Assembly (NCBI RefSeq): GCF_000829465.1
Contig: NZ_JXAL01000001.1
Location: 558,001-622,000, forward strand
Reading direction: 5' to 3'
Origin: Cohnella kolymensis
GTDB taxonomy: Bacteria; Bacillota; Bacilli; Paenibacillales; Paenibacillaceae
DNA: 64,000 nt
Position 1 is the stretch's first letter; every line of letters begins with the position of its first letter. The notes under the pieces are model-generated. The model searched no databases. It saw nothing but the letters and a program-made list of their open reading frames with translations, and was not told the origin of the DNA. Of the stretch, positions 1-64,000 are shown piece after piece. The translations under genes and the position numbers were made by a program.

Positions 1-161
1 TTGGTATCGCTTTTCATGGGAGAGTGGCACAACACGCAAGTCGGCACAGTCTCAAACGCAAAGTTATCCCTCATCCAACCAATGCATTCGTCATTCGTAC
101 AGGACCAGATCGCCGTCATTTCTTCAGGGATCTCCTCAAAAGATTTCTTCCGTGAGTACAT
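1..161 (-). CDS. YdjO-family cold-inducible zinc-ribbon protein (3' end outside window)
   Basis: Reading the minus strand from the ATG at 161 gives 53 codons that run off the left edge of the window. A GGGAGG ribosome binding site lies at the right distance upstream. The visible part has a zinc-ribbon cysteine pattern, C21-x4-C26 then C42-x2-C45, with the WMRDNF stretch between that I associate with the YdjO family of small cold-inducible proteins. It lies directly downstream of cspA on the same strand, separated by a terminator hairpin, so it probably belongs to the cold-shock response but may be transcribed partly by read-through. Its biochemical role is not known to me. A second YdjO-like gene lies at 4972-5190. 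Confidence 0.8.
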   Translation of the reverse strand, partial: MYSRKKSFEEIPEEMTAIWSCTNDECIGWMRDNFAFETVPTCVLCHSPMKSDT

Positions 162-193
162 GGACGAGCCTCCCTTTTTTTTCTTATAGCATA

Positions 194-230
194 ACCAAAA
201 AAAAATGCCCTTAACGACAGTTAAGGGCAT
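194..230 (-). terminator. Rho-independent terminator after cspA
   Basis: Positions 205-230 form a perfect 11-bp stem (ATGCCCTTAAC with its complement) with a 4-nt loop. On the minus strand the stem is followed by a run of T (the A-run at 197-205 on the plus strand). It lies just after the cspA stop codon. Confidence 0.9.
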
Positions 231-240
231 TTTTCGTCAA

Positions 241-441
241 TTACAGCTTAACAACGTTCTCCGCTTGTGGTCCGCGGTTGCCTTGTACCACATTGAATTG
301 AACGCGTTGGCCTTCGTCCAAAGTTTTGAAGCCTTCACCCGTGATCGCGCTGAAGTGCACGAATACGTCGTTACCGCCTTCAACTTCGATAAAGCCGAAG
401 CCTTTGTCTGCATTGAACCATTTAACTGTACCTGTTTGCAT
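241..441 (-). CDS. cspA: Cold-shock protein, CspA/CspB family
   Basis: A 66-residue protein, the usual length for a single cold-shock domain. It has the RNA-binding motifs RNP1 (KGFGFIEV, residues 13-20) and RNP2 (VFVHF, residues 26-30). Family members are cytoplasmic RNA chaperones that bind single-stranded nucleic acid and melt mRNA secondary structure in the cold. The start is fixed by GGAGGTG just upstream of ATG 441. The long leader (promoter near 582-610, about 130 nt untranslated) is typical of cold-shock genes, in which the leader itself controls stability and translation. The next gene downstream is a YdjO-type cold-inducible gene. Confidence 0.97.
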
Positions 442-610
442 GAAAATTCACCTCCAACTTCAATTGCCTCATGAACTTTTTTATTCGAACGAATAAAAAA
501 TCCACAACTTGCAAAGGGTTATGATCCAAAATAATAACCCTTTCCATTTTGTGAATTCAGGTCACGATTTCGATAGTTTTCATCATAACAGGTTCCAAAC
601 TAAAAAGCAA
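442..610 (-). promoter_or_regulatory. cspA promoter and long structured leader
   Basis: On the minus strand TTGCTT (605-610) and TATGAT (582-587) are separated by exactly 17 nt, a good vegetative promoter that would start transcription near 575. The leader of about 130 nt contains a stem-loop at 516-540 (GGGTTAT paired with ATAACCC) and an 11-bp AT-rich inverted repeat at 477-500 (TTTTTTATTCG, AA, complement). Such leaders commonly act as cold-responsive control elements, but the function here is inferred. I see no gene or clear signal in the remaining stretch 611-778. Confidence 0.6.
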
Positions 611-778
611 ATCCCACCAAAGGCTTTTCTTGGTTTTAATCGGAAAGTCTTGAGCAACCCGTGTTTCCAAGAGCAGACTGCGTAAGGATAATAGCTTTCC
701 AAAATGATCCTGAAGAGTGACCGGAATTGAGGCACTATCTATTATATGGTATACCCGCGCAATTTATGCTTCAAACTT

Positions 779-2191
779 TTAAACGAGAAACATCGCCGCG
801 ATCGTCGTAACTGCGAGACCGATGAGCACCGGTTTCAGATTGCGGCGGGCTAGCTCGAACGGACTGACGCCGCAAATGGCTGCTGCAGGAAGCAGCGCCC
901 ACGGAATCAATGTTCCGCCGCCAACCCAGATCGCCGCTACTTGGCCTAGCGCAGTAAGTGTAGCTATCCCAGTGCCGATCGCTATGGAAAACATCTGCGC
1001 GATAGAGCCGACTAAAGATATGCCGGAAAAGCCTGAGCCGTCCAAGCCTGTTATGGCGCCCGTTACCGTCAGTGTAATAGAGGCAACAGCTTCGTTAAGG
1101 GGAACGCTGCCGGCCAGCGCTACACCAAGGTCATTGACAATACCGTGTGATCCTTCCTGCAGCCGGTCGCCGAACAGTTCACCGAACGCTGCATCGCCGA
1201 GGTAGAAAAATGCGGCAATCGGGATGACGGGTCCGAAGACACGAAAGCCGAATTGCAATCCCTGAATTAAATAAGTTGTCGTTTCTTCCAAGCCGCGGTT
1301 ACGGTGGGCGAGCAAAGCTCCTCCAATTAAAATAATAAGAGCAGTACCGCCGACCAAGGCTGTCGCATCGCCGCCCTGCAGATTCAGGGCAAACATGGCA
1401 GCGACATCCGCCGCAAACAGCAGTGAAACCGCTGCCGCAAACCATTTTTTAACGCTGTCCGGCAGGGTTACTTTAGCTGCGGAAGGACCCCCAAGCTCTG
1501 CAGCGCTGCCCGCCGCGCCCCCCGCAATTTCGCCGTCCCGCCAAGTTCCATTTTTCATATCCCTTCGCATCATCCAATAAGCTGCAGCCGTTGTAACCAG
1601 CCCCATGATTACAACAAGCGGCACACTGGCTGCCATCACTTCCGACACGGGCAGTCCCGCGGCGTCTGCAGTCAACTTCGGCGCACCTTGAATGATATAG
1701 TCACCGGACAACGCGATGCCATGGCCGAACAGGTTCATGGCCATAGCCGCCCCAAGTGCAGGCAGTCCGACTCGAATAGCAACCGGCAGCAGCACGGCTC
1801 CGATCAGAGCGACACCCGGCGAAGGCCAGAAGAACAACGATGTGACCAGCATAATTAAGCCGATCCCCCAGAATGCCAATGCCGGTGTTCTTAGAAACCT
1901 CATTAAAGGAGCAACCATCATTTCATTAACGCCCGTAATAATTAACACCCTGCTCATTGCCACGATAATTGAGATGATGAAAATCGTGCCCAGCAGTTCC
2001 TTTGTCGCATAAATAAAGCTGTTAAATATGCCTGAGACCGAACCGCTCAAGCTTTCCGTCGCGATGAAGCCGAGCGTAAAAATACCCACTATACAGATCA
2101 TGGTGGTGTCACGGCGCCGAATCAGCAGTCCCATTATAAAGACGATAAACGCAAGATACACCCAATGCAGCGGAGTCAATTGAACTTCCAC
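779..2191 (-). CDS. Multi-spanning membrane permease, ion-transporter (GntP/DcuC-like) type
   Basis: A 470-residue, very hydrophobic protein with about ten to twelve predicted membrane segments. A soluble loop around residues 205-250 is rich in Gly, Ala and Ser. The FWPSPGVALIG and NLFGHGIALSGDY stretches resemble the re-entrant-loop regions of carboxylate and gluconate transporters of the IT superfamily, but I cannot name the substrate. It starts at a GTG with GAGAGG about ten bases upstream. It is divergent from the molybdopterin oxidoreductase gene at 2353, sharing a 161-base intergenic region. It could equally be an uncharacterised antiporter. Confidence 0.6.
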   Translation of the reverse strand: MEVQLTPLHWVYLAFIVFIMGLLIRRRDTTMICIVGIFTLGFIATESLSGSVSGIFNSFIYATKELLGTIFIISIIVAMSRVLIITGVNEMMVAPLMRFLRTPALAFWGIGLIMLVTSLFFWPSPGVALIGAVLLPVAIRVGLPALGAAMAMNLFGHGIALSGDYIIQGAPKLTADAAGLPVSEVMAASVPLVVIMGLVTTAAAYWMMRRDMKNGTWRDGEIAGGAAGSAAELGGPSAAKVTLPDSVKKWFAAAVSLLFAADVAAMFALNLQGGDATALVGGTALIILIGGALLAHRNRGLEETTTYLIQGLQFGFRVFGPVIPIAAFFYLGDAAFGELFGDRLQEGSHGIVNDLGVALAGSVPLNEAVASITLTVTGAITGLDGSGFSGISLVGSIAQMFSIAIGTGIATLTALGQVAAIWVGGGTLIPWALLPAAAICGVSPFELARRNLKPVLIGLAVTTIAAMFLV

Positions 2192-2352
2192 TTGGGATCA
2201 TCCTCTCGCACAGTGTAAGTCGTACAGTGTATGTAGCGGAGGGGACACTCGTTCTTAAGCGTTGTCATTCCAGCGTTACCGGGTGCTCAATCTCTTCTCA
2301 ATGATGTATACTTCTAATTAGCAAAGTTTTTACGGATTCTGCAAGATGGAGT

Positions 2353-4401
2353 GTGAGCAAATTCATGCAGCAATTAGGAAATCGTGTCGTGCGGTCGGTC
2401 TGTCCTTTCGATTGCCCCGACACTTGCAGTTTACATGTCACGATGGACAATGATCGCATCGTCTCCATTGACGGCAACCCGGATCACCCGGTTACCCAGG
2501 GCGCTATCTGCAACAAGGTGCGGCATCTGAACGAGCGGGTCTATCATCCGGACCGGCTCATGTATCCGATGCGCAGAGTGGGACCTAAGGGAAGCGGTCA
2601 ATTCGAACGCATCAGCTGGGATGAAGCCGTAGACGAGATTACGAGCCGATTCCACCGGACCATACGCGATCAAGGCGCGGAAGCGATTTTGCCGTACAGT
2701 TTCTATGGAAATATGGGCATTCTGAACGCCGAAGGAATGGACCGCCGGTTTTTCCACCGGCTGGGAGCCAGCAGGCTGGACAGAACAATTTGTAATGCCG
2801 CCGGCTCTCAAGGCTTTAAATACACGATGGGCGCATCCGCCGGCATCGATCCGGAGGATACCGTGCATTCCAAGCTCATTCTCATCTGGGGCTGCAACCT
2901 CGTGTCCACCAATATGCACCAGGTCATGTACCTGAACGAAGCCCGCAAAAGAGGCGCAACGATTATCCATATCGACGTACATCGCAACCGGACTTCGAAA
3001 TGGGCCGATCGCTTCATCGCTATTCAACCAGGCACGGATGTCGCGCTCGCCCTCGGACTTATACATGTACTGATAAAAGAAAATTTGACAGACAGCGACT
3101 TTATCGGGAAATATACGACGGGTTATGAGGAGCTTATCGCCAAAGCGGAGGAATATCCGCCTGAGGTCGTGTCCGGGATTACCGGGATCCCGGCCGAGGA
3201 AATCGTATCATTGGCACGTCTGTATGGCAGCACTTCTCCTTCCTTCATCCGCATCGGCAACGGACTGCAGCACCATGACAACGGCGGAATGGCCGTACGT
3301 GCCATCGCATGCCTGCCCGCTCTCACGGGACAGTGGGGTATACAAGGCGGGGGTGCGCTGAAGGGCAACGGCTGGTACGGCTCAGTGAACAGCTTTGCGC
3401 TCGAGCGTCCGGATTTGCTGCCGAATCGGGATGTCCGGACCATCAATATGAACCGGCTTGGGGAAGCGCTCGTGTCTGCCCGGCCTGCGGTGCAAATGTT
3501 GTTCGTATACAACAGCAATCCTGCAGTCGTGGCGCCCGATCAGAATCAGGTGCGTCAAGGACTGATGCGGGACGATCTGTTTACGGTTGTGCATGATTTG
3601 TTCCTCACCGACACTTGCCGATATGCGGACTTGGTCCTTCCGGCAACCAGCCATTTTGAGAATCCGGATCTTTTCGCTTCTTATTGGCACTTATATATGC
3701 AGCTTCACGAGCCGATCATCGAACCGATGGGCGAATGCAAATCCAACTTCACTCTTTTTAAAGAGCTGGGCTTGCGTATGGGCTTTGAATCGGAGCTGTT
3801 CGACATTACGGAAGAGCAGATGATCCGGCAGGCGTTGGACTACAACAACCCGTATCTGGAAGGGATTACTTACGAGAAGCTGCAGGAATTCGGGTGGTTA
3901 AAGCTGAACACAGCGCGCCCGCCCTTGTATCCGGACCGTACTCCGACACCTTCCGGTAAAATCGAGTTCTATTCGGAGACGATGAGACGGGCGGGTCTCC
4001 CCCCTGTTCCTGAATATATTCCTCTTCGTGAAAAAGAGGATCTGCCTTTCTTATTGGTCACGGGTCCTAATCACAGCTTCATCAATTCCACGTTCGGCAA
4101 TCAGGAGCGGTTAAAGAAGCTGGAAAAGCAGCCGGTGCTGGATATGCATGCTGACGACGCAGCGGAGCGCGGGCTTGAGGACGGGAACCGGGTACGGATT
4201 TGGAACGATCGCGGCGAATGCCGGATCACGGTTAAGGTCGCCGATAATGTATTGCCGGGAGTGTTGGTCTGCCAAGGGTTATGGTGGGAAAACGGCAGCG
4301 AGGGCATCCAGTCCGTGAACAGCCTTACCTCTCAGCGCTTGGCGGATATGGGCGGCGGTGCAACTTTCTTCTCCACACGTGTAGATATCGAGAAGGTTTA
4401 G
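2353..4401 (+). CDS. Molybdopterin oxidoreductase (YyaE-like, formate-dehydrogenase/DMSO-reductase family)
   Basis: A single-subunit molybdenum enzyme of about 680 residues. An N-terminal [4Fe-4S] motif has C17, C21, C25 and C53. It is followed by the Mo-bis-MGD-binding domains and a C-terminal MopB dinucleotide-binding barrel (about residues 560-675). It has no ferredoxin-like extension, unlike the larger formate dehydrogenase at 45926-48913. B. subtilis YyaE is the closest relative I can name; its substrate is not established to my knowledge. The start is uncertain. GTG 2353 has almost no spacing to the AAGATGGAG sequence, while ATG 2365 lies about 13 nt after GGAG. A strong terminator follows. 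Confidence 0.85.
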   Translation: MSKFMQQLGNRVVRSVCPFDCPDTCSLHVTMDNDRIVSIDGNPDHPVTQGAICNKVRHLNERVYHPDRLMYPMRRVGPKGSGQFERISWDEAVDEITSRFHRTIRDQGAEAILPYSFYGNMGILNAEGMDRRFFHRLGASRLDRTICNAAGSQGFKYTMGASAGIDPEDTVHSKLILIWGCNLVSTNMHQVMYLNEARKRGATIIHIDVHRNRTSKWADRFIAIQPGTDVALALGLIHVLIKENLTDSDFIGKYTTGYEELIAKAEEYPPEVVSGITGIPAEEIVSLARLYGSTSPSFIRIGNGLQHHDNGGMAVRAIACLPALTGQWGIQGGGALKGNGWYGSVNSFALERPDLLPNRDVRTINMNRLGEALVSARPAVQMLFVYNSNPAVVAPDQNQVRQGLMRDDLFTVVHDLFLTDTCRYADLVLPATSHFENPDLFASYWHLYMQLHEPIIEPMGECKSNFTLFKELGLRMGFESELFDITEEQMIRQALDYNNPYLEGITYEKLQEFGWLKLNTARPPLYPDRTPTPSGKIEFYSETMRRAGLPPVPEYIPLREKEDLPFLLVTGPNHSFINSTFGNQERLKKLEKQPVLDMHADDAAERGLEDGNRVRIWNDRGECRITVKVADNVLPGVLVCQGLWWENGSEGIQSVNSLTSQRLADMGGGATFFSTRVDIEKV

Positions 4402-4412
4402 CGTAACTGAGA

Positions 4413-4447
4413 AAGGCAGGCTGCTTGAGCAGCCTGCCTTTTCGTTT
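4413..4447. terminator. Bidirectional Rho-independent terminator
   Basis: A perfect 12-bp stem (4413-4424 with 4429-4440), TTGA loop and a T-rich tail on the plus strand. It separates the convergent oxidoreductase gene (plus) and the 4455-4859 gene (minus). Confidence 0.9.
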
Positions 4448-4454
4448 TTAACTA

Positions 4455-4859
4455 CTACGCTGTTTTAGTCCAAACCAGCTTTTTACGGCCGTCCTCACTA
4501 GACAGATAGATCTGGCTTACATCGGCCATCTCTTGCTTTGACAGCTGAATACGGAAATCTCCGAACGGATGCCAACGATTTGCAAGCGGAATATATCTGA
4601 CATTAAGCAATAAATTCCCGTTGTCCACTTCGTACGAATAGCCGCTGAAGCCGGCCGCACTGGATGTCGTGTCACCATTTAAAACAAATCCGCCATTTTC
4701 CGGCTTTGAGGTATTGATTACAATAACATCCGGATTTACTGACATGCCATGAAACACGTAGTAATGGGAGAATATCATGATCATAATTAGAGCAAACAGT
4801 ACAATCCACAGTGTATAGAACCGGGTTTTAGAGAATAATGGCTTACTGTTTAACCGCAT
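4455..4859 (-). CDS. Membrane-anchored protein of unknown function
   Basis: A 134-residue protein with a short basic N-terminus, one strong hydrophobic segment (about residues 14-38) and an extracytoplasmic domain of about 95 residues rich in short beta-strand-like stretches. The topology suggests an N-in, C-out signal anchor. I do not recognise the family. An AGGGGG ribosome binding site precedes ATG 4859. It follows the YdjO-like gene but is separated from it by the terminator at 4935-4962, so it probably has its own promoter. Confidence 0.75.
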   Translation of the reverse strand: MRLNSKPLFSKTRFYTLWIVLFALIMIMIFSHYYVFHGMSVNPDVIVINTSKPENGGFVLNGDTTSSAAGFSGYSYEVDNGNLLLNVRYIPLANRWHPFGDFRIQLSKQEMADVSQIYLSSEDGRKKLVWTKTA

Positions 4860-4934
4860 GATGAAACCCCCTATTCGTAAGGCATTTCATGATCTTTTAA
4901 AAAGATAGACGTAACCGAAAAGGAAAAGTTTTGA

Positions 4935-4962
4935 CAAAAAAGCCGTCCTATTGAGGACGGCT
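4935..4962 (-). terminator. Terminator after the second YdjO-like gene
   Basis: AGCCGTCC (4941-4948) pairs with GGACGGCT (4955-4962). The plus-strand A-run at 4936-4941 gives a T-run on the minus strand just after the stem. Confidence 0.85.
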
Positions 4963-4971
4963 CCAGCGGAA

Positions 4972-5190
4972 TTAATGAAGCCACTGATCGGCCTCATTTT
5001 TCTTGCGTACTGCTTTATGCTTCTTGATCAGTTTCGGCAAATGTTTAACGCCTCGAATCATACTCCCTTTGCACATCGGACACTCCGGCGAACCGGAGGA
5101 AGCCATCTCCTCGCGGACCCATACCTTGCATTCTTTGTTCACGCATCTCCAGATCGGCACCGGCGACAGATCAGGTTTAATCGTCTCCAT
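4972..5190 (-). CDS. YdjO-like zinc-ribbon protein
   Basis: A protein of about 72 residues with an N-terminal zinc ribbon: C-x4-C (WRCVNKECKVW) and then C-x2-C (PECPMCKG). The tail is highly basic. It is paralogous to the protein encoded at 1-161 and shares the WVREE/WMRDN spacing. The longer frame that extends to 5409 is a shadow of the YpfJ gene. The real start is ATG 5190 or the in-frame TTG 5196; GGAGGTGGGG (5202-5211 on the other strand) supports both and slightly favours TTG. Family members are cold-inducible in Bacillus; here the function is inferred. Confidence 0.75.
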   Translation of the reverse strand: METIKPDLSPVPIWRCVNKECKVWVREEMASSGSPECPMCKGSMIRGVKHLPKLIKKHKAVRKKNEADQWLH

Positions 5191-5257
5191 TTCCAATGGT
5201 TCCCCACCTCCGACCGGAGTAAGGTTCCCGAAACACACAGGCTCGATTCTTATAACC

Positions 5258-6103
5258 TTACGGGTTGTTTGTGCTGAAGGTATCTCCACCCTCAATCGTT
5301 CCGGATTGAAAGCCTTTATCGAACCAACGCTTCCTCTGCTCGGAGGTGCCGTGCGTGAAGCTTTCCGGCACAACATGCCCCTGGGCTTGTTTTTGCAGGG
5401 TGTCATCACCGACAGCGCTTGCTGCGGTCAACGCTTCGCCGATATCACCCTCTTCAAGCACACCCATTCCCTGAGCATGATGAGCCCACACACCGGCCAG
5501 ATAATCGGCCTGCAATTCAAAACGGACAAGATATTTATTAAATTCCGTTTCACTGAGTTTTTGGCGAAGCGGCATGATCTTATCGGTTGTGCCCAGAAGG
5601 GTCTGCACATGGTGCCCCACTTCATGAGCGATTACATAGGCCATGGCGAAGTCCCCGGGCGCATTAAATTTTTGCTGCAGATCTTCGTAGAAGCTTAAAT
5701 CAATGTACAGCTTGCGGTCACCCGGACAATAAAACGGCCCCGCCGATGAACCGGCTGCTCCGCAGGCGGATTGGACGCTGCCTTTATACAATACGAGAGT
5801 GGGCTTTTCGTATTCCAACCCTTGCTGCCTGAAGATTTCCGTCCATACTTCCTCTGTATCTGCAAGAACGACGGAAACAAACTGTGACAGCTCCTGCTCC
5901 TGCTGCGATTCCTCGTAAGGGACTGTCTGATTTGAGACCGCACCCGTCATACTATCCAACAGGTCTCCCGGATTACCTCCAAGCAAAGTAACGAGCAGTA
6001 CGATGATGATGCCGCCGATACCGCCCCCGACTAGACCTCTGCCGCCGCCCATTCCTCTACGGTCCTCAACGTTCGAGCTGCCTCTTCTTCCTTTCCATTG
6101 CAT
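5258..6103 (-). CDS. ypfJ: Putative neutral zinc metallopeptidase, YpfJ family
   Basis: 281 residues, standard for the family. A Gly/Arg-rich N-terminus is followed by one membrane segment (about residues 24-43), then an external catalytic domain. The zinc-binding helix HEVGHH is at residues 160-165 and the third ligand region is FELQADYLAG. The conserved FYCPGDRKLYID block is also present. These proteins are membrane-anchored and thought to be peptidases, with substrate unknown. GGGGGGAG precedes ATG 6103, confirming the start. It is a separate transcription unit from the RidA gene upstream, as judged by the 125-base gap. Confidence 0.92.
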   Translation of the reverse strand: MQWKGRRGSSNVEDRRGMGGGRGLVGGGIGGIIIVLLVTLLGGNPGDLLDSMTGAVSNQTVPYEESQQEQELSQFVSVVLADTEEVWTEIFRQQGLEYEKPTLVLYKGSVQSACGAAGSSAGPFYCPGDRKLYIDLSFYEDLQQKFNAPGDFAMAYVIAHEVGHHVQTLLGTTDKIMPLRQKLSETEFNKYLVRFELQADYLAGVWAHHAQGMGVLEEGDIGEALTAASAVGDDTLQKQAQGHVVPESFTHGTSEQRKRWFDKGFQSGTIEGGDTFSTNNP

Positions 6104-6228
6104 GATATCTCCCCCCTGATAACATCATCCTGAGTAATTAATTACCCGGAAACACTTATGTTATAAGAGATTTACCCGAGATTCCGCGCTTCACTCATGT
6201 GGAAAGGCATGCCAGACAGCGTACCGCC

Positions 6229-6687
6229 TTACTCGTAGACTTGAAATATCGAGTCAATGACGATCGGCAAATTCTCCCTGACGGAAACAGCACCAAAAAC
6301 CGAACGTGCATGCACGCCTTTTTCGCCGAAAACCTCAAACATCAGATCGGAACACCCGTTCAGCACTTTGGCATGTTCATCGAAGTGAGGTTCCGAATTA
6401 ACGAACCCCTGAAGCTTTACGACCCTTTGAATCTTGTCCAATGATCCCAGTGCAGACTTAAGCACAGCAAGAATTTCAATGCCGGCCTGCCGGGCGAACT
6501 CGTATCCTTCTTCAGCGGTAAAATCTTTGCCGAGTTTTCCTCTTGGTTTCCCTGCCGGTCCTTTCCCGGAGACAAACAATAAATCGTTCACTCTTACGCA
6601 ATTCGCATACTTACCCGCCGGCTCGCTTGCATCAGGCAATACGATTCCTAAAGCTGTCAACTTGTCGGCGATTGTCTGTCCATTCAT
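6229..6687 (-). CDS. RidA (YjgF/YER057c/UK114) family protein
   Basis: 152 residues, the longer subgroup of the RidA family. The trimeric chorismate-mutase-like fold is suggested by the LLFVSGKGP and VVKLQGFVNSEPHF blocks and the C-terminal LPIVIDSIFQV strand. Canonical RidA hydrolyses reactive enamine/imine intermediates made by PLP enzymes, using a key Arg near the C-terminus. This subgroup has SVREN at that place, so an analogous role is plausible. GGGGAGGAG precedes ATG 6687. Deaminase activity should not be assumed from the family alone. Confidence 0.88.
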   Translation of the reverse strand: MNGQTIADKLTALGIVLPDASEPAGKYANCVRVNDLLFVSGKGPAGKPRGKLGKDFTAEEGYEFARQAGIEILAVLKSALGSLDKIQRVVKLQGFVNSEPHFDEHAKVLNGCSDLMFEVFGEKGVHARSVFGAVSVRENLPIVIDSIFQVYE

Positions 6688-6745
6688 TTAAGTAACTCCT
6701 CCCCGTCTGTTGTTCCACACGCAGCCCATAGCTGCTGTTTTATGG

Positions 6746-6933
6746 AAATAAGTGCAAAAATACACCTAATTTCTCCGAATTTGGTCTATTGCTCGAAATA
6801 GGTGCAAAAGTACACTTATTACTCTTAAAATACCGCCGAATCGCTTTACTGAGATGAAATAAGTGTAAATCGTTTTTATTTTGTTTCTCCGCATGCAAAC
6901 AGCAAAAAATAAGTGTACTTTTGCTCTTATTCT
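6746..6933. repeat. Four degenerate AAATAAGTG-type inverted repeats with ~50-bp spacing
   Basis: Four imperfect 26-27-bp units start at 6746, 6796, 6857 and 6908. Each begins AAATAAGTG or AAATAGGTG. Units 1, 2 and 4 end with an approximate inverted copy (CACCTAATT, CACTTATT, GCTCTTATT); unit 3 is more degenerate. Units 1 and 3 are both followed by TTTCTCCG. The cluster lies in the gap between the RidA and acyl-CoA dehydrogenase-like genes. The 63-codon frame across it is not convincing as a gene. It may be a family of small intergenic palindromic repeats or a regulatory array. Confidence 0.6.
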
Positions 6934-6964
6934 CTTATTCGCCTGTATTCCCAGCATTAAGCTC

Positions 6965-7987
6965 TTACGGGTTTACCGAAGAAAGCATCGTATGCTGGGT
7001 GACTGTGTGTAAATCGCGATAAATCCGGTTCAGCACGTGATCTTCCATTAAAGCCGCCATTCCGAGCAGCGGAAAAATCGCGTGCGCACACTCCAGTGAC
7101 ACACGTGCCGCTTGTCGGCTGCAGCGTCCGGCCCATGTTCGATCCACTGTGTCATAAAACCGTTCGGCCGCCTGCTGATATGCCCGCTCTTTATCGTCTA
7201 GCATTCTCGTCAACGCCGTAAGCCGCGCTGGCTGAGTTGTTCCCCAATCGGCCTGCCGAGCGGCGGCAAACGATCGTGCTTCCTCCAGAAAATGACGGCA
7301 TAGTCCAATGCATACTGCTGCAAAGGAGGTCTGGGCAAACGGCACAAACGGGTAGCGGAAAATCGGATCGTCATAATGCGGTGTGCTAAAAATATCGAAA
7401 GTCCTTTCGGCCGGTACATAAGCATCTTCCACAGCAATGGAATGGCTGTCGGTCGCTTTAAGCCCGAATGATTTCCAATCGCGGATAATCTTAACCTGCT
7501 CGGGCATAAACACGAATGACCGTATCTCCGCATCCCCGCCTAATCCCCTGTCGATCTTGCAATTAGCGGTAAACATACTGGCATATGTCGACCCGCTGCA
7601 GTACTTCCATTGACCGCTTACTCTATATCCTCCGTCAACCGGTGTTGCGATGCCGTTGGCATGGCCGCTCCCTGCAACGACAGCCTTACGCCCGCCGAAC
7701 AGCTTGCGTGATTGTTCCGAAGGCAGTGTGGCGGCAAAGAAGCCTCCGCCTGCTCCGATCGTAACCAGCCAGCCGAAGCTTCCCTCCACCCAAGCCGCTT
7801 GGTCAAATACGCGCAGCGCTTCCGGGAGACCGGCGCCCAGTCCTTCCAATGCCTCAGGCACAAAAAGCTTGAACAACTTTGCTTCATATATGTAATCCAG
7901 AATCCCCGGTGATAGACTGCCTGCGCTTTCAATCCCCGCGGCATTTTCTCTGACTTCATGAACAAGGCGATCCGAAAGATTTAACAA
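6965..7987 (-). CDS. Acyl-CoA dehydrogenase-like flavoprotein
   Basis: 340 residues with the acyl-CoA dehydrogenase fold: an N-terminal helical domain (about 1-115), a middle beta domain with the YRVSGQWKYCSGS stretch (about 120-205) and a C-terminal four-helix domain. It is somewhat shorter than true fatty-acyl-CoA dehydrogenases. The GxW-xxxSG signature and weak C-terminus also fit the HpaH/DszC-type flavin-dependent monooxygenases of this superfamily. I cannot choose between the two. The TTG start at 7987 overlaps the stop codon of the IF-3-like gene by 7 bases with AAGGTGAT upstream, so translation is probably coupled. Confidence 0.75.
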   Translation of the reverse strand: MLNLSDRLVHEVRENAAGIESAGSLSPGILDYIYEAKLFKLFVPEALEGLGAGLPEALRVFDQAAWVEGSFGWLVTIGAGGGFFAATLPSEQSRKLFGGRKAVVAGSGHANGIATPVDGGYRVSGQWKYCSGSTYASMFTANCKIDRGLGGDAEIRSFVFMPEQVKIIRDWKSFGLKATDSHSIAVEDAYVPAERTFDIFSTPHYDDPIFRYPFVPFAQTSFAAVCIGLCRHFLEEARSFAAARQADWGTTQPARLTALTRMLDDKERAYQQAAERFYDTVDRTWAGRCSRQAARVSLECAHAIFPLLGMAALMEDHVLNRIYRDLHTVTQHTMLSSVNP

Positions 7988-8466
7988 GGAATCACCTTAA
8001 CGGCCGCCTGTTTTCCGCTCAATTGAACACCCGTTTCCTTCTTGCCGCTGGCGGCAAGGTCCTTGAGCAGGCGTTCCAGCAGCTCCTTGGCTTTCGGCCC
8101 TTCCTTGCCCTGAATTCGCACTACCAGCTGAACCGCGCTTCCCGCGGCAAGCAGTTTCTCAGCCTGGCGCTGCTTCGTCTCGTAATCGTGATTTTCAATA
8201 TTCGCGGAGAGCCTGATCTCCTTCACCTTGGCCGGCTGCTCGTTCTTCCGTGCGTCTTGCTTCTCCTTGGCCGCTTCCTGTTTAGCGGAACCTCGTGCCA
8301 TCAGCTTGCACGGCGGCGGACTGCTGAACAGGGAGGTACAGATAAGATCCACCTTCAGCTTGCGGGCCATTGCCAACGCTTCATCACGTGAAACGACGCC
8401 CAGATCCTCTCCTCCGATTCCTTGCAGCTTCACCTCCGAAGCTTTTATTTGTTCATTCAGGATCAT
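7981..8466 (-). CDS. Translation initiation factor IF-3 paralogue
   Basis: 161 residues covering both IF-3 domains. The N-terminal part (LNEQIKASEVKLQGIGGED) and the PPPCKLM element, equivalent to PPVCRIMD of IF-3, are followed by a charged linker and a C-terminal KVKEIRLSANIENHD domain. Compared with canonical IF-3 the N-domain sequence around the linker is altered and the C-terminal end is divergent. It is not next to rpmI-rplT, where the housekeeping infC normally lies in Bacillota, so it is probably a second copy. The start is ATG 8466, preceded by GGAGGG. It is coupled to the flavoprotein gene downstream. Confidence 0.8.
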   Translation of the reverse strand: MILNEQIKASEVKLQGIGGEDLGVVSRDEALAMARKLKVDLICTSLFSSPPPCKLMARGSAKQEAAKEKQDARKNEQPAKVKEIRLSANIENHDYETKQRQAEKLLAAGSAVQLVVRIQGKEGPKAKELLERLLKDLAASGKKETGVQLSGKQAAVKVIPC

Positions 8467-8511
8467 CTGCTCACCCTCCGATCTTATAGCAAATTCTAAC
8501 ATAAGATCATC

Positions 8512-8546
8512 AAAAAGGGGCTCCTACGCAGCGGAGTCCCTTTTTT
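8512..8546. terminator. Bidirectional terminator between the RsoA-like and IF-3-like genes
   Basis: AAAAAGGGGCTCC pairs with GGAGTCCCTTTTTT across an 8-nt loop, giving A/T tracts on both sides. It isolates the split-sigma operon from the IF-3-like gene. Confidence 0.85.
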
Positions 8547-8642
8547 ATCGGTTATTTAATGATCCCAAGCTTCTTCACATCTCCCTCTGTATACTGCACT
8601 CCACTAAGAAGGTAATTACGCACTTATTTTTACAACCGGATT

Positions 8643-8861
8643 TCATAATTCGCGTTTTTTAAATAATTCGATCATCTCGGTGATCATGCTTTGTTCAGCG
8701 TCTTCTTTGGGGAGGCGGATGAAACGGATGAGCCGCGAGACGTCTTCTTGGAAGAAACGGATTAGCTTGAGGAGGGCCTCTTGATCCCCTTGCCGGGCCG
8801 AATGAAGCAGAGTTATAAATTCGCTGTCTGTGAGAGGTATTGGAGTGCTTTTCTCTTCCAT
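8643..8861 (-). CDS. RsoA-like small protein (helix-turn-helix / sigma region 2-type co-sigma)
   Basis: 72 residues. The segment around residues 13-60, with ARQGDQEAL, LIRFF and LPKEDAEQSM, resembles the short N-terminal domain of UviA/TcdR-type sigma factors and B. subtilis RsoA (YvrHa). RsoA works together with SigO as a two-part sigma factor. The start lies inside the upstream SigO-like gene (49-base overlap) with AGGCGGTGAG before ATG 8861. That arrangement points to coupled translation and a stoichiometric partner. The family assignment is from recalled motif resemblance. A housekeeping HTH protein is less likely because of the gene pairing. Confidence 0.65.
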   Translation of the reverse strand: MEEKSTPIPLTDSEFITLLHSARQGDQEALLKLIRFFQEDVSRLIRFIRLPKEDAEQSMITEMIELFKKREL

Positions 8862-9151
8862 TTGCTCACCGCCTGTTGGCTCATTTGTAATTGCCGGGCA
8901 ACTTGAGCCTCGGTTCGGTCATTTATATAAAGCTCATAGAGTATGGTTTTTTCGATGTCGGAAGGCAGTGAGTTAATTAATTGTCTTGTAAAAAGCTGGC
9001 TGTCGGACTGGGCTGTGAAGTCAGTCACGCTAAAGGATTCCGAGATGATCGGCACTTCACGCTTGTGAGTCACTCTGGATTTGTACTGCACCCTCCAGCC
9101 GAGACGATAGATTTCCTTGCGATAACGATCAATGATGGATTGTGGATTCAA
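8813..9151 (-). CDS. SigO-like sigma factor fragment (region 4 HTH)
   Basis: About 112 residues from a TTG at 9151 (GGGGGGTGA six bases upstream); an in-frame GTG at 9160 overlaps that site and is less likely. The C-terminal half has a sigma-70 region 4 pattern: LPSDIEKTILYELYINDRTEAQVA, then a helix-turn-helix ending in QQAVSKWKRKAL. There is no recognisable region 2, which is supplied in SigO/RsoA systems by the partner encoded downstream. The overlapping RsoA-like gene and the divergent YvrJ-like gene reproduce the B. subtilis sigO-rsoA/yvrJ neighbourhood. The role as sigma factor is inferred. Confidence 0.65.
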   Translation of the reverse strand: MNPQSIIDRYRKEIYRLGWRVQYKSRVTHKREVPIISESFSVTDFTAQSDSQLFTRQLINSLPSDIEKTILYELYINDRTEAQVARQLQMSQQAVSKWKRKALQYLSQTANL

Positions 9152-9322
9152 TAGAATCACCCCCCTTGCTATAATCGTTGTATATTGTAGGGCAAAATAA
9201 GCTTCCTATTTACAACTCAATGAGAGCATGTGTTCTGTTCATTTTCTCATCGCTGCAGGTAGTAAAAACCTCTGTTATATTACTTATTTGGTATACGGGA
9301 GATTAGAAGGGAGGTGAATGAA

Positions 9323-9496
9323 ATGGACCTGACCATTAAGGACTGGATTTCTTTGATTATGAACGTCGGATTTCCCGCTGTGGTATGCCTTATTCTGCTT
9401 CGCTATGTGCTCGACACGATGGGTGAAAAGATTGACAAGTTGGAAAGTTCATTAGAGCAATTGACCGGTAAGATCAAAAAGTCAGGGCGGCGATAA
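9323..9496 (+). CDS. YvrJ-like small membrane protein
   Basis: 57 residues: a short polar start, one membrane segment containing the NVGFPAVVCLILL stretch (about residues 10-28), then an amphipathic coiled-coil-like tail ending in basic residues. The NVGFP motif and architecture match the YvrJ/BhlA-type small proteins. ATG 9323 is preceded by GGGAGG with 8-nt spacing; the GTG at 9314 lies inside that site. In B. subtilis yvrJ belongs to the SigO-RsoA regulon, and here the gene is divergent from sigO/rsoA-like genes, so it is a likely target. A holin-like function is possible but unproven. Confidence 0.7.
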   Translation: MDLTIKDWISLIMNVGFPAVVCLILLRYVLDTMGEKIDKLESSLEQLTGKIKKSGRR

Positions 9497-9510
9497 CGGG
9501 TGGGAGAGAT

Positions 9511-9562
9511 AACAATGCCCTCGAAATTCCCGCAAGGAAGGACGAGGGCTATGTGCATTGTT
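9511..9562. terminator. Imperfect hairpin between convergent YvrJ-like and tadC genes
   Basis: GCCCTCG (9517-9523) pairs with CGAGGGC (9543-9549), and the flanking AACAATG (9511-9517) can pair with CATTGTT (9556-9562). There is no good T-run, so intrinsic termination is uncertain. Confidence 0.35.
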
Positions 9563-9590
9563 CTGGTTGAGTCGATTCCCCTTACAGCCT

Positions 9591-10520
9591 TTATTCCATG
9601 CCGGAAAAGGTTTGGATAAACTGAATGATTGCAGGACCGAGAAGGACGATGAACAAGCTTGGAAAAATGAAAAGTACCAACGGAAACAGCATCTTGATCG
9701 GCGCCTTCATGGCTTCCTCTTCGGCACGCTGCTTGCGCTGCTCACGAACTTCCTGCGATTGGACACGAAGCACTTGCACCATTCCGATCCCCAGCTTCTC
9801 CGCTTGCAGAATACTGCTGATCAGCACCTTCAGTTCTTCGACATCCAGTCTTTCTTTCACCCCGGTCAACGCCTCGCGCCTTGTCTTGCCAAGCCTGATT
9901 TCCTCAAGGCAGCGGCGGAACTCCCCCGCCAGAACACCTTCTTTTTTAGAAATCAATTTGCTCAGAGCGGCATCGAAACCAAGTCCGGCTTCAAGGCTGA
10001 CGGTCATGAGATCCAATACATCAGGCAGCTCCCGCAGGGCCAGCTTGCTACGGCTTTTCGTCTTCAATTTCAAATAATATCCGGGAAGTACCAGCGCGAT
10101 CACCAGTCCGACCAAGCCCATCAGTATCATCCCGCCGGTGCCTGTCTTCAGCACGTATCCATAGGCAGCAGCTAATCCAGGAAACAAGATGAGCAGCGTT
10201 AGCTGCGCGATGCGGTAATCGACAGGGGACATGCCGAACGGCTGTCCGGCCTGCAGCAGCTTGAGTTCAATTCTCGCTACTTTGCGCTGTTCCAGCGTGC
10301 GGCTGAAACCCCGGCGAAACTCCCTCCACACCGGCAACATCAATCTGCTGAGTAGCGAGGGGTCTTTCTCCAAATCCGACTCCGATCCCAGAGCATTGTC
10401 CTGAACGGCGCCTGTAATATGAGCCAGTCTTCGTTTAAGCAGTTTTTGGCGTTCTTCCCGGAGCACAAAAAACGAATAAATCGCCAGAGTGACCGTCATG
10501 CAAAATGCGGCGTACAGCAT
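9591..10520 (-). CDS. tadC: TadC, type II secretion F-domain inner-membrane protein
   Basis: 309 residues. Hydrophobic segments lie near the N-terminus, in the middle (about residues 105-150) and at the C-terminus (about 280-300). Between them is the cytoplasmic F domain with LPDVLDLMTVSLEAGLGFD and the ILQAEKLGIG stretch. TadB and TadC together form the inner-membrane platform of the Flp (tight adherence) pilus machine. It is the last gene of the operon, three bases after tadB, with GAGGTG before ATG 10520. Confidence 0.92.
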   Translation of the reverse strand: MLYAAFCMTVTLAIYSFFVLREERQKLLKRRLAHITGAVQDNALGSESDLEKDPSLLSRLMLPVWREFRRGFSRTLEQRKVARIELKLLQAGQPFGMSPVDYRIAQLTLLILFPGLAAAYGYVLKTGTGGMILMGLVGLVIALVLPGYYLKLKTKSRSKLALRELPDVLDLMTVSLEAGLGFDAALSKLISKKEGVLAGEFRRCLEEIRLGKTRREALTGVKERLDVEELKVLISSILQAEKLGIGMVQVLRVQSQEVREQRKQRAEEEAMKAPIKMLFPLVLFIFPSLFIVLLGPAIIQFIQTFSGME

Positions 10521-10523
10521 CCG

Positions 10524-11486
10524 TCACACCTCGATCGTCGTAATTTTACGAATGAAGATAAATCCGATAATCCCTGAAATGAGAGCAGCTGCAACCAAGA
10601 TCATGCCGATTGTATTCGTAAAAAGGGTGCCAATGTAAGTCGGCTCGATCAGATAGAGGATGAAACCCAGTACAAACGGCAGTACACCAATAACAATCCC
10701 CGAAAGACGACCTTGTGCGGTAAGCGTGGTGATTTGACGCTGAATCCGGCTCCTGTCGCGGATCGTCTGAACGATCGTTTCAAGAATGACCGCGAGGTTA
10801 CCCCCGATTTGGCGCTGAATAAGAATCGCTTGGATCATCAGATCCAGATCCTCGCTTGGCATCCGATCCTTCCAATCGTTAAGCGCGTCCTCCATACTGC
10901 TTCCATACTGCATTTCTCTCAGCACAATTTCCGCTTCATCGTGAATCGGCCCGTCCGTCTCGTCAACAACGGTTTTGAGCGCTTGCGTGAAGCTAAAACC
11001 TGCGCGTAAGGAGCCAATGATAGTGGTAAGCATATCGAGCAGGCTGTCATTGAACTCCGCGACACGTTTCCGGCGCTTTCGTCCGATCCACCAGCCCGGA
11101 AGCATAAAACCGATCACTGCCCCTGCTGCCAGCAGCAACGGTTGATTCGACAGCAAGTATAGAAGACCGGCGCTGAGGGCCGTGCTCAACCACTGAAACA
11201 TCACGTATTCTTCGGGCTTAAGCGGCACGCCGGCCATGCTGAGCATCGTCTCGATCCGCTTGCCCCGCTTTTTCCTCATTACCTGATCGCGAACCGAGCT
11301 TTTGTATGTTTGAAGCTGAACAAGCAGGTTGAACTTTTTTCGGCCCAGCTGCTTTTTGTCGTTCAACTCCAGGAAACGCTTCATACGTTTGTTCATGCGC
11401 TTGTTCGACATGAATAAGAGCTGCAGAATCGCGACAAATAACAGAAAGCTGCTGAAAGCGAACATGCCGATGATGATCCAGATCAT
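10524..11486 (-). CDS. tadB: TadB, type II secretion F-domain inner-membrane protein
   Basis: 320 residues. Two hydrophobic N-terminal segments are followed by the F domain (LLDMLTTIIGSLRAGFSFTQAL, RQIGGNLAVILE) and C-terminal membrane helices. It is the paralogous partner of TadC in the pilus inner-membrane platform that couples to the TadA ATPase. It starts four bases after tadA with GAGGAGTGAGG as ribosome binding site, so the two genes are tightly coupled. Confidence 0.93.
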   Translation of the reverse strand: MIWIIIGMFAFSSFLLFVAILQLLFMSNKRMNKRMKRFLELNDKKQLGRKKFNLLVQLQTYKSSVRDQVMRKKRGKRIETMLSMAGVPLKPEEYVMFQWLSTALSAGLLYLLSNQPLLLAAGAVIGFMLPGWWIGRKRRKRVAEFNDSLLDMLTTIIGSLRAGFSFTQALKTVVDETDGPIHDEAEIVLREMQYGSSMEDALNDWKDRMPSEDLDLMIQAILIQRQIGGNLAVILETIVQTIRDRSRIQRQITTLTAQGRLSGIVIGVLPFVLGFILYLIEPTYIGTLFTNTIGMILVAAALISGIIGFIFIRKITTIEV

Positions 11487-11490
11487 GGCC

Positions 11491-12915
11491 TCACTCCTCT
11501 TCGATGAAGACGGATGCCGGTATGTGGATGCCCGAAGTCTCCAACCGCTCGTAAAATTTGGGACGAACCCCTGTAGGTGCCAGTTTGCCTGTAATTTTCC
11601 CTAGTTCATCCACGCCTGTCTGCCGGAAGGCAAAGATATCCTGAAGCACGATCACATCTCCCTCCATGCCCAGCACTTCGGTAATGTTGGTAATTCTACG
11701 CGATCCGTCCTTTAACCTGGATTGCTGGATGATGATATCAACAGCGCCTGAAATTTGTTCCCTGATCGCTTTGATCGGCAGTTCTATGCCGCCCATCAGC
11801 ACCATCGTTTCGAGACGCGCAATCATATCGCGGGGACTGTTGGAGTGACCTGTCGCAAGCGAGCCGTCATGTCCTGTATTCATCGCCTGAAGCATATCCA
11901 GCGCCTCGCCGCCTCGGACCTCCCCGATGACGATACGCTCCGGCCGCATCCTCAAGGAGTTACGGACGAGATCGCGGATCGTTATGGCGCCTTTGCCTTC
12001 AATGTTAGCCGGCCGTGATTCCAGAGAGACGACATGGTCTTGTCCCAGCTGCAGTTCTGCTGCGTCTTCAATCGTCACGATGCGCTCGTCGCTCGGGATG
12101 AACGAGGAAAGCACATTCAGCGTCGTTGTCTTACCGGAACCCGTACCCCCGCTGACGAAAATGTTCAAGCGAGCCTTAACGCATGCTTCCAGGAATATCG
12201 CCATATCGCGGGTAAGCGTTCCGAATTCAATCAAATTTTCGATCGTAAAGGGATCCTTGGAAAATTTTCGGATTGTGATCGTTGGTCCTATTAAGGAAAG
12301 CGGCGGTATAATGACGTTCACACGCGATCCGTCAGGCAGACGTGCATCCACCATAGGACTGCTTTCGTCTACGCGCCGTCCGATCGGAGACACGATTTTC
12401 TCAATAATGTGCATCACATGCTCATCGTCACGGAACTGTACATAGGACAGCTCTATTCTTCCGCTCCGCTCGACATACACTTGATTGGGTCCGTTGACCA
12501 TCACTTCACTGATTTCAGGATCCAGAAGCAGCGGATTAATCGGGCCGAAGCCGGTCAGATCATGGATCAGCTCATCGACCACTTTTTTGCGGTCGACTTT
12601 GCCCCGCAAAGTTTCGTCCTCCATAATCAATTGTACAGCCATGGCATCGATCTTGGGGATAATGGATTCTACTTCTTCATCCTTGATCTCATTGAGAATC
12701 TGCTTATGCAGCTTATTCTTAAGCTCCTGATGCTTAGAGATTTGCGCTGGATTTTCTTTAGGCCGCGGATCGGTGCCGCGAATCTGTCGGAAAGTCGTCA
12801 GCAAATCATTTTTCGGAGCTTTGGGCAGCTGTACGGCTTCCGCCGACTGCCCGTCAACAGCAGCTTCCGACTCGGCCTCAACCGTTTTGGCTTGGATTTT
12901 GTTTAATAGACTCAT
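11491..12915 (-). CDS. tadA: TadA/CpaF, pilus assembly ATPase
   Basis: 474 residues, normal for CpaF-type secretion ATPases. The N-terminal linker is rich in Ala, Glu and Gln. Walker A GGTGSGKTT is in the middle, followed by the Asp box, Walker B (RPERIVIGEVRGGEALD) and the GHDGSLATGHSN His box. It powers Flp pilin assembly in the cytoplasm. The start is ATG 12915 with GAGGAGG eight bases upstream. As the sequence stands this frame is open back into tadZ, but that apparent fusion is explained by a frameshift (see tadZ). Confidence 0.95.
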   Translation of the reverse strand: MSLLNKIQAKTVEAESEAAVDGQSAEAVQLPKAPKNDLLTTFRQIRGTDPRPKENPAQISKHQELKNKLHKQILNEIKDEEVESIIPKIDAMAVQLIMEDETLRGKVDRKKVVDELIHDLTGFGPINPLLLDPEISEVMVNGPNQVYVERSGRIELSYVQFRDDEHVMHIIEKIVSPIGRRVDESSPMVDARLPDGSRVNVIIPPLSLIGPTITIRKFSKDPFTIENLIEFGTLTRDMAIFLEACVKARLNIFVSGGTGSGKTTTLNVLSSFIPSDERIVTIEDAAELQLGQDHVVSLESRPANIEGKGAITIRDLVRNSLRMRPERIVIGEVRGGEALDMLQAMNTGHDGSLATGHSNSPRDMIARLETMVLMGGIELPIKAIREQISGAVDIIIQQSRLKDGSRRITNITEVLGMEGDVIVLQDIFAFRQTGVDELGKITGKLAPTGVRPKFYERLETSGIHIPASVFIEEE

Positions 12916-12928
12916 TATGCGGGCCTCC

Positions 12929-13782
12929 TCAGAACAACGAGGTAATGTTTTTCGATGTTTTATGGAATAACTGCTGGATGAACGAGCCCTGCTTAGGCTG
13001 GAACAGGGAAATTTCCCTTCGCGAGATAAGCTGCTCCGCCGTTTGAAAACCGCCTTCGCAATATCGCTCTTGGCCTGATTAAGCACAAACGGAATGCCGA
13101 TATTAAGCGACTGGGATGCAAGTTGGAAATCGTTCGGGATGTAGATATTGGTTTCTACTCCCAAGATATCCGGCACGTCCGTCGCCTTGATCACACTGTC
13201 CATCGTGGCCCGGTTGATCACCAGCTGCACTTTATCCCGGTAACCCAGCACATCCAGCGTCTCCAGCATCAGCTTGGTGCTTTTGATCGCCGTCATCTCC
13301 AGCGTCGTCAGCACGAAGATCTGGTCGGCTTTTTCGATGAATTGCAGCGTCTTCTCCTGCAAGCCGACTCCCGTATCGACAAGAAGGTAATCGTGATGGG
13401 ACAGCAGCAAATCGCATACACGGTCGATTACAGCCGGCGTGATCAAATCGGCGAATTCGGGCCTCTCCGGTGCGGCAAGCACCTTCACCCCGCTGTTATG
13501 ATGAATGAGGAAGCTGGCAAGCGTATAGCGGTCCATCGCCTCAATACCCTCGGCGACATCCTTGATGGAGAACGTGGGATGCAGGTCGAGGGCCAGCGCG
13601 ATGTCGCCGAACTGAAAATTACCGTCGAGCAAGCTGATTTGAATGTTTTTCTTGGTGAGTGCAACAGCCAGATTGACTGCCATGATGGTTCGCCCTATAC
13701 CGCCCTTGGCGCTGCAGACGACGATCATTTCGCCTCGCTTTCCGCCCGGCTGTCCTTCATTCATCATTTCCGCGTGGTTCAT
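12929..13782 (-). CDS. tadZ: TadZ/CpaE, MinD/ParA-like localisation ATPase (one apparent frameshift)
   Basis: About 284 residues when repaired. The N-terminus carries a deviant Walker A (SAKGGIGRT; Arg replaces the usual Lys) and the MinD-like VDTGVGL and TLEMTAIKSTK blocks. There is no receiver domain. TadZ proteins position the Tad machine at a pole or cell site. In the raw sequence the frame changes near 13041-13050 (plus-strand GTTTGAAAAC). One base added there restores a natural end, FIQQLFHKTSKNITSLF and a TGA at 12929-12931, sitting in the tadA ribosome binding region. Unrepaired, the frame runs on into tadA with a low-complexity Ser/Arg linker. Confidence 0.88.
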
Positions 13783-13811
13783 TGCTGGTTCCTCCCGTAG
13801 CCGATTCCCTG

Positions 13812-14492
13812 TTACTGTTGTTTCTTAGCGTCTTGTACAATCCGGCTCTTCAGCATCAAGCTCACAATGCTTTCCGAATCTTCATCCGCATTAATTGCCT
13901 TGACGGCATCACTAGGCTGCAGTTCGAATGTTACTTGAGCATATTCCGCATATTGGGTATCCACATCGGCCTCTACCATTCTCCTGCCGATTGCAAGCAC
14001 ATGAACATTTTCTAAAAGAATGCTGGAATTCAATGTCTCAGTCGCTTTATCCCGCTTTGAAACAATAACATCCACATAATCTCCCGGCTCTATGAGGTTC
14101 GATACCGACTGCACGATGTTCAAGCCGATCGAAACCGCGCGATAACCGTCCCGCACTTTCTTGGAGACGAACTGAGCCTCCTCTTTTTGGTCTTTCAAAT
14201 GGTTGGAGAGCAGCACCTCGCCGACTGCCAAATCAGATGCCGACACTTTGCCTTCCGCTTGCTTCGGGTCCGTAAGGGCATGAGCATGTGCACTCGTGGT
14301 TGGAACCTGAACCAACTGAAGCATTCCGGCTGACAGCTTCGTATTCTCTCTCACTTCCTGCTTGACGGCTACTACCTTCACCATGTCGGTCGCAGCCGGA
14401 GCTTCCTTGTATTGTTTCATATAGTTGAAGAACAGGACCGTCGTTACAATCCCCATTAGCAATGCAGCAACCAAAATGATCTTTGATCTCAT
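13812..14492 (-). CDS. cpaB: CpaB/RcpC, Flp pilus assembly protein with SAF domain
   Basis: About 226 residues. The N-terminal membrane segment (about residues 5-22) is followed by a SAF domain (LSAGMLQLVQVP, ASDLAVGEVLLSNHL) and a second beta-rich region containing SIGLNIVQSVSNLIEPGDYVD, typical of RcpC/CpaB. In Gram-negative systems CpaB acts with the secretin in the periplasm. In a Gram-positive bacterium it would be an envelope protein of the pilus base. AAAGG eight bases before ATG 14492 supports this start over the GTG at 14501. Confidence 0.9.
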   Translation of the reverse strand: MRSKIILVAALLMGIVTTVLFFNYMKQYKEAPAATDMVKVVAVKQEVRENTKLSAGMLQLVQVPTTSAHAHALTDPKQAEGKVSASDLAVGEVLLSNHLKDQKEEAQFVSKKVRDGYRAVSIGLNIVQSVSNLIEPGDYVDVIVSKRDKATETLNSSILLENVHVLAIGRRMVEADVDTQYAEYAQVTFELQPSDAVKAINADEDSESIVSLMLKSRIVQDAKKQQ

Positions 14493-14524
14493 CGATGTCA
14501 CCTTTCACGATAAATAGTTAGTGG

Positions 14525-15443
14525 CTATTCAACCAGTTTGATCGCGTAAGCGCCTGTGTCGGGCGTACCCGGTGAGGCAAATGCTGTGTCTGCTCTTTCA
14601 ATGAAGTAGCCGTTAATCTCAGAATCTTGATGTGACATGGGCTCTAAAATGTAGAAATAAGCGAAGCCAACCACCTTGATGCGCTTCATCTGGTTCGAGG
14701 TTTGCTCATAAGGTTCGTATACGGGTATCAGAATTACACGCGTTGAATCACGGTGATTGTAATCCCCCTCCGGATAGGGGTCCGAATCGATTCGAAAATT
14801 GACCCCATCCCGTGTCTTCCCCTCTACCTTACCGGTTTCCGTCTCGATGATATCGCCGACTTTTATTTCATATGAATATCCGTTCTTCAAATTCTGCTCG
14901 TATGTTTTGGCGCCAGGCCCGCCTAGCGCAAGTATGCCGAAAAAGCCGGTATCCGAGCCTTCCATATCGACTTTCAACCTGTAGGGCTGGTTATAATTAA
15001 GCGCAATCCTGCTGTCGATGCCTAGAGGTACCGCTCCTTTCGCTGCACTCATCGGCAGAATACGGGCGGCGGCTTTCACTGCCACCGTTACGTCTTTCTT
15101 GCCGAACAGCCGGCCGAACCCGAGCGGAATTTTTTTTGCTTAAATGAACTCGAACCGTGGACTTCATGTTGATGTCCGTCCCCGTCAAACTTGCTTGTTC
15201 CCCATGGTGAGTGAGAATATCATTGACGATCGCCTGAACGTCCGATTCGTTGCCGGTCAACTCTTGGGCTCCTGATAATGCCGCGGCGTTCGCAGTTTTC
15301 TGAAGATGGCTCTTGGCCGCATACATCGTGCCACCGTCAATGACCAGACCGGCCACGGTAAGCAGAAGCAGCAGTGATAACCCCACAAGAACGATCGTAC
15401 TTCCCCGCTGTTCTTGGATCAGTTTTCGTCCAAACTGCATCAT
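14525..15443 (-). CDS. TadG-like pilus-locus protein with N-terminal Tad domain (one apparent frameshift)
   Basis: About 305 residues when repaired. The first 60 residues are a TadE/TadG-type Tad domain: a QRGSTIVLVG start, one membrane helix and DGGTMYAAKSHLQKTANAAALSGA. The rest is a Gly/Tyr-rich extracytoplasmic domain of unknown role. The frame breaks at an eight-T run (15130-15137). Deleting one T joins the two halves through a plausible sequence, SKKIPLGFGRLFGKKDVTVAVKA, which is standard for TadG-like proteins at that place. AGGAGGGG precedes the start. It lies between tadE and cpaB. Confidence 0.8.
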
Positions 15444-15452
15444 GAACCCCTC

Positions 15453-15839
15453 CTATTCCATCCGGATGGTAGAATTCGCTGAAAGAACCGGGGCCGGTAT
15501 GATTTGCTTCATCACCGGAGTAATGAGCGGAAGGGAGTAGGCTATTGTAACTGTCACGTCCTGCCCGGGTTTCCTCGTCGGTTCCCATTCCCATGGTGTG
15601 ATCGTTACGTTCAAGCCCGAAGAATCTCCGACCCGCACATGATTTTTGGCATAGGCCATGATCTCCGCATCACTTCTACCTAAGCCTCCTAGCCGTACCG
15701 CTTCCTGGGTTGTCATATTGAGGCTGCTGTATGCAAACAACAACCGCCCAAGATCGAAGATGCCGCAAATAAGAAGCAGCAGAAGCGGAACCAGCAGCGC
15801 GAATTCAACCAGTGACTGCCCCTTCTGTTCTTTGATCAT
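15453..15839 (-). CDS. tadE: TadE-family pseudopilin
   Basis: 128 residues. The KEQKGQSLVEFALLVPLLLLL start is the TadE hallmark: a short leader, prepilin-peptidase-type Gly and Glu, then the hydrophobic helix. A beta-rich external domain follows. TadE-like pseudopilins are processed by the TadV peptidase and assist pilus assembly. ATG 15839 overlaps the tadV stop (ATGA). A longer frame upstream is only a shadow of the tadV C-terminus. Confidence 0.88.
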   Translation of the reverse strand: MIKEQKGQSLVEFALLVPLLLLLICGIFDLGRLLFAYSSLNMTTQEAVRLGGLGRSDAEIMAYAKNHVRVGDSSGLNVTITPWEWEPTRKPGQDVTVTIAYSLPLITPVMKQIIPAPVLSANSTIRME

Positions 15840-16367
15840 GCCGCTCCCCATCCTTTCAGACACAAACAAAGTGCAGCGCCGCCCGCGATCGCAACACCAT
15901 ATGGGTAGCTCCGCCTGTCCAGTGACCCCGTAAATCCGGTTTAAATCTGAATCGTAAGCAAAATAGAATATATCCGATAAAACGCATACGTTCGCGGATA
16001 CCATCTTTGAATAAGATAATCGCCAATGCGATTACACCGCCGATCAGCGCCATGTACACCGATGCCGCGAAAACAAACCAGGCGCCTTTTAGTGCGCCTA
16101 CCAATGCCAGCAGCTTAACGTCCCCGCCGCCCATCCCACCCAGCAGATAAGGATGATTAGAATGGACAATCCAAGGGTAAAACCTAACAAAGCATCTCCC
16201 AATCCTGCCCAACCATTAGTCACGGCTTGAATGACGAATCCCGCTGCCAACGCAGGAAAAATGACAATGTTATAGATCGTTCGGCTTCTCAGGTCCGTTA
16301 TGACAGATATAGCTAGGACAATTAGCAAAATCATATTTGCCAACACAACGGGTTCCTCCATTTTCAA
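15836..16367 (-). CDS. tadV: TadV/CpaA prepilin peptidase (two apparent frameshifts)
   Basis: About 177 residues when repaired, right for a TadV-type A24 aspartic peptidase. The first catalytic Asp region is SVITDLRSRTIYN; the second is GGMGGGDVKLLALVGALKG (the GxGD motif). Several membrane helices surround them. It cleaves Flp prepilin and the TadE/TadG pseudopilins. The frame breaks at 16139-16141 (CCC) and again at 15926-15929 (CCCC). Adding one C to each run gives a continuous protein ending SYPYGVAIAGGAALCLCLK. The repaired stop overlaps the tadE start. Confidence 0.82.
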
Positions 16368-16384
16368 ACTGGGGATGAAAGAAG

Positions 16385-16410
16385 GCCGTACGTTGAATCA
16401 ACGTACGACC
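16385..16410 (-). terminator. Hairpin between flp and tadV (attenuator or processing site)
   Basis: CGTACGTTGA (16387-16396) and TCAACGTACG (16398-16407) form an almost loop-less 10-bp inverted repeat. On the minus strand it is followed by TTCTTTC. This would partially terminate after the pilin gene, allowing more flp than assembly-gene transcript, as is common for pilin operons. The role is inferred. Confidence 0.6.
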
Positions 16411-16430
16411 CTCTCAGCAAGCGCAAACGA

Positions 16431-16628
16431 TCAGGATGCGGTCGGGCTCATTCCATCGACGCCGGTCTTAACCGTAGTTTCTACACCTTTAAATAGCTCC
16501 ACAATATAACCGCGCAATGCGATCAATGCGCCAACAACAGCAACTGCGATCAAACCGAGAACGAGACCGTATTCAGTCATACCTTGACCTTTTTCATCTT
16601 TCAAAAGAGCTTTGAATTTGTTTACCAT
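16431..16628 (-). CDS. flp: Flp/Fap-type IVb pilin
   Basis: 65 residues. A short basic leader ends in KDEKGQGMTEYGLVLGLIAV, the Flp pilin signature: cleavage after Gly, Glu five residues into the mature protein, Tyr next to it, then a hydrophobic helix. The mature subunit would be under 50 residues, as usual for Flp. AGGAGG precedes ATG 16628. It is the major pilin of the Tad machine encoded downstream and is followed by a hairpin that may raise its expression above the rest. Confidence 0.95.
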   Translation of the reverse strand: MVNKFKALLKDEKGQGMTEYGLVLGLIAVAVVGALIALRGYIVELFKGVETTVKTGVDGMSPTAS

Positions 16629-16667
16629 TTGTAATTCCTCCTAATATTTTTGGTTTTGGTTTTGTTG

Positions 16668-17015
16668 TTACGAGTGTTCTAGCACTGCTGTTTGTCCGAT
16701 CCGAACCCCTGCCGGCTCCAGCGTACCTGCAGGAAGCTCAACAACCGAACGTGTACCCTGGAAGTTCTTACCGATCGTTCCGGGTTTCAAGCTGTGTTCG
16801 ATGCCGACGATTTGGTTCGTCTCGTCTAGATGAAGCACGTCAATCGAATACTTCATAAAGAAAGAATGTACCGATCGGCACGGTCGAATGTGTAAGCCGT
16901 GTCCCTCCGACAGCGCAGCTGTGAACATCAGCCCTCTTAGTCGCCTTAGGAATGAATATGCCTTGACGACCTGATGTCCCAGCAGTTGTCCGCTCTCTTC
17001 AATGAACAGCTTCAT
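16668..17015 (-). CDS. DUF192 family protein
   Basis: 115 residues covering one DUF192 domain: LRRLRGLMFTAAL near the N-terminus, HSFFMKYSIDVLHLD in the middle and VVELPAGTLEPAGVRIGQ at the end. The biochemical role of this small beta-barrel family is unknown. It is the first gene behind the c-di-GMP riboswitch and lies 40 bases upstream of flp, so it is probably co-transcribed with the pilus genes. GGGGGGTGAT is about 11 bases before ATG 17015. Confidence 0.85.
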   Translation of the reverse strand: MKLFIEESGQLLGHQVVKAYSFLRRLRGLMFTAALSEGHGLHIRPCRSVHSFFMKYSIDVLHLDETNQIVGIEHSLKPGTIGKNFQGTRSVVELPAGTLEPAGVRIGQTAVLEHS

Positions 17016-17042
17016 TCGACAGGATCACCCCCCAGGAATGTG

Positions 17043-17072
17043 AAAAAACCCACCTTTTCCCGAAAGGAGGGT
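17043..17072 (-). terminator. Terminator of the riboswitch expression platform
   Basis: On the minus strand ACCCTCCTTT, a CGGG loop and AAAAGGTGGGT form a stem followed directly by TTTTTT. It lies between the c-di-GMP aptamer and the DUF192 start, where a riboswitch-controlled terminator is expected. Confidence 0.8.
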
Positions 17073-17094
17073 CAAAAAAGAAGCTCCCCTTCAT

Positions 17095-17185
17095 CTTTCG
17101 GCAGCTGGCTGGCAATAACGCTTGCGCGTCTTAGCCCCTGTAGCTTTGCGTCACCGATTTTCACCGGCTTTGCCTTTATCGAGAC
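17095..17185 (-). promoter_or_regulatory. c-di-GMP-I (GEMM) riboswitch aptamer
   Basis: Read on the minus strand this stretch contains GGCAAAGCCGG, a small hairpin closed by a GAAA tetraloop (CCGGT-GAAA-ATCGG), then GACGCAAAGC (17143-17152) and a GGGGCTAAG element with a second hairpin (CGCGCAAGCG). These are the conserved parts of the class-I c-di-GMP aptamer in the right order: tetraloop, GACGCAAAGC joining segment, and a tetraloop receptor like CCTAAG. An intrinsic terminator follows at 17043-17072, before the DUF192 and Tad pilus genes. Whether c-di-GMP turns the operon on or off cannot be read by eye. Confidence 0.85.
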
Positions 17186-17238
17186 TCAGCAGAGCGTTAC
17201 GTTCGCTGATTCGATGATCTCATCATAAGCGTTGGAAT

Positions 17239-17268
17239 ATTATTCCTAGAATCCATCTTACTTCTCAA
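17239..17268 (-). promoter_or_regulatory. Candidate promoter for the riboswitch and Tad operon
   Basis: On the minus strand TTGAGA (17263-17268) and AATAAT (17239-17244) are 18 bases apart, a moderate vegetative-type match just upstream of the aptamer. The -10 element lies in a small palindrome, GGAATAATATTCC. I see nothing else convincing in 17270-17500. Confidence 0.4.
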
Positions 17269-17500
17269 TTTTCCGACCGCGTCAGTATGCCTTTCGGCAT
17301 GAAGATACATAGGACGAATGTTACAATCAAGGTCGCACGACGACTTGGTTAGACATGATAAGTAGGTCTTTCGATTTAGTTACGACATTTTACTCACAAT
17401 AACATCCAATTTCATATCGTTGTTCCATAATTTACTAATTTATATATGTCTGGTTCTTTAGTCTTGGGTTCATGGTCTTACGTACCATGGCAAAGTAAAG

Positions 17501-17526
17501 GGCAAATCTGCGAGAACAGATTCGCC
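17501..17526 (-). terminator. Probable terminator after topB
   Basis: GGCAAATCTG and CAGATTCGCC pair across a 6-nt loop with one wobble. The following minus-strand sequence CTTTACTTTG is only moderately T-rich. Confidence 0.55.
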
Positions 17527-17531
17527 TCTTC

Positions 17532-19788
17532 TTAAATTCTATCTAACGCCAACTCGCCTGTATCTTTGTCTTTCAGCACAATGTAAGCGTCGAAAGCCTC
17601 GCCTTCACCTTTGCCGAATTTCAGCTTTGCGGTTTTACCCTTCTCGATTAGGCTTCTTACCATCGTATCGGTTAGAGTGCGGCCTAAGCTTTCCTTCCAG
17701 ATGACAAAGCCGCATCCTGACCGGTAGTTGCTGCATCCGTAACCTTTGCGGCCCATGAAAATATGGCCGCCGCAGCCGGCCCGCGGACAAGCGGCAATCG
17801 TCCCCGGTTCGGCAGTTGCGGCAGAGGTCTTAGCGCGTGTGGAACTCGCCGCAGCGCTCGAGCCGGTTTTATTGCCGGCGGTGGACTTCCTCTTGCCGAC
17901 CGCCTCTTTGGGTGCAGGTTCGCTCTTCGCGAATGCGTTCCTAGTCGCCGGGCGCTGGTGGCCGACTTTATCTATGATTTGAATGGTGAATTTCTTGACA
18001 TTGCCCATGAACGCTTCGGCAGAAGCTTGTCCGCGGGATATCTCCGTTAAACGCCGCTCCCAATGCCCGGTCATCTCAGGTGAAGTGAGCAGCTCCACTC
18101 CGGCTCCGCGAATGAGCTCGATAGCCGTTCGTCCTTTTGCGTAATCATGATTTTCTTGCCCTGCATGTCCACATAACCGACCTGCTTCAGCCGTTCGATC
18201 GTAGCGGCCCGTGTGGCAGGCGTTCCGAGTCCGGAATCCTTCATGGCATCGCGCAGCTCATCATCTTCGATTTGTTTGCCCGCGCTCTCCATCGCTTTCA
18301 ACAGGGTTCCCTCAGTAAAATGTTTCGGAGGCTGTGTTTCTTTCGCTTTGACCTCGGCGCCCGTGCAGAATACCGGAAGCTGTGGATTCAGCTCGAATGG
18401 CGCGTCCGTTTCTTCTTCCTCGTCCTCCCGATCCTGCGATGCGGAGCCTTCTTCTTTGCCGTTCTGCCTGGAGGACTTAGGAGCATCAGCTGCATAGATG
18501 GTCTTCCAACCTAGCGAGAGCAGCTGCTTAACCGTTGTTTTGAAGGTTTCCCGCTCCACCTCTGTCATCACCGTGTGAACCTTATACTCAGCAGCCGGAT
18601 AGAATTGGGACAAAAACCGCCGGACAATCAGGTCATACAGCTTGCGTTCATCCGGGCTCAGCCCCTGCGGCTTTTTCATCGTCGGCATAATCGCATGGTG
18701 GTCTTCCACTTTAGCCGGGTTACAAATATTTTTGTTGTTCGTGTGGACCAGCTTCTTGTTCGCGGACTGGACGTAATCGCCGTAGTCGCTGGAACCGCGC
18801 ATGTTGTCCAGAATCCGATGCATTTCCGGAATGTTCTGCTCATTCACATAGTTGGAGTTGGTCCGCGGATAGGAAATGACTTTATGTTTTTCGTACAGTG
18901 CCTGAGCCGTATCAAGCGTCTTCTTGGCGGAAAAGCCGAATTTGCCGTTCGCTTCCCGCTGCAGCAGCGTCAAGTCATACAGCTTAAAAGGATACTCCTT
19001 CGTCTCTTTAACCTCGTAGCTGAGGAGTGTGCCAGGCTTGTCCTTTATTTTCGCTGCGATCGCTTCCGCTTTGTCCGGATCGGTAATCCGCTCACCCTGC
19101 CAGATGCCCTTATAAGCTGTGGATTCTTGTGAAAATAAACCTGTCACGTCGTAAAATTTCAGCGAATCGAACGCTTCGATCTGCTTCTGCCGATCATAGA
19201 TTAGCGCAAGCACCGGCGTCTGCACGCGTCCGACGGACAGCAGCTCGTTATGCTTGGTTGTGAAAGCGCGCGAGCCATTCATTCCGATCAGCCAATCGGC
19301 CTCGCTGCGTGCGCGGGCGGCCCGCGTCAGGTTGTCATATTCGGTGTTATCTTTTAGCTGGTCGAATCCTTTGCGTATCGTCTCTGCAGTCAGATCGGAA
19401 ATCCAGAGCCGCTTGACCGGCTGCTGCAAATGCAGATGCTCCCGAATGAGCGAAAAGATATGCTGCCCTTCGCGCCCGGCGTCGCAGGCATTCACAAGCA
19501 TGCCGCTGCGGGCGGCTAATTCTTTAATTACATGAAGCTGGTCTTTTGTTCTCGGGTTGGGAAGGAGTTTGAATGTATCCGGAATAATGGGCAGGTCGCC
19601 GAATCTCCATTTCTTGTATTTCTCGTCATAGAGGTCGGGTTCAGCCAATCCGATCAGATGGCCGATGGCCAGGTAATGATATAATTATCGCCCTCCAAAA
19701 ACGACCGTTTGTTGACCGCTTTCGGTTCGATGACGGCGGCAATGTTGCGGCCCATATCCGGTTTTTCCGCTATGACCAACGTCTTCAA
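17532..19788 (-). CDS. topB: DNA topoisomerase III (two apparent frameshifts)
   Basis: About 752 residues when repaired. It is a type IA topoisomerase: Toprim start KTLVIAEKPDMGRN, acidic motif DAGREGQ, active-site region KVISYPRTNSNYV with the nucleophilic Tyr, and a C-terminal zinc ribbon (CPRAGCGGHIF, CSNYRSGCGF). The enzyme decatenates replication intermediates with RecQ-type helicases. TTG 19788 is the likely start, with GAGAGG upstream. The frame breaks at 19669-19670, where the expected ITWAIGHLIGLAEPD is restored by one added C, and at 18133-18134, where ITQKGRTAIELIRGAG is restored the same way. The C-terminal 189 residues would otherwise look like a separate gene. Confidence 0.9.
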
Positions 19789-19880
19789 AAGGGTTCGTTC
19801 CTCTCTATTTGTTTAATGCGGTAAAAGTGCTGTTTTCGCTCAATTATATCACATGTCCTTAACTGCCTTAATGAGTCCAA

Positions 19881-19926
19881 AAACATAAAAACCCCTGGCA
19901 TGGCGACATATTCGCCGAACCTAGGG
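19881..19926 (-). terminator. Imperfect terminator after the MFS gene
   Basis: On the minus strand CCCTAGG, CGGCGA and their imperfect complements (TCGCC, GCCAGGGG) form a stem followed by TTTTTATGTTTTT. It lies between the MFS stop (19981) and topB. Confidence 0.6.
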
Positions 19927-19980
19927 TGTGCTTCACCGTTATGTTTGCCGCGGCATTTGCGCGACAGGCCGTAAGGCGGC

Positions 19981-21225
19981 TTAGCCGCTTTGCGCGTTGG
20001 AAACCGGCACCTGGCTGCTCCGCAAGAATGCGTCCTCCTTGTGAAACAAATACCCGCAAAGCAGTCCGCCGCAGGCCGCGACAATGCCCCCGCCGGCGAA
20101 GACTGCACGAAGGCCCAACAACTCGTGAAGCCAACCGGCACTGATTAGTGAGATGACCATACAGCCCATGAAGACTGTATTGATCGCAGTGCCTGCCCTT
20201 CCTTGATACGCATAATCCACCTTGGTCTGCATTAATGTGGACAGGCCGACGTTGATTCCAACTTGGCCGGCACTGTAAACGATGACTCCGACGCATAACG
20301 CCCACAGCGCAGGATACACGACCATTGCCGTAAAGCCTATGCCCATGCAAAGCATTCCGACAGACAGAAACCGGTCGTGCGGCCATTTCAATTTGTGTAT
20401 GAAGAAGGTGGCTGCAAGCATCGCCACACCCTCGATCAAGAGGATGATTGAGAGCACCTCTTTCGCCATTCCTAAAAAGTCCGTTACTACAAACACCTGC
20501 AGCACTTGGATGATCCCGGCGCCTAAGCCGAAAAATATACACGAAAGCATAACAATCCGGGAGACAGGGTTATGTATAACGTAGCGAAAGCCCTCCTTAA
20601 AATCGTCCCGGATGCCTTGTATTCCTGTGCGCGTTTGTTGCTCGGCGTCCGCACCCGGGACTCGGATGGAACTGATGATAAGAACATTACCGAGCAGGAG
20701 CACAACGTTAACGAGCAGAGTCACTGAAGCCCCAAGCTGCATATACACCAAAGTGCCGAGCGCGGGACCGAGCATCAGCATCGTGCTGAACGTAATCTGG
20801 CGCAAAGATGCCGCTGTTTTCAAATCATCCTTGGGCACAAATTGCATCATAAATGCGGGCGCAGGAGAGCGAAACAGCAGCGTCCCCAGCGAACAGAGAA
20901 AGGCGCCGATATAGAGCACGAGCAGAGACTCCATCATATACCCGCCGATCAGCAAAATGACAAATCCGATCCGCAGAAGGTTAGCGGCGAGAATCGTTTT
21001 TTTGCGGTTCCACCTGTCTGCCAACACGCCGATTAACGGTCCGAAGATAAAAATTGGCGCAAACTCGCAAAACAGGATAACGGATACGGCGAACGAGGAG
21101 TTGTTTGAGAGCGTTAATACCATATACATCAAGGCCATATTCCGAAACCAGTCGCCAAGCTCCGAAAGCCATGACGCCACCCAATAACGCAAATACATCG
21201 GATTAGAACGAAGCAGAGCGAGCAT
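19981..21225 (-). CDS. MFS transporter (MdtG/macrolide-efflux-like)
   Basis: About 414 residues with twelve predicted membrane helices. The loop motif GVLADRWNRKK (motif A) lies after helix 2. The order and lengths of segments match drug/H+ antiporters of the MFS such as the macrolide-efflux MefA-like group. The first methionine compatible with a ribosome-binding-like sequence (GGGGAA) is ATG 21225; an in-frame GTG at 21258 is an alternative. The substrate is unknown. It appears to be monocistronic. Confidence 0.8.
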   Translation of the reverse strand: MLALLRSNPMYLRYWVASWLSELGDWFRNMALMYMVLTLSNNSSFAVSVILFCEFAPIFIFGPLIGVLADRWNRKKTILAANLLRIGFVILLIGGYMMESLLVLYIGAFLCSLGTLLFRSPAPAFMMQFVPKDDLKTAASLRQITFSTMLMLGPALGTLVYMQLGASVTLLVNVVLLLGNVLIISSIRVPGADAEQQTRTGIQGIRDDFKEGFRYVIHNPVSRIVMLSCIFFGLGAGIIQVLQVFVVTDFLGMAKEVLSIILLIEGVAMLAATFFIHKLKWPHDRFLSVGMLCMGIGFTAMVVYPALWALCVGVIVYSAGQVGINVGLSTLMQTKVDYAYQGRAGTAINTVFMGCMVISLISAGWLHELLGLRAVFAGGGIVAACGGLLCGYLFHKEDAFLRSSQVPVSNAQSG

Positions 21226-21308
21226 GATCGGTTCCCCGCTTTCCACTAGTAGAGACACCTTAAATCATACCATATATTGTAATTCCGCTGTGAGGAAGTC
21301 TGAAAACG

Positions 21309-21356
21309 TTGACTGGTGATTTCTTTTCTGCTATGCTGTAATTACAGTTTAACTGT
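21309..21356 (+). promoter_or_regulatory. Promoter and palindromic operator of the toxin-antitoxin genes
   Basis: TTGACT (21309-21314) and TATGCT (21332-21337) are separated by 17 bases. Overlapping the -10 are a perfect 12-bp palindrome CTGTAATTACAG (21336-21347) and a 13-base inverted repeat ACAGTT-T-AACTGT (21344-21356). This is the expected layout for autoregulation by an AbrB/MazE-like antitoxin. Confidence 0.65.
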
Positions 21357-21399
21357 ATTTTTAATTTATAGAATAGAGTTGTATTAGGAGTCTATAGAT

Positions 21400-21717
21400 A
21401 TGAGTGACTTGATAATTCAAAAAGTTCAAAAAAGAATGTTGATTAGTTTAGCAGAAGTATCTAAGGAATTCGATTTACATGAGGGTGACTTTATTAGTAT
21501 TGAAGAACGTGATGGCGGCATCTTTTTAAAGCCTGTCTCTTGGCACGATAAGAGCCAGGAATATTTTTGGACGGATAAATGGCAAGAAAAAATGCGAAAA
21601 AGCAAAGAAGCATTGGAAACCGGGAAATTTCAGCTGATCCAGAACCAAGCGGATCTCCTTAAAGAGTTGGGTGGAAAAGATGCCGACAATGATTCTGACG
21701 ACCCCGTTCAAGGATGA
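21400..21717 (+). CDS. Antitoxin, AbrB/MazE-type DNA-binding domain
   Basis: 105 residues. The N-terminal 50 residues have the swapped-hairpin AbrB pattern: VQKRMLISLAEVSKEFDLHEGDFISIEER. The C-terminal half is charged and probably neutralises the toxin. AGGAG precedes ATG 21400. It overlaps the toxin gene by 38 bases, the normal antitoxin-first order. It likely represses its own promoter through the palindromes at 21336-21356. Base composition is more A/T-rich than in neighbouring genes, consistent with acquisition. Confidence 0.8.
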   Translation: MSDLIIQKVQKRMLISLAEVSKEFDLHEGDFISIEERDGGIFLKPVSWHDKSQEYFWTDKWQEKMRKSKEALETGKFQLIQNQADLLKELGGKDADNDSDDPVQG

Positions 21718-21937
21718 TTTCTTTGCCTTAACGGAAATCGAACAAAAGCAGGGAAGAAAGGCCATTAAGTTTCTAACCGATAATCCGAAACACCCTTCGC
21801 TACAGATTCATCGTATTAAGGGCACAAATTTTGGGGAAGCTTATGTGAATAAAGATATTCGAATTATTTATGAACAAAATTCCGACACTTTAATTTTACT
21901 GGCTATCGGCCATCATGATGTTTTGAAAAAATATTAG
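21680..21937 (+). CDS. RelE/ParE-superfamily toxin
   Basis: 85 residues. The TTPFKDDFFALTEIEQKQGRKAIKFL start, the HRIKGTNFGEAYVNKDIRIIYE strand region and the terminal ILLAIGHHDVLKKY helix fit the RelE/YafQ/ParE fold. RelE-type toxins cleave mRNA in the ribosome, whereas ParE poisons gyrase. The basic residues and C-terminal GHHD favour an RNase-like or YafQ-like type, but this is not certain. ATG 21680 follows GGTGG; the next in-frame ATG is 21689. Translation is coupled to the antitoxin. Confidence 0.8.
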   Translation: MPTMILTTPFKDDFFALTEIEQKQGRKAIKFLTDNPKHPSLQIHRIKGTNFGEAYVNKDIRIIYEQNSDTLILLAIGHHDVLKKY

Positions 21938-21962
21938 AATTGATTGGATTTTAAAGTAGCCT

Positions 21963-21998
21963 AAGCAAAAAGGTCGACACATGTCGGCCTTTTTGCTT
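21963..21998. terminator. Bidirectional terminator between the toxin gene and yolD
   Basis: AAGCAAAAAGGTCGACA pairs with TGTCGGCCTTTTTGCTT, nearly perfect over 17 bp with T-runs in both directions. Confidence 0.9.
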
Positions 21999-22009
21999 TA
22001 TCGTGCTCT

Positions 22010-22333
22010 TTATGCAAATTCCACTTCCAGAATGCCGGACAGCTTCACCCACTGTCCGGCGATGAGAATCCGGTAAGCCAATACATCCAGCTTGGTGATC
22101 ATGCCGGTGATGCTGCGGTTCTCGAACGGATCCCACAGCACCAGCCGCACCGCCTCCCCGTTCCGGTAAGCGTCGCTTAGACGCTCGTTGATCTCTTCCC
22201 ATTTATACGGATCCAGAATCGGCTGCTCCTTGCGGACCAATTCATGATTGACCTCCAAAATCCGTTCCTTATGCTCCGGCAGCATCATCCGGCTTGATTC
22301 CCACAGTCCATTGCCTTCAAGCTTTTTCCTCAT
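22010..22333 (-). CDS. YolD-like protein
   Basis: 107 residues. The KLEGNGLWESSRMMLPEHKERI start is the YolD-family signature, and the C-terminal half has the VRLVLWDPFENRSITGMITKLD strand pattern. YolD-like proteins accompany Y-family polymerases such as UvrX/YqjW in Bacillota and are thought to act with them in the SOS response. Its ATG overlaps the polymerase stop (ATGA, 22330-22333) with GGAGG upstream, so the two are translationally coupled. Confidence 0.9.
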   Translation of the reverse strand: MRKKLEGNGLWESSRMMLPEHKERILEVNHELVRKEQPILDPYKWEEINERLSDAYRNGEAVRLVLWDPFENRSITGMITKLDVLAYRILIAGQWVKLSGILEVEFA

Positions 22334-23597
22334 TTGTAGTGTCCTCCGATCTTGCCTGCCCTGTCCTTGGCCTGCCCCATCTCTGTAACCGAGACAGCTC
22401 TCATGATCGCGGTACTGCCATACTTCTGCTTCAAAGCATCCGTCGTCTTCTCCAACAAGCGGAACCGCTCCCGTTCGTCGAACAGCGATAATTGATATTC
22501 TTCTTCATTAGAGAGCTGCGACAGGCTGACCCCGACTTTACGCACGGGGAGCTTCTGCCAGTGCTGCTTGAACAGCTCAACCGCGGCATGGTACACCTGG
22601 TTCGTCACATTCGTCGGCTCGGGCATCTTCATCTGCCGGTAAAACCCGGTCGGACGCTCGAAGTCCGCGCCTTGGCACCCGACCGATATGACAAAGCCCA
22701 TGTAGCCCATGCTCCGGCAGCGTTGGCACACCAGCTCAGTCAGCTCCAGCAGAATCACCTTAATCTCATCCAGCGTTCTGTAATCCCTCGGCAGCGTCAT
22801 CTGGTGCCCGACGCTCTTCGGCGCTTCTTCATGCGTATACGGACTGACCGGGCTGTCATCGATTCCGTTCGCCATGCGCCAATAGAGTTCTGCATCGATA
22901 TCGCAGTTTTTGTTGAACTTCTTCTTCATCATCCGCTTCAGTTCAGCAAGCGGAGTTTGGGCGAGGTGCCCGATGGTGGGCAGTCCCATTGAGGTAAAAT
23001 GAGCGGTCATCCGGCTTCCGACCATGAACATCTTGTTAATCGGCTGCGGCCAAAGCGTCGTCGGCAGGTCTTCCTTCCGAAGCACGAACAGACCGTCCTT
23101 GTTCTTTTTCGCCCACAGGTCACACGCCATCTTCGCCGTTACCTTGGAGTAGCTGATGCCCAGACGGGTGTAAATGCCCGTAGCGTTGCGGACGTCATCC
23201 TGTATGGCTTGCGCAATTTCCGTGGGCGTTCCGAACAACTTCAGACTGCCGGTAATGTCGATAAATTGCTCATCGATGGAATAAGGCTCCACCAGATCGC
23301 TGTATGTGCGCAAAATATCCGTAATCTGGATCGAAGTATCGATATACAGCTGCATTCGGGCTTGATCACGACCAGATCGGGACACTTGGCCAGCGCTTCG
23401 CGCAGCGTCTCGGCGGTCGTGACGCCGAATTGCTTGGCGAGGGGGCATGCCGCCAGTATAATGCCGCTTCGCCGCTCCGGATCTCCGGCTACAACGAGCG
23501 GTTTGTCGGCATATTGCGGATTTGCCGCCTTCTCCACGGACGCGTAAAAGCTCTGGCAGTCCGCGAGCATAATGACTCTGTCAGCACCTTTTGCCAT
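22330..23597 (-). CDS. Y-family DNA polymerase, UvrX/YqjW-like (one apparent frameshift)
   Basis: About 422 residues when repaired. Palm motifs are LADCQSFYASVEKA near the N-terminus and SIDEQFIDITG (catalytic SIDE) near residue 105. The thumb and little-finger domains follow. Such error-prone translesion polymerases are induced by DNA damage. The frame breaks at 23358-23360 (plus-strand GGG). One added G joins CPDLVVIKP to MQLYIDTSIQITDIL. It lies between an uncharacterised gene and yolD, and a LexA box lies upstream of the operon. Confidence 0.88.
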
Positions 23598-23602
23598 CTC
23601 GA

Positions 23603-23974
23603 TCACCCATCTGTCAGCTGCACCCCTGTGTACCGGCTTGCTTTTTTCAGAGCTTCCGTCCGGACCGTCCCCCAGAGCAGCGTAATATGATGCTGATAAC
23701 CCCGGCACAAGTAATCGGCCTCTATTCCCGTTCTCGTCTGCTTCTCCGGAAGCACTTTGATCCCGCGCTCCCGCAGCTCCTTTTTCAACAAATAATGTTC
23801 GTTAATAATGTCGTCCTGCACTTTCTGCAAGCCTCGAATTAAAACCAAATCCAGCTTAAATCCCGCCGAGTGAGCCGTATGAATGTCGCGTTGAATGTAA
23901 TCGAGCATAACAGGGATTAGAATCGCTTCCTTCACCATTCGCAGCTCTTCTTTGTTCAGCATCGGAGGCTTCAT
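23603..23974 (-). CDS. Uncharacterised first gene of the SOS polymerase operon
   Basis: 123 residues, soluble, with long amphipathic helices (LNKEELRMVKEAILIPVMLDYI; GLQKVQDDIINEHYLL) and a C-terminal YLCRGYQHHITLLWGTVRTEALKKAS block. I do not recognise a family name. It ends five bases before the polymerase start and begins with AGGGG before ATG 23974. It lies directly behind two LexA boxes, so it is probably SOS-induced and may act with the polymerase. It is distinct from YolD, which is also present. Confidence 0.75.
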   Translation of the reverse strand: MKPPMLNKEELRMVKEAILIPVMLDYIQRDIHTAHSAGFKLDLVLIRGLQKVQDDIINEHYLLKKELRERGIKVLPEKQTRTGIEADYLCRGYQHHITLLWGTVRTEALKKASRYTGVQLTDG

Positions 23975-24031
23975 GCGGTTTCCCCTGCCTCTTGGATAAA
24001 ATTGCCCTTCTAGGGTGCATAATATTATATG

Positions 24032-24045
24032 CGAACATATGTGCG
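24032..24045. promoter_or_regulatory. LexA (SOS) box, near-consensus
   Basis: CGAACATATGTGCG differs from the Bacillus SOS consensus CGAAC-N4-GTTCG by one base. It lies 58 bases upstream of the minus-strand polymerase operon. Confidence 0.6.
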
Positions 24046-24061
24046 TGATGTCTATTATATA

Positions 24062-24075
24062 CGAACATCAGTTCG
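24062..24075. promoter_or_regulatory. LexA (SOS) box, perfect
   Basis: CGAACATCAGTTCG matches CGAAC-N4-GTTCG exactly. It sits between the divergent polymerase operon and the SRAP gene, so LexA could repress both. Confidence 0.85.
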
Positions 24076-24150
24076 ATTATCCACGTTTATTTTTTCCCAA
24101 CATTGTGTTTGTTGAAACTGGGCTTATACTTAGAAAAGGGGGGAACGATG

Positions 24151-24831
24151 ATGTGCGGAAGATATACGATCGTAGTTTCCATTGAAGAATTAATGCTGCG
24201 GTACATGAGCGACATGCCCACGAACCGCTACCATACACCGCGTTACAATGTAGCTCCGATGCAGAATGTAACGGCCATCGTTCATGACGGTCAGAACAAC
24301 CGGATCGGCCAGCTTCGCTGGGGTTTGGTGCCCTCCTGGGCTTCTGACGACAAGATCGGCAGCAAAATGATCAATGCCCGCTCGGAAACGCTTCTGGAGA
24401 AGGCATCTTTTAAAAATTTGATTCAGCGCAAAAGAGCGATTGTACCGGCGGACGGATTTTATGAGTGGAAGCAGCACGGGGGCAAAAAACAGCCGATGCG
24501 GATTACGATGAAGGACGGCTCCATTTTCTCCATGGCCGCTCTTTATGACACTTGGACAAGCCCGGATGGCGGCAAATTAAGCACGTGTACGATTATTACG
24601 ACCAGGCCGAACAGCCTGATGGAGGATATTCACGACCGCATGCCGGTAATCTTGCGTCCCGAGGACGAAGCGTTGTGGCTGAACCGGGATCATAATGATG
24701 TGGATGCGCTCACCGGCCTGCTCACCCCGTACTCCGCCGATGAGATGAAGGCTTATCCGGTGTCTCCTTTGGTCGGGAATGTGAAGAACGACGTGAAGGA
24801 ATGCATCGAAGAGCAGCCGGTGTTGTTTTGA
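24151..24831 (+). CDS. SRAP domain protein (YoqW/YedK/HMCES family)
   Basis: 226 residues. It begins Met-Cys-Gly-Arg-Tyr; after Met removal Cys2 is the nucleophile that forms a covalent DNA-protein crosslink with abasic sites in single-stranded DNA. The other active-site parts are visible: the FYEW Glu, and the His of HDRMPVIL. AAAAGGGGGG with 7-nt spacing selects ATG 24151, which puts Cys at position 2. The upstream ATG at 24148 would not. It is divergent from the SOS polymerase operon and shares the LexA boxes, matching its role in DNA-damage tolerance. Confidence 0.92.
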   Translation: MCGRYTIVVSIEELMLRYMSDMPTNRYHTPRYNVAPMQNVTAIVHDGQNNRIGQLRWGLVPSWASDDKIGSKMINARSETLLEKASFKNLIQRKRAIVPADGFYEWKQHGGKKQPMRITMKDGSIFSMAALYDTWTSPDGGKLSTCTIITTRPNSLMEDIHDRMPVILRPEDEALWLNRDHNDVDALTGLLTPYSADEMKAYPVSPLVGNVKNDVKECIEEQPVLF

Positions 24832-24853
24832 CAGAGCCGCAGTGATTTCCTTG

Positions 24854-25255
24854 TTATGCGTTTCCTCTATGCTTTGGACTGATGATGACATACCCGATGA
24901 GCAGCAATACGATAACGATGGCGAGCAGCACGTTCTGCATCGCATTGTCCCGATTGATTATGATAAAGCGAAGCGTGGCGGTCATACCTATGTAGAGTAG
25001 ATTCTGGAGCGGGAAATGGTAATTTTCTTTGAAATACACTAAAATCATCGAAATAAAAGCGAAGTATAGAAAAAAGTTTACCACTTCAATCAATACTTCA
25101 TGCACATCTGCAGTTCCCGTCCATGCGAGATACGCAACCGACCCGACTTCCTTCAGCATGAGGAACAGGAGAATGATCATAACCGAGATCAGAGACACAT
25201 TCATCACGAATTGCGAGCCATGAACGACGTTACGTATCCATTTCGAAATTGTCAT
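24854..25255 (-). CDS. psiE: Phosphate-starvation-inducible PsiE family protein
   Basis: 133 residues with four predicted membrane helices, matching the PsiE domain (about residues 15-128), including FFLYFAFISMILVYFKENYHFPLQNLLYIGMTATLRFIIIN-like blocks around the third helix. Family members are small inner-membrane proteins of unknown function; in E. coli the gene is induced by phosphate starvation. GGAGCATG precedes ATG 25255. No obvious Pho box was noted upstream. Confidence 0.82.
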   Translation of the reverse strand: MTISKWIRNVVHGSQFVMNVSLISVMIILLFLMLKEVGSVAYLAWTGTADVHEVLIEVVNFFLYFAFISMILVYFKENYHFPLQNLLYIGMTATLRFIIINRDNAMQNVLLAIVIVLLLIGYVIISPKHRGNA

Positions 25256-25322
25256 ATCTGCATGCTCCTATTTTCTGTGGGGATGGCCCGTACAATGACC
25301 AGTATTCACTGAAACGCGTCTC

Positions 25323-25351
25323 TTGACACCCTCTGCCGGACTCGGTTATAT
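25323..25351 (+). promoter_or_regulatory. Vegetative promoter for the 25469 gene
   Basis: TTGACA (25323-25328) and TTATAT (25346-25351) with a 17-base spacer, close to the sigma-A consensus. Transcription would begin near 25358 and run through the hairpin at 25390-25439. Confidence 0.75.
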
Positions 25352-25389
25352 TGGATGAACAGAAATCAAATATGCAGCTCTTACGACGG

Positions 25390-25439
25390 AAGCACCCGTA
25401 AGCAAAGGCCGATACCGCCTTTCTTGCAGGTGCTTTTTT
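25390..25439 (+). terminator. Leader hairpin with T-run, possible attenuator
   Basis: AAGCACC (25390-25396) pairs with GGTGCTT (25429-25435) and an inner GCAAAGGC pairs with GCCTTT; six T residues follow (25434-25439). It lies about 30 bases downstream of the predicted transcription start and 30 bases upstream of the 25469 gene, so it could attenuate that gene or end a very short leader RNA. Confidence 0.6.
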
Positions 25440-25468
25440 GCTGTCTACAATTAAAGGAGGAATGTAAA

Positions 25469-26290
25469 ATGAACCGAGTTTCGAAAGTAATATTCACCGT
25501 ATTGGCCGCCCTGGTCTGCCTGACCTCCATCCCTGCAGCGATGAGCGCCGCCACGGTGGAGTTAACCGCGCCGATTAAAGCCGCTTTCGACAAAACGGCG
25601 GCGTCCGCAGACGGCAAAACGGCCGCAGTGATGAGCAGCCTGTATAACGCTCTTGGCATTTACCAGGAGGAAGACCGAAATTGGGAAGGGAAAATTAAAG
25701 CTCTTCATTATCAGAACGAACAGGCGCTGATTGCCGTACGTAAGCAGATTAAAGAAATCGATGCCGATAAGCTGAAGAAGCTGGACACCGAAGTGAAGCA
25801 GACACGGGAGCGGTACAAACCGCTGTTCGCCGGTTACACTGCTCTCAACAAACAGATCTCTGCATCGAGAAAGTTGAAAAACAAAAATCTGACCGCTGCG
25901 CTCAGCGCCCAAGCCGATGTTATGAAATTGGCGGTACAACTGGCACGGCAGGACATTGATGCAAAGGAAACTGCCTTAAAAACAGCAAAAGATTCGACAG
26001 CCCGTACAATTAAAACGCTGCGCGACGCATTGGCGGCAATCGATCCGCTTAAAGTGCAAATCACAGCACAAAGAAGCGCGGCAAGCCTCCCAAGGAAAGG
26101 CCTGTCCCCAGTCTGGACCAATTTCAAATATGCCATAAAAAAGACCGACGCCAAGCGCACATTCGACTCTCTGGAAACACTCGTATTCCTTTCCCGCCAG
26201 ATTGTACAGCAGCAGCAAAAAATTCACGCGCTTGAGACCCGAATAAGCGGTATCATTTCGAAAGTGAAAGCTCAAATTCCGGTATCATGA
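25469..26290 (+). CDS. Secreted coiled-coil protein of unknown function
   Basis: 273 residues. A classical signal peptide (basic MNRVSKV, hydrophobic core, cleavage near AMSAA at about residue 26) is followed by a mainly helical, Lys/Ala/Gln-rich protein with long coiled-coil-prone regions (about 80-200 and 240-270). No enzymatic motif is visible. AAAGGAGG precedes ATG 25469; the longer upstream frame covers the leader hairpin and is not coding. A role in the cell envelope is the most that can be inferred. Confidence 0.75.
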   Translation: MNRVSKVIFTVLAALVCLTSIPAAMSAATVELTAPIKAAFDKTAASADGKTAAVMSSLYNALGIYQEEDRNWEGKIKALHYQNEQALIAVRKQIKEIDADKLKKLDTEVKQTRERYKPLFAGYTALNKQISASRKLKNKNLTAALSAQADVMKLAVQLARQDIDAKETALKTAKDSTARTIKTLRDALAAIDPLKVQITAQRSAASLPRKGLSPVWTNFKYAIKKTDAKRTFDSLETLVFLSRQIVQQQQKIHALETRISGIISKVKAQIPVS

Positions 26291-26346
26291 AATAGAAATC
26301 CATGCCCTTAATGTTGTAATATAGGACATTAAGGAGTGAGCAAAGC

Positions 26347-26562
26347 ATGGCACAAAACCGCAAATTACTCATCGACCGCGATTTCCAAGAGGCTATGGAG
26401 CATCATATCCCTCTGCGAGTCTTTAAAGACGACCAGATTGTGGATTCCGGCGGTATCATTATCCGATTCGACGATCAAATCGTTGTCGCCCAATCAGGAG
26501 TCAGCGAGCTCGCTTATCATTCAAGAACAGAGTGCGAATTCTTTGAGATGAGAAAAAGATAA
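26347..26562 (+). CDS. Small protein with faint Sm/Hfq-like pattern
   Basis: 71 residues. After a short N-terminal helix (RDFQEAMEHH) it looks all-beta: IPLRVFKDDQIVDSGGIIIRFDDQIVVAQ, then ELAYHSRTECEFFE. The spacing of a variable-hydrophobic Sm1-like segment with FDD and a later YHSR block recalls Hfq (FDN ... YKHA), but key Hfq residues are not identical. It may be an unrelated small beta-barrel. AAGGAG precedes ATG 26347. It follows the secreted coiled-coil gene by 57 bases. Confidence 0.6.
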   Translation: MAQNRKLLIDRDFQEAMEHHIPLRVFKDDQIVDSGGIIIRFDDQIVVAQSGVSELAYHSRTECEFFEMRKR

Positions 26563-26595
26563 GCCTGGTTTTCCTTAATTTCCTCTAAACCCTCC

Positions 26596-26622
26596 ATATC
26601 CCCCCTTATGGCTGCATATATT
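26596..26622 (+). promoter_or_regulatory. Candidate sigma-E sporulation promoter
   Basis: ATATC (26596-26600), 14 bases, then CATATATT (26615-26622). From memory the sigma-E consensus is ATATT-N14-CATACANT, so each element differs by one base. It lies 25 bases upstream of the L,D-transpeptidase gene. Confidence 0.45.
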
Positions 26623-26646
26623 GTCAGTCAGGGGGAGGGAAACTAG

Positions 26647-27153
26647 ATGAGAGGAATGCGTTTTTACCGTTATATAGTTACTCTGTTGTGCCTATTTTTC
26701 ATTCCATTCGGACTTGTTGCACATGCGGAGACCGTTCAGCTTGCCAAGAAGTATGCGAAATACGAGCAATTTATCATCATCGATAAAAGCATGAACAAGC
26801 TGTTCTTCTATGAGGGCGGAAAGTTGAGTAAATCGTTCCGCGTGGCTTCAGGAAGGAAACCCTCTTACACGCCGGAGGGATTGTTCGCCATTCATGAGAA
26901 AGTGAAGAACCGGCCTTATTACAAAGAGAAAATTAAAGGCGGCGATCCTAGAAATCCACTCGGGGACCGCTGGCTCGGACTGGAAGTTACGCGGAACGGC
27001 AAAACGTCGTATGCTTATGGAATCCATGGCAACAACAATGAGAAATCCATCGGCAAATACGTTTCGAATGGCTGTATTCGACTGCACAATAAGGAGATCC
27101 GGTGGCTGTATGACCAGATAAAGACGGGTACTCTGGTGCTCATTCAGAAATAA
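26647..27153 (+). CDS. Secreted L,D-transpeptidase (YkuD domain)
   Basis: 168 residues. A signal peptide (about residues 1-27, ending AHA) is followed by a single YkuD domain with the catalytic motif H127-GNN and SNGCIRLHN (residues 140-148, nucleophile C143). Such enzymes crosslink peptidoglycan via L,D-peptide bonds or attach proteins to it. There is no LysM or other binding domain. GGGGGAGGG precedes ATG 26647. A sigma-E-like promoter upstream suggests mother-cell expression and a spore-cortex or coat role, which is inferred. Confidence 0.92.
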   Translation: MRGMRFYRYIVTLLCLFFIPFGLVAHAETVQLAKKYAKYEQFIIIDKSMNKLFFYEGGKLSKSFRVASGRKPSYTPEGLFAIHEKVKNRPYYKEKIKGGDPRNPLGDRWLGLEVTRNGKTSYAYGIHGNNNEKSIGKYVSNGCIRLHNKEIRWLYDQIKTGTLVLIQK

Positions 27154-27164
27154 AGTTTGTATGG

Positions 27165-27193
27165 AGAGATGACTTACCTGTCATCTCTTTTTC
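27165..27193 (+). terminator. Terminator after the L,D-transpeptidase gene
   Basis: AGAGATGAC (27165-27173) pairs with GTCATCTCT (27180-27188) across a 6-nt loop, followed by a T-rich tail. Confidence 0.9.
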
Positions 27194-27272
27194 TATTGAA
27201 AGGGGGACATACACCTAAGCGTAATTACAAAATAAATTAGGGAGAAGTGATATTTAGGAGGGAAATGATCAA

Positions 27273-27716
27273 ATGTATGATTACAACTTTTATTTCCGCT
27301 TCCCAGCCGACGCCAGTCTAATTAAAGATATTGAAAAAGCGGTCAACGGTCAATATAGTGCTGCTGCCTGCTATGAGCAGTTGGCGAGAATGGCTCCTAA
27401 TGAAGAAGAAAGAAATCGGATTGTTGAAATTCGCAAAGATGAACTCCGGCACCTTAAAGTGTTCTCACAAATTTACAAATCTTTAAGCGGCAGGCAGCCG
27501 ACACCTCATATCGTGGAACAATGTCCTTCAGACTACCGCGCAGGACTTAACTTTGCGATTAAGGACGAACAGGAAACCGTGGATTTCTACTTGGATATTG
27601 CTCAAAAAAGTACTGTCCCATTTATAAAAGACTATTTCAGGCGCGCATCGGCCGACGAACAAAACCACGCTGTATGGTTTCTGTATTTTCTAACAAGAAA
27701 TCAATCTGGCTCCTAA
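27273..27716 (+). CDS. Ferritin-like di-iron domain protein (YhjR/rubrerythrin-type)
   Basis: 147 residues forming a four-helix bundle. Metal ligand motifs of ferritin-like proteins are visible: EKAVNGQYSAAACYEQLA, then EIRKDELRHLK (E-x2-H) in the first pair, and KDEQETVDFYLDIA with ADEQNHAVWF in the second pair. This suggests a di-iron site and a role in iron or oxidative-stress metabolism. It could also be a structural manganese protein. AGGAGGG precedes ATG 27273. It is monocistronic. Confidence 0.75.
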   Translation: MYDYNFYFRFPADASLIKDIEKAVNGQYSAAACYEQLARMAPNEEERNRIVEIRKDELRHLKVFSQIYKSLSGRQPTPHIVEQCPSDYRAGLNFAIKDEQETVDFYLDIAQKSTVPFIKDYFRRASADEQNHAVWFLYFLTRNQSGS

Positions 27717-27882
27717 CTGCTTTGAAATCCCCCGGGATGGCTTCGCTTTTCCGACCGTGTTCCATACGGTCGTTACATAAGACAGCTTGCACAAAAGCAC
27801 GGGTTGAATTGCTCCCACTCATTGGATTTTCCGCCATCCCGTATGCTAAAATACACGGGACAAGCACAGGGAGGAGAACAAA

Positions 27883-28602
27883 ATGAACGCCAGGCGCAAG
27901 TTATCGGTTTTATTGGTTTTTATTTTGGCTGTAGCGGTTGTCGCAACAGGCTGCGGAAAGCGGGAAACTACGCCGAACGGAAACGGCGCAACGGCCTCAA
28001 GTGAAGCTCCTGCCGCCGGCGAAAGCACGGCACCGGCCTCAAGCGAAGCTCCTGCTGCCAGCGAAGACCCATTACACAAGGAGGATAATCCTATGGTAAC
28101 AATTGAAATGGACAACGGAAAAAAGATCACTGTTGAGCTTTACCCGGAAATCGCGCCGAATACGGTGAACAACTTCATCTCGCTCGCGAAGAAGGGCTTC
28201 TATGACGGCACAATCTTTCACCGCGTCATTCCGGGCTTTATGGTCCAGGGCGGCGATCCTGAAGGAACCGGCATGGGCGGACCCGGATACAGCATTCCCG
28301 GAGAATTCAGCGGCAACCGCTTCAAGAACGACCTGAAACATACAAGAGGCGTTCTCTCCATGGCGCGTACGCAAGACCCGAATTCAGCCGGTTCCCAGTT
28401 CTTCATCATGGTTGCGGATTCGCCTCATTTGGACGCGAAATATGCAGGCTTCGGCAAGGTCACTGACGGTATGGAAACCGTTGATGAAATCGTTAACCAG
28501 CCTACCGGCGCGCAAGACCGTCCTAAAAACCCGATGGCCATCAAGAAAATGACCGTCGATACGAAGGGCGTCGAATACAAGGAACCCGAGAAAGTTAAGT
28601 AA
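27883..28602 (+). CDS. Lipoprotein peptidyl-prolyl cis-trans isomerase, cyclophilin type
   Basis: 239 residues. The lipobox VATGC places the lipid-modified Cys at about residue 24. A low-complexity linker (residues ~28-62) contains two copies of an ASSEAPAA unit. The cyclophilin domain (~70-225) has FHRVIPGFMVQGGD and GSQFFIMVADSPHLD, with active-site Arg, Phe, Gln and Gln in place. It would be an extracytoplasmic prolyl isomerase that helps fold exported proteins. GGGAGGAG precedes ATG 27883. Confidence 0.95.
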   Translation: MNARRKLSVLLVFILAVAVVATGCGKRETTPNGNGATASSEAPAAGESTAPASSEAPAASEDPLHKEDNPMVTIEMDNGKKITVELYPEIAPNTVNNFISLAKKGFYDGTIFHRVIPGFMVQGGDPEGTGMGGPGYSIPGEFSGNRFKNDLKHTRGVLSMARTQDPNSAGSQFFIMVADSPHLDAKYAGFGKVTDGMETVDEIVNQPTGAQDRPKNPMAIKKMTVDTKGVEYKEPEKVK

Positions 28603-28612
28603 GTTAATATTT

Positions 28613-29599
28613 CTACAGCTTAACGACCACTCTGCCGCGGGATTGTCCCTTCAGGATGACAGGTACATACTCGGGCACTTGTTCCAGCTCTATCTCCTCA
28701 CTCATGCGGTCAAGCATCGCAGGTTTGTAATCGGAGGACAACAGCTGCCAGACTTGCTTCCGTCTATTCATGCCGGCAAACACCGAATCGATTCCGATCA
28801 GACGAATGCCGCGAAGAATAAACGGAAATACGGTTGCCGCAAGCTCTGTTCCTCCGGTTAGGCCGCTCGCGGCAACTGCTCCTCCATATTGCAGGGTCGG
28901 CAATATGGAGGACAATGTTTTACCGCCGACACAATCGACCGCCCCCGCCCACAGTTGTTTACCCAACGCAGGAATCTCACCGGACAGAAGCTCATCCCTC
29001 GAAATCACCCTTTTTGCACCCAACCCAAGTAAATAGTCTGTCATCTCTGCCTTACCCGTGCTGGCAACCGCTTCGTATCCCAGTCGAGCCAGGATCGCCA
29101 AAGCTACGCTTCCCACTCCTCCTGTTGCACCGGTGACCAGCACCGGCCCGCTTTCCGGAAGAACGCCGGCTTCTTGCAGCTCCAATACCGACAACGCTGC
29201 TGTGAACCCTGCGGTCCCAAAAATCATAGCCTCTTTCAACGTTAAATTGTCAGGCAGCTTTACAGCCCATTCCGCCGGCACCCGCGCGAAGCTGCTAAAC
29301 CCGCCGAAATGGCTTACTCCTAACTTATACCCCGTAACAACGATTTCATCGCCTTCCTGAAACTGATCATCGCTGCTGGACACCACGACACCGGCCAAAT
29401 CAATCCCGGGTACAAAAGGATAATTTTTCACGATATTGCCGTTCGTCGAAAAAGCTAGGGCATCCTTATAATTGATGCTCGAGTATGAGACTTTAATGAG
29501 CAGTTGTCCTTCAGGCAAATCTTCCACTTTCATCACCCGGCTGGACGCAACAACTTCACCGTTCACTTTATCAACGACTAACGCTTTAAAAGAATCCAT
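28613..29599 (-). CDS. YhdH/YhfP-family quinone oxidoreductase (acrylyl-CoA-reductase-like)
   Basis: 328 residues of the zinc-independent medium-chain dehydrogenase/reductase group. The N-terminal catalytic GroES-like domain (SSINYKDALAF, GIDLAGVV) precedes the NADPH-binding Rossmann domain with VTGATGGVGSVA (~residues 150-161). The family includes YhdH/AcuI, an acrylyl-CoA reductase; the physiological substrate here is unknown. CTAGGAGG precedes ATG 29599. It converges with the PPIase gene. Confidence 0.88.
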   Translation of the reverse strand: MDSFKALVVDKVNGEVVASSRVMKVEDLPEGQLLIKVSYSSINYKDALAFSTNGNIVKNYPFVPGIDLAGVVVSSSDDQFQEGDEIVVTGYKLGVSHFGGFSSFARVPAEWAVKLPDNLTLKEAMIFGTAGFTAALSVLELQEAGVLPESGPVLVTGATGGVGSVALAILARLGYEAVASTGKAEMTDYLLGLGAKRVISRDELLSGEIPALGKQLWAGAVDCVGGKTLSSILPTLQYGGAVAASGLTGGTELAATVFPFILRGIRLIGIDSVFAGMNRRKQVWQLLSSDYKPAMLDRMSEEIELEQVPEYVPVILKGQSRGRVVVKL

Positions 29600-29701
29600 A
29601 GTATCCTCCTAGAAACAAGTTTTCTCTTTATTATTTCACCTTTTATAGCAAAAAGACACCGCAGCACAGGCTCATTTTTAGCATGTGACTTTTCTCAGCG
29701 C

Positions 29702-29731
29702 AAACAAAAAACCAGGCCGCTTGCGGCCTGG
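29702..29731 (-). terminator. Terminator after the 29758 membrane-protein gene
   Basis: CCAGGCCGC (29712-29720) and GCGGCCTGG (29723-29731) form a perfect 9-bp stem; the plus-strand A-run upstream gives a T-run on the minus strand. Confidence 0.88.
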
Positions 29732-29757
29732 CTTCGCTTCTAAAGCTGTTGTGATTT

Positions 29758-30676
29758 TCACGAGGCAGTGGCGGCCAGCGATGTCTTTTCCGGCAAAGCT
29801 GTTCGGCGTCTCATAAACATGACCAACACCCCAATCGCCACCGCAGCCCATACCGCTAATAGAACATATACCGGCAGCACCCAAGGATCGGACCAAGTGA
29901 ACAACGAACGACCCAGGTAAGTCGGTACGAAAGCGTAAGCCGCTAATGCGAACCATAGCAGTCCGGCCGCATGCAGTAAACGATGACGCCTGACGACGGC
30001 GGCCGTACATTTACCCAATAAAAGTGCGAGAACAGGCGCGGCCTGGAGCCCATGAAAACCTAGAAAATGCACATCCAGAATATTACCGTGCTCGCCGAAA
30101 TACCGGCTTTGAACCACAGCCATCCAGAGGCCTGAGGCAAACCCTAACATAGATGCCAGCAGACCGTAGCGGATGCCAAGGACAAGCAGCGGATTGATCT
30201 GGTACGAACGTGCGGTGAAAAATTGCAGCATAAGCCAGATGTACATGAGGATAACGCCGAAGAACAGCACCCGTACACAATCCCCGGCAAGATATTCGTA
30301 TAGAAGTTGCCGGTTCCGAAGCGGGGGTCAAGACCGCGGAAGACTTGAATGACTTCAACGGCGTAGCCATAATACACGGCTATCAATAACAGCCGCTGGA
30401 AACGTATATTCGCTTTCTTGCTAACTCCGGTTAGCGGTATTAACAGCGCAGTGGTCGTTAAAAACACCCCGAATGCCGTGCAAATCGAGCTGGGTTTATC
30501 TAGCGAAGTTCCGGTGAAAATGCGAGTCCCGACTTCTGCAACAGCAAACAGGCAAAACTGAATATTCCGAGGACAAACCCGACACCTGCCATTTGGTACA
30601 ACCATTTTTGTTCCGACTTGAAGAGCATATGCCGGATCGGCAGCTTCCCAGCCAGACGAGCGATTTTAATAAACAT
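29758..30676 (-). CDS. Polytopic membrane protein of unknown function (two apparent frameshifts)
   Basis: About 306 residues when repaired, with seven to eight predicted membrane helices. The start ATG 30676 follows GGGGAGG. The frame breaks at 30528-30530 and again at 30270-30272, each a CCC run on the plus strand. One C added at each gives continuous sequence (LLQKSGTRIFTGTSLDKPSS, then IVYGVLFFGVILMYIWLML). Without repair there are three short frames that make no sense alone. No enzymatic motif is visible and I do not recognise the family. Confidence 0.7.
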
Positions 30677-30867
30677 ATTTATTCCTCCCCGTATCCTGGA
30701 ATGCATATGTTTATCTTAGCGGGAAACTCCTGTCGCTATTAGTGAGAAGAGTAATTTTCTTCCAGTGACTTTTGTCACCTGGATTGCAAAAGGAATTTTT
30801 TACCTTATATCGAATACCGTTGAATGGGGAGTTTACGCTCCACATACTAGTCCGGGAGGAGGACAAA

Positions 30868-31298
30868 ATGGAACAATTCAAAGTCCCCAGAGCGTGCATT
30901 TACATCAATTACATGGCGGACCTGCTTCGTTCCAAAGATCACTGCGTCATACATATTCAAGACGTGGAAGACGCGGATGCGTCACAGCCGGATTGTTCAT
31001 TCCGCAGATTGAGGTTGATGCCAAGGATATTGTAGTCAAAAAAGAATTTTCGAATGCTTTCTGGCATACGGAGCTGGAGCAAATCTTGAACGGCAACGGA
31101 GTCGAATTGGCAATCATCGCGGGCTTCGCGGCAGAGCAATGTGTCCTGTTCACCTACAACGGCGCGTTGGAGAGGGGCTTCAAGGCTGTCATGCTGCAAA
31201 ATGGAATTATCAGCTCAAAAGATGATGTCATACACACGACTTACCGTGATCGGGACTTGATTTCGGATCCCGTGATTGCGTTCTTAGTGGGTGCTTGA
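30868..31298 (+). CDS. Isochorismatase-like cysteine hydrolase, N-terminally short (probable frameshift)
   Basis: About 143 residues when repaired, versus about 180 for typical members. The C-terminal two-thirds is clearly isochorismatase-like: VVKKEFSNAFW, LAIIAGFAAEQCVLFT with the catalytic Cys, and the following helices. GGGAGGAGG precedes ATG 30868. From ATG the frame reads VPRACIYINYMADLL and CVIHIQDVED, then breaks near 30970-30990; one added G in GCGGAT restores it. Even so the N-terminal DMQ segment with the catalytic Asp is absent. It is probably a degraded or otherwise altered hydrolase. Confidence 0.55.
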
Positions 31299-31301
31299 CG
31301 G

Positions 31302-31334
31302 CGCAGGCTGCCTCTTGGGCAGCCTGCGTTTTTT
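31302..31334. terminator. Bidirectional terminator
   Basis: CGCAGGCTGCC (31302-31312) pairs perfectly with GGCAGCCTGCG (31318-31328), with a T-run after it on the plus strand. It serves the isochorismatase-like gene, and its tail touches the stop of the convergent HupE/UreJ gene. Confidence 0.88.
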
Positions 31335-32475
31335 ACACTATACGTTCAATAAACCAGAACAGCCCCAGGCACCCGATTGCGCCGGACAACCCTCGCATCC
31401 ATGCCGGATAACTTCTCGCCTTTCCAAGCAGCCAAAGCAAAGGCAGCAGCAAAGCCAGAACAGCCACCTGTCCGATTTCGACCCCAAGATTAAATGACAA
31501 AAGCGACAGAACGAAGTCGCCGCCCAGCGCTCCTCGCAAAATATCGGCAAAGCCGAAGCCGTGGACCAATCCGAACCCAAGTGCAATGGCCCATCTCCGG
31601 TATGGACGCTTCAGCCAAATATTCTCCACCGCAATATAAACAATACTTAGCGCTATTAACGGCTCTATAATCTTTAACGATATCGTGAAAATATCAAGAG
31701 CCGAGAGTGCCAGAGTTATACTGTGCCCTAATGTGAACGCCGTTAACATTTTGAGGTAATCAGATTTTCTTTGCTTTAAAATAACCAACCCGATCAGGAA
31801 CAACAGGTGATCGTAGCCCTCCCAAATATGCTTCATCCCCATTAAAGTATATGTCCGCAGGGTCCCAGACCAATCCGAGCCTTGGACGTGCTTGTCAGCC
31901 TGCAAGGCACTTCCCGATGTAGTCCTGTTCGATTGTTGAAAGACGTAGTCCGAGACTTTATCATTCACACGCAACTGAGCAAAGTTCTGATGCTTCGGAT
32001 CCATGTCGTCGAAAAAGAAGCTGTATTGAATCTTGTAATCTTCGATCGGCTGGTCGAACCGGAAGTCTATAAGCATGCGAATAAATTCGTTGTCTCCCCG
32101 CTTCATGGGACTGAAATCCAACAACTCGGGTTTGGCCGGCACATTGTTGTTTGTCACAGATAAGAAGCGGGAGACCAATGACTCGAGCTCAGAGAAGCCG
32201 GCGTCTCCGTTCTCAGTCGCCTTCTCCTGAGCGGCCTTAGGTTCAATTACGAAAACCCGTTCACCGGAATTCAGGTCCAGCCACTGTCCGACTTCTTGAG
32301 CATCAAGCTCAAGAGTATAGCTCACGGTATTGTCTCGAATTTCAATATCGGAATGCCCCACCGTTGCAAAATGTGCACTCGCGGCCGGCACCCAATCCAT
32401 GCATACAGACACCAACTGGAGAAGCACAAAACAAACAAAGGTGGCTAACGTTAAGCAACTTCTTCCGCTTTTCAT
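31333..32475 (-). CDS. HupE/UreJ-family membrane protein with N-terminal extracytoplasmic domain
   Basis: 380 residues. A signal peptide or first helix is followed by an extracytoplasmic domain (~35-205). The C-terminal half (~215-378) has six or more membrane helices with the HupE/UreJ_2 motif GMKHIWEGYDHLLFLIGL, whose His and Asp could bind a metal. HupE/UreJ proteins are implicated in nickel or cobalt transport, but this larger subfamily has no proven function. ATG 32475 overlaps the stop of the metallophosphoesterase gene (ATGA). Confidence 0.82.
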   Translation of the reverse strand: MKSGRSCLTLATFVCFVLLQLVSVCMDWVPAASAHFATVGHSDIEIRDNTVSYTLELDAQEVGQWLDLNSGERVFVIEPKAAQEKATENGDAGFSELESLVSRFLSVTNNNVPAKPELLDFSPMKRGDNEFIRMLIDFRFDQPIEDYKIQYSFFFDDMDPKHQNFAQLRVNDKVSDYVFQQSNRTTSGSALQADKHVQGSDWSGTLRTYTLMGMKHIWEGYDHLLFLIGLVILKQRKSDYLKMLTAFTLGHSITLALSALDIFTISLKIIEPLIALSIVYIAVENIWLKRPYRRWAIALGFGLVHGFGFADILRGALGGDFVLSLLSFNLGVEIGQVAVLALLLPLLWLLGKARSYPAWMRGLSGAIGCLGLFWFIERIV

Positions 32476-35123
32476 TCTGCTTCAGCTTTGGTCGTGAATC
32501 CCCAAATATCCGAGACTTGACGCCCGCCATACTGATCCGCCAAACGCACGTACCAGAAGAACGTCCCGTCTTTGCCCAACCCTTTCCAATGCGCTTTCGC
32601 TAAAGTATCGCTTTTCACAGCGGACTGCTTGTCGATCACTTTTTTGCCGTAGAGATTCACCGCAATATAATCGGTGGCTACCTGCTTCTCAACCGGTTTA
32701 AGCTTCAAAGGGAGGGTGAATTCGTCTTTGCTCGAGTCCTCATAGAAATTGTAATCGTTCTTGTACGGTGAATACGTGTTAACGATCAATTGCTGGTGTT
32801 CGGTATCAAAATGCAGCAGGCGCAAATAACCCGAGCCGCCTTCCGGTCCCGATTGATAATCGTATAACATCTCAATGACTGTCCTACCGTCCGGGGCATG
32901 CTTCACGTTATAAGCCACGCCGTGATGATGACCGCAGACGACCATAAACACATTTTGATTGTTCGCGACGACTTTGTCCCACATCTCTTGCCCTTGTCCC
33001 GAGTACTTTCCGTTCGGCGAAATATACATATGGGTGGCAACAATCGCATTGCGGTTCGGGTATTTCTTCAATACGTCGTTCGCCCAATCTATCGTTTGCT
33101 GATCGATGGACCAACCCAAGTATAAGAAGATAAAATCATTGCCATTGGAAGAAACCAGATCATAATGATCGCGGTTGTTTTCTAAATCCCCGCCGTAGGT
33201 CGGCTGGTTAACAAAACGGTCGCGTCCGAAATACTTGTAATATTCCGCATAATCGGCTTTTTCAAAGTTGACGTCATGGTTGCCGGATACGACGCCGTAG
33301 GGCATTTTGGCATCGTCCAGGATTTTCATGCTCTTGTCCGCGTTAGCCCACTGCTGCGGAGAATCCCAGCTATCCACGATATCGCCGGTATGAATGGTGT
33401 AATCGATTTTAAGTTTGTCGCGGTTATCTACGATATATTGATTCATAGAATCATAGATATGAGGGTATTTTTCGGAGTAATATTGCGTATCCGTAATCCA
33501 GGCAAATGTAAAATCGTATGCGTCCGGAGAAGGAATCAAGTCCTGTACAAGGACATGAACCACGTTGTCCCGCACCATGTCTTCTACGTTCACTTTAGCT
33601 TTCAGAGTAAAGTCTTTATCCCCCATACCCCTCGCGCCCGCAACCCATTGCTTCGTATTGAAGTTCCAAGTATACAAGGTGACCTGGCGGTGAGGCAGCG
33701 AGTGTCCTTCCCACATCACTTCCACGTCCTCAATGTCCGACAGATCCTGCTCCAGCTTCAAGTCGAAACGATGGTAAGGGAACTTGTCTTTGGAGTTCGT
33801 CGTGAGATATTTACCGTCCTTGGCTTCTACAGATGCGTACTGATCGTCGGCAAATTCCTTCTCTCCCGCAGCTTCCATTTCAAGCGGAGGCTCGCGGTCT
33901 GTGGTGTTTACGAATGCCTTATTGGAGGCTCTTTCCTTCAAGTCTGTCCGGTACCCTTGCAAAAAGGTGACATCGAGAGGATCCTTCGTGGGGTCGCTGA
34001 CAAGCACACTCAGCTTCGGATTTTGCGATGCCCGCTCCTCACCGTCGACAGGGGTAGGTTGGGTAGGCTTGTAAGGGTGTTCCTCCAGCACGACGAAAGC
34101 AGCTTCAGCTGTCTGCTTGTTTCCGGCTTTGTCCGTTGCGTTCACGGAAAACTGATGTGTCCCCGGTTTCATGTCCAGACCGGCGATTGATGCCGGCAGC
34201 TTAATGGCCTCACCGTCCAGCTTTGCTTCCAGCTTGTCGATCCCTGTTGTAGCGTCACTGGCGTTTGCATGAAAGTCGATGTTGCCCTTATACTCTTTTC
34301 CGTCAATAGGAGAAATAGACTCGAATACGGGCGCGGTGTTATCCACGACTACGTTAGATATGGCCTGCTTTTCTCCGTCCGGTCCTTTGGCGCTCAAAGT
34401 GACCGTATGCTTGCCGTCCGCAGTCTTGGTCGTATCCCACGTATACTGTTTGGCGGCAAAATTGATCTCCGGAAGGGTAAACAGGAAATCCGCCATCTCT
34501 TTGGCCATCAGGTCATTCGCAGGTAGACCGTCTCCAAGAGAGACACGGCCCGTCGGACTCAGCGTAACCTGTGAGCCGTCGCCCATCTTTACTTTCACGT
34601 CTTCAACCGGCAATACCGTTCCATCCCCGAGCACCAGTCGAACGTTTTCCACGGAAAAATCATCGTTGTTGCCCGTCGTGGAGTTAGGCGCTGTGCTGTT
34701 GCCCGAATGAAGGGAAATGGTATTTGCTCCTGTATGTAAAAGCGACTCGGGAATCGGTACGCGAACCGTCTCGAAGTTCGTCACCTTGCCGTCGATTACC
34801 TTCACGACTTGATCCCCGATCATAATTCCGTTCTTGTAACCTGAATCAAATCCATTCACATCGACAAGAAGCTCCGGCTGTACGTTCTGAAATTGTTCGG
34901 CAGCAACGGGGTTACCGTCAATGGACAGTGTCAACTGGTCCGCTTTGTTATTCGTGACTCCTTTGATCACGCGCGTCCCTTTCAAGATTTCCTGATCCTT
35001 GACTGAAAGGCTGATCGGCTGGACAGTGTCGGCAGCGAACGTTTGGGACGTACCCATAAAGTTCATTGCCACCAGACTGCATGATAATAAGGACATGACA
35101 AGCTGTTTCCGCGCTTTTTTCAT
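32472..35123 (-). CDS. Secreted metallophosphoesterase with Ig-like domains
   Basis: About 883 residues. A signal peptide (cleavage after TFAA, ~residue 30) is followed by ~500 residues of beta-rich domains, including an Ig-like stretch with DGKEYKGNIDFHANASDATTG. Then comes a calcineurin-type phosphoesterase domain: TDTQYY, HTGDIVDSW, GNHDVN, ATHMYIS and CGHHHGV provide the two-metal site. A C-terminal domain follows. Phosphate-ester substrates outside the cell are likely. It is translationally coupled to the HupE/UreJ gene, and a Pho-box-like array lies upstream. ATG 35123 follows AGAGAGGATGG. Confidence 0.88.
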   Translation of the reverse strand: MKKARKQLVMSLLSCSLVAMNFMGTSQTFAADTVQPISLSVKDQEILKGTRVIKGVTNNKADQLTLSIDGNPVAAEQFQNVQPELLVDVNGFDSGYKNGIMIGDQVVKVIDGKVTNFETVRVPIPESLLHTGANTISLHSGNSTAPNSTTGNNDDFSVENVRLVLGDGTVLPVEDVKVKMGDGSQVTLSPTGRVSLGDGLPANDLMAKEMADFLFTLPEINFAAKQYTWDTTKTADGKHTVTLSAKGPDGEKQAISNVVVDNTAPVFESISPIDGKEYKGNIDFHANASDATTGIDKLEAKLDGEAIKLPASIAGLDMKPGTHQFSVNATDKAGNKQTAEAAFVVLEEHPYKPTQPTPVDGEERASQNPKLSVLVSDPTKDPLDVTFLQGYRTDLKERASNKAFVNTTDREPPLEMEAAGEKEFADDQYASVEAKDGKYLTTNSKDKFPYHRFDLKLEQDLSDIEDVEVMWEGHSLPHRQVTLYTWNFNTKQWVAGARGMGDKDFTLKAKVNVEDMVRDNVVHVLVQDLIPSPDAYDFTFAWITDTQYYSEKYPHIYDSMNQYIVDNRDKLKIDYTIHTGDIVDSWDSPQQWANADKSMKILDDAKMPYGVVSGNHDVNFEKADYAEYYKYFGRDRFVNQPTYGGDLENNRDHYDLVSSNGNDFIFLYLGWSIDQQTIDWANDVLKKYPNRNAIVATHMYISPNGKYSGQGQEMWDKVVANNQNVFMVVCGHHHGVAYNVKHAPDGRTVIEMLYDYQSGPEGGSGYLRLLHFDTEHQQLIVNTYSPYKNDYNFYEDSSKDEFTLPLKLKPVEKQVATDYIAVNLYGKKVIDKQSAVKSDTLAKAHWKGLGKDGTFFWYVRLADQYGGRQVSDIWGFTTKAEAE

Positions 35124-35186
35124 CAATCTACCATCCTCTCTCTGATGAACTGCTTAATCAATTTATCAATAGATTGTTTTCGTTCT

Positions 35187-35214
35187 ATCAAAGTAAATGT
35201 TAAGAGAGCTTAAA
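35187..35214 (-). promoter_or_regulatory. Pho-box-like direct repeats
   Basis: On the minus strand TTTAAG (35209-35214), TTAACA (35198-35203) and TTTGAT (35187-35192) recur with 5-base spacers (11-bp period). This resembles PhoP-binding TTAACA repeats upstream of phosphate-starvation genes. It lies 64 bases upstream of the metallophosphoesterase gene. Confidence 0.4.
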
Positions 35215-35374
35215 CTAAATCAGGACAAACGACATGGCCGACGCCGTAAATTTAACGGTCTGCGCAGGTTTTAGCCGCTAAAGTCCCGGAAAAACCCTCC
35301 TGCTTACCCAGCGTGTTGAGAAGTTTGTTAAAGCCAAAAAAGCATTTTTTTACACAATGCGCGACTCTGCGAAA

Positions 35375-35404
35375 CAAAAAAGGACCGCCGACGCATTCGT
35401 CGGC
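35375..35404 (-). terminator. Terminator after the SDR gene
   Basis: GCCGACG (35387-35393) pairs with CGTCGGC (35398-35404) and the plus-strand A-run at 35376-35381 gives the T-tail. The rest of the gap 35215-35374 holds no gene that I can support. Confidence 0.85.
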
Positions 35405-35426
35405 AGCCCTAGAAGAGATTTGAGAC

Positions 35427-36422
35427 TTATTTTTCTATTCGGCTGGAGAATTGTTTGAGCAGCTCAGCTTCTCTCTCTGCAGCTAATCCCGCTTTCAGCA
35501 TATTATCGTCGGACCGTGAACGGTGCCATTCCAAAATGTCCAGGATCGTTTCGTTCAGCGGACGATGACTCAGGCCCATCTCTAATGTCTTGCTTATGTT
35601 AATCGAGAATAAGGAACCTAAATCCTCTTGCTCTGGAATCCACAACGGCATTTCGATCCAAGGCCCCACCTTATGAGTGAGAAGAAACTCATCATCCACC
35701 CATGTCAGACGGGCATCACTATGAATCGCAGCTAAGCAATGCTCAAGAAATCCGCGCACCGTAATGGGAGCTGCCGGGCCTGTGGCGGTGAAAGTTCCGT
35801 CCTGCCTTTGCTCCACCATTCGCAAGATCCACTCCGCCAAATCGCGCACATCGATAAATTGGACAGGTGCCTCCGGATTGCCCGGCGCTAGAACCTCCCC
35901 GCCACGGGCGATGCGGTACGGCCAATAGGTCACCCGATCGGTATGATCTCCAGGACCAGCAACCAGGCCGCATCTGGAGATCAAGCTTTTACCCGGAAAA
36001 TGATCCCGTACGATTTGCTCGCAGCGCGCTTTCATCGGACCGTAAGCGACTTGTACGTCTTCAACGCTTTCATCTTCCCACACCTTGACGGGATGCGTTT
36101 CGTCAATCTCTCCCGGTACCGTATGGTCATATACGTCTATTGTTGAGATGAAGGTATAATGTCCGACTTGATTCTTAAGCAGCTCGACAGACTGCTCCAC
36201 AATTCTGGGAACGTAACCGCACGTGTCGACGACAGCATCCCATGTCCGCCCTTTAAGCGCATCGAGCCCCCCATCACGGTCTCCAACGAGCTGCTCCAGC
36301 TCCGGAAACAAGTCCGGACGACTGCCGCGATTAAAAAGCGTGACCTCATGGCCGTGCGCCACCGCGGTTTCAGCAATCGTTTTACCGATAAATCGCGTAC
36401 CGCCAAGGATTAATATTTTCAT
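35427..36422 (-). CDS. NAD-dependent epimerase/dehydratase family protein (extended SDR)
   Basis: 331 residues. The N-terminal Rossmann motif is ILGGTRFIGKTIAE (GxxxxxG type); later AYGPMKARCEQIV contains the Tyr-x-x-x-Lys catalytic pair, and PVQFIDVRDLAEWIL is typical of the substrate domain. Extended SDR proteins act on nucleotide sugars or other small substrates. The substrate cannot be read from sequence. GGGAGGGAGGG precedes ATG 36422. The methyltransferase gene upstream lies 24 bases away, so the two form an operon. Confidence 0.88.
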   Translation of the reverse strand: MKILILGGTRFIGKTIAETAVAHGHEVTLFNRGSRPDLFPELEQLVGDRDGGLDALKGRTWDAVVDTCGYVPRIVEQSVELLKNQVGHYTFISTIDVYDHTVPGEIDETHPVKVWEDESVEDVQVAYGPMKARCEQIVRDHFPGKSLISRCGLVAGPGDHTDRVTYWPYRIARGGEVLAPGNPEAPVQFIDVRDLAEWILRMVEQRQDGTFTATGPAAPITVRGFLEHCLAAIHSDARLTWVDDEFLLTHKVGPWIEMPLWIPEQEDLGSLFSINISKTLEMGLSHRPLNETILDILEWHRSRSDDNMLKAGLAAEREAELLKQFSSRIEK

Positions 36423-36446
36423 ACGGTTCCCTCCCTCCCAATTGAT

Positions 36447-37457
36447 TTATCTGGGCTGAGCCACAATCCCGTTGTGCACCTTGATGTAACCATGCCGCAG
36501 AATGTCGAAGCCCGCCTCGTAAACATATAAACCCATTTGTCTGATGTCCATCAGCTCTCTATAGGTATGGTTCATTACATCGGCCATGATCGTGTAGAAC
36601 AATCGCGATTTTAGCTGCAGCCTCGGTGTGGTCATGACGACATAGCCGCCCGGCTTGAGAAACTTTCTATGCCAGTCCATAGCTTCTGCTTTGAAATCGT
36701 CCGGGAAATGCTCGAGCAGACCTACGCTAAGGACAATGTCAAACTCTTTGCCGAAAGGCAGATCCCGTATATCACTGATCACATACTCAATGTTCATCTC
36801 ATTTTTGTGCCACACCTTTGGAAGTCCGGAAGCGGGATTCGTGCCCAGAAAAGGATAACTGTCGGGAAAAAGTCCGAAGCGGTCCGTGCGGCAGAAGTCA
36901 TCATAATCCACCATCACGACTTCCCCTTCAGGGTACATGGCGTGTAATTGCATCGCTTCATATCCTTCAGCCGCACCGAGAAAAAGAATGCGAGGCTTCC
37001 GAACGTCCAGCCCTTCAAAAAGCGCGCGCTTGCCTCTCGGATCCCATATGCCGTCTTCGATGCGATGAGCGTAATTCCATAGTGACAACCGAACCGTCTC
37101 ACCAAGCGCTTTCTTCACTTCACCGAGCTGAAACCGGGAGAGATATTTCATCAGCTCTCTTTTGGAAGACGAAAGCTCTGCCGGAACATCCTTAACAAAC
37201 CATTCATGAAAGGAACGGTTAAAAAACTCCCAAGACTCTTTGACCGACATTTCGCCGTGCTGGTGTTCCCATTCCCGCTTTGAGCTCGCCACAGACTTCA
37301 CTTCATACGGCTTTCCAACGGTCTTCCATGTCAGCTGCGACCAGTCGGACACAACATTGGCGTTAATGAATTCATCAAGACTCTCATTGGTCGGGTTTCG
37401 CAGATCAACCCGGTAACTAGGCGTTAATTCAGTGGTTCCGACTTGCAATTCACTCAT
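36447..37457 (-). CDS. SAM-dependent methyltransferase
   Basis: About 336 residues. The Rossmann methyltransferase core is in the C-terminal half: ILFLGAAEGYEAMQL (motif I), VMVDYDDF, VISDIRDLPFGKEFDIVLSVGLLEHF (motif II/III) and LKPGGYVVMTTP. The N-terminal ~130 residues are a helical extension that may recognise the substrate. The substrate is unknown. GGGAGG precedes the start; GTG 37460 and ATG 37457 are both possible. It is co-transcribed with the SDR gene downstream. Confidence 0.85.
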   Translation of the reverse strand: MSELQVGTTELTPSYRVDLRNPTNESLDEFINANVVSDWSQLTWKTVGKPYEVKSVASSKREWEHQHGEMSVKESWEFFNRSFHEWFVKDVPAELSSSKRELMKYLSRFQLGEVKKALGETVRLSLWNYAHRIEDGIWDPRGKRALFEGLDVRKPRILFLGAAEGYEAMQLHAMYPEGEVVMVDYDDFCRTDRFGLFPDSYPFLGTNPASGLPKVWHKNEMNIEYVISDIRDLPFGKEFDIVLSVGLLEHFPDDFKAEAMDWHRKFLKPGGYVVMTTPRLQLKSRLFYTIMADVMNHTYRELMDIRQMGLYVYEAGFDILRHGYIKVHNGIVAQPR

Positions 37458-37623
37458 CACGAGACTTGCCTCCCTCAATAAGAGTAGGAAACAAAAGGAA
37501 AACGGTTACAATTAAGTTTATCATAAAAGGGGAAATGTAACGGCGTTCTTTTTCATGGCATCCTAAGCGAAAATCGGCTACGCTAGTATTACACCAATTC
37601 ATGCCAACAAGGAACGGTAGCCT

Positions 37624-38901
37624 ATGACGCGCTTTATACAGGAATGGAAGCACCAGCTGAGCGGATATAGCCGGAATATCCGGTTGTTTCTTTGGTTTAA
37701 CTTTTTGTGGAATACCGGCCTGGGCATTTTTACATTGGATTATAATTTGTACATAAAAGCGCTCGGTTACAGCCAGACCATGGTCGGCGACATCGTGGCG
37801 ATGACTACGCTTGCCGCTGCGATTATTCTCGTACCGGCAGGGCTTATGAATGATAAGTTCGGATCTAAGCGGATCGTTTCGATCGGCATTTTTCTTGTTG
37901 TTGCCGCTTTGATTGCCCGATCCGTGATCACGGCTGAACACGGCCTGCTGGTATCGGCCTTCATGACCGGCTTGTCTTTCGCTTTCGTATCGGTTCCCCT
38001 TTTGCCTTTCATGACGGAAAATTCGTCGCCCGATCAGCGGGTCCACCTGTTCAGCTTCAACTTGGCGCTTGTGATGGGTGCCAGTGTGATCGGCAGTGTG
38101 TTAGGCGGTCTTCTGAGTGATATGTTCCATTTGTGGGGCGGCTTGAGCGAGGTGCTGAGCTTGCGGATAACCTTATTGCTCGGAATCGGCATAGCCGCAT
38201 TGGGGAGCGTACCAGTCCTGTTATTCGAATCAGCGGGGAAAGAGAAAGAAACCTCGCGAACCGAGTTTGCTTGGCGCACGGTGTGGAAGAACCATAAATC
38301 ATCGATGCAGGTTATTTTTCTGTTTGCCGTCCTGGGATTGATGTCTTCGATAGCCGGCGGCATGCTGGTTCCTTATTTGAACGTGTACTTTGCCGACCGC
38401 TTCCACTCTTCGACGACGGCCATCGGAATTATTGTATCCTTAGGACAAGGAGCAACGGCGATCGCTTATCTGATCGGTCCGCTGATCGTCCGCAGGCTGG
38501 GTGAAACGAAGTCCTTGATGGTTCTCCAGCTCAGCTCCATCCCTTTTATGCTGATAACGGCTTACAGCATGAATTTCTATCTCGCGTCCGCCGGTTATCT
38601 TTTCAGGCAAGCGCTGATGAATGCAGCCACTCCGTTCTGGAACTCCATCAAAATGAACCTGGTGCACCGCTCCCTCCGCGGTCTGGCATCAAGCACCGGG
38701 GAAGCTGTTTTTAACCTGGGGTGGTTTTTGGCGGCACCTGTAAGTACCGGGCTGGTCGCCCGCTACGGCTCCTATTACGGATATGCGTATGCTTTTACGG
38801 TCACTGCTGTCGTCTATACGCTGATCGCCGTCATGTTCTATTTTTTCTTCAGCAAAGACCGATTCAAACCGCCGGAGGACAGCTTGCCGGCTACAAAATA
38901 A
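37624..38901 (+). CDS. MFS transporter
   Basis: 425 residues, twelve predicted membrane helices, with the motif-A-like GLMNDKFGSKR loop after helix 2 and a second such loop (RRLGETKS) in the second half. This is the drug/metabolite exporter type of MFS. The substrate is unknown. AGGAACGG precedes ATG 37624. It is convergent with the LysE gene. Confidence 0.85.
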   Translation: MTRFIQEWKHQLSGYSRNIRLFLWFNFLWNTGLGIFTLDYNLYIKALGYSQTMVGDIVAMTTLAAAIILVPAGLMNDKFGSKRIVSIGIFLVVAALIARSVITAEHGLLVSAFMTGLSFAFVSVPLLPFMTENSSPDQRVHLFSFNLALVMGASVIGSVLGGLLSDMFHLWGGLSEVLSLRITLLLGIGIAALGSVPVLLFESAGKEKETSRTEFAWRTVWKNHKSSMQVIFLFAVLGLMSSIAGGMLVPYLNVYFADRFHSSTTAIGIIVSLGQGATAIAYLIGPLIVRRLGETKSLMVLQLSSIPFMLITAYSMNFYLASAGYLFRQALMNAATPFWNSIKMNLVHRSLRGLASSTGEAVFNLGWFLAAPVSTGLVARYGSYYGYAYAFTVTAVVYTLIAVMFYFFFSKDRFKPPEDSLPATK

Positions 38902-38910
38902 AGGAAGCAC

Positions 38911-39516
38911 TTAGTCCGTTAACGAATAGAGAAGGTAGGCGGCGGATCCCCAAATCAGTAACGCCGAAGCCCGGTTCATCAAAGTGAGCCCGCGTCCGGA
39001 CTGATCAAGCCTGCCCGCCATTCTTCCCGCAAAAGCCAGTGAGAAGAACCAGACCCAAGAGACGGCGACGCAAGTTAAAGCGAACGCCAGCCGTTCGGTG
39101 CCCTCATAACGAAGCGAGCTTGTGCCGATCACTCCCACCGTGTCGAGAATCGCATGAGGATTCAACAGGGAGACCATCGCCGCGAAAGCGACTTGCTTGC
39201 CGGCCGGGAACGTTTCCCTCAAGTCGGCCCTTTCGGCAGCGGCGCTGTTCTTCCACACGGACCACCCCACATACAATAGAAACAAAACCCCTGCGACTAT
39301 TAAAATGTACCTCACCCAATCGAAAGCGAGCACGGCCACTGAAACCCCGTACACAGATGCCATAATAAGCAGCGTATCGCAGACGGATGCGGTGAAAGCG
39401 GCAGGAACAGCATTCATGTAACGCCGCCCCAGCACCCCTTGATTGAATACGAAAATGTTCTGAACCCCGAGCGGGAGAATGAGGCCGAAAGCTAGCAAAA
39501 TACCGTGAACGATCAC
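38911..39516 (-). CDS. LysE/ArgO-family amino-acid exporter
   Basis: About 201 residues with six predicted membrane helices. The start IVHGILLAFGLILPLGVQN and the middle SLLNPHAILDT are the LysE-family marks (LPLGVQN; NPHA). These proteins export basic amino acids. GTG 39516 (or the in-frame TTG 39522) is chosen, as a weak AGGG site lies before it; the extension to 39552 is unsupported. It lies beside an amino-acid ABC importer, so uptake and export genes are neighbours. Confidence 0.85.
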   Translation of the reverse strand: MIVHGILLAFGLILPLGVQNIFVFNQGVLGRRYMNAVPAAFTASVCDTLLIMASVYGVSVAVLAFDWVRYILIVAGVLFLLYVGWSVWKNSAAAERADLRETFPAGKQVAFAAMVSLLNPHAILDTVGVIGTSSLRYEGTERLAFALTCVAVSWVWFFSLAFAGRMAGRLDQSGRGLTLMNRASALLIWGSAAYLLYSLTD

Positions 39517-39648
39517 TATCAACCCTACCTTTTCCAGTACAATGATTTTCATTCTACCTATTTATTGTCTGATTGTCGATTTATTGCTACACTGATTGTT
39601 AATTCTTCCATTTTAATATGTCTATTAAAAACAAGGAGTGTTGTTAGG

Positions 39649-40446
39649 ATGAAAAAGGGGTTGTGGTTTGCGCTTTGCGCAGTATTGACGGTTAGCCTGC
39701 TCGCGGGATGCGGCGCCAGTAACGAGGGCAGCGGCGATAAGACGTATTTATTCGCCACGGATGCCCAGTACGCTCCGATGGAATTCATGGATAAAGACAA
39801 GATTACCGGGTTTGACGCCGATTTCTTGGAAGCGGTAATGAAAGAAGCAGGTCTGAAGTATGAGTTGAAGAACGTCGGTTGGGACACGCTGCTCGTTTCA
39901 CTAGAAAAAGGTATAGATTACGATGCCGCAATTTCAAGCGTGACCATCTCGGATGACCGACTAAAGACAAACGATTTCTCCAGACCGTATTTTGAATCCA
40001 CCAACATGATCCTCACCAAAGAAGGCAGTCCGATCAAAAGCGCTTTGGACCTGAAAGACAAGAAAGTCGGCGTTCAAGGCCTTACGACAGCCGATATCCT
40101 CATGATGGAACTTACGAGCAAAGATAATGCAAACATCAAAAAATTTGACAGCAACGCCGTTGCGATCATGGAGCTCGAACAAGGCGGCGTCGATGCTGTG
40201 GTAGCCGACATGGCGGTTGTTACCGAATATGTGCGCAACAACCCGGATAAGAAGTTCGTCTCCATCATCGATGTTGAAAATTTCGGTTCCGAGTATTACG
40301 GCATCATGCTCCCGAAAGGAAGCGAATTGAAAGTTAAGCTGGATCCGGCAATTAAGACAGTATTGGAAAACGGCACGTATGCCGAACTTTACAAAAAGTG
40401 GTTCAATAAAGATGCCGATACGGCAAAACTTCTAGAACAACAATAA
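39649..40446 (+). CDS. Polar amino-acid ABC transporter, substrate-binding lipoprotein
   Basis: 265 residues. The lipobox LLAGC places the lipidated Cys near residue 18. The solute-binding protein family 3 domain follows: ATDAQYAPMEFMDKDKITGFDAD, then DDRLKTNDFSRPY and the DAVVADMAVVTEYV hinge region. It binds an amino acid outside the membrane and feeds the permease and ATPase encoded downstream. AAGGAG precedes ATG 39649. The substrate cannot be fixed; Arg, Lys, His or Gln types are all possible. Confidence 0.9.
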   Translation: MKKGLWFALCAVLTVSLLAGCGASNEGSGDKTYLFATDAQYAPMEFMDKDKITGFDADFLEAVMKEAGLKYELKNVGWDTLLVSLEKGIDYDAAISSVTISDDRLKTNDFSRPYFESTNMILTKEGSPIKSALDLKDKKVGVQGLTTADILMMELTSKDNANIKKFDSNAVAIMELEQGGVDAVVADMAVVTEYVRNNPDKKFVSIIDVENFGSEYYGIMLPKGSELKVKLDPAIKTVLENGTYAELYKKWFNKDADTAKLLEQQ

Positions 40447-40471
40447 TTAAATTGCTGAAGGGGCGTCCCCC

Positions 40472-41128
40472 ATGGATTTTCGTTTTGAAATCATCGCGGA
40501 TTATTTGCCATTACTTCTCAGAGGAGCACTTGTTACCATCGCCATATCCGCCGCATCCATCGTGATTGGATCAGCACTCGGACTTGTTGTGGCATGGGGG
40601 AAGCTATCGGCCAACTTCGCGGCAAGATACCTTGCGAGCGGCTATATTCATTTCTTCAGGGGAACGCCCCTTCTTGTTCAGATTCTACTGGTACATTTCG
40701 GAATCGTTTATGTCATCCTCGGTAAAACAGACGCCATGATCGCCGCCATTGTAGCGTTATCTTTGAATTCTGCGGCCTATACCGCTGAAATCTATCGGGC
40801 GGGTGTCCAGTCCATCGATAAAGGCCAGACCGAGGCGGCCCGGTCATTAGGCATGACACATTTTCAAACGATGCGATTCATTATTCTGCCGCAAGCGATC
40901 AAACGAATGATTCCCCCGTTCGGCAACGAGTTTATTGTTCTCATTAAAGATTCCTCGTTGGTTTCTATCATCGCCGCTCAAGAACTGATGTATTGGACCG
41001 ATGCATTTAAAGGACAGTACCTCGCGGTGTGGGAGCCGTATTTGACTGCCGCCTTCATTTACTTGGTCCTGACCTACTCTTTCAGCAAGCTGCTGAACTA
41101 CGTCGAGCGGAGGTTGCAGACGTCATGA
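40472..41128 (+). CDS. Polar amino-acid ABC transporter, permease
   Basis: 218 residues, five predicted helices. The HisM-type coupling motif is present ([19 protein letters not shown], then [16 protein letters not shown]). It forms the transmembrane channel of the importer. AAGGGG precedes ATG 40472. Its stop overlaps the ATPase start. Confidence 0.93.
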
Positions 41129-41856
41129 GCGCTTTGATCAGAATGAATGAGGTGAACAAACACTTCGGCAAGCTGCATGTGCTGCGGGACATCAGCTTGG
41201 AAATTCAGCCTCGGGAAGTGGTAGTCGTCATTGGCCCTTCCGGGTCAGGGAAATCAACGCTGCTTCGGTGCTTGAACCTGCTGGAGAATTTTGAAAGCGG
41301 CGACATTGTTATCGATGACAAATCCCTGAAAGCCAAAGATACCGATATCAACCAAGTGCGCACGGAAATCGGTATGGTTTTTCAGCAGTTTAATCTTTTC
41401 CCCCACCTGAAGGTGCTGGACAACATCATGCTGGCTCCGATTCAGGTGCGTAAGCAATCCAAGGAAAAGGCCGCGTCAAAAGCAATGGAGCTGCTCGGGA
41501 AAGTCGGAGTTACAGATAAAGCGGACGCCTATCCCGCCTCCTTGTCCGGCGGGCAGGCGCAACGGGTAGCGATAGCAAGAGCGCTCGCAATGGAGCCGAA
41601 AATCATGCTGTTCGACGAACCGACATCGGCACTCGATCCGGAGATGGTCGGCGAGGTTTTAGCCGTCATGAAGCAATTAGCCTCCGAGGGCATGACCATG
41701 GTCGTTGTCACGCATGAAATGGGATTCGCACGTGAGGTTGGCGACCGCGTCATCTTTATGGATCAAGGGGCTATTGTTGAGGAAGGCACGCCGGACCGGT
41801 TGTTCGATCATCCGCAGAACGAAAGAACGAAGTTGTTCCTTTCCAAGGTGTTGTAA
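41125..41856 (+). CDS. Polar amino-acid ABC transporter, ATP-binding protein
   Basis: 243 residues, GlnQ/HisP-like. It has Walker [10 protein letters not shown], the Q-loop ([10 protein letters not shown]), the signature [16 protein letters not shown], Walker [13 protein letters not shown] and the H-switch [12 protein letters not shown] 41125 overlaps the permease stop (ATGA), so the two are coupled. A longer upstream frame is spurious. Confidence 0.95.
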
Positions 41857-41863
41857 CCAAACC

Positions 41864-41898
41864 AAAACCCACCGCCCGCAAAGGGTCGGTGGGTTTTT
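41864..41898. terminator. Bidirectional terminator
   Basis: AACCCACCG...CCC pairs with GGG...CGGTGGGTT (one bulged T), with T-runs on the plus strand and A-run at its 5' side. It lies between the ABC transporter and tetR. Confidence 0.88.
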
Positions 41899-41902
41899 CT
41901 CG

Positions 41903-42514
41903 TTACTGCTTCATAATGTTGCGGAACACCATCGTCTCCATGTCCTTCAGGATGGACTTGTACTCCGCTTCTTCGCCGTCGATCATAAAGTGAAGTGCAA
42001 GACCGTCGCGTACCGCCCAGAAAAGGTATGAGGCCGACTTCGCGTCCAGATCGGACCGAAATTCGCCGCTTTGTTTGCCTTCCTCCATGATTTTCTGGAT
42101 CAGTGCCAGCGCTTTGCCCATATACTCAGACAAGAAATCGGCCAAGTCCGGCCGGCGCCCGGCATAGATGGAGAACTCCATATGAAAAGTCAGCCATTTG
42201 CGCAGCTCGTCGAGCGACTGTCTATGAAATCTCGCGAATAAATGACGAAGCTTTTCGGCAGCGCTCGGAACCAGTTTGAATTGCTCGGTCAACGTGTCGA
42301 CCATCGTGTTCATGCGCGCGTCGGCCATCTGAATGTACATGTCTTCTTTGCTGGAAAAGTAATTGTAAATCGCACCTTTACTCATGCCGAGGTGGCGTAC
42401 GATATCGTCGACCGTTGTGGCCTGGTAACCTTTCTCGGTAAAACAATGCAAGGCCCCCTCCAGAATAGCCGCCCTTTTCTCCTCTTTATACGAATCCGAT
42501 ACTTTGGGTGACAT
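41903..42514 (-). CDS. TetR-family transcriptional regulator
   Basis: 203 residues. The N-terminal HTH is classical: ILEGALHCFTEKGYQATTVDDIVRHLG, then SKGAIYNYFSSKEDM. The C-terminal ligand-binding domain is helical. Such repressors usually control a neighbouring efflux gene; here the operon upstream is MFS then M42 peptidase then tetR. GGAGGGG precedes ATG 42514. The perfect palindrome ahead of the MFS gene at 44878-44891 is a likely operator. Confidence 0.9.
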   Translation of the reverse strand: MSPKVSDSYKEEKRAAILEGALHCFTEKGYQATTVDDIVRHLGMSKGAIYNYFSSKEDMYIQMADARMNTMVDTLTEQFKLVPSAAEKLRHLFARFHRQSLDELRKWLTFHMEFSIYAGRRPDLADFLSEYMGKALALIQKIMEEGKQSGEFRSDLDAKSASYLFWAVRDGLALHFMIDGEEAEYKSILKDMETMVFRNIMKQ

Positions 42515-42545
42515 TGCCCGCTCCCCTCCGGCCCTTGCTACGGCG

Positions 42546-43619
42546 CTACTGAAGCAAACGTTTGACCTGCGCGGCATCCAAACGCTTAATGAGTTCCGTA
42601 ACCAATAAAGCCATCTGCTCAAAATCTTTCCGCGACATGATCGCATTATGACTATGAATATACCTTGTCGCGAAACAGAGTGCAATGGAAGGGCAGCCGA
42701 TGCCGCTTGTGTGAAAGCTTCCAGCGTCCGTACCGCCCCCGGGAGCCACGTCGACTTGAATAGGAATCTGCAGTTCCTTCGCGATATCCAAAATGAGGTT
42801 GCGGAGGCCGACGTGCGGCACCAGGTAGGCGTCGGTCAACGTCACGACAGGACCTTTGTCCATACTTGCGGTCGATAGATCGGATTCGATGCCCGGCGTG
42901 TCCATGGAGACACAGACATCGACCGCGATCGCGATATCCGGCTGCACCAGCGCGGCAAGCGTCTTCGCTCCGCGAATGCCCACTTCCTCTTGAACGGTTG
43001 CGCCGGCATAGACGACATTCGGATGATTGTCGTTCTGCAGCCGGTTCAGCACTTCAATGCTGAGCGCGCAGCCCGCCCGGTTATCCAAAGCCTTGCCGGC
43101 CCAAAGCTGGTCGCCCTTCATCGTGAAGAAATCGGCCACGGGCACAATGGGATCCCCAGGGTAGATGCCCATCTGTTCCGCCTCTTCAGCGCTTGAAGCG
43201 CCGACATCGATAAACATCTCCTTGAGCTCCATCACCTTTTTGCGGTCGTCCGGCTGAAGGACATGGGGCGCTTTCGCGCCGATAATGCCGATAATGTCGC
43301 CTTCACGCGTCTTGATTCTCACTTTTTGCGAAAGAATGCTGTGCGGCCACCAGCCGCCTAACTGATGAAATCGTATAAAACCTTTGGGCGTAATGTTCGA
43401 TACGATAAAGCCAACTTCGTCCAGATGACCCGCCACGAGCACACGCGGACCTTCCGCCGATCCCGTTTTTTTGCCGACGACACTTCCGAGCCGATCGTGC
43501 AGAAGCTCCTGCGACACCGGCTGCAGCATGCTCTCCATTAACTGTCTAACTTCCTTTTCAAATCCTGGTACTCCATCCGCTTCCGACAATTGCTTAATCA
43601 TTTGCGTTAAACGATCCAT
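42546..43619 (-). CDS. M42-family metallo-aminopeptidase
   Basis: 357 residues. M42 (glutamyl aminopeptidase, YtoP/YsdC) motifs are visible: AGHLDEVGFIV (metal His and Asp), ALDNRAGCA, GATVQEEVGIRGA (catalytic Glu), AVDVCVSMDTPG and HSHNAIMS. These cytosolic, tetrahedral dodecamer enzymes trim peptides. GGAGTG precedes ATG 43619. It overlaps the MFS gene upstream by 26 bases, so they are co-expressed. Confidence 0.92.
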   Translation of the reverse strand: MDRLTQMIKQLSEADGVPGFEKEVRQLMESMLQPVSQELLHDRLGSVVGKKTGSAEGPRVLVAGHLDEVGFIVSNITPKGFIRFHQLGGWWPHSILSQKVRIKTREGDIIGIIGAKAPHVLQPDDRKKVMELKEMFIDVGASSAEEAEQMGIYPGDPIVPVADFFTMKGDQLWAGKALDNRAGCALSIEVLNRLQNDNHPNVVYAGATVQEEVGIRGAKTLAALVQPDIAIAVDVCVSMDTPGIESDLSTASMDKGPVVTLTDAYLVPHVGLRNLILDIAKELQIPIQVDVAPGGGTDAGSFHTSGIGCPSIALCFATRYIHSHNAIMSRKDFEQMALLVTELIKRLDAAQVKRLLQ

Positions 43620-44847
43620 GATTCACACTCCTATCCATAAATTTAGGGCTTCCTGACTGGAGTTGATAAATAACAACCGCAGCTGAGGCAATGGCTATGA
43701 CTATGCCATGGAACAGCATCACCATATGGGAAAGAGACAACATCTGCATGACTAGCGGAGCGGCAATGAATCCGAAAAAGAACCCTATTCTGTTCAAAAA
43801 CAAAGACACGCCGAATACCCTGCCTCGGATCCAATTGTCGCTTTTTTGAAAAAGGGTCGTTGCGGTCGTCACCGAGCAAGCGTCGAAGACACCTGTCACG
43901 AAGGCTGCAGTCAGTACCCACGGAAGCTCCGTCGTGAGAAATATCGCTATGAATCCCAGTGACATAAACGGGGTGGATAACAAATACACTCGGTATAAAT
44001 TGCCCCTGAGCCAAGCAATATGCGGGAGCAGATAAGTCGTCAGAACATTGCCGCTCCCCCACACTGCCCAGATAAGGCCATAAAACAGCGCCTGCCGGTC
44101 TGCATCAATCTCGGCAGCGAGCAGGGGGACACCTAAATTATGCGAACCGGACCCGAATGTATCGATGACATAAACCATGAAAACAAGAAGCAGAGCGGGA
44201 CGAACCCATAAGTATTGTTTGACTTCCCGCAAGTCGTCAAGCTGTTTGCGCAGGCGATGCCAAGGAGCAGGGATCGCCAGCCCGGAACTTTTCTCTTTGT
44301 AGTTCCGGTGAGGATCCCAACGCAACTTGAGCAGCACCAGCATCGATAAGAGGAAAGAGAACGAGTCCAGCAGCACGACCGATTCATAACCGAACAAGTG
44401 CTGAAGATATCCTCCGCCCAGGAAACCGAAAACCATGGTCACAGCGCCAAGCCTGGAAATAATGGCATTGGTGCGGAGCAGGTTCTGCTTTCCATATATT
44501 TGAGGCACTTCTGCGTTGTAACTGACTTCGAAAAAACTGCCGGACACGCCCATGAAAAATCGGACGACAAGAATCATGACCGGCTCCGGAAACGGGATCA
44601 GCAGCAGGATCAATCCGGCCCTCAGTATGTCGGTGACTATCATGATTTTCCTGCGGTCGTACTGATCGGCCACCACGCCGGATACCAGACTGGAGAACAT
44701 TCCGCCAAGCACGGAAACCGCAAGCGAAGCGGACAGCCATCCGACACTTTGGGTTGTGGCGAAGATGAGTGCGCCAAGTACAATCATTTCCATTCTTGAT
44801 CCCAAATCGGACAATGCTTTGACATACAGATAAATCTTGTTGGCCAT
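43594..44847 (-). CDS. MFS transporter
   Basis: 417 residues, twelve predicted helices, with motif A-like GVVADQYDRRK. The sequence resembles macrolide-efflux or enterobactin-exporter-like MFS proteins. It is the first gene of the MFS-M42-tetR operon, with GGAGGG before ATG 44847 and a perfect palindromic operator upstream. A TetR-controlled exporter of an unknown compound is the natural reading. Confidence 0.85.
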   Translation of the reverse strand: MANKIYLYVKALSDLGSRMEMIVLGALIFATTQSVGWLSASLAVSVLGGMFSSLVSGVVADQYDRRKIMIVTDILRAGLILLLIPFPEPVMILVVRFFMGVSGSFFEVSYNAEVPQIYGKQNLLRTNAIISRLGAVTMVFGFLGGGYLQHLFGYESVVLLDSFSFLLSMLVLLKLRWDPHRNYKEKSSGLAIPAPWHRLRKQLDDLREVKQYLWVRPALLLVFMVYVIDTFGSGSHNLGVPLLAAEIDADRQALFYGLIWAVWGSGNVLTTYLLPHIAWLRGNLYRVYLLSTPFMSLGFIAIFLTTELPWVLTAAFVTGVFDACSVTTATTLFQKSDNWIRGRVFGVSLFLNRIGFFFGFIAAPLVMQMLSLSHMVMLFHGIVIAIASAAVVIYQLQSGSPKFMDRSVNHGSFNAND

Positions 44848-44877
44848 GATTCCCTCCGGACATGTGTGTTAATTAAA

Positions 44878-44891
44878 ACTGACTAGTCAGT
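44878..44891. promoter_or_regulatory. Palindromic operator, probable TetR site
   Basis: ACTGACTAGTCAGT is a perfect 14-bp palindrome located 31 bases upstream of the MFS start. The TGACTAGTCA-type palindrome is common for TetR/QacR-like repressors, and a tetR gene is the third gene of the operon. Confidence 0.75.
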
Positions 44892-44931
44892 CGTTTACAT
44901 TTTTACACAGCCGTGGCCTTTATGCAATAGA

Positions 44932-44989
44932 AAAATCCTGCATAGCGGCGAAACATATCTGTTGCAGATACGAACCACCGCTATGCAGG
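44932..44989 (-). terminator. Compound terminator of the formate dehydrogenase operon
   Basis: CCTGCATAGCGG (44937-44948) pairs perfectly with CCGCTATGCAGG (44978-44989). Its loop contains a second hairpin (TATCTG-TTG-CAGATA). The plus-strand A-run gives TTTTT after the stem on the minus strand. Confidence 0.85.
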
Positions 44990-45005
44990 CTGCTTGGCCG
45001 GCAGG

Positions 45006-45362
45006 TTACTCTTCCGTACGAGCCCAATTGCTCCGGCATGAGTCGCAGACGTGAAGGATGCTGCGGCTCATCGTATCGGACGCTTCTTCCGCCTCTTCCT
45101 CGCCTTCAACAACACCGCAAATTTCACATACCTTTGTCATCAGGCTTCCCCCGTTCGTATCAAATCCATGTTCCTTCAGCGATTCGCGAAAGTCACGCGG
45201 CGCTGCGGCAACATCGTCGTAGGTGAACGTCACTTCGCTCCTCGGAAAATGGAAATCATCCACAGAGACGATTCCCCATACCTCCTGCAGCGCGTGACCG
45301 ATTTTTTTACTGGATTCCTCGTCGGTTAAACCGTCAACGGTCCAAGTTATCTTCTTCTGCAT
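45006..45362 (-). CDS. HMA-like plus zinc-ribbon protein of the formate dehydrogenase operon
   Basis: 118 residues in two parts. Residues ~1-65 have a ferredoxin-like alternation of strands and helices (KITWTVDGLTDEESSKKIGHALQEVWGIVSV) resembling heavy-metal-associated domains but without CxxC. The second part has a CEICG pair and CDSC pair separated by an acidic loop, i.e. a zinc ribbon. I do not know a named family. It lies 19 bases after the DUF1641 gene. GGAAGG precedes ATG 45362. A role in maturing or regulating formate dehydrogenase is inferred from position. Confidence 0.7.
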   Translation of the reverse strand: MQKKITWTVDGLTDEESSKKIGHALQEVWGIVSVDDFHFPRSEVTFTYDDVAAAPRDFRESLKEHGFDTNGGSLMTKVCEICGVVEGEEEAEEASDTMSRSILHVCDSCRSNWARTEE

Positions 45363-45381
45363 GAGCTGCACCCTTCCATTC

Positions 45382-45945
45382 TCAATGCACGTGCTGATGC
45401 TGAGTTCCGTGAGTTCCGGACCCGTCCTTCTGACCTTGCGAGTTCTGGGCTTGCGCGTTGTTTTGCTTGATTTGCGAGCCCATTCCCGTCAGAAAGTTGA
45501 GCATAAACCCCAGGGCCGACCGTACGTCTTCGTCCCCCATCGCTCTAATCATTCCGAACATACCGACCGGCTTGTTGTTACTATCGGCAACCTGACCGCC
45601 CGCCCGCTCCATTCCGGATAGAACCCCTTTGAGCATGTTGTCCAGGCTTGTCGGTTCGACTTTCCCTAAGAACTGAGTCGCCAAGATGACGTTCTTGAGG
45701 ATGTGCTGCATGCCCGAATCGTTCAGCTGGGCAATCCCGATAACACCAACCTGGTGGCGGTTTTTCAGGAGCGCTTCGAGCGCATCCAGTATTCCGAATT
45801 TGTGAAGTTCATGGACGATATCCATAAACTGAATAAGCGGCTTTTTATGCTGGGCGACTGCGCTCAGAATTTCTCCGAGAGCTTGCGCCTCCAACACCGC
45901 AGGATCGTGCGCTGTAAATTCTATTTCAGAGATGGGCCTGGCCAT
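45382..45945 (-). CDS. DUF1641 family protein (YrhD-like)
   Basis: 187 residues with a DUF1641 domain (~35-155, with ALGFMLNFLTGMGSQI) and a tail rich in Gln, Asn and His, ending in HQHVH. The gene accompanies YrhE-type formate dehydrogenases in Bacillota, and here it overlaps the dehydrogenase gene by 20 bases. Its function is unknown; an accessory or membrane-linking role is suggested by the hydrophobic domain. The His tail might bind metal. GGAGGGG precedes ATG 45945. Confidence 0.85.
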   Translation of the reverse strand: MARPISEIEFTAHDPAVLEAQALGEILSAVAQHKKPLIQFMDIVHELHKFGILDALEALLKNRHQVGVIGIAQLNDSGMQHILKNVILATQFLGKVEPTSLDNMLKGVLSGMERAGGQVADSNNKPVGMFGMIRAMGDEDVRSALGFMLNFLTGMGSQIKQNNAQAQNSQGQKDGSGTHGTQHQHVH

Positions 45946-48913
45946 TGTTGTCCCCTCCTTGAATAGCTTCAGGAATCGGCACGTAATCTTCCCTTTTCCA
46001 CTTATCTTCTACCCGGACACCGATTTGTGAAATGGGATCACCGAACCGCGGGTTATGGCGGGACAGCGGCGCTTCACCGTCATGGGACAGAATTTCCATC
46101 TTGACGTCCATTTCCTTGTAGTTAGGGGTGTGCGTAATGTAGTCGTGATAGCTGCTGGTCAAACGGTTGACCGCGGATTCTTCATCCCTCGTGTTCATCG
46201 TTAGATACAGCTCGTTGCCGTGAACGCGATCCGTAATTTCCACACGCACTTTAACGTTGCCGTAAGGTGAAGTGAGCCGTACCACAGCACCGGTTTTCAA
46301 GCCGCGTTCCTCAGCAAGCTCGGGAGAAACTTCAAGCCATTCGGACGGTACTTTGTGCGTGATCCCCGGCGACCTGTACGTCATGTTGCCCTCGTGGAAA
46401 TGCTCGAGCAGACGCCCGTTGTTCAAATGCAGATCATATTCCTTGCCGGGATGGTAAGGTTCTCTCCATTCGACCGGCACGAGCTTCGCTTTGCCGTCCG
46501 CGAACCCGAAACGCTCGGTGTAAAGGAGAGGCGTGTCTTGTCCATTCTCTGCGACCGGCCAGACCAAGCTTTCCCATTGCTCCAGACGTTCATAGCTTAC
46601 TCCCGCGAATATCGGCGCAAGGCTCGCAGCCTCCGCCATGAGCTCTGAGGGATGGGTGTAATTCCAGTCCGCACCCAGACGGTTGGCTACCAGTTGAATG
46701 ATCTCCCAGTCCGGCTTCGACTGGCCGATCGGCTCGAATACCTTGTAGAACCGCTGAATACGGCGCTCCGTATTCGTGAATGTTCCATCCTTCTCGAGAC
46801 TCGGCGCTGCCGGCAAGACCACATCCGCGTAGCGGGCGGTCCGGGTGAAGAAAATGTCCTGCACCACGAAGAAATCGAGCTTCTCGAAAGCATGTTCGAC
46901 GTGGTTGGAGTTGGAGTCCACCAGCGCCATTTCCTCGCCGAACAGATACATCGCCTTGAGCTTGCCGTCGTGGATCGCTTCCACCATCTGGTGGTTGTTA
47001 AGGCCCGGTTCCGCAGGCAGCGACACTCCCCATGCCCTCTCATACCGGGCGCGGACACTCTCGTCCTGGACTGCTTCATACCCCGGGAACCAAGCAGGCA
47101 TTGTGCCGAAATCGCATGCCCCTTGCACGTTGTTATGTCCACGAAGAGGATAAGCTCCCGTTCCGGTACGGCCGTAGTTACCGGTGATCAGCAGAAGATT
47201 GGAGATCGCCGTGCTCGTATCTGTCCCATGAATATGCTGGGTGACGCCCATCGCCCACAGGATGCACACAGAGCCGGCTTCATGGATCATTTCGGCGAGC
47301 TTGATCAGCTGCTCCCTGGTCACGCCCGACTTGTCGGCAGCATACTCCAAGGTATATCGATCAAGCGACTTCACATATTCATCGAATCCGTTCACGCGCT
47401 CGTCGATGAACTTCCGGTCATGCCAGCCTTGCTCGATAATATATTTCGTCACGGCCATCAGCCAAATCATGTCGCTGCCAGGCACCGGGCGAATGAACAC
47501 GTCCGCACGCTCGGCCAAAGGATGCTTGCGGATATCCATAACAATCAGCTTCTGGCCATGCAGCTTGTGCGCACGCTTCACGCGTGTCGCCAGCACCGGA
47601 TGAGATTCCTCAGGGTTCGCGCCGATTACCATGACCAAATCGCTCGCAGCGATGTCGCGAATCGTTCCCGCATCGCCGCCGATTCCGACCGTACGAAGCA
47701 AGCCGGCGGTGGCAGGTGATTGGCAATAGCGCGAGCAGTTATCGACATTGTTGGATCCCATCACGGCACGGGCGAATTTTTGGAAAATAAAGTTGTCCTC
47801 ATTGCTGGCCTTGGACGAAGCGATATAACCGATGGCCTCGGGACCGTGTTCTTCTTTGATTTGTCCGAGCTTGCTGGCGACGAGACTGAGAGCTTCCTCC
47901 CAGGTCGCTTCCACAAACTTGTCGCCCTGACGGATGAGCGGGGTCTTCAGTCGCTCGTCGTCGTTGACGAAATCCCAGCCGAATTTCCCTTTGATGCAGG
48001 TAGAAATTCCATTTACCGGCGCATGTTCGGTCGGCTGGATCCTTAGGATCTTCCGATCCTTGGTCCACACTTCGAACGAGCAGCCTACACCGCAATAAGT
48101 ACATACGGTCTTGGTGCGGTTGATCCGAGTCTGCCGCATCGCCGCTTCCACTTCCGAAATCGCGAAGATCTCTTTGTATCCCGGCTCCACCGCCTTGGTC
48201 AAATCGATCATCGGCAGCAGTACATCATTCGGAATCGCGGTCAGGAAGCCCGCTTCCCCGAGCATCGACTTCTCCATCAATGCATTGCAAGGGCAGACGT
48301 TAATGCAATGTCCGCAGGATACGCACGAGGACTCGTCAATCGGCCTGCCGCCGTCCCACAGGACACGCGGTCTTTCCATCGACCAATCAATCGTTAGCGT
48401 CTCGTTCACCTGAACGTCCTGGCACGCTTCGACACAGCGCCCGCAAAGGATGCATTGGTCCGGTTCGTAACGGTAGAAAGGATTCGTATTGTCCGCCGGG
48501 TAGGGCTTCGGCACGAACTCATATTTTTGATGCTCGATTTCAAAATACTCTGCGGTATTGTGCACTTTACAATTCCCGTTGTTGTTATCACAGACGGTGC
48601 AGTACAGTTCGTGGTTCGTTAAAATGCGCTGCATGGCCTCGTATTGTGCCGCTCTCGCCCGGTCCGACAGGCTGCTCACCTGCATGCCGGGACGAGCTTC
48701 GGTCGCGCATGAGCGGACGATCTGACCATCCGCCTCAACCATACAAGTGTCGCAGCTCTGAATGGCCCCAAGCTGCTTGTGGTAGCAGATATGCGGAATG
48801 TAACTGCCGTTTGCGTCGGCGGCTTGGAGGATACTTTGTCCTTGCTGTACCGGTAAGTCCTCACCGTTCAACTTTATGGTAAACGTCTGGTTGGTAAGCA
48901 GCTGCTCTGCCAA
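45926..48913 (-). CDS. fdhF: NAD-type formate dehydrogenase alpha subunit (YrhE/YjgC-like)
   Basis: About 995 residues. The N-terminus is a plant-type [2Fe-2S] ferredoxin (YIPHICYHKQLGAIQSCDTC), followed by a His/Cys Fe-S domain, a 2x[4Fe-4S] ferredoxin (CILCGRCVEAC, CVSCGHCINVCPC) and the molybdopterin catalytic part with CTYCGVGC [4Fe-4S]. The active-site ligand is a cysteine (SRYCQSPA), not selenocysteine. It oxidises formate to CO2 in the cytoplasm. TTG 48913 with GGAG eight bases before is a better start than GTG 48922. It leads the operon with DUF1641 and the zinc-ribbon gene. Confidence 0.93.
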   Translation of the reverse strand: MAEQLLTNQTFTIKLNGEDLPVQQGQSILQAADANGSYIPHICYHKQLGAIQSCDTCMVEADGQIVRSCATEARPGMQVSSLSDRARAAQYEAMQRILTNHELYCTVCDNNNGNCKVHNTAEYFEIEHQKYEFVPKPYPADNTNPFYRYEPDQCILCGRCVEACQDVQVNETLTIDWSMERPRVLWDGGRPIDESSCVSCGHCINVCPCNALMEKSMLGEAGFLTAIPNDVLLPMIDLTKAVEPGYKEIFAISEVEAAMRQTRINRTKTVCTYCGVGCSFEVWTKDRKILRIQPTEHAPVNGISTCIKGKFGWDFVNDDERLKTPLIRQGDKFVEATWEEALSLVASKLGQIKEEHGPEAIGYIASSKASNEDNFIFQKFARAVMGSNNVDNCSRYCQSPATAGLLRTVGIGGDAGTIRDIAASDLVMVIGANPEESHPVLATRVKRAHKLHGQKLIVMDIRKHPLAERADVFIRPVPGSDMIWLMAVTKYIIEQGWHDRKFIDERVNGFDEYVKSLDRYTLEYAADKSGVTREQLIKLAEMIHEAGSVCILWAMGVTQHIHGTDTSTAISNLLLITGNYGRTGTGAYPLRGHNNVQGACDFGTMPAWFPGYEAVQDESVRARYERAWGVSLPAEPGLNNHQMVEAIHDGKLKAMYLFGEEMALVDSNSNHVEHAFEKLDFFVVQDIFFTRTARYADVVLPAAPSLEKDGTFTNTERRIQRFYKVFEPIGQSKPDWEIIQLVANRLGADWNYTHPSELMAEAASLAPIFAGVSYERLEQWESLVWPVAENGQDTPLLYTERFGFADGKAKLVPVEWREPYHPGKEYDLHLNNGRLLEHFHEGNMTYRSPGITHKVPSEWLEVSPELAEERGLKTGAVVRLTSPYGNVKVRVEITDRVHGNELYLTMNTRDEESAVNRLTSSYHDYITHTPNYKEMDVKMEILSHDGEAPLSRHNPRFGDPISQIGVRVEDKWKREDYVPIPEAIQGGDNNGQAHL

Positions 48914-48992
48914 GTGCGTCACTCCAATTTCTATGCCATTTTGTCCTTTCCATTATTGCCAACTGTGCCGCGGCGGAATTCATAAAGCGCAA

Positions 48993-49021
48993 AACATTTT
49001 CGCCTAGGGAGACATATGCTA
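48993..49021 (+). promoter_or_regulatory. Candidate sigma-K promoter of the CotS operon
   Basis: AACA (48993-48996), 16 bases, then CATATGCTA (49013-49021). The sigma-K consensus as I remember it is mACm-N16-CATAnnnTA, which this matches at every fixed base. It lies 42 bases upstream of the first CotS-like start. Sigma-K directs late mother-cell genes, including spore-coat genes. Confidence 0.6.
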
Positions 49022-49062
49022 ATTTAATTCATTCTCTATTCACATTGACGGGAGCATATGAG

Positions 49063-50055
49063 ATGAGTGAGCCGGAGTGCAGGAGTCAAAAAGTCGCATT
49101 AAAAAAACATCAGGTTAAAGACATGATTTTTAAGCACTACGGTCTAACCGTTCATTCAATCAAAAAGATACGTGGAATATTGAAGATCCTAATGGACAAA
49201 GGCATTTATTCTTTCAAAAACGCAGAAGAGCTTCCTGATCTTGACTTTGTTGTTCGCTGCTTACGGGTGATCCGGCAGAATGGATTTCCTTTCATTCCTC
49301 AACTGGTTCCGACGGTGACTGGAGAAACAAAAGTCAGTTTTGAAGGGGAAAGTTATTATCTGGATCAATGGATCGAAGGAGACGAACTTCCCGCCGGGAA
49401 AAATAATGAAGACTTGTTAGGCAAAGCGCTGGCAAGCTTTCACCGCGCCTCGCAACGAATCATCATAGGGTCGAACAGTACAAGAAACGGCTATGGAAAA
49501 CGACACGCATTTCTGCTTGATGGCAATATTAAGCTGCACAATTGGCTGCAAAAAGGGACACTCGTTACCGATTTCGATAAGCAAGCGCTCCGTTTTTTAA
49601 CTTATCGCTGTTGGTTGGCTTACTCTTATATTAAAGACGTTCCTGCTCATCCCCAAACCGTCATACCGGCTTTATGCCACGGCAGTCCCCACCACGAGAA
49701 TATACTTGTTGATTCCCGGAATAATATCTGGTTTATCGATTTTGAATCGCTCGTTTACGCGGAGCGCATGCTGGATGTAGCTCAACTCATTCATTACTAC
49801 GGTTACCCGTTTGAATGGGACTCAGCCGTCGTTCATCGGCTGTTGAACAGCTACCAAAGGCATCACGGAACCCCCATTTCAAAGGCGGAAGTCCGTTACT
49901 TTCTCTCCTATCTGGCATTTCCAAGAAGACTCTACAATGCCATGAACAAGCATTTTGACAATGAGGCGTCTTCCGATAAGCACGATAAAAAGTTAAAGAA
50001 ACTGATCGAACAGGAATACGCAAAAGAGCGGTTTCTCAGCACGTATCCTTTGTAG
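49063..50055 (+). CDS. CotS-like spore-coat kinase-fold protein, copy 1 (probable pseudokinase)
   Basis: 330 residues of the CotS/YtaA family (aminoglycoside-phosphotransferase fold). Visible parts are the N-lobe with YSFKNAEELPDL, the hinge YYLDQWIEG, the catalytic loop LCHGSPHHENILVD and the metal-site WFIDFESLVYAE. The catalytic loop reads HGS instead of the HGD of active kinases, so the catalytic base is absent although the DFE metal site remains. ATG 49063 follows GGGAG. It is the first gene of a five-gene operon with a paralogue at the other end, both probably coat or mother-cell proteins. Confidence 0.85.
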   Translation: MSEPECRSQKVALKKHQVKDMIFKHYGLTVHSIKKIRGILKILMDKGIYSFKNAEELPDLDFVVRCLRVIRQNGFPFIPQLVPTVTGETKVSFEGESYYLDQWIEGDELPAGKNNEDLLGKALASFHRASQRIIIGSNSTRNGYGKRHAFLLDGNIKLHNWLQKGTLVTDFDKQALRFLTYRCWLAYSYIKDVPAHPQTVIPALCHGSPHHENILVDSRNNIWFIDFESLVYAERMLDVAQLIHYYGYPFEWDSAVVHRLLNSYQRHHGTPISKAEVRYFLSYLAFPRRLYNAMNKHFDNEASSDKHDKKLKKLIEQEYAKERFLSTYPL

Positions 50056-50080
50056 GGTTCTATGGAAAGGAGTTTTTCTT

Positions 50081-50587
50081 ATGAGTCACGGGCTGATCAT
50101 TTGGTTAACCGGTCATTCCAAATCAGGGAAAACAACATTAAGCAAGCTTCTTTACGATGACTTAAATCAACGGCAGTACAAAGTAATACGATTGGACAGC
50201 GACACTTTGCCTAATGGCATCATTAAGCCTGAGGCGCAAACTTGGGAGGAAAAACAGAAGCTGAAAAACGAGAATCTAACTTTCCTTTCCAAGCTGCTTT
50301 TTGACAACGGATATTACGTGCTCATTTCTTCCGTAGGAAGGTATAACAGCTGGAGGGAGTTACTGAGACGGGAGGTTTCACGCTATTTGGAAATCTATTT
50401 GGAATGCCCGTTAGAAGAACGGATGCAAAGAGACACCGCCGGCAAATATGAGAGCCACAAAACCTATTTTCATTTTTATGAGGAGCCCAAAAATCCGGAT
50501 CTCAAGCTGCAAACGAACCGGGTGACGACCCAGAAAGCCTTACAGCTTATCCTTGATCTGCTCAAGGAGCGGGCATTTATTTCATAA
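50081..50587 (+). CDS. Adenylylsulfate-kinase-like P-loop protein, copy 1
   Basis: 168 residues. P-loop GHSKSGKTT at residues 11-19 and LDSDTLP after strand 2, in the place of the LDGD motif of APS kinase. ISSVGRY replaces the FVSPYR strand, and CPLEERMQRDTAGKYES replaces the usual VPLEVCEARDPKGLY. The fold is APS-kinase-like, but the substrate residues have changed, so sulfate assimilation is unlikely; the phosphoryl acceptor is unknown. AAAGGAG precedes ATG 50081. Gene order places it between the two CotS-like genes. Confidence 0.85.
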   Translation: MSHGLIIWLTGHSKSGKTTLSKLLYDDLNQRQYKVIRLDSDTLPNGIIKPEAQTWEEKQKLKNENLTFLSKLLFDNGYYVLISSVGRYNSWRELLRREVSRYLEIYLECPLEERMQRDTAGKYESHKTYFHFYEEPKNPDLKLQTNRVTTQKALQLILDLLKERAFIS

Positions 50588-50694
50588 AAGGAGGATGCAT
50601 TGCCCCATGTTTGCACAGGTACGGGTAACCCGTCCACTTCCCTCTCCTTCCGCCTGAGTATACTGAATCAGATGCTGGAAGGAGCTGCAAGCAA

Positions 50695-51234
50695 ATGACC
50701 CAAGGGATGGTTTTGTGGTTTACCGGACTTCCTAACTCGGGCAAGACGACGATTAGCAGATTGGTGTCCAAGCAACTCGAATCTATGGGATATCCGGTTG
50801 AACGTTTAGACAGCGATGAGCTTCCGCGTTCCATGACTAAAGATCTGAGCCCGGATTGGACGACCAGGCAAAAACAAAAGTGCACCAATCTTATTTATAT
50901 AGCAAAATTGCTGTACAAGTATAACGTGAATGTGCTGATTGCTTCGGTGGGCAGATTTGACGAAATGAGAAAACAGGCTCGCACTCACATTCCTTCGTTT
51001 GTTGAAATTTATCTAAAATGCCCTCTTAATGTTCGTCTGCAGAGAGACGATAAAATGAAATACGAAAGATACCCCGACACCATTCATTATTACGAGGAAT
51101 CCTGCAATCCGGAGATTACAATCGAATCTGACAAGTTGTCATCTGAAGAGGCTGTATCCATGATCATCCGTTACTTAATCGAACAAGGCTATATCACTGA
51201 ACCGGACGGCCGTGCTCCACATAACATGGAATAA
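50695..51234 (+). CDS. Adenylylsulfate-kinase-like P-loop protein, copy 2
   Basis: 179 residues. P-loop GLPNSGKTT at residues 11-19, LDSDELP, IASVGRF and CPLNVRLQRDDKMKYE. It is a diverged paralogue of the upstream gene and shares the same departures from canonical APS kinase. GGAAGGAG precedes ATG 50695. The 107-base gap before it holds no gene; it could carry an internal promoter, but I see no clear match. Two tandem divergent kinases suggest a heterodimer or two related substrates. Confidence 0.85.
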   Translation: MTQGMVLWFTGLPNSGKTTISRLVSKQLESMGYPVERLDSDELPRSMTKDLSPDWTTRQKQKCTNLIYIAKLLYKYNVNVLIASVGRFDEMRKQARTHIPSFVEIYLKCPLNVRLQRDDKMKYERYPDTIHYYEESCNPEITIESDKLSSEEAVSMIIRYLIEQGYITEPDGRAPHNME

Positions 51235-51264
51235 ACCACGGCCTAGAAATGGGGTGTCCGGATC

Positions 51265-51735
51265 ATGATTATTGTCCCTGTCATTCCGAATCGACTGTAT
51301 GCAGGCGGAAAATTGGATCAACAAGGATGGCGATTTATTGCACTAAATGTTAACACCGTTGTCAATCTCCGCACCGTACAAGATCATCCTCCTTTTGATT
51401 TCACAGGACGTTTACTTTTATGGACCCCGATTTTGGATCCGGTGCCTCCTTCTTTACAATGGGTCATTTCTGTAACGCGACTTATGAACGGGCTGCTGGA
51501 TACCGGAAATGTAATTTACGTTCATGATACGGCGGGGATTAATCGGCTGGGGTTTATTCTGACTGCCCTTTTTATGCAAAGATTCGGATACGGTCGAGAT
51601 ACGGCGCTGACACTTCTCCGCCAAATGAAGCCGGATTTGAACCCGAATCCCCCATACATGGCTTTGCTCGCTTCTTTTGAGGCATATCTGAACACGAGTC
51701 AGCTCGCGCAGGGTCACCGCTATGGTACGTGCTGA
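51265..51735 (+). CDS. Dual-specificity-phosphatase-fold protein with Cys-to-Asp change
   Basis: 156 residues. The fold is that of small protein-tyrosine/dual-specificity phosphatases: PNRLYAGGKL at the start, VVNLRTVQD, then the signature strand and loop VHDTAGINRLG (H87-D88-T89-A90-G91-I92-N93-R94). In an active enzyme this reads HCxAGxxR; here the catalytic Cys is Asp while the Arg is kept. It is thus probably a catalytically inactive phosphate-binding protein. ATG 51265 follows GGGG. It overlaps the second CotS-like gene by 14 bases. Confidence 0.78.
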   Translation: MIIVPVIPNRLYAGGKLDQQGWRFIALNVNTVVNLRTVQDHPPFDFTGRLLLWTPILDPVPPSLQWVISVTRLMNGLLDTGNVIYVHDTAGINRLGFILTALFMQRFGYGRDTALTLLRQMKPDLNPNPPYMALLASFEAYLNTSQLAQGHRYGTC

Positions 51736-52714
51736 AGTAACCGAAGGGCCGGAAGTCGTCCGATCCCTCATAATGAGGCACTATGGGCTGCCGGTGCAAT
51801 CGCTGGAGAAAGTCCGTGCCATATATAAAATCAGAACACCCTACGGTTCCTTTGGGTTTAAAAACGCGGAGGAACTTCCCGATCTCCCCTTAGTGGCGGA
51901 TTTCTTGGAACATGTGAGGCATAACGGCTTTGAACGAACACCGGCGTTTGTACTTACTACAGAAGGGACCTATCTCATCTATCATGAAAATAAGGCTTTC
52001 TTTATGGAGAGATGGGTCGATTACCCCGAAGTTCCCAAAGAAAGCTATCCTTATTTACAAAATATCGGCCGGGCGCTGGCTGATTTCCATCATGCCGCCA
52101 AGGGAGTGATCCCTCCTAAGGAAAGTCACCGATATGAATGGGGAAAACGGAAGGACATGTTATCCGCGGCTCTCGCCAAAATCCGGCAATGGAAGCAGCG
52201 GCCTTTGAATACCCCGATGGAAAAAATGATATTGGATTTTCTGAATTACCGCTGTTATTTGGCATTGATGCATTTGCAGAAGGTCTCGCCGCAGCGGCTG
52301 ATCCATACTTCACCTGACGCTGCTGTTCTCTGCCACGGCGGATTGCATCATAAAAATATATTGACCGACAGCCGGAACAGAATTTGGTTCATCGACTTTG
52401 AAACGATGGTGTACGCGGAACGGGTAATGGACATGGCGCAATTGCTGCAATATCACGCAAGCCCCTATCGATGGAATCCGGCTGTTGTGAACACATTCCT
52501 TACTGCGTACCTCTCCCGAATCACCGCACCGATCGTCCCCGAAGAGTGGAGTATATTTTTTTCCTATCTCGCTTTTCCTAGAAGATTCTACAACCGGATG
52601 ATCCGTTATTTCGACAACACCGAGCACCCGCAGGAGTTTCTAATGAAATTAAAGGAAACGATGGACCAGGATTTAGACAAAGAAAATTACCTGAGTAAAT
52701 TTCACGTTGTCTGA
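51722..52714 (+). CDS. CotS-like spore-coat kinase-fold protein, copy 2 (probable pseudokinase)
   Basis: 330 residues, clearly paralogous to the protein encoded at 49063-50055: FGFKNAEELPDLPL, FMERWVDY, LCHGGLHHKNILTDSRN and WFIDFETMVYAERVMDMAQLL. The catalytic loop reads HGG instead of HGD, again missing the catalytic Asp. The start lies within the phosphatase-like gene (14-base overlap), so translation is coupled. It is the last gene of the operon. It could act in the spore coat like CotS, or as a binding scaffold for the APS-kinase-like partners. Confidence 0.85.
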   Translation: MVRAEVTEGPEVVRSLIMRHYGLPVQSLEKVRAIYKIRTPYGSFGFKNAEELPDLPLVADFLEHVRHNGFERTPAFVLTTEGTYLIYHENKAFFMERWVDYPEVPKESYPYLQNIGRALADFHHAAKGVIPPKESHRYEWGKRKDMLSAALAKIRQWKQRPLNTPMEKMILDFLNYRCYLALMHLQKVSPQRLIHTSPDAAVLCHGGLHHKNILTDSRNRIWFIDFETMVYAERVMDMAQLLQYHASPYRWNPAVVNTFLTAYLSRITAPIVPEEWSIFFSYLAFPRRFYNRMIRYFDNTEHPQEFLMKLKETMDQDLDKENYLSKFHVV

Positions 52715-52775
52715 TAAGCGTACAAAGATAAACTCACATTTAATTGGTCCGCGTTATGGGACACGAAATAAATAT

Positions 52776-52815
52776 AAAACGGAGTGCAAACTGCTGCCAG
52801 TTTGCACTCCGTTTT
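52776..52815. terminator. Strong bidirectional terminator
   Basis: An 18-bp perfect stem (52776-52793 with 52798-52815) with a CTGC loop, A-rich on the left and T-rich on the right. It separates the plus-strand CotS operon from the minus-strand actP gene. Confidence 0.95.
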
Positions 52816-52831
52816 GTCATTCTCATTGTAA

Positions 52832-54370
52832 CTATTGTGCCAGCTCGCGAATACCGGTGTTGGCTTTGACCATAATTTCATCATACTTGGCATGATCCTG
52901 CTTGGAAGATAAATACGTTCCGATGAACGCTCCCAAGAACCCGAGGGGAATGGATATGATTCCCGGATTCGTGAGCGCGATCAGCGGTTCCCCTACGAGT
53001 ATCGCCTTGCCCGCTACGGGATTCCAGACGTTCGGGCTGATGGCGACAAGGAAAAGCGCACTGAGCAAGCCGACCAGCATTCCTGTCACGGCACCGGATG
53101 TATTGAACCGTTTCCAGAACACGGTGAACAGAAGCACCGGCAGATTCGCGCTCGCCGCTACGGCGAAGGCTAGGGCTACAAGGAATGCCACATTTAGCTT
53201 CTGAGCGAACAACGCCAGCAGGATTGAAATGATGGCGACGCCAACGGAAGCGATTTTGGCCATGCGTACCTGCTCCCGCTCCTGCGCTTTCCCTTTGCGG
53301 AGAATATGACCATAGAAATCGTGAGCGAATGCGGATGCGGCAGAAAGCACCAAGCCCGCTACCACTGCAAGGATCGTAGCGAATGCGACCGCCGAAATAA
53401 AGGCGAACAGGAATTCCCCGCCAAGAGATTGGGCAAGTAGCGGCGCGGCCATATTGCCGGCGGCATTGGCTTTGACGATTGCAGCCTCGCCTACGAAAGC
53501 GGCGGCTCCGAAGCCGAGGAACAGCGTCATGACGTAGAAAATTCCGATGATCCATGTCGCGACCACGACGGATTGCCTTGCAGTCGGCGCATCTTTAACC
53601 GTGAAAAACCGGATCAGAATATGCGGCAGTCCCGCCGTGCCGAGTACCAGGGCCATATTTAACGAAATCATATCGAGTCCGTTGGTGAACTTATTGCCCG
53701 GATTTAAGAAAGCTTCTTTCAGCGGGGTTGCGTTCTTCATTTCACTGAACATCGTTCCGATGTTGAAATCGAACTTCGCAAAAACGATCAGTGAAATGAT
53801 CAGCGTACCTGCGATAAGAAGCACACATTTGATGATTTGCACCCAGCTCGTTGCCGTCATTCCGCCGAACACCACATAGACGGTCATGAGAACACCGACG
53901 ATCAGTACGGAAGATGTATAGTCAAGGCTTGGAATAAGCAGCGAAATCAAGGCGCCTGCGCCTACCAGCTGCGCAATCATATAGAAGATGGATATGACGA
54001 TTGAATTCATGGCTGCCACACCGCGAATCCTTTTGTTATCGAAACGGGCGGCGATCATGTCGGCCATCGTGTATTTTCCCAGGTTGCGGAGAGGCTCGGC
54101 AATCAGATACAGCACAACGAGATAGGCCACCAGAAATCCGATGCTGTAGAAAAAGCCGTCAAAGCCGAACAAGGCGATCATCCCGGCGATACCCAGGAAT
54201 GAAGCGGCGGACATGTAGTCCCCGGCTATGGCGAGTCCGTTCTGCCAACCGGTCAACCCGCCTCCCGCTGCGTAAAATTCATGAGTCGTTTTTGTTTTTT
54301 TCGAAGCATAGTAGGTGATAACGAGTGTACCGAGAACGATGACGAGGAAAAGCAGGAATGCGGTGCTCAT
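52832..54370 (-). CDS. actP: Solute:sodium symporter, ActP (acetate permease) type
   Basis: 512 residues with 13 predicted helices. SSS-family motifs are visible, including GGGLTGWQNGLAIAGDYMSAASFLGI near the N-terminus and GTAGLPHILIRFFTV in the middle, which is characteristic of the ActP/YwcA branch that imports acetate and related monocarboxylates. It overlaps the DUF485 gene start-to-stop (ATGA), the typical yjcH-actP pair. A cre site lies upstream and a LytS/LytR-type system nearby. Confidence 0.88.
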   Translation of the reverse strand: MSTAFLLFLVIVLGTLVITYYASKKTKTTHEFYAAGGGLTGWQNGLAIAGDYMSAASFLGIAGMIALFGFDGFFYSIGFLVAYLVVLYLIAEPLRNLGKYTMADMIAARFDNKRIRGVAAMNSIVISIFYMIAQLVGAGALISLLIPSLDYTSSVLIVGVLMTVYVVFGGMTATSWVQIIKCVLLIAGTLIISLIVFAKFDFNIGTMFSEMKNATPLKEAFLNPGNKFTNGLDMISLNMALVLGTAGLPHILIRFFTVKDAPTARQSVVVATWIIGIFYVMTLFLGFGAAAFVGEAAIVKANAAGNMAAPLLAQSLGGEFLFAFISAVAFATILAVVAGLVLSAASAFAHDFYGHILRKGKAQEREQVRMAKIASVGVAIISILLALFAQKLNVAFLVALAFAVAASANLPVLLFTVFWKRFNTSGAVTGMLVGLLSALFLVAISPNVWNPVAGKAILVGEPLIALTNPGIISIPLGFLGAFIGTYLSSKQDHAKYDEIMVKANTGIRELAQ

Positions 54371-54696
54371 GAAATATTCCGCCCCTTTTCTGTTTGCGTA
54401 AGCTGCTCCTTAATCTGCTCGCAAGTCAAATCGAATTCTTTTGCTTTCTTCGTATATAGGTAGCAGAGTACCCATGTCATGATGAACTGGGCAAACGCGA
54501 AAACCCAGCCCCATGAAACCGACCCGAAAGCGGGTTGGTTCAAGGCGTTCGAGAAAGCCGTGAGGACCGGCAGAGTAAAGTAAAAAGCCAGGAAGAACAG
54601 AGTGAGTGGAACGATAAACCGTTTTTTCCTGTCCATCAGCTTGCGGAAAAGCTCCGAGCGGGCAATGTCGCTATATGTCTGCGGGTTCTTTTGCAC
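54367..54696 (-). CDS. DUF485 (YjcH-like) membrane protein
   Basis: About 109 residues with two membrane helices (LTLFFLAFYFTLPVLTAF; WGWVFAFAQFIMTWVLCYLY), matching DUF485 partners of ActP-type symporters. GTG 54696 with GGAGGG at seven bases is a better start than the ATG at 54714, which lacks a ribosome binding site. It is translated together with actP. Confidence 0.88.
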   Translation of the reverse strand: MQKNPQTYSDIARSELFRKLMDRKKRFIVPLTLFFLAFYFTLPVLTAFSNALNQPAFGSVSWGWVFAFAQFIMTWVLCYLYTKKAKEFDLTCEQIKEQLTQTEKGRNIS

Positions 54697-54743
54697 AAAC
54701 GATCCCTCCGTCATATGGAATGGCGCTAACTTACAACGTAAAA

Positions 54744-54757
54744 TGTAAGCGCTTTTA
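54744..54757. promoter_or_regulatory. Catabolite-responsive element (cre, CcpA site)
   Basis: TGTAAGCGCTTTTA differs from the consensus TGWAARCGYTWNCW at one fixed position. It is 48 bases upstream of the DUF485-actP start, so glucose repression of acetate uptake is likely. Confidence 0.65.
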
Positions 54758-54868
54758 ATAATTATAATTTTTCCTTACCCCATTCCTGCGGTTTTGTGTG
54801 CAAAATGTCGGATTCGTATCCTTAAATACATAAAAAGAGTCCTGAAATGTTTTTATGTTATGAGCACA

Positions 54869-55623
54869 TCATTGTCCTTGCAATAACCGGATCATATCGC
54901 GAGCCGCAATACGGGACACGGGGATTTTGGTGCGGCTGCTGTCCTTCAGACTGCGTTGTACGCGCCGTTGAACCATGGCTCCAGCTCATTGATGTAATCC
55001 AGATTCACCAAATAGCTGCGATGCGGGCGGAAGAATGCGGCGCCCAGTCTTTCCTCCAGCTCCTGAAGAGTCTGCCTCGTTCCATATGAGCGGCCGTCGG
55101 CCATGAAGATCCGGGTGACCTTCTCCTCCTTGACCGCATAGAGGAAAAATTCCGGCTCCAGCACGACCGTTCGCCCGCCGTCATCAATGAGCAGCTTGCT
55201 CCTTTTCAAAGCGGGAACGTCCACGGTCGATTTAGCCGAATGTCCTTTGGCCGCCTCCGTCTTCCTTCCCCGGATGCGAATCAAGGTCTGATGGAGCCGC
55301 TCTTCTTCGTAAGGTTTCAGCAAGTAATCCACCGCCTCCAGCTGAAAAGCCTCCAGCGCGTACTGGTCATATGCCGTTGTAAAAACGATAAACGGCCGCG
55401 GATGGATCTCGTGCAGCCGGCGGGCCGCCTGAATACCATCCATCTCCGGCATCTGGACATCGAGGAAAATCGCATCCGGCTTATGCTGGAGCGCAAGCTC
55501 CAATGCCTCTAATCCGCTCGCCGCAGGAGGCAGCACCACAATGTCCGGCTCCTTGGAGAGCAAATAAATGAGCTCTTCTCTTGCCAGCCGTTCGTCTTCC
55601 GCGATCAAGACACGAAGCTTCAT
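54869..55623 (-). CDS. LytTR-family response regulator (one apparent frameshift)
   Basis: About 251 residues when repaired. The N-terminal receiver domain has IAEDERLAREEL, phosphoacceptor Asp in AIFLDVQMPEMDGIQAA and TTAYDQYALEAFQLEAVDYLLKPY. The C-terminal LytTR DNA-binding domain begins near residue 150 (FRPHRSYLVNLDYINELEPW). Near 54949-54951 the frame breaks. One added base restores VLKDSSRTKIPVSRIAARDM and a stop at 54869. It overlaps the histidine-kinase gene (ATGA) and would be its cognate regulator. Confidence 0.85.
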
Positions 55624-57369
55624 TTAAAATTCCCCCCGTTATCGAATGGTATCGCAAACGCGACCTTCGTACCGCCTTCATTTCGGTTCACGAATGTAAG
55701 CGAAGCTTCTGAGCCAAGAAGACTGATGAGCCGCTGATTCACATTATGTACCCCGAGACCTGTGCCTGAGCTCTCTTTCATCGGAACCGTGCCCAGTTTA
55801 CCTAAATATTCGGAGGGAATGCCCGTCCCGTTATCCTCGACTGTAATTTCCACCGAATGCTCTGCCCGTTTCAATTGAATACGCACCCAGCCTCCGGTTA
55901 ATTTCTGCTTCAACCCGTGCTGGATGCTGTTCTCCACGAGCGGCTGCAGCGTAGAAGGCGGAATTTGCACGGTCTCGAGATTGGAGTCTAATGAACATTC
56001 CACAGTCAGCTGATCGGAAAAACGGGTCTGTATGATCGATATATAGGTGTTCAGATGTTCCATTTCCTGATACAAGGGGATAAGCGGCGACTGCGTCATT
56101 TTCAGGCTCATCCTCATGAATTGTCCCAGCTTCACAGTCAGCAGTCGTCCGTGATCCGGATCGATGCGGATTAAGGTGACTATGGCATTTAATGTGTTAA
56201 ACAAAAAATGAGGGTTGATCTGCGCCTGCAGCACCCGGAGCTCGGCGTCCTTCATCAGAGCTTCCAGCTTCTCCGCAACGGCGATCGTTAATTGACTTGA
56301 GATCAGCTTGCTGAAGCCCTGCGCAAACTCCTCCTCCACCTTCCGGATCTGCTTGGGGCTGCGGAAATAGAGCTTGATCAGGCCTGCCGTCCTGCCGGAT
56401 TGATTGAACGGTACGATAATTGCCGCTCCCAATGCCTCATGGTTAGGCTGAATCTGTTCCCTGCGGGTGGCAATTTGAATTTTGCCCGTTCGGATCGCTT
56501 TTTTTGGATAAATCCGTAACGAGCGGTTCTCCCGGAACGTGTCTATAAGTTCCGATGCCTGCATGAGCGAGAATTCTTTCCGTGTCCGTGACACCCACGG
56601 CGTCAGCCTGCAGCTCTCGAATAAGAATGGAGGCCGTGGCATCCGCCGTTCGATAGCTCAAGCCTTCCTTCAGATGCGGGAGAACCATCTCGGCAATGGT
56701 GAGCGCCCGCTGGATTTCCAACGCCGCCGTCCGTTCTTCCTCTCTTAAGGCAACCCGAATCATAGCTACGAATATTGCAATTCCGATGCTATTGGTGATA
56801 ACCATCGGTACGCCAACCTGATTAACAAGATTGATAGAGGTCGGGGAGGATGTTGTGAATACAAGTAGAATTCCCATTTGTAAAATAGGAGCGAACACGC
56901 CTATAAACATAGCCTTGATAGGGGCGATCACTCGTTCCTCATAAAAAAACCGGGCGACCAATCCTGCAAGTATCCCGATTAACGGTGTGGAAACGGCATA
57001 TGAAATATCGGAAAGACCATGCAGCATATAAGCGTGAAAGCCCGTGATGAGTCCGGCGCCCGCGCCCACGAAGGCGCCTCCGAGCAACCCGGCCATCACA
57101 ACGCCGATGAGCGCAGAGTGGGCCATGACTTCATCCGGAGCGAGAGAAGCGACCCAAAAAGAGGAATCCATCCGGCTCGGACTTACAACTACTCCGGCAT
57201 AGGTTCCCGCGATTCCTACAACTCCAAACAATACCGCAAAAGAGAAGCTGGTACGGACATTGATCGCCTGATCCAATATGTTTCGAAACAGCGGTATGCG
57301 TGTCATTATAAACATGAGAATCAAGAGCATTCCCATCCGCTCGAACAATTCCTGCGTGAGCTGTTCCAC
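55620..57369 (-). CDS. LytS/BtsS-type sensor histidine kinase (one apparent frameshift)
   Basis: About 582 residues when repaired. The N-terminal 5TM-5TMR_LYT sensor has five to six membrane helices; a GAF-like domain follows (~230-370). The kinase domain is LytS-type: QINPHFLFNTLNAIVTLIRID with the phospho-His, and HATPase_c (NSIQHGLKQKL, DNGTGIP). GTG 57369 with GGGGGG upstream is the chosen start. The frame breaks at an eight-base-long A/T-rich stretch with seven T (56499-56505). Deleting one T restores LSKKAIRTGKIQIATRREQI. The neighbouring actP pair suggests sensing of a small carboxylate, as for LytS- and BtsS-type kinases. Confidence 0.85.
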
Positions 57370-57542
57370 ACGCGCACCCCCCAAATAGATCCTAGCAGCC
57401 CGCCTCACTCTTTCATTATTTTACCATTACATAATTTATGTCATTAAGTATAATATACCAAAAATTCTATATACGCCGATGACACTTCTGTTTTATCATA
57501 GATATGTACTTATTCCAAAATTCTGGGAGGATGAAATTTAGT

Positions 57543-60500
57543 ATGAAGCTAGGGAATAAGAAATCTGTAAGCAAGCTCATTGTCTCGTCACTGACATTGG
57601 GTCTTCTTGTTCTGCCTTTCAACGGCATGTTCGCTGCGGCGGCCGATCCCGGCTCCACTGTCAAGCTTCGCATCATGGAAACGACGGACATCCATACGAA
57701 TCTTATGTCGTACGATTATTACAAGGATGCGGCCGCTCCCACAGTCGGCTTCGCACGCACGGCGAATGCTATCAAAGCTGCGCGGGCAGAAGCAACAAAT
57801 ACTTTCCTAGTGGATAACGGCGACTTGATCCAAGGCACACCTCTCGGAACGTACAAAGCTAACATTGATCGGCTTAAAGCCGATGAAATTCATCCGGTGT
57901 ATAAAGCTATGAACCCACTGGGTTATGATGCTGCAACGCTGGGTAACCATGAATTCAATTATGGACTTGATTTTCTTGACCAGGCTCTTAAAGGTGCTAA
58001 ATTCCCTTATGTAACCGCAAACGTGTACATTGACGACAAAGACAGCAATCCTGATAACGACAAAAACCGGTTTGATCCTTACGAAATCATCAGCAAGAAG
58101 GTGACGGACGAGTCCGGTGCCGAGCAAACGCTGAAAATCGGTGTTATCGGCTTTGTTCCTCCTCAAATTACCCAATGGGACAAAAGCTGGCTCGACGGCA
58201 AAGTCATCACTAAAGACATTGTCGCAACAGCTGAGAAATTCGTTCCTAAAATGAGAGCGGAAGGCGCGGATATCGTTATTGCGCTTGCACATACGGGCTT
58301 TAACGGCGCCGCTCAAGCGAATGCTAGCGCTGAAGACGCTGTGCTTCCTCTCAGCAAGGTAGCCGGCATCGATGCGATCACTTTCTCTCATACCCACAAG
58401 GTATTCCCTACCGGCAATGATAAGACACTTGACGTATTGTTTAAAGACAAGGACGGCAAAGTCCTTCCCGGTGTCGACAACGTTAAAGGCACGATTAACG
58501 GTGTCCCTGCCGTTCAAGCGGGCTACGGCGGAAACAACGTTGGCATTATCGATCTGACGCTGGAGAAAGTAGATGGCAAATGGAAACTCGCCTCCTCTCA
58601 ATCTTCTACGAAACCGATCTATGATTCAGCCGCCAAAAAATCTTTGTATGAAGAGGATGCGGCAGTAGTAGCGGCGGTTAAAGCCGAGCATGAAGCGACC
58701 ATCAAATATGCAAACAGCCCGATCGGAACAACAACCGCTCCGATTCACAGCTATTTCGCATTGGTACAGGACGATCCGTCCATTCAAATCGTAACCAATG
58801 CTCAGAAGTCGTATGTAGAGAAGTATGTTAAAGCTAATCTGCCGCAATACAAAGATACTCCGATCCTTTCCGTAGGCGCGCCTTTCAAAGCAGGCCGCAA
58901 CGGTCCGGACGAATTTACGGAGATCAAGACAGGCCCTCTGGCGATTAAAAGCGCCGGTGACCTGTATTTGTATGACAATACCTTGAAGGCTATTCTGGTT
59001 AAAGGTTCTGTTGTCAAGGAATGGCTGGAAATGACTGCAGGAAAGTTCAATCAAATTGATCCGAATAAAACGGAAGAGCAAGCGCTGCTTAACCCATCCT
59101 TCCAAGTATTTAACTTCGACGTGATCGACGGTGTCACCTACCAAGTCGATGTTACGAAACCGGCCAAATACTTGCCGGACGGTAAGGTTAACGATGCGAA
59201 TTCAAGCCGAATCATTAACTTGCAGTACAACGGCAAACCGATTGATTTGAACCAGGAATTCATCGTTGTTACCAATAACTATCGTGCAGCAGGCGGCGGT
59301 AACTTCCCGGGAGTACTCGGAAGCAAATATGTGATCGATTCTCCGGACGAGAACCGTCAAGTGCTGATGGACTACATTTCCACCAATAAGGAAATTAATC
59401 CGTCCATCGATAACAACTGGTCAATCGCACCGATTAACGGCAATGTGAACGTAACTTTCACCTCTTCACCTAAAGCTGCAGAGTATGCTAAGACGACCAA
59501 CAACATTAAATATCTCGACAAGATGGACGACAAAGGCTTCGGCATCTTCTCGCTTGATCTGACCAAATCCGCTGCACCTCAGCAGCCACAGCAGCCTGCA
59601 GAGCCTCCTAAAGGATTTGCAGATGTGCCGGCTACACACTGGGCATATGCAGCGATCAGCGAGCTTGTCGCCAAGCAGATCGTTGCAGGCAAAACGGACA
59701 CCAAGTTCGATCCTGCAGCCAACATTACGCGGGCTGAATTCGCTAAGCTTCTGGTTAATGCACTGCAATTGACTTCCACGAAGGACTCCGGCTTCAAGGA
59801 TGTTCCTGCAAACGCTTGGTACGCTGAAGCGGTTGCTGCTGCTGCCGAGCACGGTTTGGTGAACGGCGTGGCTCCAGGCCAGTTCGCACCGACGAAAACC
59901 ATCACTCGTCAAGAAATGGCGATCATGGCCCATAATGCCCTGAACGTGAAAGCAGGCAAGAAAGTTCAAACAAGTACCGAAGCCGATTTCAGCGACAAAG
60001 GTACTGTCAGCGCTTGGGCTAAGGCATCCGTTAACCTGGTTGCCGACCGCGGTGTAATGAACGGTGCCGACGGTAAGTTTAGACCGCTGGGCGTAAGCTC
60101 CCGTGCCGAAGCCGCTAAAGTTGTGCACACGCTGATTACCGATGTCTCCGTACAACTTTTGGGCATCAACGATTTCCACGGCCAGCTGGATTATGTTAGA
60201 ACAGTCAAGGATGCTGCCGGCAAAGTGACCACGTTCGGCGGTGCCGATTATCTTGCCACGTATTTGAAACAGCACGAAGCAACGAACAAGAATACCCTTC
60301 TCGTTCATGCAGGCGACGCAGTCGGCGCAAGCGCTCCGGTATCCGCTTTATTGCAGGATGAGCCGACGATTGATTTCCTCAACCGCCTGGGCTTTGATGT
60401 AGGCACGCTCGGTAACCACGAATTTGATAAAGGCACTGTAGAAGCAAAACGTTTGATATTTGGAGGCAAAAACCCAAAAACCGGCAAGGAATTCGGAGGG

Positions 60501-61646
60501 GCTAAATTCCCTTATGTAGTGGCTAACTTAGTGGATGAGAGCGGCAAAACGTTCCTTGATCCTTACGTTATTCAAGAAGTGGGCGGCGTAAAGGTCGGCT
60601 TCATCGGTGTAATCACCAACAGCACACCATCGATCGTCAGCCCGGCCGGCATCAAGGGACTTACCTTTACCGAGCAGGCTCCGGCGGTTAACAAAGCCGT
60701 TGCTGAACTGAAAGAAAAAGGTATTGAAACGATTGTTGTTCTGGCCCATGACCCGTTTGAAGGAAGTAACGAGGCTCCAACGGGCGAAGCCATTGATCTC
60801 GCAAATAATGTAGACGACGAAGTAGATGTTATCTTTGCAGGACACAATCATGGCGGTTTGAACAAAAAGATTGACGGCAAGCTGGTTATCGAGGCCTTCT
60901 CTTACGGCACTGCCTTCTCCGATGTGGATCTGGTCATTGATCGCGCCACCCATGATGTGGTTAGCGTGAAAAGCGAGGTTGTCGACGTAAAGCGTGAAGG
61001 TGTCACGCCGGACGCTGAAATTACGCAAATGGTAAAAATGTACGCTGATCAAAATAAGGCTGTGATGGAGGCACCTGTCGGCAAGACAGATGCCGCAATC
61101 ACGCGCACAGCTACACCTGCCGGCGAATCAGCTTTGGGTAATCTGATTGCCGACGGCATGCGTGAGACGATGAAAACGGATTTCGCGTTCATGAATTCCG
61201 GCGGTATCCGCAACGACATGCCGGAAGGCAATGTCACTTATGGCAGCATGTTCAGCATTCAGCCTTTCGGTAATGTGCTCATCAAAATGACGCTTACCGG
61301 GGCCCAAATTAAAGAAATGCTCAACCAGCAATGGGCAACTTCCAGAACCAAAATCGGCCAGGTTTCCGGCTTCACTTACAGCTATGACGACAGTAAGCCT
61401 GCCGGCCAAAGAATTGTGGAAATCAAGAAGGCCGACGGCACGCCGGTCAAAGACGATGAATCTTATACCATTGTCGTAAACGACTTTATGGCAGCGGGCG
61501 GCGATGATTACAAAGTTCTGATCAAAGGCACGAACCGTGTAGCGGGTCCTGTTGATCTGGATGCTACCATTGAGTATCTGAAAACGAAATTCGCAAATAC
61601 CTCGATTACGGCTAAAACTGAAGGTCGGATCACGAAGCTCAACTAA
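57543..61646 (+). CDS. Two-domain 5'-nucleotidase with internal SLH cell-wall anchor
   Basis: About 1367 residues. Signal peptide, then a first nucleotidase unit (~40-665): ETTDIHTN, GNHEFNYG, SHTHKVF and the GGGNFPG binding loop. Three S-layer homology repeats follow (~690-870): GFADVPATHWAYAAI, FKDVPANAWYAEAV, and FSDKGTVSAWAKAS. A second nucleotidase unit ends the protein (~870-1367): GINDFHGQLD, GNHEFDKG, AGHNHGG, MNSGGIRND and AAGGDDYK. It would be wall-bound and hydrolyse nucleotides or cyclic dinucleotides outside the cell. Of two in-frame starts, ATG 57543 has more usual spacing from GGGAGG than ATG 57531. Confidence 0.93.
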   Translation: MKLGNKKSVSKLIVSSLTLGLLVLPFNGMFAAAADPGSTVKLRIMETTDIHTNLMSYDYYKDAAAPTVGFARTANAIKAARAEATNTFLVDNGDLIQGTPLGTYKANIDRLKADEIHPVYKAMNPLGYDAATLGNHEFNYGLDFLDQALKGAKFPYVTANVYIDDKDSNPDNDKNRFDPYEIISKKVTDESGAEQTLKIGVIGFVPPQITQWDKSWLDGKVITKDIVATAEKFVPKMRAEGADIVIALAHTGFNGAAQANASAEDAVLPLSKVAGIDAITFSHTHKVFPTGNDKTLDVLFKDKDGKVLPGVDNVKGTINGVPAVQAGYGGNNVGIIDLTLEKVDGKWKLASSQSSTKPIYDSAAKKSLYEEDAAVVAAVKAEHEATIKYANSPIGTTTAPIHSYFALVQDDPSIQIVTNAQKSYVEKYVKANLPQYKDTPILSVGAPFKAGRNGPDEFTEIKTGPLAIKSAGDLYLYDNTLKAILVKGSVVKEWLEMTAGKFNQIDPNKTEEQALLNPSFQVFNFDVIDGVTYQVDVTKPAKYLPDGKVNDANSSRIINLQYNGKPIDLNQEFIVVTNNYRAAGGGNFPGVLGSKYVIDSPDENRQVLMDYISTNKEINPSIDNNWSIAPINGNVNVTFTSSPKAAEYAKTTNNIKYLDKMDDKGFGIFSLDLTKSAAPQQPQQPAEPPKGFADVPATHWAYAAISELVAKQIVAGKTDTKFDPAANITRAEFAKLLVNALQLTSTKDSGFKDVPANAWYAEAVAAAAEHGLVNGVAPGQFAPTKTITRQEMAIMAHNALNVKAGKKVQTSTEADFSDKGTVSAWAKASVNLVADRGVMNGADGKFRPLGVSSRAEAAKVVHTLITDVSVQLLGINDFHGQLDYVRTVKDAAGKVTTFGGADYLATYLKQHEATNKNTLLVHAGDAVGASAPVSALLQDEPTIDFLNRLGFDVGTLGNHEFDKGTVEAKRLIFGGKNPKTGKEFGGAKFPYVVANLVDESGKTFLDPYVIQEVGGVKVGFIGVITNSTPSIVSPAGIKGLTFTEQAPAVNKAVAELKEKGIETIVVLAHDPFEGSNEAPTGEAIDLANNVDDEVDVIFAGHNHGGLNKKIDGKLVIEAFSYGTAFSDVDLVIDRATHDVVSVKSEVVDVKREGVTPDAEITQMVKMYADQNKAVMEAPVGKTDAAITRTATPAGESALGNLIADGMRETMKTDFAFMNSGGIRNDMPEGNVTYGSMFSIQPFGNVLIKMTLTGAQIKEMLNQQWATSRTKIGQVSGFTYSYDDSKPAGQRIVEIKKADGTPVKDDESYTIVVNDFMAAGGDDYKVLIKGTNRVAGPVDLDATIEYLKTKFANTSITAKTEGRITKLN

Positions 61647-61669
61647 TTTCTAAACATCATTAAACAATG

Positions 61670-61723
61670 AAAAGCCCCTCTCGACAGCCGCAGCTTCAGG
61701 CGCGCTGACCGGGAAGGGTTTTT
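61670..61723 (+). terminator. Imperfect long terminator after the nucleotidase gene
   Basis: AAAAGCCCCTCTCG (61670-61683) pairs with CGGGAAGGGTTTTT (61710-61723) with one mismatch; the loop can form a small inner hairpin. T-rich sequence follows. Confidence 0.7.
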
Positions 61724-61733
61724 CTTTTGCCCA

Positions 61734-62099
61734 TTAAATATTCAATATTTTTATTTCTTCATCCGTAAGCATACGCGAGCGTGTGAGAAACCGGCGGCCT
61801 TCCGGTCCTTCCAGCGAGAACATGCCGCCCCTGCCGGGTACGACATCAATAATAAGCTGCGTATACTTCCAGTACTCGTATTGCGCCTTGCTCATATAGA
61901 AAGGAGCTCCGCCAATTTCTCCGAGCAATACATCGCTGTCCCCTGTCATAAACTCGCCCAGCGGATAACACATCGGAGAGCTGCCGTCGCAGCAGCCGCC
62001 CGACTGATGAAACATGACCGGGCCGTGCTTCTCCTCAAGCAGGTTGATCAGCTCCAGAGCAGCATCCGTAGCCAGTACTTTGTGGACATCAGATGTCAT
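61734..62099 (-). CDS. DUF779 family protein
   Basis: 121 residues. The conserved HQSGGCCDGSSPMCYP stretch near residues 31-46 and YMSKAQYEYWKYTQLIIDVVPGRGGMFSLEG identify DUF779. The Cys-Cys pair could bind metal. The gene regularly follows acetaldehyde/aldehyde dehydrogenase genes, as here, 13 bases after aldA. A direct catalytic role is not known. Confidence 0.88.
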   Translation of the reverse strand: MTSDVHKVLATDAALELINLLEEKHGPVMFHQSGGCCDGSSPMCYPLGEFMTGDSDVLLGEIGGAPFYMSKAQYEYWKYTQLIIDVVPGRGGMFSLEGPEGRRFLTRSRMLTDEEIKILNI

Positions 62100-62112
62100 G
62101 GGAATCCGCCTC

Positions 62113-63633
62113 TTAGAAGAATCCCAGCGCGTCAGGGCTGTAGCTGACGAGCAGATTTTTGGTTTGCTGATAGTGGGAGAGCATCATTTTGTGGTTTTCG
62201 CGGCCTATCCCTGAGTTTTTGTATCCTCCGAAGGCTGCATGCGCAGGGTAAGCATGATAGCAGTTGGTCCATACACGTCCGGCTTGGATACCGCGTCCCA
62301 TACGGTATGCTGTGTTCATATCACGCGACCATACACCGGCCCCCAGTCCGTACAGAGTATCATTGGCGATGGCAAGCGCCTCTTCCTGATCCCTGAACGT
62401 GGTAACAGCGACAACGGGGCCGAAAATTTCTTCCTGGAAAATCCTCATTTTGTTATGTCCTTTGAGAACAGTCGGCTGAATGTAGTAACCCTCGGAAAGT
62501 TCGCCTTGAAGCGCAGTCCTTTCCCCGCCGATCAGGCACTCCGCGCCTTCTTGCTTGCCTATGCTGATATAGCTCATGATTTTTTCCATTTGCTCCGTGG
62601 AAGCTTGCGCTCCGATCATCGTATCCGTATCCAGCGGATTTCCTTGTTTAATCGAAGCAACCCTTTTCAAAGCTCTTTCCATGAAAGAATCATAGATAGA
62701 TTCCTGAATCAACGCGCGGGACGGACAGGTGCACACTTCCCCTTGATTCAGGGCAAACAGCACGAATCCCTCAATGGCTTTATTAAAGAAGGCATCATCT
62801 TTCGCGATAACATCTTCAAAGAAAATGTTCGGCGATTTACCGCCCAGCTCCAGTGTCACCGGTATCAAGTTCTGTGAAGCATACTGCATGATCAGACGGC
62901 CGGTCGTCGTTTCCCCGGTAAAGGCGATTTTCGAGATGCGACTGCTTGAGGCAAGCGGCTTTCCGGCTTCCAGTCCGAAGCCGTTCACGATATTCAACAC
63001 CCCGGGAGGAAGCAGGTCTTGGATCAGTTCAGCCAACACCAAGATGGAAGACGGCGTTTGTTCAGCCGGTTTCAGCACAACCGCATTGCCTGCGGCCAAC
63101 GCCGGGGCGAGCTTCCAAGTGGCCATAAGCAATGGGAAATTCCAAGGTATGATCTGTCCTACCACACCGAGCGGCTCGTGAAAATGATAGGCGACCGTAT
63201 TGTCGTCTATCTGGCTGAGCGATCCCTCTTGCGCGCGCACCGTGCCGGCAAAGTAACGGAAGTGGTCGATCGCAAGCGGAAGGTCTGCAGCCATCGTCTC
63301 TCGAACCGGCTTCCCGTTGTCCCAAGTTTCGGCAACCGCAAGCATTTCCAAATTCGCTTCCATGCGATCGGCGATTTTGTTCAGTATGACTGCGCGTTCA
63401 GCGGGTGAGGTGCGTCCCCAGGCGTCTTTGGCAGCATGAGCCGCATCTAGAGCCCGCTCGATATCTTCGGCCGTAGACCGGGGGATCTCGCAAAAAATAC
63501 GATTGTTTACCGGTGAAACGTTTTCAAAATACTCGCCCTTAACGGGTGCAACCCACTCGCCTCCGATGAAGTTCTCATACCTCTTCTTGAATGTGACTTT
63601 TGATCCGTCTTGCCCGGGTTGAGCATAGATCAT
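62113..63633 (-). CDS. NAD(P)+-dependent aldehyde dehydrogenase (acetaldehyde type)
   Basis: 506 residues, standard ALDH length. Seen are the [21 protein letters not shown] nucleotide-binding entry, FTGETTTGR, the catalytic-Glu motif LELGGKSPN and the region [15 protein letters not shown] with the nucleophilic Cys. The ExaC/AcoD-like acetaldehyde dehydrogenase subgroup and its DUF779 partner suggest oxidation of acetaldehyde or a similar short aldehyde to acid. GGAGG lies ten bases before ATG 63633. Confidence 0.92.
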
Positions 63634-63743
63634 ATACCGCCAGCCTCCTCAAAATAGACTTCATAATATATGTACACTCTATTTCTATAAAAAATGCAGA
63701 AAAAATGGATACTGAGAGACTTTCATTTTTGCGAATTTTTATG

Positions 63744-63777
63744 CACAAAAAAGAAGAATGCACATTCGCATTCTTCT
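63744..63777 (-). terminator. Terminator after the thioesterase gene
   Basis: AGAAGAATGC (63752-63761) pairs with GCATTCTTCT (63768-63777) across a 6-nt loop. The plus-strand A-run upstream gives the T-run on the minus strand. The rest of the gap 63634-63797 holds no gene that I can support. Confidence 0.88.
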
Positions 63778-63797
63778 AAGATTTTCGAACCTGCGTC

Positions 63798-64000
63798 TTA
63801 CTCCCAAGGATAGCTCTTTACCAGATGATCGGCAAATTTCTTGCTTTCTTCCCTGCGGCTTTTTCTCAATTGCTTACGATATTCAGCGGTTTCGTATAAT
63901 ACCTTCTCCTCTTCGCTCTCTGGCACGATTTCGGGCACGGGGACCGGCTTATTTTGTTCATCCAGCCCGACAAAGGTAAGAAAGGAGGTTGCTGCGATTT
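63798..64000 (-). CDS. Acyl-CoA thioesterase (hotdog fold), 5' part outside window
   Basis: Reading the minus strand inward from 64000 gives a frame that ends at TAA 63798. The visible 66 residues start IAATSFLTFVGLDEQNKPVPVP and continue EIVPESEEEKVLYETAEYRKQLRKSRREESK. This is the C-terminal part of YkhA/YciA-type acyl-CoA hydrolases (the LTFVGLDE strand and the Pro-rich then charged tail). The first two-thirds lie beyond the right edge. Confidence 0.8.
   Translation of the reverse strand, partial: IAATSFLTFVGLDEQNKPVPVPEIVPESEEEKVLYETAEYRKQLRKSRREESKKFADHLVKSYPWE

Follow-up and report, generated by a model that had tools for sequence, protein, structure and literature searches.

Bacterial spore kinase (BSK) proteins are coat proteins, some of them pseudokinases, and the cotS and ytaA genes are under the control of sigma-K and GerE, as far as the accessible part of the 2009 paper that named the group goes (PMC2860764). 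In the same portion of that text, no BSK was assayed, several members are considered inactive for unknown reasons, and the described pseudokinases carry further inactivating changes. Here, we describe a set of genes that ties a kinase of this kind, by linkage and in two genomes by fusion, to a pseudophosphatase and two kinases whose ATP loop is intact. As the original prediction had held, no described system with this set was found in the literature searched, and papers on similar pseudophosphatases and on spore sulfotransferase/CgeB likewise yielded nothing on it; most subscription papers were outside the reach of these searches.

The set lies in the window, i.e. the whole stretch of 64,000 nucleotides from Cohnella kolymensis that was analysed, where five open reading frames at 49063–52714, all on the + strand, were confirmed. 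K1 (49063–50055; ATG start, with TTG at 49045 as a possible alternative) and K2 (51722–52714) are CotS-like pseudokinases, in which the catalytic Asp is replaced by Ser (LCHGS) and Gly (LCHGG), respectively. Between them lie two divergent P-loop kinases of the APS-kinase fold, A1 (50081–50587; GHSKSGKT, DSDTLP, SVGR) and A2 (50695–51234; GLPNSGKT, DSDELP, SVGR), and P (51265–51735), a pseudophosphatase of the dual-specificity-phosphatase (DSP) fold with Asp at the position of the catalytic Cys and a retained Arg (VHDTAGINR). All of these assignments had been proposed from the sequence, and they held when checked by residue (K1, K2 and P) and by motif losses and alignment (A1 and A2). The short gaps or overlaps claimed for the operon are present at most junctions (25 nt between K1 and A1, 30 nt between A2 and P, a 14-nt overlap between P and K2), the A1–A2 gap of 107 nt being the exception. 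The strong terminator said to close the operon was also recovered: a stem at 52774–52817, which separates K2 from a convergent symporter gene, is terminator-like on both strands, with 20 pairs and a loop of 4 on the + strand and 18 pairs on the − strand. A scan of the window returned 7 terminator-like sites where 4.3 are expected, and the stems of the others are short.

K1 and K2 match the Pfam APH family (3.8e-15 and 7.9e-13), and their best NCBIfam model is CotS (TIGR02906), at 121.5 and 133.4 bits. Since these scores fall under the curated cut-off of 172.7, as do those of the other K proteins (six at 120.2–166.0, one at 117.4), we rejected membership in the CotS model proper. The best NCBIfam matches, CotS followed by YsxE or CotI, place the K proteins in the broader BSK group, and the top PDB sequence match of K1 is YtaA (2q83, 8.9e-06), with the CHGS of K1 aligned opposite the CHQD of YtaA/CotI. 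The catalytic Asp, D239 of YtaA, is replaced by Ser, Gly or Ala in all 13 K proteins compared, which sets them apart from active APH/CAK kinases. Seven other positions are invariant in the same 13 proteins, namely the β3 Lys and the equivalents of YtaA H148, H237, N244, D257, D259 (as Glu) and D269. Two other CotS-like genes found in the window genome keep HGD. Elsewhere in this genome, a glycosyltransferase gene adjoins a CotS-like gene.

A1 and A2 match the Pfam APS_kinase family (4.7e-23 and 4.7e-25), and they score 98.2 and 99.2 bits with the NCBIfam apsK model (TIGR00455), below its cut-off of 138.7. We compared the 11 set-type A1/A2 proteins with 37 ordinary relatives, which were left after identical rows had been removed from 42 loci retrieved as the top matches of A2 or of the window genome's apsK. 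Walker A is present in 11/11 set-type proteins; DGDxxR, found in 37/37 ordinary relatives, occurs in none of them, and DSDxxP takes the opposite distribution (11/11 versus 0/37). KG[LM]Y is likewise confined to the ordinary relatives (37/37 versus 0/11). S[VI]GR is found in the 11 set-type proteins, an unlinked A1 of the genome G677 having CVGR instead; the strict [STA]P[YH] pattern occurs in 1/37 ordinary relatives, although P followed by Y or H is seen by eye in all 37 alignment rows. The lid segment is absent from A1/A2 in the alignment with ordinary relatives, and its loss rests on this alignment and on KG[LM]Y, since the [FL]TG pattern found in 5/11 set-type rows is taken to be the P-loop strand. 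In a tree that left out the interrupted A1 of T. decaturensis, A1 and A2 share a clade that is separated from the 37 ordinary relatives at 100/100. The best 50 Foldseek matches listed for an AlphaFold2 model of A2 (monomer, pLDDT 72.6, middling confidence) are APS kinases or proteins with an APS-kinase domain. The window genome carries a separate apsK above the cut-off elsewhere, and a canonical APS kinase is also found in another set-carrying genome, G796; given the lost APS motifs and the canonical copy elsewhere in the genome, we rejected a role of A1/A2 as APS kinases of sulfate assimilation.

The DSPc domain (PF00782) is recognized in P at 4.8e-10 and 39.8 bits, over the cut-off of 33.5, and in the other five set-linked copies at 34.6–48.4 bits. 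The catalytic Cys is replaced in all six, by Asp in five and by Glu in one, so that none carries the HCxxGxxR signature; by comparison, Cys and Arg are both retained in 4/4 unlinked relatives. Some receptor-phosphatase D2 domains likewise carry Asp at the catalytic Cys position. Sequence searches with P match, among others, the STYX structure 2r0b, and the best 50 Foldseek matches listed for a structural model of P (monomer, pLDDT 76.7, middling confidence) are DSP/PTP structures. In the genomes G677 and G669, P and K form a single open reading frame of 494 and 496 residues, in the Pfam order DSPc then APH. This fusion, which the original prediction did not contain, is the best argument for a joint action of P and K.

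A2-type genes were found in at least seven genomes, in further genera and also beyond the family of the window genome; the same gene run holds K in six and P adjacent to A2 in six. As the set recurs in other genera, chance does not explain it. The expectation that the five-gene set recurs in related genomes was thus borne out for a smaller unit, A1-A2-P-K: K1 adjoins the set in the window genome only, and the other six genomes have no second K beside it. Co-occurrence within Paenibacillaceae, proposed as a check, was found as well, though it is rare, with a clear P relative in 4/295 genomes, one of which has a lone P that keeps its Cys. A2, by which the sets are defined, is the sole member common to all seven. 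A1 is adjacent to the set in four of the seven genomes and has an interrupted frame in T. decaturensis, whose set also lacks P; in P. sediminis, whose genome is 88% complete, no K-profile match was found at 1e-10. Seven is a lower bound, in which C. pontilimi, P. sediminis and T. decaturensis are each counted once: the genome samples (295, 290, 37, 392, 398 and 398) were drawn from larger groups, strict cut-offs were applied in the searches of 392, 398 and 398 genomes, and the contig scan for the set used two peptide patterns. Relative to C. pontilimi, dN is 0.20–0.26 for A1, A2, P and K2, and dS is 1.7 (A1), undefined (A2), 1.9 (P) and 3.1 (K2) by NG86, a pattern that indicates purifying selection on the genes of the set.

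A link to sporulation was proposed from a sigma-K-type sequence upstream of K1, and the site, AC-N16–18-CATAnnnTA in what we take to be the sigma-K consensus, is indeed perfect (48994–49021, + strand): AC (48994–48995), a 17-nt spacer and the −10 element CATATGCTA (49013–49021), which starts 50 nt before the ATG. On neither strand does the window contain another exact AC-N17-CATAnnnTA match; relaxing the spacer to 16–18 nt adds three further matches, all on the − strand, and when the 150-nt upstream region is resampled with a Markov model, a site with this spacer turns up in 0.7% of trials. Exact sites (16–18 nt spacer) within 150 nt occur in 2/7 A2-carrying sets, those of the window and G796 (Fisher 0.02), and the other five have no exact match within this distance. 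Among 14 leading genes, a group formed after looking that takes in lone K and lone P genes besides set starts, 4 have an exact site within 150 nt, compared with 5 among roughly 245 further ORFs (P 0.0006); both P values are approximate, as the 14 starts are not exactly members of the background, a mechanical list of the ORFs of at least 100 residues in the window and in 13 retrieved loci. The sigma-K model scores over its cut-off in 10/14 examined carriers of the set, a lone K or a lone P, with partial or split hits in the remaining 4, and in 0/14 control genomes; because it also gives signals under the cut-off in 11 of these 14 controls and Bacillus subtilis itself does not exceed it, the presence of a sigma-K gene says little. 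The set of T. decaturensis has gerP genes at a distance of about 2.2 kb, and in one genus a lone K lies upstream of dacF-like and spoIIA-sigF genes. The spore link of the set also rests on K scoring best with CotS, on BSK proteins being coat proteins (PMC2860764, accessible part) and on the spore-glycan/sulfation cluster next to the copy in the genome G796, and from the sigma-K-type site the window set may be expressed in the mother cell.

The families, the residue losses, the linkage, the P-K fusion and the purifying selection are firm at the level of sequence. The reading we prefer, tentatively, is that the genes encode a spore-envelope assembly of two kinases and two pseudoenzymes, in which A1 and A2 phosphorylate an acceptor other than APS and P-K serves as a targeting unit that binds ATP but does not catalyse. 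A1 and A2 would descend from APS kinases whose APS pocket was exchanged for another, and they would most likely use ATP to phosphorylate a hydroxyl group on another small acceptor, conceivably a nucleotide, sugar or glycan unit from which the spore envelope is built. APS kinases are dimers, and A1 and A2 perhaps form a heterodimer. P and K would act as one unit, covalent in two genomes, in which K is predicted to bind ATP/Mg without a catalytic base and P keeps the phosphate-loop fold with its nucleophile turned into an acid. This unit could hold and position A2, its product or both on the spore surface, as its K relatives reside in the coat; the preferred reading thus envisages a physical A2-P-K complex and a coat location of the set proteins. 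The fusion suggests an undescribed machine, probably on the spore surface.

That the set is unrelated to spores, and is a vegetative regulatory or nucleotide module with a borrowed CotS-like fold, appears unlikely to us. No spore genes were recognized by eye beside the set in the window, C. pontilimi, P. sediminis, G677 and G669; the exact sigma-K-type site occurs in just two sets, and the genes flanking the set in the window, a molybdopterin oxidoreductase and a sodium:solute symporter, carry no spore information, which counts against the spore-envelope reading. Against a vegetative module stand the likeness of K to CotS, the gerP genes of T. decaturensis, the sigma-K model results, which are weak evidence, and the searches for other affiliations: with PADLOC defence models, the five proteins gave only weak P-loop matches (best 1.5e-4, A2), and with phage families, A1, A2 and P gave only generic ATPase/kinase matches, for which reason a defence or phage origin was rejected. 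Lower still we rate a sulfonucleotide metabolism for spore-glycan sulfation, with A1/A2 working on APS, PAPS or PAP-like nucleotides under the control of P-K. It would suit the ancestry of A1/A2 and G796, where the set is 1.2 kb away from ATP sulfurylase and borders a cluster that comprises CotS, DUF3880 glycosyltransferases, APS kinase, sulfotransferase-domain genes and a sulfatase; with the canonical APS kinase and the sulfotransferase-domain genes, the set shares a stretch of about 37 kb. In that lineage, the context points at glycan sulfation rather than at a coat-protein substrate. Among the seven sets, however, that of G796 alone was seen beside a glycan cluster, and no sulfation genes were noticed by eye beside the other six (ORF listings of about 10 kb for the window, L008 and L009, and of 17 kb for L080, L083 and L084); moreover, DGDxxR and KG[LM]Y are gone in 11/11 proteins, and the window genome and G796 have a separate canonical APS kinase.

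SelO, which lacks the catalytic Asp, performs AMPylation (PMC12409994, in its accessible part), and K could in principle be active in a similar way, its ATP/Mg site serving another transfer and the fused P being a docking or reversal partner. We consider this doubtful, and a shade more so than sulfation: none of the 13 K proteins varies in the Lys, Asn, Asp and Glu of its ATP/metal site, despite the lost catalytic Asp, and the BSK pseudokinases described in the available text of PMC2860764 are more thoroughly inactivated, but the likeness to SelO is one of the lost Asp, and Gly, Ala or Ser at this position also fits a plain nucleotide-binding scaffold. A bolder form, which we regard as a long shot, would make P-K an enzyme or switch of a new kind, driven by nucleotides and assembled from two ‘dead’ enzymes, with a non-kinase ATP transfer, a carboxylate in the DSP pocket that is catalytic or mimics phosphate, and a special phosphorylated substrate made by A1/A2; if true, the outcome would be a modification of the spore surface as yet undescribed in bacteria. 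Least probable is decay, with a set that lost catalysis being eliminated. A patchy distribution, the interrupted A1 of T. decaturensis and several carriers that lack some parts would fit it, but its conservation already makes it unlikely: the loss falls on the same position in every K and in every set-linked P compared, with the remainder of the K site invariant, dN is far below dS wherever dS can be estimated, and the P-K fusion is retained in two genomes.

Relative to known systems, the spore-envelope assembly we favour is closest to BSK proteins in its K component, which shares with CotS, CotI/YtaA, YutH and YsxE the fold, CotS as best model, the tendency to be a pseudokinase and, here, a sigma-K-type promoter sequence. 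K scores below the CotS, CotI, YutH and YsxE model cut-offs, however, lacks the catalytic Asp while keeping the seven other checked positions, and is linked to APS-kinase-fold and DSP-fold genes, with a DSP-domain fusion in two genomes, rather than to glycosyltransferases (compared with the accessible part of PMC2860764). With the APS kinase CysC (TIGR00455/PRK00889), A1 and A2 have in common the fold, Walker A and the Foldseek neighbours; they differ in having DSDxxP for DGDxxR and S[VI]GR, in lacking LG[FY], KG[LM]Y and the lid segment, in scoring under curated cut-offs and in forming their own clade. The coat phosphorylation module CotB/CotH/CotG shares sigma-K-timed phosphotransfer at the spore outer coat, but its CotH is an active protein kinase (PMC7821199, accessible part), and its members are absent from the Pfam/NCBIfam family matches of A1, A2 and P. 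The set offers concrete partners, a likely chemistry in the transfer of phosphate to an acceptor other than APS, and a group small enough to test. A fixed pair of pseudokinase and pseudophosphatase would be unusual. P shares the DSP fold, the replaced Cys and the kept Arg with the pseudophosphatases STYX, DUSP24 and DUSP27, but it is bacterial, is fused to or lies beside a pseudokinase and, with Asp or Glu in place of Cys, departs from the Gly or Ser of the human proteins, as given in the available portion of PMC13147768.

Five genes of Cohnella kolymensis follow one another on the plus strand of the window, as the original prediction had described them: K1 (49063–50055), A1 (50081–50587), A2 (50695–51234), P (51265–51735) and K2 (51722–52714), of which K1 and K2 encode CotS-like proteins, A1 and A2 divergent APS-kinase-fold proteins and P a DSP-fold protein. 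Their neighbours are a divergent gene for a molybdopterin oxidoreductase, presumably of the formate-dehydrogenase type, and a convergent sodium:solute symporter gene. The terminator expected past K2 is indeed present, as a 20-pair stem at 52774–52817. Ahead of K1, AC-N17-CATATGCTA at 48994–49021 (+) exactly matches what we take to be the sigma-K consensus, and it is the sole exact match of that form on either strand of the 64-kb window. A similar stretch, TCTCCTTCC..CC..GAGTATACT, is kept in the A1–A2 gaps of two Cohnella species (50588–50694 in the window; L008:9446–9531 in the second species) and might serve A2 as an internal promoter or a regulatory site.

K1 and K2 share 42% identity and match the Pfam APH family; the CotS model scores best for both, though below its cut-off, and the top PDB sequence match of K1 is the YtaA structure 2q83. 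A1 and A2 (39% identity) are APS-kinase-like, yet fall below the apsK cut-off. For A2, whose predicted model is of middling confidence (pLDDT 72.6), the best 50 Foldseek matches listed are all APS kinases or proteins with an APS-kinase domain, among them two titled ATP sulfurylase (1i2d, 1m8p) and one titled APE1195 (2yvu), named elsewhere as a probable adenylyl-sulfate kinase. Family and sequence matches place P in the DSP fold, and the best 50 Foldseek matches listed for its similarly middling model (pLDDT 76.7) are all DSP/PTP structures.

The set has a scattered distribution. Searching 295 genomes of the family with P gave matches in seven: three with a set-linked P (C. kolymensis, Cohnella pontilimi and Paenibacillus sediminis), one with a lone P of 41% identity (G002) and three with weak matches; among 37 genomes of the genus, two match. 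A profile scan of genome contigs with A2 led to C. pontilimi, P. sediminis and Tepidibacillus decaturensis, the last with an A1-A2-K run. The K profile matched 11 of 398 class genomes at 1e-60, C. kolymensis among them. The run reads A1-A2-P-K in genome G796, while in G677 and G669 A2 is followed by a single ORF containing both P and K. Six of the ten other K matches stand alone in the examined stretch; the best A-profile matches elsewhere in four of these genomes (G788, G517, G693, G533) are ordinary APS kinases, and the other two (G487, G685) have no A-profile match elsewhere at 1e-8. Further A2 profile searches gave 14 matches in 392 order genomes at 1e-32, all ordinary by motif, and C. kolymensis alone in 398 phylum genomes at 1e-42. 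Overall, A2 was found in seven genomes. K shares the run with A2 in all but P. sediminis, and P lies next to A2 in all but T. decaturensis (six genomes each); A1 adjoins A2 in four, in one of which the A1 frame is interrupted, and G677 has its A1 elsewhere (L106). The predicted recurrence of the five-gene neighbourhood holds for the A1-A2-P-K unit, but not for the second K, which is never beside the set in the other six genomes.

Both A families are marked by consistent motif changes. Walker A is present in all 11 A1/A2 sequences, which also carry DSDxxP and S[VI]GR (11/11 each, against 0/37 ordinary relatives), whereas DGDxxR and KG[LM]Y are absent from all 11 and present in 37/37 relatives, and LG[FY] is found in none of the 11 and in 36/37. 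This bears out their description as divergent APS kinases. In the alignment they also lack a lid segment, some eight residues long, that ordinary relatives have; a twelfth protein, the unlinked A1 of G677, has DSDxxP, but CVGR. In a tree with ten A1/A2 sequences, the interrupted A1 being excluded, they are separated from ordinary relatives by a 100/100 branch and divide into A1 (100/98) and A2 (97/86). Relative to C. pontilimi, A1, A2, P and K2 have dN values of 0.20–0.26; dS is 1.7 for A1, undefined for A2, 1.9 for P and 3.1 for K2.

The designations pseudokinase and pseudophosphatase likewise stand at the residue level. With positions assigned by motif to the YtaA residue numbers of PMC2860764, the catalytic Asp of K is replaced by Ser, Gly or Ala in 13/13 proteins, and the beta3 Lys and the equivalents of H148, H237, N244, D257, D259 (as Glu) and D269 are invariant in all 13. 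The other two CotS-like genes of the C. kolymensis genome (found at 1e-5) keep HGD; one of them, at L067:1417–3608, overlaps a glycosyltransferase gene and resembles the cotS-cotSA arrangement. In set-linked P, the catalytic Cys has become Asp (5/6) or Glu (1/6), with the Arg and the Asp within the DxxxP stretch ahead of the signature kept in 6/6; Cys and Arg are both kept in 4/4 unlinked relatives.

Because the ATP loop is retained and the acceptor motifs are changed, A1 and A2 are, judged from their sequences, likely phosphotransferases that would act on a new acceptor. It is likely that P and K would act as a single unit beside A2, given that they can be fused, that their genes overlap or touch, and that both are linked to A2. 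For this unit, the loss of the catalytic base and nucleophile and the retention of the other K site residues point most probably to binding or targeting instead of catalysis; the main, bolder alternative is that K may perform a non-kinase transfer.

The nearest described kin of K are coat proteins (PMC2860764). An exact sigma-K-type site lies within 150 nt upstream of 4 of the 14 genes that lead a set or are a lone K or P, namely K1 of C. kolymensis, A1 of G796, the lone K of G487 and the lone P of G002, compared with a background of 5 of the roughly 245 remaining ORFs of these stretches; when leading-gene upstream regions were resampled, three sites were reached in 0/3000 cases. As two of the five background ORFs are germination genes (GerPC, GerA), the pattern appears to be meaningful, although among the seven A2 sets alone only two have the site. 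A lone P homologue with intact HCxxGxxR (L010:8406–8858) has an exact site 33 nt upstream of its start, in a genome whose sigma-K gene scores over cut-off. Near the T. decaturensis set, at a distance of about 2.2 kb, are genes for gerPA/F, gerPC and gerPE (L080:12251–13946). In each of three genomes belonging to a single genus (L087, L088, L089), a K-family pseudokinase (LCHGS) immediately precedes dacF-like and spoIIA-sigF genes: the dacF-like gene after the lone K of L088 has DacD as its best model, below cut-off, followed by spoIIAA and spoIIAB, both over cut-off; sigF is over cut-off in L087, and L089 resembles these arrangements by eye.

In G796, 1.2 kb separate the set from a gene for ATP sulfurylase (over cut-off), both at the margin of a region some 37 kb long (L112, L113) that looks like a spore-glycan sulfation pathway. 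It contains a CotS member (275, cut-off 172.7) and a canonical APS kinase, both scoring above their cut-offs, along with three sulfotransferase-domain genes, of which two pass the Pfam cut-off and one falls short of it, a sulfatase and DUF3880 glycosyltransferases (two tested), which we take to be CgeB-like; by eye, nucleotide-sugar genes are also present. A 163-aa ORF without Pfam match (L113:14879–15370, equal to L082:6880–7371), located after K and read in the same direction, has its own exact sigma-K-type site and is possibly a further member of the set in G796. A trio of a DUF3880-type glycosyltransferase, a canonical APS kinase and a type I phosphodiesterase/sulfatase-fold protein was also seen in 4 of the 53 APS-kinase loci compared (L100, L101, L102, L109).

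In agreement with the claim that no such system had been described, the literature searched yielded nothing on the A1-A2-P-K combination, a P-K fusion or a DSP with an acid in place of Cys; passages of PMC12599244 likewise mention none of these, nor do they contain the words ‘spore’ or ‘CotS’. Its components are known families, and we file the set among the spore gene sets linked to bacterial spore kinases (BSK).
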